From a virus: a stretch of 21,707 nt of DNA. Positions 1 through 21,707 of the stretch are shown here, one piece after another. The stretch covers positions 1 through 21,707 of IMG/VR virus record IMGVR_UViG_3300042261_000751; one strand, given 5' to 3'. Position numbers and translations under genes: made by a program. Under the pieces are notes generated by a model. That model was not told the DNA's origin, ran no database searches, and was given only the letters and a program-made list of their open reading frames with translations. The stretch's first letter is position 1. Each line of letters starts with the position of its first letter.

Positions 1-270
1 GATATACGTCGTCCCCTCACGCGGGGGACGCTCCCAGTAATTGCCGGTCCATGTCCACCGCGGCTCCAGCACGAACTCGTACAGGACAAACTCCCCGGCC
101 GCGATGACGCAGGCCAACGCGATTGCCGCCCACCACGCGACGCACCAGATCAAGGTAAGGAATGCGGGCACCACTGTCTCGACGATCCGCGCGCATACCT
201 GCCGTAGGCGTTGCGGATCGCGTATCCAATCCGTGCACAACCGCTTGAATCCAACGTCGGTCCAGGGCAT
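1..270 (-). CDS. Partial small membrane protein, runs off the left edge
   Basis: Reading frame of 90 codons, open from an ATG at 270 to the window edge, so the C-terminus is missing. The ATG lies one base after the TGA of the fibre-protein gene, which argues for translational coupling. The protein begins MPWTDVGFKRL, and about residues 33-66 form a long hydrophobic, Trp-rich stretch (VPAFLTLIWCVAWWAAIALA) that looks like one or two membrane helices, followed by a polar tail. I do not recognise a family. In this position of a phage tail operon it could be a small membrane protein linked to lysis or superinfection exclusion, but that is a guess from position. The overlapping antisense and other-frame ORFs lack such a hydrophobic profile and look like shadows. 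Confidence 0.6.
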   Translation of the reverse strand, partial: MPWTDVGFKRLCTDWIRDPQRLRQVCARIVETVVPAFLTLIWCVAWWAAIALACVIAAGEFVLYEFVLEPRWTWTGNYWERPPREGTTYI

Positions 271-271
271 G

Positions 272-1102
272 TCATTCGCTCCGTTTCTCCAGCGCCTCGA
301 CCCGATCTAGGAGTTGTTGAATCGCTACGGTTTGCAGGGTGATCATCGCGCCTAAATCGCGCCCCAACACCCCGGCGTCGTCCATTGTGCGAGCGAAATC
401 GGGGATGGTTCCGTGGTCAATCTCGCCGTCGTGTCCCCGGATGCCGCGGATCAGGGAGAGCGCATCGCCGTCGAAATGCGGCGTGCGGTCGGTGAAAGAG
501 TCGGCGGACACATTGCCGACGACATAGAGAGGCGAGGAGGGACTCGTCGTCCCAATGCCGACGTTGCCGCCGCTCAGGGTCATGGTGAGTGTCGTTCCCC
601 CAGCCAGATTCAGCTTCCCGTTATTACCCCCAATGTAGCCGTGATACGTGGTGCCGTCATACTTTTGGAATACGATAGTGGCCTCGTCAGCAGGAGCGCT
701 ATTTCGCCCGGTCAATCGAATATTGCTGCCGCCGGAACTCCCAATGTTGACGGGATGACTGAATGCGCTACCAGTCGGCGAATTAACGTCCAGGAAACCG
801 TTGAACGCATACCCACTCGTCGCCCCGGCGAAGGTGAGGGTGTTACTCGCATGCGTCACCGTCACGTCGCCGTTGTCGAAGTTGATGACCGCGCCGCTCG
901 CCAAGAACAGGTCGCTCCACATTTTCGCCGTTGTTCCCAGGGACGCGCCGTCGCTCGCGGCCGGCGTCAGGGCGCCGCTAAGCTTCGTGTGGGAGCCGTC
1001 GGTTGCGTGCTCCACCAGCATCATCCGGTTCAAGGTGTCGGCCAGGCTCGGGTGTCCGGCGCCAACCATCTGCTCGGTGTATTGGATCCGCTGGTCAGCC
1101 AT
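272..1102 (-). CDS. Tail fibre / distal tail protein with GIGTTSP motif
   Basis: 276 residues. The N-terminal part (about 1-60) is followed by low-complexity beta-rich sequence with many G, S, T and N residues. The motif GNVGIGTTSPSSPLYV lies at about residues 180-195; this GIGTTSP signature is common near the C-terminus of phage tail fibres and precedes the trimerising tip. The last 35 residues (MITLQTVAIQQLLDRVEALEKR) form an amphipathic helix or coiled coil. An intramolecular-chaperone peptidase S74 domain often follows GIGTTSP; here only about 70 residues remain and I see no convincing S74 catalytic Ser/Lys arrangement. Start is ATG at 1102 with AGGAGG just upstream. Its place at the end of the tail module supports a receptor-binding or fibre role. 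Confidence 0.7.
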   Translation of the reverse strand: MADQRIQYTEQMVGAGHPSLADTLNRMMLVEHATDGSHTKLSGALTPAASDGASLGTTAKMWSDLFLASGAVINFDNGDVTVTHASNTLTFAGATSGYAFNGFLDVNSPTGSAFSHPVNIGSSGGSNIRLTGRNSAPADEATIVFQKYDGTTYHGYIGGNNGKLNLAGGTTLTMTLSGGNVGIGTTSPSSPLYVVGNVSADSFTDRTPHFDGDALSLIRGIRGHDGEIDHGTIPDFARTMDDAGVLGRDLGAMITLQTVAIQQLLDRVEALEKRSE

Positions 1103-1111
1103 CGCATCCTC

Positions 1112-2338
1112 CTACGATCGATAGTCGCGCCGGTCGCGATCGCCGCCGGCCATCGTGGCGCCGTCCGGCAGGATCGTCCCGTCGGCCGGGTGCGCCCGCG
1201 TCATATAGTACCCCGTGTCCATCGCAACGCACCGCACCATGCGGCCGCGGGGATCCGGGGCGACCCGCTGCAGGGTGACAAGCTGATTGCGCAGCGGATG
1301 GCCATCGGGGTCGTAGAGCCAGTCCCAGGACCAGCCGGCCAGGTCCCCCACCTCCAGGTGGCTGGCGCGCCAGGCGTCATCCCGGAACGACATTAGCGCG
1401 CGCGGCTGCGCCCACAGTCCGACCATTACCGCCTGGATGGCGCGCACGGTCGTCAGGTCCCGTACCCAGCGCGCCCGGATCGCGGCGTCCGTCTTCCCCG
1501 GCCCCATCGCGCCGTGCGCGATCTGGCTGGCCGCGTCGGCCGTTGTGCTGCCGTCGTCGCGCGCCTGGTACTCCTGCTGGAGGCCGATGTCGTACCCGTT
1601 CCGGCAGTACTCGATCGCCGCATGGTTGATGACGTTACTGCGGTCGTAGACGACGGTCACATCCGAGAGGGTCGCGCGATCGAAGTGGTGCGCGACCGCG
1701 CCATCCGCCGGCAAGCCGCCGACCTCGATTCGAAATCCGACGGTCCGGTCCGGCAGCAACACGACGGCCGCAAGGAACGGCCCCAGCAGCTCGGCCAGCG
1801 TGTAGCTGAGCGACCGGTCGTCCTCTAGCGCGCCCGCGGCGATGTAGCCCTGCGCCGCGGCCTTGGCAACGGCCTGGGCGTAGCTGGTCGCGTCGATGTC
1901 CGCGCTCGCCACGCCACGCCGCACCAGCAGGTCGTAGGCGATCGCCAGCGGGCTTGCGATCAGCGCGCCGCCGGCATCCTTGATGCCCTTGCCGCGGTAG
2001 CCGATCCGCTGCCCGGCGCGCGAGGCGATGAACGTCACGACGGCCACATGCCGCCCCGCGCCGTCGGTCCAGTCCGGTGTGAGCGTGTAATCCGCGGGGG
2101 CCACGACCGCGCTGTCGGCGTAGATTGTCGCGCTCGGCGCGGCCACGATCGGCGCGTCGGAGATCAGATAGCGATAATTGACGGTGTCGATGCACGGGCA
2201 GTAGACCACGCCGCCGCTGCCGCCTGCAATGTCGCCGTAGACGTAGGGCAGGCGGTCGGTCGGATACTCCGGGTCGCTGTACACGGCGGCCAGCCGCAAC
2301 GACCAGGTGTCTTGCAGGATAGTCGGCGTGACGCTCAT
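1112..2338 (-). CDS. Tail tip / baseplate-hub-like protein
   Basis: 408 residues. The N-terminal 110 residues look beta-rich. The middle (about 125-205) contains LAIAYDLLVRRGV and LAELLGPFLAAVVLLPDRTVGFRI. Helix followed by beta segments of this type occur in tail-tip proteins that pair a DLL-type helix with a hub domain (gpJ or gp27-like), but I base this on pattern, not a clear signature. The C-terminus (PADGTILPDGATMAGGDRD) is flexible. Its ATG at 2338 is one base after the TGA of the preceding gene (TGAGATG), so the two are probably co-translated. Position after the tape measure and two other tail proteins and before the fibre fits a tail-tip hub or central fibre adaptor. The general tail role is fairly safe; the exact role is not. 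Confidence 0.6.
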   Translation of the reverse strand: MSVTPTILQDTWSLRLAAVYSDPEYPTDRLPYVYGDIAGGSGGVVYCPCIDTVNYRYLISDAPIVAAPSATIYADSAVVAPADYTLTPDWTDGAGRHVAVVTFIASRAGQRIGYRGKGIKDAGGALIASPLAIAYDLLVRRGVASADIDATSYAQAVAKAAAQGYIAAGALEDDRSLSYTLAELLGPFLAAVVLLPDRTVGFRIEVGGLPADGAVAHHFDRATLSDVTVVYDRSNVINHAAIEYCRNGYDIGLQQEYQARDDGSTTADAASQIAHGAMGPGKTDAAIRARWVRDLTTVRAIQAVMVGLWAQPRALMSFRDDAWRASHLEVGDLAGWSWDWLYDPDGHPLRNQLVTLQRVAPDPRGRMVRCVAMDTGYYMTRAHPADGTILPDGATMAGGDRDRRDYRS

Positions 2339-2339
2339 C

Positions 2340-2864
2340 TCAGCTCGCCCGGGCCGTCAACCGCACGGCCTCCCGCGTGATCTCGACCCGCTCCACCACA
2401 CCCCGAAATCGCTCGATCCAGTCCTGCCGCATCAGGCCGCGATAGCCGAAGGCCAGCGACAGACTCCCGGACAGCCACGACTCGATCGCCAGCGCCTGGC
2501 TCATCGCCCGGTCGCCGTTGTTCAGCGCGATCGTCAGGTCCGCCACCTGGCGCCCGCTCATCGCGGTCGCGAACTGGTCCCACTGGTCGGCCGCGATCAA
2601 CTGCTCCGACGGCGCGCCGGGATCTGTCAGCCGCGCGGACCGCTCCAGGATCGGCTCGATCTGCGCCCCGGCCACATGCGTTCCATCCGCCGTCGCGGTT
2701 CCGTCGGCCATCTCGCTCGCGTTCGGCTGCCACGTCTCGGCATTGGACAGCGCCCGATCCGACCACACGCGCATCCCGCGCTCGGTCCGCAGGATCGCCG
2801 CCGCCAGCGGCAGCGCCTGCGGATCCTGCGCCGCCGCAAAATAGGCCAGCGACCGGGTTAGCAT
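2340..2864 (-). CDS. Tail protein, unknown role
   Basis: 174 residues, beginning MLTRSLAYFAAAQDP. The frame stays open 44 codons further upstream, but the ATG at 2864 is preferred because it overlaps the TAA of the preceding gene by 7 bases, as in the rest of this operon, and the upstream part only reads antisense to conserved coding sequence. No family recognised. The sequence is mixed alpha/beta with a C-terminal region QDWIERFRGVVERVEITREAVRLTARAS that looks like beta strands ending a structural domain. Lying between a discoidin-like tail protein and the hub-like protein, it is most likely a small component of the tail tip, comparable in position to the distal-tail and hub-partner proteins downstream of other tape measures. 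Confidence 0.55.
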   Translation of the reverse strand: MLTRSLAYFAAAQDPQALPLAAAILRTERGMRVWSDRALSNAETWQPNASEMADGTATADGTHVAGAQIEPILERSARLTDPGAPSEQLIAADQWDQFATAMSGRQVADLTIALNNGDRAMSQALAIESWLSGSLSLAFGYRGLMRQDWIERFRGVVERVEITREAVRLTARAS

Positions 2865-3928
2865 ACGGTCCTCGGAACGCCCGTCAGCGTCAAAGACAAC
2901 TCGTAGCGCTGCAGAAACGGCGACCGGATGGCGAGGCGGTCCGGCAGCGTCACCAGGTGCGCCTCGGCCGCATCGGCGTCCGGTACAAACCAGCACGGCC
3001 GCCCGCGCAGATTCTCCACGTCGTGCATCGCGGCCTCGAGCGCGCGAAATCCTGTCCGGTCGGCCGGCGACATCGTCCGGTAGCGCAGCTCAAAGTCCTC
3101 GGCCACCGCCTGCACCAGGTGCGTGCGGGCGCCGGCGTCTGTCCGGACGATCGTTTCGGTCGCCACGCGGTTCTGGCTCCAGCCGCGATCGTAGTTGCTG
3201 TCCGGCTCGAAATAGCTCCCCAGAAACCAGTCGCCGACCTCGATGTAGCCGTCGGGGTTGGTCGGGTCGTCGATCTCCAGGCGCCAGTAGCGGTACGTCT
3301 GGTCCAGGAACGCGACGATCGTATCCGCGGCCCAGGCGAGGGCCAGGCTATAGGCCGGCGCGGCCCAGCTATCGGCGCTATTCCCGGCCAAAGCGATCGT
3401 CGCGCCGCTGGAGATATTGTGGTCGGCGATCGCCACCGCCGTCACCTGCCGGGCGCTGCCCAGGTCGCGCCGTATCCATTCGGGGGAGGCGAGGACCTTG
3501 CTGCGCCAGGCCGTGTCCCGGTTGCGGTCCAGCACCTGTCGTAGGCCGTAGAATGCCGCGCAAATGACATCCCATCGATCGCCTGCCGCAAAGTCCGCGC
3601 CGGTCCCCGACGCGAACGTCACAGTCACGCCGTTGTTGAGTGTAATCGGGCTCGCGCTCGTCGCCACGCCGGTGGCATTCCAGCCGGCCACGGATCCGTC
3701 GCGCCATTTGAACGTGGCTTGCCCGACCTCGGCGCCCGCGGCGATCGAATCGATCTCGACGCGGTATTGCAGATCGGTCGCGCCGGTGAACGCGCCGCCG
3801 GCCGTGGCCGTGGCCGCGCCCGTGCCGTTCTTGACGGCCAGCCCCACCTGGCCGTCGCGCGTGGAGCTGGCGGTGAGCTGCGCCACCGCCGCGTCGAGGT
3901 CGTCGTACAGATACCGCCCCTTGCCCAT
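2858..3928 (-). CDS. Tail protein with discoidin-like carbohydrate-binding domain
   Basis: 356 residues. Its ATG at 3928 shares one base with the stop of the tape measure (TGATG). Residues 30-125 look like a beta domain (TFKWRDGSVAGWN, VTFASGTGADFAAGDRWDV). Residues about 135-240 resemble a galactose-binding or discoidin fold: RDTAWRSKVLASPEWI, then DLGSARQVTAVAIADHNI, and later YRYWRLEIDDP with GYIEVGDWFLG. The pattern of an initial W-rich strand, a DLG turn, a DHN turn and the YWRLEI strand is typical of F5/8 type C-like jelly rolls. Phage tail-tip proteins carry such domains to bind cell-surface sugar, which is the inferred role here. The remaining C-terminus (RYELSLTLTGV) is beta-rich. 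The fold is assigned from pattern only. Confidence 0.6.
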   Translation of the reverse strand: MGKGRYLYDDLDAAVAQLTASSTRDGQVGLAVKNGTGAATATAGGAFTGATDLQYRVEIDSIAAGAEVGQATFKWRDGSVAGWNATGVATSASPITLNNGVTVTFASGTGADFAAGDRWDVICAAFYGLRQVLDRNRDTAWRSKVLASPEWIRRDLGSARQVTAVAIADHNISSGATIALAGNSADSWAAPAYSLALAWAADTIVAFLDQTYRYWRLEIDDPTNPDGYIEVGDWFLGSYFEPDSNYDRGWSQNRVATETIVRTDAGARTHLVQAVAEDFELRYRTMSPADRTGFRALEAAMHDVENLRGRPCWFVPDADAAEAHLVTLPDRLAIRSPFLQRYELSLTLTGVPRTVC

Positions 3929-6900
3929 CAGCCCCTCGCGTAGCCCGGCCCGCTGCGCAGCCGGTCAAGCTCGGCCAGCAATGGCCGGATCTTCTCGCGC
4001 ACAAGGTCCGCCAGCGCGCGCGGATCCGCCAGGGACCCGCGGGCGTCGATGTTGAGGGTGAGTGTCGCGCTTCCGCCGCCGGCCAGCATCGCGCGCGTGT
4101 CGGCCTGGCTGGTGATGCGGCCGGGGGCGTCGACGGTGTAGACCTCGGGCGGGTGGATCAGGTAGGCCCTGCCCGCTTCGACCGGGCCGCCCAAGGCGCG
4201 GGATTCGTAGGGATCGGAGCGCTCGTTCGCATACGAATAGGCCACGCCAGTCCGCAGCATCTCGGGGTAGATCGACGACCAGTAGTCGGGCACGGCGCCC
4301 GTTGCGGCGATCCGGTCGATCAGCCACGTATGTAGGCTGGCGGGAATGCCGCTTAACCACATTGTGAGATTCCCGCTGGGGTATCGGTCGGGTGTGGTGT
4401 CATGGGAGTAATCGAATTCTGGCGACAGGCCGAGGCTGGTGTTGTAGGCGTACCAGGCCAGCGCCTGGGATGCGTCCGCGTCGGTCTGCGCCGCCGCGAT
4501 CAACTGCGGCATGGACATCCCGGAATAGCGCCGGTAATTGGCGATCTGCCGATTCGCTGACGCCGAGCGGTCGCTGAGCCTCTCGGCCGGGGCAACGCTC
4601 TGTTGATAGCTCATATTCGCAAGACCGAGAATCACCGGAAGCATGACTGCGGCGGCCGGCCCCATCGCTGGCATAGCCGACACCGTTGCGCTCAGTTCGG
4701 TGGTCGCCAGGCCCGCCGCCGCGCCCGACGTGTAGAGGCCCCCTGCCGATGCGGCTGCGCCGGCGAGCGATCCGGCCGCGGCGCCACCGCCGGCGAGCGA
4801 TCCGGCCGCGGCGCTCAGTTCGGTGGTCGCCAGGCCCGCCGCCGCGCCCGACGTGTAGAGGCCCCCTGCCGATGCGGATGCGCCGGCGAGCGATCCGGCC
4901 GCGGCGCCACCGCCGGCGAGCGATCCGGCCGCGGCGCCACCGCCGGTTATGGCGTCCCAGGCGCTTACGGCCCCCGCGCTCAGCGCGCCGCCCGTCAGCT
5001 TGTCGGCCAGCCCGAGGATCGGGATCCCGGACAGTATGGCGGACCCACTTCCGCCGCTTGCGCTACTCTCGCCCCGCGCGCCGGAGGCGGTCGCGCCGGC
5101 GCCCAGTCCGCTCAGGAATCCCCCGCTCCCGCCGGAGAGGTAGGACAACGTTGCGCGCGCCAATTCCTGGGTTCCGATGCGCAAAAGGGCCTCGCCGAAC
5201 CGCCTAACCACGTCGGTCAGATTCTCGAAGCGCCCGGTGAGCACGTTGAAATACAGCTCGTCCAGCGATCGCGTCGCCGCGATCGCGAACTCTTTCGTGA
5301 TGTCCAAGATCGTCTGGTCGGTCGTCCGCCAGTCGCGCAGGGCGTACTCGAGGCCGAGCGTCATTTTGGCGAAGTAATCGTCGGTCGCGGCGAGCTGTTG
5401 GAGCATCAGGTCCTTGTGGCGCTGCGTCTCCTTGTCTCGCATCGTGTCGATGGCCTTCCACCGGCGCGTCTCAATATCGACAATCGCGGTCGCGGCCTCT
5501 TCTGCGGATAAGATGTCCATGCGCTCGGCCGCGCGCACGGCCTCCGCCTCGCGGTCCAGCGCTGCGAACTGCCCGCTCAGGTGCGATTCTCGCAGCCGGG
5601 ACATATCCTCGTATATTCTGACCTTGGTCAGGGCCGCCGCCCAGTCCGCATCCATTGACTCTTCTGCCACGGACACCCATCCGGCAATCTCGGCCTGCTG
5701 GACCTTCTCGACAAGCTTCCAGTGTTCCTCGAGGCGCTTCGCCTCGTCCTGGGCCGCCTGGATGTCATTCCTTTCCTGTTCTTCGATCGCGGCAATATGG
5801 CCCGCGGATTCTTGCTTGATTGCGGCGTCGGAGATGGCGCGCCGCCGATTGTCGGCCTCGAGCCGCGCCTTTGCCAACAGCGCCAGCCGCTCGGCGTCGG
5901 CCAGCTCGCGCTTGCGGGCGGCCTCGGACGGGGTCAGCTTGTTTTCTCGCTCGGCCATGGCGATCTCGGCCAGCGTCACGCCCTGCTTGGCCCGCAGTAG
6001 CTTTTCGGTCGCGTCCAGCTCGGCCTCGATCTTGGCCGCGCCCTCGGGCTGCGTGTCGGCGCGCAGCGCACCCAAGGCTGCCTGTTGCGCATTCATTTGC
6101 GCGGCGAGGAGGTCTCGCTGCAGCTCGCCGACGGTCTTGCGGGTGTCGATCTGGCCCGTCGACCCGGTGACGCGCGCGCCGCCCCCCCCCATCCGCCAAG
6201 CGCCCACATCGCTCGCCATGGATCCAGCGGGGAGCTGCCCGCGCAGCCGCCCAGTCGGGTCGATCTGTTCGAGGATTCTCGCGCGCTCCGCCGCGTCGAC
6301 GCTCATCCCGCTGGCCGGATTGAGCAGATTCGGGATCTCGCCGATCCACCGCGCCAGCAGCGTCACCGGCGCTATGATCCCGCCGCCGACGCTGATCTTC
6401 AGCCCCTCCCAGGCGTTGCCCAGATCCTTCAGCGCCAGGTTGAACTCGCGGGCCTTCTGAATGCCGGCCTCGTCCATGATCTTGCCGGCCTTCGCGTTCT
6501 CCTCGCCCAGCTCGCGGATCTTGCCCGCCCCCTGCTCGATGATGGGGATCATCTGGGTCCAGCCGCGCCCGAAGATCTCGCGGGCCAGACTGTTGCGCTC
6601 CAGCTCGTTCTTCACGCCGCTCAAGGCGTCGACCGTCTCATAGAACGTCTGCAGCCCGGTCTTGAGGCTGCCGTCCGCGTTGCGCGACGCGACCCCGAGG
6701 CGCAGCAGGGCGGGGGAGCCGTTCTCGATGGCGTTGGACATGAAGGCCAGGGACTGCTGGACGGCGTCGGAGGAGACGCCCAGGTCCTCGAGGCCGGTGA
6801 CGAGGATGGAGACCTCGCGGGCGGATCCGCCCGACAGGTAGGACAGGTCGCGCACCTGGGTGGCAAGGGCGGTGAACTCGGTGATGGCGCTATGGGCCGC

Positions 6901-7200
6901 ATAGCCCGCCGCACCCAGGGCCAGGCCGGCGGGGCCCAGCGTGCGGACCAGGCCCCCAAAGGTGCCCATCAGGCCCAGGCCCTGCTGGCCGATCCCCTTC
7001 AGCTCGTCGCGCAGGGCGGCGCCGGTCGCGCCGAGCCGCCCCTGGCCGTCGGCCAGTTGCTCGCCGCTGGTCCGCAGGCTGTTCTGCGCATCCGCCGTCG
7101 ATTTCGCCGCCTGCTCGATCCCCCCCAGCGCGCCGGAGACGGTCGCCAGCTTCGCCTCGCCGGTGCTGGTGATCTCGATCTCGAGGACAACCTTGGGCAT
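3928..7200 (-). CDS. Tail tape measure protein
   Basis: 1090 residues, by far the longest frame, placed straight after the G/GT-type chaperone frames as in most long-tailed phages. It sets tail length and is thought to leave through the tube during DNA injection. N-terminal ~60 residues and the segment 350-650 are Ala/Glu/Arg/Lys-rich and strongly helical (coiled-coil-like). A hydrophobic stretch lies near residues 80-105 (GLMGTFGGLVRTLGPAGLALG) and another near 840-865 (AAAVMLPVILGLANM), suited to membrane contact. Residues about 755-837 hold a 41-residue unit repeated twice (see repeat entry). The C-terminus (GGPVEAGRAYLIHPPEV and LNIDARGS) is typical of tape-measure tails. ATG at 7200 has GAGGG upstream. 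A run of nine G on the coding strand at 6182-6190 could be slippery. Confidence 0.9.
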   Translation of the reverse strand: MPKVVLEIEITSTGEAKLATVSGALGGIEQAAKSTADAQNSLRTSGEQLADGQGRLGATGAALRDELKGIGQQGLGLMGTFGGLVRTLGPAGLALGAAGYAAHSAITEFTALATQVRDLSYLSGGSAREVSILVTGLEDLGVSSDAVQQSLAFMSNAIENGSPALLRLGVASRNADGSLKTGLQTFYETVDALSGVKNELERNSLAREIFGRGWTQMIPIIEQGAGKIRELGEENAKAGKIMDEAGIQKAREFNLALKDLGNAWEGLKISVGGGIIAPVTLLARWIGEIPNLLNPASGMSVDAAERARILEQIDPTGRLRGQLPAGSMASDVGAWRMGGGGARVTGSTGQIDTRKTVGELQRDLLAAQMNAQQAALGALRADTQPEGAAKIEAELDATEKLLRAKQGVTLAEIAMAERENKLTPSEAARKRELADAERLALLAKARLEADNRRRAISDAAIKQESAGHIAAIEEQERNDIQAAQDEAKRLEEHWKLVEKVQQAEIAGWVSVAEESMDADWAAALTKVRIYEDMSRLRESHLSGQFAALDREAEAVRAAERMDILSAEEAATAIVDIETRRWKAIDTMRDKETQRHKDLMLQQLAATDDYFAKMTLGLEYALRDWRTTDQTILDITKEFAIAATRSLDELYFNVLTGRFENLTDVVRRFGEALLRIGTQELARATLSYLSGGSGGFLSGLGAGATASGARGESSASGGSGSAILSGIPILGLADKLTGGALSAGAVSAWDAITGGGAAAGSLAGGGAAAGSLAGASASAGGLYTSGAAAGLATTELSAAAGSLAGGGAAAGSLAGAAASAGGLYTSGAAAGLATTELSATVSAMPAMGPAAAVMLPVILGLANMSYQQSVAPAERLSDRSASANRQIANYRRYSGMSMPQLIAAAQTDADASQALAWYAYNTSLGLSPEFDYSHDTTPDRYPSGNLTMWLSGIPASLHTWLIDRIAATGAVPDYWSSIYPEMLRTGVAYSYANERSDPYESRALGGPVEAGRAYLIHPPEVYTVDAPGRITSQADTRAMLAGGGSATLTLNIDARGSLADPRALADLVREKIRPLLAELDRLRSGPGYARG
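4691..4936 (-). repeat. 123-bp tandem duplication inside the tape measure gene
   Basis: Two adjacent copies (4691-4813 and 4814-4936) that differ, as far as I can see by eye, by a single base, which gives Ala versus Ser. Each encodes a 41-residue Gly/Ala/Ser-rich unit containing GSLAG and GLYTSG. Inside each unit a 30-bp sub-repeat encodes GGGAAAGSLA-type decamers. The near identity shows recent duplication. Tape-measure length tracks tail length, so an in-frame 41-residue gain would be expected to lengthen the tail slightly if this part is extended helix, although the G/A-rich composition suggests a flexible linker. Confidence 0.9.
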
Positions 7201-7221
7201 GGGTCCCTCAGCCTGTCTGTA

Positions 7222-7509
7222 CTACCACCTCGGCCACAGTCGCCGCATGGCCCCCTGCGCGCGGGCGGCAGTGGCGTGATCCGCGCCGCCGTCGGCCCCC
7301 GTGCGCGCCCCGTGGATCAGGACCAGGCGCTCGATCCGATCCAGCGCCTCCCCGTCGCCCGTCGCGATCGCCGCCGCCAGCCCCGGCCGCGCCTCCACCA
7401 GCGGATCCGCCAGCAGCCGGTAGGCGCGCAGCGCGGCGCGGTCAGCCTCGGTCAGTCGGCCCGGGTCAAGGGCCCCGTCTCGCCCTGCGGCGGCCAGGGC
7501 GTCGGAAAA
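7222..7509 (-). CDS. T-like C-terminal extension of the tail assembly chaperone (reached by -1 frameshift)
   Basis: An open frame that overlaps the end of the tail chaperone gene and stops at 7222, 22 bases before the tape-measure start. Relative to the chaperone frame it is -1, the relation of lambda G and G-T. After the chaperone stop it encodes a helical, charged segment (LTEADRAALRAYRLL ... RLVLIHGARTG ... RRLWPRW). It has no good ribosome binding site and no clear start of its own, and codes sensibly only in its distal part; its upstream extension is Arg/Gly/Pro-rich antisense-type sequence. A slip on TTT in CGT-TTT-CCG (7511-7503) would give a fusion of about 215 residues. A GGGG at 7476-7473 is a second possible site. 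Neither is a perfect XXXYYYZ heptamer, so the site is uncertain. Confidence 0.6.
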   Translation of the reverse strand, partial: FSDALAAAGRDGALDPGRLTEADRAALRAYRLLADPLVEARPGLAAAIATGDGEALDRIERLVLIHGARTGADGGADHATAARAQGAMRRLWPRW

Positions 7510-7868
7510 CGCTTCAGCTCGACGGCCGCCCCGTCCAGGTTGGCCGCATAGGTCGCGGTCAGGATCTGCATCCGGATCGGCGAGGGCAGGGCGGCCTTGG
7601 CGCCGCGCGTACAGGCGGCCTCGGCGCCATCCCTGCCGACGACGCCGTGCCACGCCTGGATCGCATAATCCAGGGTGTCGACCGTCACCTCGTCCTCGTC
7701 CACCACGTCCCGCGCGAAGCCGACCCCGTCGCCGGCTTCCGCGCGGTGGGTGTTGCGGCGGCGGATGTCCCGCGCCACGTCCATCGGCACGCGGCGAATC
7801 CGGAACCAGCACTCGCCGTCGCCGATGCAGAACGATTCGTCCTTGTCGATCAGGTGCACCTTGGGCAT
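7452..7868 (-). CDS. Tail assembly chaperone (G-like)
   Basis: 138 residues, starting MPKVHLIDKDESFCIGDGE at an ATG with GGAGGG about seven bases upstream. The gene lies between the tail tube and the tape measure, which is the conserved place for the G protein. It would bind the tape measure during tail assembly and be absent from the virion. The N-terminal half is beta-rich and acidic with a helical C-terminal half (VDTLDYAIQAWHGVVG and MQILTATYAANL), as in many G-type proteins. A much longer minus-strand frame (to 8861) runs upstream into the tube gene, but it is an out-of-frame shadow; the coding part begins at 7868. The last 120 bases overlap the T-like frame. Confidence 0.8.
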   Translation of the reverse strand: MPKVHLIDKDESFCIGDGECWFRIRRVPMDVARDIRRRNTHRAEAGDGVGFARDVVDEDEVTVDTLDYAIQAWHGVVGRDGAEAACTRGAKAALPSPIRMQILTATYAANLDGAAVELKRFPTPWPPQGETGPLTRAD

Positions 7869-7909
7869 GTCGCGCCCTCCGTTCACGGGCCGTGCCCGGC
7901 CCGGGCTCG

Positions 7910-8998
7910 TTACGCCAGGAATGCCGCCTGGGCGTTGTAGACGTAGAGCTGCCAGAGCGGGTTGGTCCCGTCGTCGAAGCAGCGGCCCGACAGGGTGATC
8001 GTGTTGACGCCGCGGTCCACGCCGCGGGCGGGCGGATTCAGCCGCAGGCGCGGGATGACCAGGTCGAACCCCCACTTCATCGTGCCGGTCTCGGCGATGA
8101 TCGTGCCGGAATCCACCTCGACCTCGAGGGCGCAATTCGCGCGGCCGGTGTAGTAGGCCAGCTCGGCCGCGAGCGTGGCGGGATCCACGATCAGGGTGAT
8201 CGACACGGTCGCGCCGCGGCCCGGCCCGTGCACCAGCCGGTTGCGCACGACGCCGCTGGACGCGGTGTAGCCATCGTCGGCCTGCAGGTCGTTGCGATGC
8301 TCGAAGGTCACATCCAGGAGCCGCGCCGTGAAATTGTCGGGCGTGGCCGAGGAAATGTCTTCGGTGCCCTGGGTCGGCGTGGCGGCTAGATTGATGTCGG
8401 TCCCGGTCTCCAGCCAGCAGAACGTCTTCCCCCAGGGGATCGGGTCCTCGCTCACCTTGGCGGGGAACGCCGTCGAATCCGCGGCCCGCGTGCCGCTGCC
8501 GATCAGGCCCGCCTCTAGCTCCCAGTAGGCGCGCTCGGGGCCTCCGCGCTTGAGGCGCAGCGTGTCGGCCTTGATGCCGGTGTAGAGGTACTGCAGGCCC
8601 GCCGCCTTCTCGACCACGCCGATGCTGGGCAGCTCCACGTCGGCGGCGACCGGGGTGATCTTGTGCCGATAGGCCGTCAGCGCCGCGTCCTGCGAGGCGG
8701 AGACGACGCCCCCGGCCAGCGCCGCCAGGCCGGCCAGCGGGGTGTACCGCGCCCGCGGCTCGGGATAGGCCAGGCGCACGTCTTGGAGGACGATGCTGTC
8801 GGCGGTCGGATATATCGAACCGTGGACGGTGGCCTCGTCCGTCACGATCCGGTCGTCCCACACGGCGAACGCCTCGCCGAACTCGTAGAGTTGGAATGCC
8901 GCGCCCAGCGTCCAGGCCGCCGGCCCGGCGTCGTAGGTCGCCTCCTTGTCCCCGAGGCTCATCATCAGTTGGTCTAGCTTGCGATATTGCCGTCCCAT
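7910..8998 (-). CDS. Major tail tube protein
   Basis: 362 residues. Begins MGRQYRKLDQLMMSLGDKE after a strong AAAGGAG site. The sequence alternates beta segments throughout (GAAFQLYEFGEAFAVWDD, ISITLIVDP-type strands, WGFDLVIPRLRLN, TITLSGRCFDDG) and resembles the large siphovirus tube family (Phage_tube_2-type) in length and composition. The protein would polymerise in hexameric rings around the tape measure to form the DNA conduit. Its position directly before the G-like chaperone and after the terminator-like gene is the standard order of long flexible tails. No sheath-sized protein sits beside it, which argues against a contractile tail. The fold call is inferred from order and pattern. 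Confidence 0.7.
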   Translation of the reverse strand: MGRQYRKLDQLMMSLGDKEATYDAGPAAWTLGAAFQLYEFGEAFAVWDDRIVTDEATVHGSIYPTADSIVLQDVRLAYPEPRARYTPLAGLAALAGGVVSASQDAALTAYRHKITPVAADVELPSIGVVEKAAGLQYLYTGIKADTLRLKRGGPERAYWELEAGLIGSGTRAADSTAFPAKVSEDPIPWGKTFCWLETGTDINLAATPTQGTEDISSATPDNFTARLLDVTFEHRNDLQADDGYTASSGVVRNRLVHGPGRGATVSITLIVDPATLAAELAYYTGRANCALEVEVDSGTIIAETGTMKWGFDLVIPRLRLNPPARGVDRGVNTITLSGRCFDDGTNPLWQLYVYNAQAAFLA

Positions 8999-9034
8999 GT
9001 CCCGCTCCTTTCGCCGCAGCCGTCAGCCGGCAGT

Positions 9035-9508
9035 CTACAGCGCCTCCGTCATGTGGTAGAGCATCCGCACGTCGCCGATCACGGCGAACCAGGCCTCGTC
9101 CGCCACGGTATCCACCGCCGGCTGGGATTCCACCTGGGCCAGCTCTACCCCCGCGATCCGCGTCGCTAACAGATTATTCTGCAGCGCGTCGGCGATTAGG
9201 TCTTGCAGCTCCGCCGCGCCCAGGCTGCTGCTGGCGGTGTGGCCCAGGACCGGCGTCTCGGCGTCGCGCAGGTCCTGCACGTAGGCGCGCACGCGCACGC
9301 GATAGTCCTGGCGCTCGGTGCGGCCGGGGGCGTATTCACTCTCCATGCCGTCGTCGGAGACCGCGAGGAACGGACAGACCGCCTCGGTCGGCAGCATTTG
9401 GTTCCCCTCCGCGTCCTGCACCACCACGTAGACGCGGCTCTGCACGCCCGTTACCGACGCCTTGAGCTGGTCCCGCACGGCCTTCAGAAGCGCGACCTTG
9501 ACGCTCAT
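9035..9508 (-). CDS. Tail terminator / minor tail protein (Mu gp37- or U-like)
   Basis: 157 residues (MSVKVALLKAVRDQLKASV). Overlaps the preceding gene by four bases (ATGA). The N-terminal helix, a central strand region (YRVRVRAYVQDLRDA), then DLIADALQNNLL and a final strand (WFAVIGDVRMLYHM) match the alpha/beta layout of tail-terminator proteins that cap the tube and join it to the head. In Mu-related phages the small DUF1834-type gp37 holds this place. The match is in size, order and secondary-structure pattern; I cannot name the family with certainty. Confidence 0.6.
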   Translation of the reverse strand: MSVKVALLKAVRDQLKASVTGVQSRVYVVVQDAEGNQMLPTEAVCPFLAVSDDGMESEYAPGRTERQDYRVRVRAYVQDLRDAETPVLGHTASSSLGAAELQDLIADALQNNLLATRIAGVELAQVESQPAVDTVADEAWFAVIGDVRMLYHMTEAL

Positions 9509-10065
9509 GCGCGCCCTCCCGTCATGTGGCGCCCGGCCAGGTCGCGCAGGACCTCGGCGTCGGCGGGCTGCACCACCAGGTACGGGCGGGCCGGGATCCG
9601 CAGGTGCGCGGGGTGGGCCTTGACCGCGGCGAAGCCGGTGCCGGTGCGCTGCCCCCGGGTGCGGCGCCCCGCGCGCCCCACGCCTGGGGCCTGGTAGAGA
9701 TCCCGGCTCTTCACCCGGCGCAGGTGCGCGGGGATCTGGACGACGCCGTCGAAACCGAGCTGGTGAACGGCGGCATACCGGACGTTGGAGCCGATCCGCA
9801 GGACGCGCGCGCCCTCGACCTCCGCAACGACGCTGTTCTTCAGCCGCGCCGTCTTGATCAGCGTCTTCCCCCCGCGTATCAGGACGCGCAGCGACGGCGG
9901 CCAGGGCGTGGGCCGCCCGCCCGCGTCGAATGTCTGCTGCACGCTGCGCACCATGTGGACGCCGAACTGCTGCAGGACCGGGCGCCAGTCCTGCACGCGG
10001 CGCGCGGCCTCGGCGAGCTGCAGGATCGTCGGCCGCACATCGGCCAACGTGACGACGAGTTGCAT
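9505..10065 (-). CDS. Mu G-like virion morphogenesis / tail completion protein
   Basis: 186 residues (MQLVVTLADVRPTILQLA). The segment FGVHMVRSVQQTFDAGGRPTPW is the characteristic start of the phage virion morphogenesis family, followed by TARLKNSVV and SNVRYAAVHQLG, then IPARPYLVV near the C-terminus. These are the same landmarks as in Mu gpG and P2 gpS-type proteins, which complete the tail and help head-tail joining. A basic insert (KSRDLYQAPGVGRAGRR) lies at about 125-145. RBS GGAG upstream of the ATG at 10065. Overlaps the next gene by ATGA. In Mu the G gene lies next to F; here it follows the DUF1320 gene, an order seen in other Mu-like siphoviruses. Confidence 0.85.
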   Translation of the reverse strand: MQLVVTLADVRPTILQLAEAARRVQDWRPVLQQFGVHMVRSVQQTFDAGGRPTPWPPSLRVLIRGGKTLIKTARLKNSVVAEVEGARVLRIGSNVRYAAVHQLGFDGVVQIPAHLRRVKSRDLYQAPGVGRAGRRTRGQRTGTGFAAVKAHPAHLRIPARPYLVVQPADAEVLRDLAGRHMTGGRA

Positions 10066-10075
10066 GGGCGCTCCG

Positions 10076-10537
10076 TCAGAACAGATCCAGGGTCCCCGCC
10101 TCGTCCGTGCTGGCGCGGCCGATCGTGAAAATCCGGTCCTCGGCGCTGCGTGTGGCCTCGGGCAGGTCGCTGCCGTCGCTCGGAACCTCGCCGCTCGTCA
10201 CGTCGGGCAAAACCATCTCGCCCCGGGCCAGCCGGCGCAGCACGGCCAGCGCATCCTCGTAGTCCTGGCGGCGCCGCGCATGATCCAGGCCGCGATGCCC
10301 GTAGAGCTTCCACACGCTCGCCGCGACTGACAGGTTGCGGAGCATGACCGGGACCGGGCTGACCGGGATGCTGTAGCGGGCCCCGAGGTACCCGTCGATC
10401 TCGGCATCCGCCTGGGCGATGCACTCGGCGACCACCGTCGCGTTGACCGCCCCCGTCCCCGCGTCGTCCGTGAGCTGGATCAGCGTGGCCGAGCTGAGGC
10501 CGCTGTTGGTGATGTCGGTCTGGGTGCAGTAGCTCAT
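10076..10537 (-). CDS. DUF1320 head-tail connector protein (Mu gp36-like)
   Basis: 153 residues, beginning MSYCTQTDI. The pattern MSYCTQTDITN...LIQLTDD, then ECIAQADAEIDGYLGARY and PVMLRNLSVAASVWKLY is the signature of DUF1320, the Mu gp36-type family. These proteins are related to head completion or connector proteins that sit under the portal. The 30 C-terminal residues (SAEDRIFTIGRASTDEAGTLDLF) are the usual short ending. The ATG at 10537 has GGAG about 12 bases upstream. The stop at 10076 is 10 bases from the next gene. The preceding 164 bases hold a heptamer array instead of a gene. Confidence 0.88.
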   Translation of the reverse strand: MSYCTQTDITNSGLSSATLIQLTDDAGTGAVNATVVAECIAQADAEIDGYLGARYSIPVSPVPVMLRNLSVAASVWKLYGHRGLDHARRRQDYEDALAVLRRLARGEMVLPDVTSGEVPSDGSDLPEATRSAEDRIFTIGRASTDEAGTLDLF

Positions 10538-10565
10538 CGTCGCTTTCGCTCCGGCCTGTACGAGT

Positions 10566-10706
10566 TATTAGTGATCAGTGGTCAGTCATCAGTCATCAGT
10601 CATCAGCGATCGGTGATCGGCGATCGGTAGCCGGGATCCCACTGATCGCTGATCGCTGATCGCTGATCGCTGGTTACTGGTTACTGATCACTGGTCACCG
10701 ATCACT
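10566..10706. repeat. Inverted heptamer array of the GATCAGT / GATCGCT type
   Basis: About 140 bp made of consecutive 7-bp units. The left part (10570-10628) runs through variants such as GATCAGT, CATCAGT and GATCGGT, a short centre contains GGGATCCC, and the right part (10641-10706) is TGATCGC repeated four times, then TGGTTAC twice and TGATCAC-like units. The right half is roughly the reverse complement of the left, so the element can fold into a long imperfect hairpin. It lies between the DUF1320 gene and a 58-residue gene and its right end contains that gene's stop codon. No protein-coding signal is visible in it. Confidence 0.85.
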
Positions 10707-10878
10707 TCCCCTTTTCCGTCTCCACCACCTTGGGCTTCTGGAGAGGCATGAACAGTTCCGGATGATACGCCTGCTCCGGGATGTCCAGGATCTCGCCCCG
10801 GCGAAATGCGATCCCCCAGAAGCCGCCATCGGGCAGCGGGATCATCCGCTCGCCGGAGAGCTTCGCTTTCACGCGCAT
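10702..10878 (-). CDS. Small 58-residue protein, unknown
   Basis: Short gene between the major head protein and the DUF1320 gene. It starts at an ATG at 10878 preceded by AGGAGG at ideal spacing. Sequence begins MRVKAKLSGERMIPLPD and contains GFWGIAFRRGEILDIPE, then a Lys-rich tail. The stop is at 10702, at the edge of the GATCAGT heptamer array. Short proteins of this kind often occur just after the capsid gene of Mu-like phages, but I recognise no family. The good ribosome binding site and non-shadow composition support it as real. A head-associated role is inferred from position only. Confidence 0.7.
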   Translation of the reverse strand: MRVKAKLSGERMIPLPDGGFWGIAFRRGEILDIPEQAYHPELFMPLQKPKVVETEKGK

Positions 10879-10896
10879 CGGATCCTCCTGGTCTGG

Positions 10897-10945
10897 CCGA
10901 TCGGACCAGTCGGACAGGTCAGACCCGTCCGACTGGTCCGACGGA
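10897..10945. repeat. Nonamer array forming a 15-bp perfect stem-loop
   Basis: Tandem 9-bp units of the GTCYGACNG type. The arms 10901-10915 and 10927-10941 are perfect reverse complements (TCGGACCAGTCGGAC against its complement), and the 11-base loop contains GGTC-A-GACC. It begins ten bases beyond the major head gene's stop on the minus strand and ends before the 58-residue gene. There is no T-run after it, so a canonical intrinsic terminator is not supported; it could protect the upstream capsid mRNA or simply be a mobile repeat. Confidence 0.8.
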
Positions 10946-10950
10946 GCCGC

Positions 10951-11856
10951 TTAGGTGTTGACCGTTTTCACGGCCTTCCAGGGGAGTAGGTATCCGGCGT
11001 TGTAGCTGCCTTCCGCCGAGTACAGGAACTCGCCCTTCTTGAACACGTGGTCTGAGGTCGGGCTGTCGAGCGCCACCAGGGCCGGCCGCTTGACCATGCT
11101 CAGGGCCAGGGGCTTGATCGGCCCGAACATGTTCAGCAGATACCAGTCGTTGGCGTCCGTCGCGGCCATGCGCGGGTCGACGACCACCTTCGCCGCCCCC
11201 ATCAGCATGTTGCTCGTGTTGCTGATGATGCTGGCGTTGAACGTCTGCTCGGCCACGTACTGCAGGCCGGCGGGCACGACCGCCACCAGGTCGGTCACCG
11301 GGTTCGCCGGCTCGCCCCGGTCGTTCTTGAAGCCCAGCAGCGCGGCGCGGGCCGCGGCGAAGTCGGTCGCGAACTGCGCCTGGGTGGTGCCGGTGCCGGC
11401 CAGCAGGTTGTCGATGTTGCCCGAGTCGCCCACGACGCGGGTGTCGGCGAAGAACGCCGTGCCGTCATAGGCCAGGCCCGAGGTCCCGCCGGTCAGTAGG
11501 GCGCTAATCAGCGCGTCGATGTGGAGCTTGCCCACCTGGGCCAGCTCCTGGATGCGCGGCTTGTAGATTCCGAGCTGGTCCCGCTCGATGGCGGTCCGCT
11601 TCACGCCGATCGTGGACTCCCATTCCTTGTTCGTGATGGCGTAGCGGTACCGGCGCAACCCCTCGACGCTCTTCTCGTCGAGCCACTCCTTCATGGCCGG
11701 CGGCGCGCCGAGCCAGGACAAATCGAGGAAGTCGCTGTTGTTGGGAAACTCCGTCGCGAGCCCTTCCATGGGGCTCGTGAGGCCGGCATACGCCTCCAGG
11801 AAGATGGCCTGGAAGTCGGTCCGGATCGCGGCCAGGGTATCGGCACTGACGATCAT
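10951..11856 (-). CDS. T: Major head protein, Mu gpT-like
   Basis: 301 residues. MIVSADTLAAIRTDFQAIFLEAY is the classic start of the Mu gpT family (major capsid, HK97 fold), followed by MKEWLDEKSVEGLRRYRYAITNKEWE, which contains the conserved W-x-x-E, R-x-Y region, and a central KLHIDALISALLTGG with the C-terminal FKKGEFLYSAEGSYNAGYLLPWKAVKT. The length matches the family. Strong AAAGGAG ribosome binding site before the ATG at 11856. It follows the protease/scaffold and capsid-associated genes, as expected. Just upstream lies a GGAATGC inverted repeat that leaves the ribosome binding site intact. Confidence 0.92.
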   Translation of the reverse strand: MIVSADTLAAIRTDFQAIFLEAYAGLTSPMEGLATEFPNNSDFLDLSWLGAPPAMKEWLDEKSVEGLRRYRYAITNKEWESTIGVKRTAIERDQLGIYKPRIQELAQVGKLHIDALISALLTGGTSGLAYDGTAFFADTRVVGDSGNIDNLLAGTGTTQAQFATDFAAARAALLGFKNDRGEPANPVTDLVAVVPAGLQYVAEQTFNASIISNTSNMLMGAAKVVVDPRMAATDANDWYLLNMFGPIKPLALSMVKRPALVALDSPTSDHVFKKGEFLYSAEGSYNAGYLLPWKAVKTVNT

Positions 11857-11884
11857 GGTGCGCTCCTTTCAGTCGTTGTCGAGT

Positions 11885-11965
11885 TCGGAATGCGGAATGC
11901 GGAATGCGGATTGGGGACCCGTCCCCCGCCGCAGATTCCGCACTCCGCATTCGCCATTCCGCATC
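11885..11965. repeat. Palindromic GGAATGC heptamer element
   Basis: Four tandem GGAATGC-type heptamers (11887-11911), a perfect 6-bp hairpin GGGGAC-CC-GTCCCC at 11913-11926, then an inverted degenerate array of the same heptamer (GATTCCGCACTCCGCATTCG-like, 11934-11965). It fills the gap between the capsid-associated gene (stop 11972) and the major head gene (start 11856). The arms pair imperfectly. No coding signal is seen in it. Confidence 0.85.
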
Positions 11966-11971
11966 CCTCCG

Positions 11972-13009
11972 CTAGACCTTCGTCGCGGCGACGGCGGTCG
12001 GGTTCGCGTAGGTCACGACCAGGCGCGTGCGGCCGGCGGTGCCGGCCCCCACGCTGGTGACCACGCCGATCACGTTCCGGGCGGCGGCCGAGTAGAGCAC
12101 CCGCTGCTCGGACGCGATGTAGGCGCCCGCCTTCCCGCCGGGGTGCTCGATGTTGTTGACCTCGCCGGCCAAGAGGTCGGTCGCCTTCAGGTCGGTCGCC
12201 GTGAAAAACCCATTCGCGGAGGAGCCGTCGCCCACCACCAGGCTGGCGCTCGTCGCCGCGTCCCACAGGGCGATGCCGTGGACGGCCACGTCCAGAATCT
12301 GGCTGCCGGCCGGGAGTGCGATCGTCCCGGTGTAGGTGCCCGCGCCGGTCTCGGTGAACGTCACCTCCTCCATCACGACATGGTAGGCCGCGGCGTTGAT
12401 GCCGTCGCACTTGTTCAGTTCGGCGGCGGTGGCGGTGACCGACTGGATCGGCAGGGCGCTCGGCCCGCACAGGATCCAGCCCGAGGTTGCACTGACGTAC
12501 TGCACCAGGATCCCGGCCGCGATGCCATTGGTCGACGTGTCGTCGAACGTCTGGTCATCCTTCACGTACATCATCTTCCCGACGTCGGTGATCGCGATGC
12601 TGGTCGCGTCCAGGAGGAAGATCCCGGTCCGCACCCGGACGTTGTACGTTCCGCTGGCGGCCGAGCCGGCGGCCACCTGCTCCTCGGCCACGCCCACGCA
12701 GCGGTAGTTCGCGGTATCCGCGGCGGGGACCGCGTAGCCGGTGGACGGGTTGATGCACACCATGCCGCCCTTGTAGATAGTGACGGCGGTCTGGACGGGG
12801 TAGCTCTTGATCCCCGGCCACTCCTTCATTTTCGTCTCGCGGTCGGCGGACAGGGCCCCGACGGCCAGTGGCAGGCCGCCCAGGCCGATCGCGAGGCTCT
12901 CCCATGGCGCGGCGGCGACGACGGCCGCCACCCCGCACAGCGCCACCAGCAGGACCGCGGCGACCATCAGCCCCCGCGGCGTCTTCATCCGATTCCACAC
13001 TCTGCGCAT
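11972..13009 (-). CDS. DUF2190-like capsid decoration protein with N-terminal membrane segment
   Basis: 345 residues. Residues about 14-34 (GLMVAAVLLVALCGVAAVVAA) form a hydrophobic segment after a basic start (MRRVWNRMKTPR), a signal-anchor or signal-peptide layout with Ala-rich sites behind it. From about residue 55 the sequence looks like DUF2190-type capsid decoration or cement proteins: VTIYKGGMVCINPSTGYAVP, then YRCVGVAEEQV, with the rest beta-rich (VVTSVGAGTAGRTRLVVTYANP). Such proteins decorate the capsid surface. The membrane segment is not normal for that role and is the odd feature. AAAGGAG lies six bases before the ATG at 13009, which supports this start over later ATGs (residues 8 and 15). 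Function otherwise inferred from order. Confidence 0.65.
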   Translation of the reverse strand: MRRVWNRMKTPRGLMVAAVLLVALCGVAAVVAAAPWESLAIGLGGLPLAVGALSADRETKMKEWPGIKSYPVQTAVTIYKGGMVCINPSTGYAVPAADTANYRCVGVAEEQVAAGSAASGTYNVRVRTGIFLLDATSIAITDVGKMMYVKDDQTFDDTSTNGIAAGILVQYVSATSGWILCGPSALPIQSVTATAAELNKCDGINAAAYHVVMEEVTFTETGAGTYTGTIALPAGSQILDVAVHGIALWDAATSASLVVGDGSSANGFFTATDLKATDLLAGEVNNIEHPGGKAGAYIASEQRVLYSAAARNVIGVVTSVGAGTAGRTRLVVTYANPTAVAATKV

Positions 13010-13026
13010 CGCGTGCTCCTTTCCGT

Positions 13027-13069
13027 GTCGGACCGGTCTGAGGGGTCCGACGAGTCTGACGGTCGGACG
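13027..13069. repeat. Nonamer GTCYGACNG array between protease/scaffold and decoration genes
   Basis: Tandem 9-bp units with an 8-bp inverted pair GTCGGACC (13027-13034) and GGTCCGAC (13044-13051), loop of nine bases. It is the same family as the arrays at 10897-10945 and 15462-15508. It lies in the gap after the protease/scaffold stop (13073) and ends just before the ribosome binding site of the decoration gene. No T-run follows on the minus strand. Confidence 0.75.
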
Positions 13070-13072
13070 CGG

Positions 13073-13600
13073 TTAGGCCTGCGCCTTCCGCGCCTTGAAC
13101 GCTGCGAACGTCACCCCGAGCTGCTCGTGCAGGCCATGGTGCGCCGCGTACTCGGCCTTGAGGGCCGCGTCGGGATCCGCCGCGCCGCCCGGGGCGTGCT
13201 CGCCCAGCGGGACGACCTTCGGTAGGCTCTTGAGCAACCCCATCAGGATCTCGCCCGCCGGCGTGGGCGCCGCGCCCTCGGCGAACGTCACCACGGCCTC
13301 GGACAGCATCGCCTGCTCCAGCACCTGCGGCACCCCTGCGTCGCGCCACGCGGGCAGGAACGTGCCGGCCGCGATGCCGGCCTCCACGAACGCCGTGACC
13401 TCGGCGTGCACGGCGGCGGCACGGGCCGCGCGCGCGGCCGCGGCATCGGCCTCGGCCACCGCCTTGGCCGCGGCGGCCTGCTCGCGCGCGCGGACCTGGT
13501 CCTCGGTGAATTGCCCGGCCGTGGATGCCGGGGGCTCCTCGCCGGGCACGGGAATCCCAGCCTCGGCGAAGAGCGCCTTGAGCCGTTCCCAGAACTTCAT
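13073..13600 (-). CDS. Nested capsid scaffold protein (Mu Z-like) from internal start
   Basis: In-frame internal start inside the protease gene at codon 204 (MKFWERLKALFAEAG). The ATG at 13600 is preceded by GGAGGAG at seven-base spacing, one of the best ribosome binding sites in the window and with no other job inside a coding region. The product would be 175 residues, Ala/Glu-rich and helical (EQAAAAKAVAEADAAAARAARAAAVHAEV), the composition expected of an assembly scaffold. Mu itself makes the scaffold Z from an internal start in gene I, and lambda makes Nu3 inside C. Function is assigned by that analogy and the sequence evidence. Confidence 0.7.
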   Translation of the reverse strand: MKFWERLKALFAEAGIPVPGEEPPASTAGQFTEDQVRAREQAAAAKAVAEADAAAARAARAAAVHAEVTAFVEAGIAAGTFLPAWRDAGVPQVLEQAMLSEAVVTFAEGAAPTPAGEILMGLLKSLPKVVPLGEHAPGGAADPDAALKAEYAAHHGLHEQLGVTFAAFKARKAQA

Positions 13601-14209
13601 CGGCGCTCCTCCATCCCCCTCCGCAAATTGCTCATCCTCGACCAGGGCGCGGAGGGATGCCACCTGGTCCAGGATGGCCTGCCGCTTGTCGGCGACGGCG
13701 TCGTCGTCCAGCAGTCCATAGATCCGCTCGCACAGCAGGCTGCAGCCGTCCAGGACGCGCATGATGGCGGCCTGGCGGTCCAGCGCCTCGGCGATCGGCA
13801 TCTCGAGATCGATCGCCTCGAAGGTCCCGGCCGCGAACCGCACCGGGGTCATGCCCCTCACGGCCGGGGTCGCGCCGCCCAGAAATCCCACGTGGCGCAG
13901 GTACGGTTTGCCGGTCCCCTCAAAGGCGGGAAACACGGCCATTGAGATATGTTTGAACGCCCCCGCGCGGACCATCCGCTGGAGCTCGGGCGACACCTGC
14001 CGCACCTTGGCCCAGAGCTGGTCGCGAATGACGCGGAGCTGCGCGACCCAGCCGTGCGCCGGGCTGTCGGTGTCGGGGTGGCCCAGGACCAGCGGGGCCT
14101 CGCAACGGGCCGGATCGTAGTCCGCCGCGATGGACTTCAGATCCTCCACCGTGATCGGCATCTTCCCGGGGTACGCCCCGGCCCGGAAGATCTGGATCCA
14201 GGTATTCAT
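13073..14209 (-). CDS. I: Mu I-like head maturation protease with C-terminal scaffold
   Basis: 378 residues. The N-terminal domain has PGKMPITVEDLKSIAADYDP, then APLVLGHPDTDSPAHGWVA, AGAFKHISMAVFP and LRHVGFLGGATPAVRGM, the landmarks of the Mu I (peptidase U35) prohead protease family. It would cut the scaffold and mature the capsid. Residues 204-378 are Ala-rich and helical, the scaffold half. The gene overlaps the small upstream gene by ATGA at 14209. The same region provides a separate scaffold start at 13600. Its position between the Mu F-like protein and the capsid genes supports the role. Confidence 0.85.
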   Translation of the reverse strand: MNTWIQIFRAGAYPGKMPITVEDLKSIAADYDPARCEAPLVLGHPDTDSPAHGWVAQLRVIRDQLWAKVRQVSPELQRMVRAGAFKHISMAVFPAFEGTGKPYLRHVGFLGGATPAVRGMTPVRFAAGTFEAIDLEMPIAEALDRQAAIMRVLDGCSLLCERIYGLLDDDAVADKRQAILDQVASLRALVEDEQFAEGDGGAPMKFWERLKALFAEAGIPVPGEEPPASTAGQFTEDQVRAREQAAAAKAVAEADAAAARAARAAAVHAEVTAFVEAGIAAGTFLPAWRDAGVPQVLEQAMLSEAVVTFAEGAAPTPAGEILMGLLKSLPKVVPLGEHAPGGAADPDAALKAEYAAHHGLHEQLGVTFAAFKARKAQA

Positions 14210-14400
14210 CGCGCCCCCCTCCCCTCGGCAGGCTCGGGACGGCGCCCGATCAGTGCATGCCGCTTCGCGATACGGACGGCGCCGCCCAGGTCGCGGCGGC
14301 GGATCTGGCGGGTGACCGTGCCGACGACATACTGCCGGACGCGGGACGATTGGTCCCCCAGCACCTGCCGCCGGATCGCCTTGGTCTTCTTGGCGTTCAT
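14206..14400 (-). CDS. Small basic protein, unknown
   Basis: 64 residues, rich in Arg and Lys (MNAKKTKAIRRQVLGDQSS, then RQIRRRDLGG, AKRHALIGRR). ATG at 14400 overlaps the Mu F-like stop as ATGA and is preceded by AAGGAG; the TGA overlaps the protease start in the same way. Precise overlaps on both sides show that it is a real gene in a coupled operon. I do not recognise a family. A basic protein between the Mu F-like protein and the protease could bind nucleic acid or capsid parts, but this is speculative. Small conserved ORFs at this place occur in other phage head operons. Confidence 0.7.
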   Translation of the reverse strand: MNAKKTKAIRRQVLGDQSSRVRQYVVGTVTRQIRRRDLGGAVRIAKRHALIGRRPEPAEGRGAR

Positions 14401-15458
14401 CCCATCTCCTTGCGCGCCTCGGCCTCGCGCAGGCCGGCGGTGCGGATCGCGGCCGCCGCGTTGCCGGCGAAGCCCGGGTCGGGTTCGACCGGCCGCCCGT
14501 CGATCTTCGGCACCGCGCGGCGCGGCCGGATCCCGTCGCGCTCGGCCTCGACCGTGCCGATCGCGGTGACCGTGCAGCGGCAGTTGTAGCCGTTCGGCGG
14601 CCACCAGGTCTCCCACGTCGGGTCGTCGCGCTTGGCGATAAAGCCGTTCATGGCCGCGTGCTCGGCCCGCACCCGCGCGTCGCCCACGGTGTGGTACTCG
14701 AACAGCGGGAACGCCTCGACCACCTCGGGGGCGTGGTACATCTCGTACCGGCCCGCGTTGTAGGCGGTCTGGATGTTGGTCTCGAACACGGTGCGCGCGT
14801 GGAACGGATTCACGGCGCGGATCCCGCCGGCCTCGGCCGCGGCGTCCAGGCCGTCGCGGAACGCCTTCAGCGTCCACCCCTCGGTCAGCGCCTCGTCCAC
14901 CAGGTCCTGGACGATCGCCACCGCCGCGACCGTCTCTTGCCGCGCAATGGTGAAGGCGCGGCTGCGATACGCCTCGATGATCCGATCGAAGGCCGATCGG
15001 GTCAGCGGGACCTTGCCCTCGAACAGCCGGATCGCATCCTTGGGCGGCAGGGGCTCGACGCCGAGAGCGCCGATCTCGGCGAATGCGGAATGCGGAATGC
15101 GGAATGCGGAATTGGAGAATCGGAGCGCCACACCCTGGCCCGGAAACGCATCATCTACCGGGGCGATCGGGACGCGGGCGGCGCGGGCCTGGCGCGCGAC
15201 CTGGGCGCGGCCGAGCAGATCGCCGGTCACCATCGCGGCCAGCAGCGTCGAGAGCAAGGCGCCGAGCGCCTGCCGATCGACGATCGCGAGCGGATCGCGG
15301 ATCGCGGCCCGGACCTGGGTGAGGTCGCCGGCGCGGCGGACGGCGGCCAGGACGTCGCGGGCCAGGACGTCGATCGCGGCGGCGCCCCGCTCGATCGCCC
15401 CGTCCACCAGGGCGCCGCTCTCTTGCACCATCCGTGTGAGCTCACGCGCGCTAGACAT
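14397..15458 (-). CDS. F: Mu F-like head morphogenesis protein
   Basis: 353 residues from an ATG at 15458 that overlaps the portal stop by eight bases (ATGTCTAG). Residues 219-300 carry the family signature: FHARTVFETNIQTAYNAGRYE, then YHTVGDARVRAEHAAMNG, then WWPPNGYNCRCTVTAI. This is the Mu gp30/SPP1 gp7 family, minor head proteins bound to the portal inside the prohead. The N-terminal 110 residues are helical. Residues about 115-126 (SNSAFRIPHSAF) are the translation of the GGAATGC heptamer array at 15081-15117 and do not look like family sequence, so this is an in-frame insertion between domains. The frame runs further upstream, but that part lies within the nonamer array and has no ribosome binding site. 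Confidence 0.88.
   Translation of the reverse strand: MSSARELTRMVQESGALVDGAIERGAAAIDVLARDVLAAVRRAGDLTQVRAAIRDPLAIVDRQALGALLSTLLAAMVTGDLLGRAQVARQARAARVPIAPVDDAFPGQGVALRFSNSAFRIPHSAFAEIGALGVEPLPPKDAIRLFEGKVPLTRSAFDRIIEAYRSRAFTIARQETVAAVAIVQDLVDEALTEGWTLKAFRDGLDAAAEAGGIRAVNPFHARTVFETNIQTAYNAGRYEMYHAPEVVEAFPLFEYHTVGDARVRAEHAAMNGFIAKRDDPTWETWWPPNGYNCRCTVTAIGTVEAERDGIRPRRAVPKIDGRPVEPDPGFAGNAAAAIRTAGLREAEARKEMG
15081..15117. repeat. GGAATGC heptamer array, in frame inside the Mu F-like gene
   Basis: Tandem GGAATGC units. On the coding strand they read as TTCCGCA-type repeats and encode NSAFRIPHSAF inside the head protein. The same array type occurs at 11885-11965 and 16857-16893. The surrounding coding sequence keeps its frame, so the insert is tolerated in the linker between the N-terminal helical and central domains. 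Confidence 0.85.
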
Positions 15459-16845
15459 CGGACCCCGTCCGACTGGTCTGACGGGTCCGACCCGTCTGAC
15501 CGGTCCGCCGCGCGCGGATCGCCGCGAACAGCTCGGCGTCCGCCGCCTCGAAGGCGCGATCGAACTCGCCGAACGCCGCGTCGCCCCCATCCGCGCCGCC
15601 CGCGGCTCCCAATTCGGCGGCGGCCAGCGCCTGCGACGTGAGCACGTCGTCCTCGCCCGCGGGCTCGGGGATCCCGTACTTGCGCTGGATGTAGCTCTTC
15701 GGGATCGGCGTCCCCATGATCTGGAGCGTCCGGTCGCGAAGGGCCAGCGTCCGGAGATCCTCGGCCCGCTCGAGATTGAAGACGAACTGGGGGTAGTCCG
15801 TGACGAGGAAATTCCAGTCGACCAGCCACGGGATGAGTTGCCCGTTGATCACGTCGGCCAGGCTGGCCGCGTCCCCCTCCAGGATGTCCTGCCGCACGTC
15901 GGCGTGGACGCGGCCCAGGGCATAGGAGCCGGTCCCGTCCCCCTGGCCGGAGGTGAGGGTCTGGCCCAGGACGATCTGGGATTTCTTTTGGTCCAGGTAG
16001 GTCAGGAAATCCCGGTAGGTGTCGATGCTGCCGCGCCGCTGAGCCTCCAGGAACTCGGCCGACATGGTGTCGGGGATGACGACGGCCGTCTCTTGCTGGA
16101 TCGCGTTCAGGGCGGACAGCAGGGCCCGCTTGGCGGAGTCGTCCGACCCGGGCGGGTACTTGCCCACCGGGGTGGGGGCGCCGAATTTCTCGGTGTAGAG
16201 GGCCCAGAACTTGATGGCGTTCCGGCTGAACCAGGCGTACCAGTACAACGCCTGGCAGACGCCGGTGCCGTAGGGATTCTCGTGCTCCCCCTCGAACGAG
16301 TGCACGAGGAACTTGCGCGGCGGGACCGACGTTCCGGCGGACAGGTCGCGATCGGTGAGGAGCCGGAGCTGCCCCTGCGTGCCGAAGACGAAGCGGCGCT
16401 GGTGGCGGGAGCGGATGTCTACGATCCCGATCCGGCCGTCCCGCGTGGGGCCCCACAGGATCTCGCTGACCGCGTAGCCCATGCCGATGGCGTCGGTCAA
16501 CTCGTACAGGTCGCGGGTGAACCCCGGCACGCGCAGCAGGGCCGCGCCGACAAACTCGGCCGCGGCCACGTCGCGGGCGTCGGCGCCGGCCGGGACGATC
16601 TCCCAGTCCAGGCCAACGAGCGCCTTGCGGCGGGTGCGCATGTCGGCGTAGATCTGCGCGTCCTTCCGGATCGTTTCCTTGTAGAGATCGATCCCGAGGC
16701 CGCCGGCCTGGGTGCGCAGGATCGGGTCCGGGTTGAGCTGGGTGGACCCGGTGTAGTATCCCAGCGACCGCGCGAAGCTGTCGTCGCCGACGGCCGCGAC
16801 CTCGACCTGGTGCTCGGGGGCCAGCTTCTCGGCGAAGGTAATCAT
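15451..16845 (-). CDS. DUF935 portal protein (Mu gp29-like)
   Basis: 464 residues. Landmarks of the DUF935 portal family: YKETIRKDAQIYADMRTRRKAL, LDWEIVPA, MGYAVSEILW, then HSFEGEHENPYGTGVCQALYWYAWF and KFWALYTEKFGAPTPVGKYPPG, LVDWNFLVTDYP. Portals form the dodecameric ring through which DNA is packaged and ejected. The start ATG at 16845 overlaps the zinc-ribbon stop (ATGA) with GGAGGG just upstream, immediately next to a GGAATGC array. The last residues (TGQTGRTRQTSRTGSD) are the translation of a nonamer array, a repeat-derived C-terminal tail. Such tails face the clip or crown of the portal and may be tolerated. Confidence 0.92.
   Translation of the reverse strand: MITFAEKLAPEHQVEVAAVGDDSFARSLGYYTGSTQLNPDPILRTQAGGLGIDLYKETIRKDAQIYADMRTRRKALVGLDWEIVPAGADARDVAAAEFVGAALLRVPGFTRDLYELTDAIGMGYAVSEILWGPTRDGRIGIVDIRSRHQRRFVFGTQGQLRLLTDRDLSAGTSVPPRKFLVHSFEGEHENPYGTGVCQALYWYAWFSRNAIKFWALYTEKFGAPTPVGKYPPGSDDSAKRALLSALNAIQQETAVVIPDTMSAEFLEAQRRGSIDTYRDFLTYLDQKKSQIVLGQTLTSGQGDGTGSYALGRVHADVRQDILEGDAASLADVINGQLIPWLVDWNFLVTDYPQFVFNLERAEDLRTLALRDRTLQIMGTPIPKSYIQRKYGIPEPAGEDDVLTSQALAAAELGAAGGADGGDAAFGEFDRAFEAADAELFAAIRARRTGQTGRTRQTSRTGSDV
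15462..15508. repeat. Nonamer GTCYGACNG array encoding the portal C-terminus
   Basis: Five 9-bp units (GTCCGACTG, GTCTGACGG, GTCCGACCC, GTCTGACCG, GTCCGCCGC), with a small palindrome GACGGGT-CCG-ACCCGTC in the middle. On the minus strand they encode about 15 of the last residues of the portal protein, rich in Thr, Gly, Gln, Arg and Ser. It belongs to the same family as the arrays at 10897 and 13027. Confidence 0.8.
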
Positions 16846-17378
16846 CGGGCGCCCTCCGAATGCGGAATGCGGAATGCGGAATGGGGAATGGGGATCCCGG
16901 TGACCATCGAGCCGATCGCGATCATCGCCGCAACCTGGTGGGCCTCGGCGGCCGTCAGGCGGACCCGGGGGCGCGCCTGACGCCGCTGGCGCACAGCCCG
17001 TGCCATGGCCTTGGCGCCGCGCCGCCGCGCCTCGCTATGCCACCAGGCCCGGCAGGCGTCATCGCAGAAGCGGCGCACATGCCCGCGCCCGGAGGTCGGC
17101 AACGGGGCCCCGCACGCCGCACAGACCCCCCCTACAAAGCCGTGCACGGCATTATCTTGCCCCTCCGATGGCCGACCGGCTACCCTGGTAGCCGTCCGCG
17201 CCGCCTCAGATAATCTGGAGCCAGCGGCAAACCAACAACCGACACCGGCAACCCGGCCATCGCAATCCGCTGGACCGTTGTTCATTGTCGGTTGTCCGTT
17301 GTCGGTTGTCAGTTGTTCATTGGCTGCCATCATCGCCGCGCCCCCATGGGCCTCCTGGGCCGTCCGGTCAGAATCCAT
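16842..17378 (-). CDS. Zinc-ribbon protein with repeat-encoded segments
   Basis: 178 residues from an ATG at 17378, which has GGGGAG upstream and overlaps the end of the large terminase by 11 bases. A zinc ribbon is seen at residues 86-109: C86-x2-C89 (CAACG) and C105-x3-C109 (RRFCDDACR), the layout of small FCDDAC-type treble-clef or ribbon fingers. Then comes a basic helix (AMARAVRQRRQARPR) and a small helical part (AEAHQVAAMIAIG). Residues 20-52 (EQLTTDNGQPTMNNG) are the translation of a TTGTCGG-family element, and residues 162-176 (IPHSAFRIPHS) that of a GGAATGC array. So more than a quarter of the protein is repeat-derived. Role unknown; a DNA- or packaging-linked job is suggested only by the neighbours (terminase and portal). 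Confidence 0.65.
   Translation of the reverse strand: MDSDRTAQEAHGGAAMMAANEQLTTDNGQPTMNNGPADCDGRVAGVGCWFAAGSRLSEAARTATRVAGRPSEGQDNAVHGFVGGVCAACGAPLPTSGRGHVRRFCDDACRAWWHSEARRRGAKAMARAVRQRRQARPRVRLTAAEAHQVAAMIAIGSMVTGIPIPHSAFRIPHSEGAR
16857..16893. repeat. GGAATGC heptamer array at the zinc-ribbon C-terminus
   Basis: Tandem GGAATGC units, the last ones decaying to GGAATGG. The array lies within the last codons of the zinc-ribbon gene (encoding IPHSAFRIPHS) and stops directly beside the portal's ribosome binding site. It is in the same orientation as the array at 15081-15117. Confidence 0.85.
17219..17336. repeat. TTGTCGG-type dispersed element, copy 1
   Basis: About 118 bp with one side of CAACCGACA-like units, a core (CGCAATCCGCTGG) and a tandem array of TTGTCGG, TTGTCCG, TTGTCGG, TTGTCAG, then TTGTTCA, ending in TTGGCTG and CATCATCGC. 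The arms are inverted repeats. A second copy at 21398-21503 matches it in core and in boundaries. It lies inside the zinc-ribbon coding region and is translated there. Confidence 0.85.
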
Positions 17379-18903
17379 CAGACGCTCCCCGGCCGGATCC
17401 GGCCCCGGCCGGCACCCTCGCCCCTCGCACCTTGAACGCGGCATCCGTCATCCCCGCCCCGGCGCCGACCGCCTCGTAGGCGCCGGCAGCCACGCGGCGC
17501 TGGCCGGAGGCCTGGTGCTCGATCACCGCCCCCAGGGTGCTGGCCGCCTGGCAGGCGAGGGCTAGGGCCCAGAAGTGGTCCGCGTGGCCCGTCGCCTCGG
17601 ACCGCTCGGCGTCGAAGCGGAAGTGGCCGGTGGTGGTGGGGATACGCTTGATGCTGTGCAGGCTGGCCCGGATCGCGGGCACGGCCGGGATCCTGACCTG
17701 CCGGTCCTCGATCGTCTGGCGCAGGCGGCCGGCGAGCGCCTCCTTATTGGCCTGGCTGAAGTCCACCCCCTCGACGCGCCAAGCGCCGAAACGGTCTGCC
17801 GCGGCCTCGGCCAGGTTCAGGCCCAGACCGGATCGATCGATGCACGCGCGGCGCACGCCTCCCGATCCCAAGACCGCGAACAGCACGGCGTGCTGGACGG
17901 CGAACGGGGTATTGCGCATGGCGAGCGTGGCGACCGACACGAGCGTGGGCGTCTCGCGGCGGAGCAGCCAGAGAACCGAGAGGTCGCGCCGCCGGGCAAT
18001 GTCGAGGCCGAGATACCCCGTCTCGTCCGCGGCGATCCAGCCGCCGATGGCCTCCGCGGCGGCGCGGTCGATGGCCTCGGGATTGCCCCGGTCCGCCCGG
18101 TAGGCGGCCTCCGCCGCGGCCAGGGATGCCGCCAGCGGGGCGGGGACGATTGGCAGCTCGGGATCCTCGACGGCCGCGAGCTGGTCGAACGTCAGCCATG
18201 CGGCGGCCTCGTCGAGGAACTCGCACAGGTACTCTTGCTGCCAGGCCTCCTCGTCACCCAAGGCCTCTTTCAGCTGCACGGGGGTTGTCGCGTTGCCCTG
18301 GTCGTCCCGCAGGACCAGGCCCCCGGCCACGGCGTCGTAGATCGTCACCCGGCGACACGAGTAGGCCGCATTCCCTGCGGCCTGCTTCGCGGCCCAATCG
18401 GTCCACAGATCGTAAGCCTTGTTGGTCTTGCCCTGCGGCGTGGTGCAAATGGTCAGGCGATAGCCGCGGGTGATCGTGGGGAAGAGCGCCGTCCAGATCG
18501 CGCGGCTGTCGCGGTGGAAGGCGAACTCGTCCAGCAGCACGTTGGCCGAATGCCCGCGCGCCGTGGCGGGGTTCGCGGGGAGCCCGGTGATCTTGGCCCC
18601 GGGAAGCTGGAGCACGTGCGAGGTGAAGCGGCCCTCGTCCACCGCGTACTCCTCGGTCAGGACCGACACCGCCGCGCCGATCGCGCGGGCATGGGTCGCG
18701 CCCTTCTCGATCAGCTCCTTCGACTGGCGCTCGCCGGCCGACAGCCAGACCCAGTTCTGCCGACGCTCGATTGCGTTCAACACGCCGTCCAGCGACTCGC
18801 CGAAACTCTTGCCGGTCTGCCGCGCCTGGAGGCGGAAGCGGAACCGGGCGCGGTCCCCGATCCCGGCGCGCTGGTACTCGGTCAGCGGGACGATCGTCTG
18901 CAT
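17368..18903 (-). CDS. Terminase large subunit (Mu gp28-like)
   Basis: 511 residues; the packaging motor and headful nuclease, acting at the portal. ATPase: Walker A-like RQTGKS at residues 28-33 (LQARQTGKSF), Walker B VLLDEF with D125 and E126, and motif III TICTTPQG at 151-158. Nuclease (RNase H fold): GLDIARRRD (D301), ACIDRSGLG (D356) and GHADHFWA (D442). All key residues are present. The C-terminus (about 470-511) is Gly/Ala/Arg-rich and low in order. The ATG at 18903 is three bases after the small-terminase stop; the ribosome binding site is weak (AGGG), so coupling is probable. Matches Mu gp28 in order and length. Confidence 0.93.
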   Translation of the reverse strand: MQTIVPLTEYQRAGIGDRARFRFRLQARQTGKSFGESLDGVLNAIERRQNWVWLSAGERQSKELIEKGATHARAIGAAVSVLTEEYAVDEGRFTSHVLQLPGAKITGLPANPATARGHSANVLLDEFAFHRDSRAIWTALFPTITRGYRLTICTTPQGKTNKAYDLWTDWAAKQAAGNAAYSCRRVTIYDAVAGGLVLRDDQGNATTPVQLKEALGDEEAWQQEYLCEFLDEAAAWLTFDQLAAVEDPELPIVPAPLAASLAAAEAAYRADRGNPEAIDRAAAEAIGGWIAADETGYLGLDIARRRDLSVLWLLRRETPTLVSVATLAMRNTPFAVQHAVLFAVLGSGGVRRACIDRSGLGLNLAEAAADRFGAWRVEGVDFSQANKEALAGRLRQTIEDRQVRIPAVPAIRASLHSIKRIPTTTGHFRFDAERSEATGHADHFWALALACQAASTLGAVIEHQASGQRRVAAGAYEAVGAGAGMTDAAFKVRGARVPAGAGSGRGASDGF

Positions 18904-18906
18904 AGA

Positions 18907-19551
18907 TCAGCCCTGCGCTTCGGGCGCCAGCCCGTACATGGCCCGGATCCGGCTGGCCACATCGGCCGGCAAGGCGCCGGCGGCGGCCAGATCCTCAACC
19001 TGCTTGTCCGCGGCGCGCAGCCGCGTCTCCATCGCCGCCAGCTTGCGCTCGAGCAGCTCCACGCGCTTGCGGTCTAGGGCGACCTGGGCGGCGCGGATCT
19101 CGTTGCGGTCGTGCGCGATGCCGAGGCGCACCACCTCGGCCGGATCCTCGGCCCCGATCTTGGTCAGCGCCAGCAGCCGCTGCTGCTGCAGGAGCTGCTT
19201 CGCGGCCGCCACCAGGTCGGGGCTCTTGTCGCCGTCCTGGAGGAGCCGGCCGACGATCGCCTCGGCCTCCTCGCGCGCCTGGTCCTCGATCCGCAGCGTG
19301 CTGGCCCAATAGGCGTAGTAGCGGGAGAGCCCGCTGTCGTGCCACTGAATCCCGTACTGCGTCGCCAGCGCGGCGAGGACCTCGGCCCAGGTGCGGCCGG
19401 CGCCGAGGCGCTTTTGCGCGAACTCGGCGTGCAGGAAATCCAGCGCCTCGCGCGGGGCGCCCCGGAGCCCCTCGAATGTGCGCGTGTTGTCCGCCCGCGG
19501 CCTACCCACGGCGTCCCCCGTCTCGGCGCTCGGCTCTCGGCGCATGACCAC
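18907..19551 (-). CDS. Terminase small subunit, DUF3486 (Mu gp27-like)
   Basis: 214 residues by the GTG at 19551 (or ATG at 19545). It sits straight before the large terminase and is DUF3486-like: a helix-turn-helix-like N-terminus (RTWAEVLAALATQYGIQWHDSGLSRYYAYW) and long helices (RAAQVALDRKRVELLERKLAAME) ending RIRAMYGLAPEA. It would recognise the packaging site on phage DNA. The start is doubtful: neither GTG nor ATG has a good Shine-Dalgarno sequence, and the N-terminal 20 residues are unlike the family. A GTG at about 19510 with GGGGGA upstream is an alternative. A 21-codon leader frame begins at 19567 in TGATG overlap with the preceding gene and could couple translation. Confidence 0.8.
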   Translation of the reverse strand: MVMRREPSAETGDAVGRPRADNTRTFEGLRGAPREALDFLHAEFAQKRLGAGRTWAEVLAALATQYGIQWHDSGLSRYYAYWASTLRIEDQAREEAEAIVGRLLQDGDKSPDLVAAAKQLLQQQRLLALTKIGAEDPAEVVRLGIAHDRNEIRAAQVALDRKRVELLERKLAAMETRLRAADKQVEDLAAAGALPADVASRIRAMYGLAPEAQG

Positions 19552-19566
19552 GGAAGAAGGCGTCCA

Positions 19567-19902
19567 TCAGCGCACCTCGATCCCGCGATCGTTCTTCGTG
19601 CCCTCGAGGATCGCCAGGCCGTCGTGCGTTACGCGCCAGAACAGCAGCGTCGGACCCTTGGGCCCGGCGGGCTGGACGGTCTTGTAGGTCACGCATCCGA
19701 CGTCCTTCAGATAGGTCAGGACCGAGCCGGAGAGCTGGCTGCGCAGCATCGGATGGCCCAGACGCGCGAGCCAGGTAAGGAGGAGGGATTCCTCCATGTA
19801 GACCCCCAGGCTCTCCTCGTCCGGCGAGCGCTCCCGGTCCAGGTGCGCCTTCAGGATCTCGAGGGCCTTGCCTCGCGCGATCGCCAGCTCAACGGGATCC
19901 AT
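19567..19902 (-). CDS. Small winged-helix-like phage protein
   Basis: 111 residues (MDPVELAIARGKALEILKAH). Residues 28-100 look like a winged-helix domain: ESLLLTWLARLGHPMLRSQLSGSVLTYLKDVGCV and the wing TLLFWRVTHDGLAIL. Small proteins of this kind lie between the DUF2730 and DUF3486 genes in Mu-like prophages (the VpaChn25_0724 type, recalled from the family name). It may help terminase or bind DNA; function is not established. The ATG at 19902 has GGAGGGGGGAG upstream, an excellent site, and overlaps the preceding gene by 14 bases. Confidence 0.7.
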   Translation of the reverse strand: MDPVELAIARGKALEILKAHLDRERSPDEESLGVYMEESLLLTWLARLGHPMLRSQLSGSVLTYLKDVGCVTYKTVQPAGPKGPTLLFWRVTHDGLAILEGTKNDRGIEVR

Positions 19903-20170
19903 GCTCCCCCCTCCGTTCCAATGCCTCGATCTTCCCGATGATCAACTGCTGCCCAACTAGGACCTCGTCTAGCTTCCGGTCGTCTTGGCTGGTGTGGGTC
20001 TGGATCGCCTCGGCCATTTTCGCCATCGATACCGCCTGCGCCTGCTGCGCGGCGATAAACTGCGCGATGCACTCGGGCGGCCGGGACAGCAGCCGGTAGA
20101 TGCCGAGCAGGATGATCAGCCCCGGCCCCCAGGCCACCGCCCACTTGGCGACGTCGGCCCATTCGTTCAT
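19889..20170 (-). CDS. DUF2730-type membrane / coiled-coil protein (Mu gp25-like)
   Basis: 93 residues. A short N-terminal region, one membrane helix at about 11-30 (AVAWGPGLIILLGIYRLL), then helical Gln/Ala-rich sequence up to residue 90 (AQQAQAVSMAKMAEAIQ ... LVGQQLIIGKIEALERR) that may be coiled coil. Mu-like phages encode this DUF2730 type between the lysis genes and the terminase. An alternative is an Rz-like spanin, which also has an N-terminal anchor and a coiled coil, but there is no second outer-membrane partner visible. There is no strong Shine-Dalgarno before the ATG at 20170. Gap of 46 bases after the holin stop. Confidence 0.7.
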   Translation of the reverse strand: MNEWADVAKWAVAWGPGLIILLGIYRLLSRPPECIAQFIAAQQAQAVSMAKMAEAIQTHTSQDDRKLDEVLVGQQLIIGKIEALERRGEHGSR

Positions 20171-20216
20171 CGATCGGCCCGGCGGACGACCGTCAGCAGG
20201 GCCGCCGCGCGCGCGG

Positions 20217-20627
20217 TCACTTGCCGCGCCCCATGGCCACCCACATCCGTTGTCCGAACAGGAACGAGAAGACCGGCATCATCATCCCCTCGTTGTAGGC
20301 CCGGACGAACTCGCGGATCGGCTCGGGCACCGACAGGAACACCACGCACAGCGTGCCGACCACGCCCCCCAGGATGATCAGCCCCGCGGCCACGTAGCGG
20401 AACGCCGCCCGCAGGTCCGCCACCCACCGACTGATTTCGCCGGTCGGCCGGTCCAGCTCGGCGATCGCCTTGAGGCGATCGGTCTCGGCCGCCATGAGCT
20501 GGATCGCCTCTTGGACGTTCGCCGGATTCGCCCCGGCCCCGCCGGTGATCCGACTGAAGACCGCGCGGACCCCGTCCGCCAGCACCGGCACGAACGCCGG
20601 AATCAGCGCCAGCAATGCGGCCGGCAT
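20217..20627 (-). CDS. Holin with three membrane segments (3TM type)
   Basis: 136 residues from an ATG at 20627 that shares one base with the endolysin stop (TGATG). The frame continues upstream but without support. First hydrophobic segment MPAALLALIPAFVPVLADG, then an amphipathic region (VQEAIQLMAAETDRLKAIAELDRP), the family-typical ISRWVADLRAAFRYVAAG, a membrane segment GLIILGGVVGTLCVVFLSV, and a last hydrophobic part PVFSFLFGQRMW. This matches the 3TM holin family also found in gene-transfer agents and Mu-like phages. It would open the inner membrane to let the endolysin out. The neighbouring endolysin supports it. Confidence 0.82.
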   Translation of the reverse strand: MPAALLALIPAFVPVLADGVRAVFSRITGGAGANPANVQEAIQLMAAETDRLKAIAELDRPTGEISRWVADLRAAFRYVAAGLIILGGVVGTLCVVFLSVPEPIREFVRAYNEGMMMPVFSFLFGQRMWVAMGRGK

Positions 20628-21022
20628 CACGCCCCATCCTTTCTCGTCGAGGCGCGCCAGTCGCGCCACTCGAAATGTGGGCGGTCGATCGGCGTCAGGA
20701 ACCGCCCGCCCCACTGCAGGCCCAGCGCCAGGCCGATCGCTCCGAGCTCGTCCCAGGCCCCCGGCCGCGGTTCCTCGTACAGGGTCTCGGCGAACGCGAC
20801 GTCGAACGCCAGACCGGCGTTGTGGGGGGACTCGCCGGGGCGGGCGTTGGTCACGATCCGCCCCGGCACACTGCGGCCTTGGTCATAGAGGTCTTGCTGC
20901 TCGTCGCGCGTGCGGAATGTGGTGGTGAGAACAAGGGGCAGGCCGGCGGCCTTCGCCGCCGCAAGCAGCGCGGCGCACAGGGGCCGGATCCGGGGATCGA
21001 GATCCTCAAGGCGTCGGCTCAT
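20627..21022 (-). CDS. Endolysin, M15 family metallopeptidase (L-alanyl-D-glutamate peptidase type)
   Basis: 131 residues. The zinc and catalytic residues are all there: SPHNAGLAFD gives H67 and D74, and DRPHFEW gives D113 and H116, with the seven- and three-residue spacings known from Ply500-type M15C enzymes. FRTRDEQQDLYDQG (residues 36-49) is the typical start of the domain. No signal peptide, so it needs the holin for export. It would cut peptidoglycan stem peptides at lysis. The domain fills the protein, with no cell-wall-binding module. It begins at 21022, about 50 bases downstream of a promoter-like sequence. Ribosome binding site moderate (GGAG, 14 bases). Confidence 0.9.
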   Translation of the reverse strand: MSRRLEDLDPRIRPLCAALLAAAKAAGLPLVLTTTFRTRDEQQDLYDQGRSVPGRIVTNARPGESPHNAGLAFDVAFAETLYEEPRPGAWDELGAIGLALGLQWGGRFLTPIDRPHFEWRDWRASTRKDGA

Positions 21023-21076
21023 GGCGTCCCGTTCTCCATTAGCGCCGCTGATATCGTGGCGTGCGTAGGATAAGGT

Positions 21077-21105
21077 ATCATAATACCGACGTTCCGGCGC
21101 CGCAA
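21077..21105 (-). promoter_or_regulatory. Candidate sigma-70-type promoter for the lysis/late genes
   Basis: TTGCGG (21105-21100) and TATGAT (21082-21077) with exactly 17 bases between them, in one of the few AT-rich patches of the window. The -10 lies inside GGTAT-CATA-ATACC (21074-21087), a 5-bp inverted repeat that could also be an operator. The start would be near 21070, about 48 bases before the endolysin ATG. The -35 overlaps the end of the upstream gene. This is based on sequence pattern only. Confidence 0.4.
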
Positions 21106-21374
21106 GCGGTTTTCCCTTGACACCCCACCCACGCCGTGTCGTCCAGCCGCCGGATCCCGTCCACCAGGGCGCCGATCCGCGCCACCGCCTGCTCGGCCGC
21201 CTGCAGCGTGGGGTCGATCCGGATCGTCCCCGGCATCTCCATCTGCAGCCGCAGGTGGAGCGGGGCGACGATGTTGTTCAGCTCGTGCTCGGCCCACAGC
21301 CGCACGCGGTGCAGATCCGCCGGCGCCAGCGCCGCCAAGTCCAGATCGTCCAAGGTCGGGACGCGCGTCGTCAT
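21078..21374 (-). CDS. Small unknown protein, 98 residues
   Basis: MTTRVPTLDDLDLAALAP at an ATG with GGGGAG upstream. Helical segments (LHRVRLWAEHELNNIVAPLHLRLQ; LQAAEQAVARIGALVDGIRRL) suggest a small alpha-helical protein; two cysteines near the end (VGCQGKTACG). I do not recognise it. The frame also stays open up to an ATG at 21500 that overlaps the preceding gene as ATGA, but residues added by that start are the translation of a TTGTCGG-type element (KPTTDNGTM ... PVSVVGL), so the later start with its own ribosome binding site is preferred. It precedes the lysis genes. Confidence 0.65.
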   Translation of the reverse strand: MTTRVPTLDDLDLAALAPADLHRVRLWAEHELNNIVAPLHLRLQMEMPGTIRIDPTLQAAEQAVARIGALVDGIRRLDDTAWVGCQGKTACGAGTSVL

Positions 21375-21397
21375 CGTTGTCTCCCCGCAAAGCCTAG

Positions 21398-21503
21398 AAG
21401 CCAATGTCAAGCCGACAACCGACACCGGCAAACCGGCTAGCGCAATCCGCTGGGCCATGGTCCCGTTGTCGGTTGTCGGTTTGAATTTGGCTGTCATCAT
21501 CGC
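21398..21503. repeat. TTGTCGG-type dispersed element, copy 2
   Basis: About 106 bp, aligned over its whole length with 17219-17336. Common parts are CAACCGACACCGGCAA, CGCAATCCGCTGG, the TTGTCGG units and the final CATCATCGC. Fewer heptamers account for the shorter length. It overlaps the end of the 66-residue gene (the four-base ATGA overlap) and sits upstream of the 98-residue gene. Confidence 0.85.
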
Positions 21504-21697
21504 TTGCCACCCAGCACCGCCTCCAGATCCAGCTCCCCGATCCGCCGCGCGATCTCGCGCGCCGCGGCGAGCTCCCCGCGCGCAAAATCGTTTAGTCGGT
21601 CGTACTGCTGGGAGATACTGACCTCCATCCGGCTCGCCACCCCCGCGCACGCCGCGCGCACGGCGCGCACCATGTCCGATTCGGCCCTGGTTAGCAT
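21497..21697 (-). CDS. Small helical protein, 66 residues, unknown
   Basis: MLTRAESDMVRAVRAACAGVASRM at an ATG preceded by GAGGAG. The whole protein is helix-friendly, charged and Ala/Arg/Glu-rich (YDRLNDFARGELAAAREIARRI ends LEAVLGGKR). No family recognised. Its stop overlaps the ATG at 21500 (ATGA), the style of the rest of the operon. It could be a small regulator or a head-assembly or lysis-linked protein; no evidence distinguishes these. The window ends ten bases upstream, so any earlier gene or promoter is not visible. Confidence 0.6.
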   Translation of the reverse strand: MLTRAESDMVRAVRAACAGVASRMEVSISQQYDRLNDFARGELAAAREIARRIGELDLEAVLGGKR

Positions 21698-21707
21698 GTA
21701 ACTCCTC

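Follow-up and report, generated by a model that had tools for sequence, protein, structure and literature searches.

Short-unit repeat arrays, often in inverted pairs, at the gene junctions of a Mu-like phage

The late genes of a Mu-like phage carry nine tracts of short tandem repeats, and we consider it somewhat probable (roughly 60%) that these tracts are junction-dwelling elements of the heptamer LSSR/STRR kind, which would grow through slippage and gain their second arms through strand switching. The DNA analysed is a virus record of 21,707 bases, here termed the window, in which these genes lie on the minus strand. Where bacterial heptamer repeats come from, and why this length is favoured, has been an open question since such repeats were first noticed. 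Array-rich phages with relatives at many distances provide a small, fast-evolving system in which array birth, change in unit steps, core inversion and replacement of one family by another can be watched at homologous sites.

Repeat tracts and gene junctions in the window

The window encodes, on the minus strand, a Mu-like portal protein (PF06074; 15451..16845) that served as the anchor for finding relatives and a Mu gpT-like major head subunit (PF10124; 10951..11856), with Mu F (PF04233) and a terminase also among the late-gene products. The nearest kin found were short IMG/VR contigs, L040 and L006, with portal proteins 69% and 67% identical to that of the window, and the best bacterial matches had at most 48% identity. 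The terL genes of L006 and L040 have an insertion of ~945 bp (L006:1268-2212; L040 about 2016-2966), at the position of window terL residue 440, that is missing from the window terL. The L006 insertion keeps the reading frame, begins with Cys and has GN-S at its end, which makes it an intein candidate, and NCBIfam yielded only a weak, DnaB-intein-like match. The tape-measure gene of the window, itself composed of GGCGAGCGATCCGGCCGC repeats, contains a 123-bp tandem duplication (4688-4937) with 99% identity.

Nine tracts of four repeat families, all to the right of 10.5 kb, had been noted and were borne out, with every family far above chance; all are given here on the minus strand. The GATCAGT-type heptamers form tract A (spacer 10538..10701, repeats 10563-10706), an inverted pair in the g13/g12 spacer whose array itself supplies the g13 stop codon. 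GGAATGC heptamers form an inverted pair in the g15/gpT spacer (tract C; spacer 11857..11971, repeats 11884-11967) and two single arms, one in frame within muF (tract E, 15080..15114; SAFRIPHSAF) and one at the 3' end of a small Zn-finger-like gene, shortly before the portal start (tract G, 16857..16894). Repeats of 9 bp make up tract B (spacer 10879..10950, repeats 10900-10945), a GTCNGACNN hairpin 3' of the major capsid gene (gpT) and ahead of an AGGAGG ribosome site and ATG, tract D (spacer 13010..13072, repeats 13027-13067), with GTCNGAC repeats in the g16/g15 spacer, and tract F (15467..15509), at the 3' coding end of the portal gene and directly upstream of the muF start. The TTGTCGG family comprises tract H (17219..17336), close to the terL/small-gene junction, at which the start of the gene is uncertain, and tract I (21399..21503) in the g28/g27 spacer. 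A single element of about 105-118 bp is present twice, as tracts H and I, which have arms, core and some flank in common (alignment score 96 vs 26 for the best shuffle), and their core had no exact match among viral contigs.

Strong period-7 arrays numbered five in the window vs 0.01 per order-3 Markov surrogate. The dinucleotide shuffles gave expectations of 0.12 for GTCNGACNNGTCNGAC (11 matches observed), 2.66 for GGAATGCx2 (18), 0.22 for CAGTNATCx2 (14) and 0.09 for TTGTCGGx2 (6), and the observed count was matched by no shuffle for any of the four families. A short tandem unit repeated for longer than chance, as in heptamer LSSR/STRR, was found for the three 7-bp families and the one 9-bp family, the 9-bp tracts scoring low individually and being real only when taken together as a family. 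In 1-10.5 kb there was no comparable array of 7- or 9-bp units, in agreement with the original prediction. The spacer at 8999-9034 contains a degenerate run of CTGNCGG, perhaps decayed and related to the CTGCCCG heptamers seen at L040:460-491 and 669-698, within or beside a small-terminase-like gene.

On the coding strand, the layout at junctions is stop codon, array, ribosome site and ATG. All five measured gene-to-gene spacers of at least 60 nt are filled by arrays (A, 164 nt; B, 72; C, 115; D, 63; I, 122), and the array-free junctions among those listed are all of 55 nt or less. Tracts F and G lie within the last codons of the upstream gene, directly ahead of the following start, and tract E is the only one inside a gene, an exception to a distribution that is otherwise intergenic or at gene ends. 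The proposed confinement of the repeats to the right half is real, but it follows the location of the longer gene junctions: the left half is array-free because junctions there overlap or are short, and the window alone is compatible with either the arrays or the longer junctions having come first.

Inverted pairing had also been proposed as the common layout and was strong in tracts A, B, C and I, weak in D, F and H, and absent from the single arms E and G. Each family has one strong hairpin, with fold z scores, computed against mononucleotide shuffles, of -6.2 (A), -6.5 (B), -4.9 (C) and -6.6 (I). Strong hairpins from four unrelated repeats, in the order stop codon, hairpin, ribosome site, ATG, would also be expected of phage control elements, that is, junction hairpins under selection as transcript terminators, processing sites or insulators, or as controls on translation. 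At the tract B site, behind its capsid gene, relative L028 has a hairpin-like spacer that is not an array; this spacer and the published TAACTGA repeats that abut start codons (PMC4679880) are consistent with such a role. This explanation is nevertheless quite unlikely, as some junctions of near relatives lack the elements, some tracts are single arms that form no hairpin, arms often match imperfectly, and T-run terminators are missing. The tracts gave no Rfam match at gathering score, and a known structured RNA family was rejected on the same ground.

Arrays in related and other phages

Comparison with relatives identified the tracts as insertions. In muF, the array adds 36 bp in frame relative to L006 and L040, which lack it; it adjoins a CCGCATTCGC stretch whose counterpart in these two phages (CCGCGTTTGCGG and similar) already resembled one unit. 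In place of the 115 nt of the g15-gpT spacer (tract C) in the window, L028 has 24 nt and L007 has 40 nt, both without an array, and at the tract A site (g13-g12) of L028 the genes adjoin without a spacer. At the portal 5' junction, three related phages possess three different repeats: GGAATGC in the window, an inverted TCGAACC pair with ATGGCTG-like units in L006, and a GATTACGCAGATT-type repeat of 9-10 bp in L040. Another short-unit family was seen in the distant Mu-like relative L041 (920-5488), with several CACGGATT-type arrays of 9 and 10 bp.

Exact 24-base arrays were found in 20 viral stretches for GGAATGC, 7 for TCGAACC, 10 for TTGTCGG and 48 for GATCAGT, and in 3 for the reversed GGAATGC control; the array-bearing contigs span several phage types as classified by terminase, portal and transposase families. 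Several unrelated heptamer families with one layout in one genome, and unrelated repeats at the same junction in relatives, could be the product of a dedicated, sequence-blind copying machine that writes fixed-length units as inverted pairs. This is very improbable, since no enzyme was identified, unit-step change is explained by slippage, and the families recur across genomes above the reversed-sequence control and share cores, which suggests descent. A phage or host process writing inverted pairs of 7-bp units at junctions whatever their sequence, so that the layout is kept while the family is replaced, is very improbable. The original prediction of a common copying mechanism that acts on unit length was not upheld, as slippage and strand switching at inverted arms account for the observations. 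Slippage alone does not account for the preference for 7 over 8 or 10.

Some of the GATCAGT contigs form a group of Mu-like phages that encode Gam, a terminase and an endolysin; from their metagenome numbers they are probably from peat, and they are here called peat phages. At most of their junctions, an element composed of (CAGTRAT)n, a core with AAAGGCAAAA and (ACTGATT)n extends from just past the stop codon to just before the next start, and in L237 an element is present at 10 of 11 listed junctions. Neighbouring array pairs in this set were inverted in 66 cases vs 34 on the same strand, a mixture that counts against the preferred explanation. The arms within an element match each other better than they match the arms of other elements (permutation p 0.009), as strand switching would lead one to expect. 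Whole-unit length change between relatives, as in heptamer LSSR/STRR, was observed in L196 and L215 (about 93% identical), which differ by seven 7-bp indels, all within arrays; this result comes from one pair of peat phages. No 7-bp indels were found outside arrays in the phage pairs compared. In the same pair, the core at L196:11762 has the opposite orientation in L215, between flanking genes that remain collinear (score 143 inverted vs 73 in the same direction), and a single 50-bp tandem copy of arm and core distinguishes L206 from L223. Elements at shared sites are the rule among peat phages at 75-78% identity, and these sites say little on descent because most junctions are filled.

A complete element is present in L202 and absent from L239, and this pair, together with the two copies of one element at tracts H and I, the AAAGGCAAAA core common to the peat-phage elements and the constant polarity of GGAATGC pairs, would suit non-autonomous (MITE/REP-like) mobile elements that a transposase moves whole, with the heptamer arms as its binding sites. 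We consider this alternative unlikely. Inverted arms are present. No clear target-site duplication was detected at the L202/L239 site or the muF site, GGAATGC cores vary among copies in G015, and the bacterial transposase genes described below argue against it. Two further candidates were rejected: a CRISPR-like array, as the cores sit between arms that face each other, unlike the regular spacers of direct repeats, and an assembly artefact, as the arrays recur in relatives and in independent metagenomes.

Array periods and Y1 transposases in bacterial genomes

Array periods were sampled from 570 kb of G002, an unrelated bacterial MAG with a 39% portal relative. The arrays numbered 33 for period 6, 44 for period 7, 5 for period 8, 35 for period 9 and 1 for period 10, with almost none in surrogates, so that in this sample the predicted excess at 7 and 9 was recovered together with an excess at 6, while 8 and 10 were rare. 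The 6-bp arrays (AATCGT, ACGAGC) and 9-bp arrays (CCTATAGGT-like) of the sample belong to few families and the 7-bp arrays to many. Period-7 arrays of G002 fall into several superfamilies and their pairs were inverted in all eight cases (8:0 vs same-strand), as were those of G015 contigs (13:0). Inverted pairing was not seen for periods 6 and 9 in G002 and is a feature of period 7. Unrelated units with a common length and inverted layout, as originally proposed, are found in a bacterial MAG as well as in the window and other phages.

Gene interiors were significantly depleted of arrays in the GGAATGC, TTGTCGG and GATCAGT phage sets and in G002, where periods 6, 7 and 9 all avoid them; the TCGAACC contigs showed no significant depletion in genes and yielded no pair that passed the test. 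Coding constraint as the source of the 6- and 9-bp excess was rejected, because those G002 arrays also avoid gene interiors.

REP/BIME sequences with RAYT (TnpA-REP) are short intergenic hairpins, often in inverted pairs; each REP is one hairpin of about 20-40 nt, located close to a RAYT gene. In support of transposase-moved elements, the three GGAATGC-bearing genomes are rich in Y1_Tnp matches (13, 11 and 5), and the 13 of G002 were the highest among 40 genomes, most of which have three or fewer. The Y1 genes of G002 carry their own REP hairpins, however, and a period-7 array lies within 1 kb of only 1 of the 11. The suggested association with a TnpA-REP gene failed across the 22 gene neighbourhoods examined, in which ordinary REP hairpins flank the Y1 genes and heptamer arrays are not enriched; TnpA-REP as the driver was rejected, as REPs were found in place of heptamers. 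In G002 (L245, L246 and L248), classic REP hairpins such as AGCGCTGAAAGCGCG were seen on either side of RAYT-like genes for Y1 transposases. No RAYT-type gene was identified among the window proteins scanned, and the heptamer arrays are neither REP-like nor RAYT-linked.

Proposed mechanism and known heptamer repeats

In the slippage and strand-switching explanation that we prefer, a typical element consists of tandem 7-bp (or 9-bp) units, a short core and then the same array inverted, and its position between a stop codon and the next ribosome site would place a hairpin in the transcript. Arrays may be seeded at gene ends by copying of dispersed elements or from chance seeds, and would then grow and shrink in whole units by replication slippage, with the second arm and the orientation of the core arising through strand switching between inverted arms. 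Copying of whole elements would disperse them, and persistence at gene ends may reflect the little coding sequence that is damaged there. Position, hairpin potential, absence from relatives, change in 7-bp steps, dispersal of entire elements inside one genome and a single core flip in place were observed; this order of events and this origin of new families we infer. Any benefit, which we can only guess at, might lie in separating or protecting transcripts or in partial termination, and if active in transcripts the elements would form a simple intergenic hairpin code in transposable phages.

The kind of repeat is already known (LSSR/STRR, TAACTGA and Xanthomonas GGGAATC), though poorly explained, and in the present phages its common layout is unusually clear. 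Heptamer repeats are indeed known from heterocystous cyanobacteria, as first noted for this DNA, but they are not confined there and are known well beyond them (PMC4692102, PMC4679880). A 7-nt excess among long simple sequence repeats was found in many bacteria, with slippage proposed (Mrazek 2007, as summarised in PMC4679880); the likeness of these LSSR and of cyanobacterial STRR to the present arrays lies in the unit-length excess at 7, and the summarised accounts describe no inverted-pair layout, phage junctions or replacement of families at a fixed site. The literature searched, with subscription papers outside its scope, held no phage report of this layout, and the openly searchable part gave no description of several unrelated families at phage junctions, unrelated repeats at one junction or core inversion.

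Xanthomonas GGGAATC and Nostoc GGGGATT heptamers are mostly intergenic, dispersed and nearer the end of the upstream gene (Rehm et al. 2015, PMC4692102), with 70-75 inverted convergent pairs of GGGAATC per Xanthomonas genome (PMC4692102). In those genomes there is a single G-rich family, with a proposed quadruplex and none on two plasmids checked (PMC4692102), whereas here several unrelated units occur, and in phages. The direct TAACTGA repeats known from Beggiatoaceae, Cyanobacteria and Bacteroidetes abut start codons (MacGregor 2015, PMC4679880), show indels in 7-nt steps and are absent from near relatives (PMC4679880). TAACTGA is a rotation of ACTGATA, a variant within the CAGTNAT family of tract A. 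No TAACTGA run occurs in the window, where the CAGTNAT-type units of tract A end about 24-29 nt from the ATG, and the peat phages fit the TAACTGA type better. The TAACTGA repeats are mostly direct (one inverted in the focal genome) and chromosomal, whereas those described here are inverted pairs with a core in Mu-like phages.
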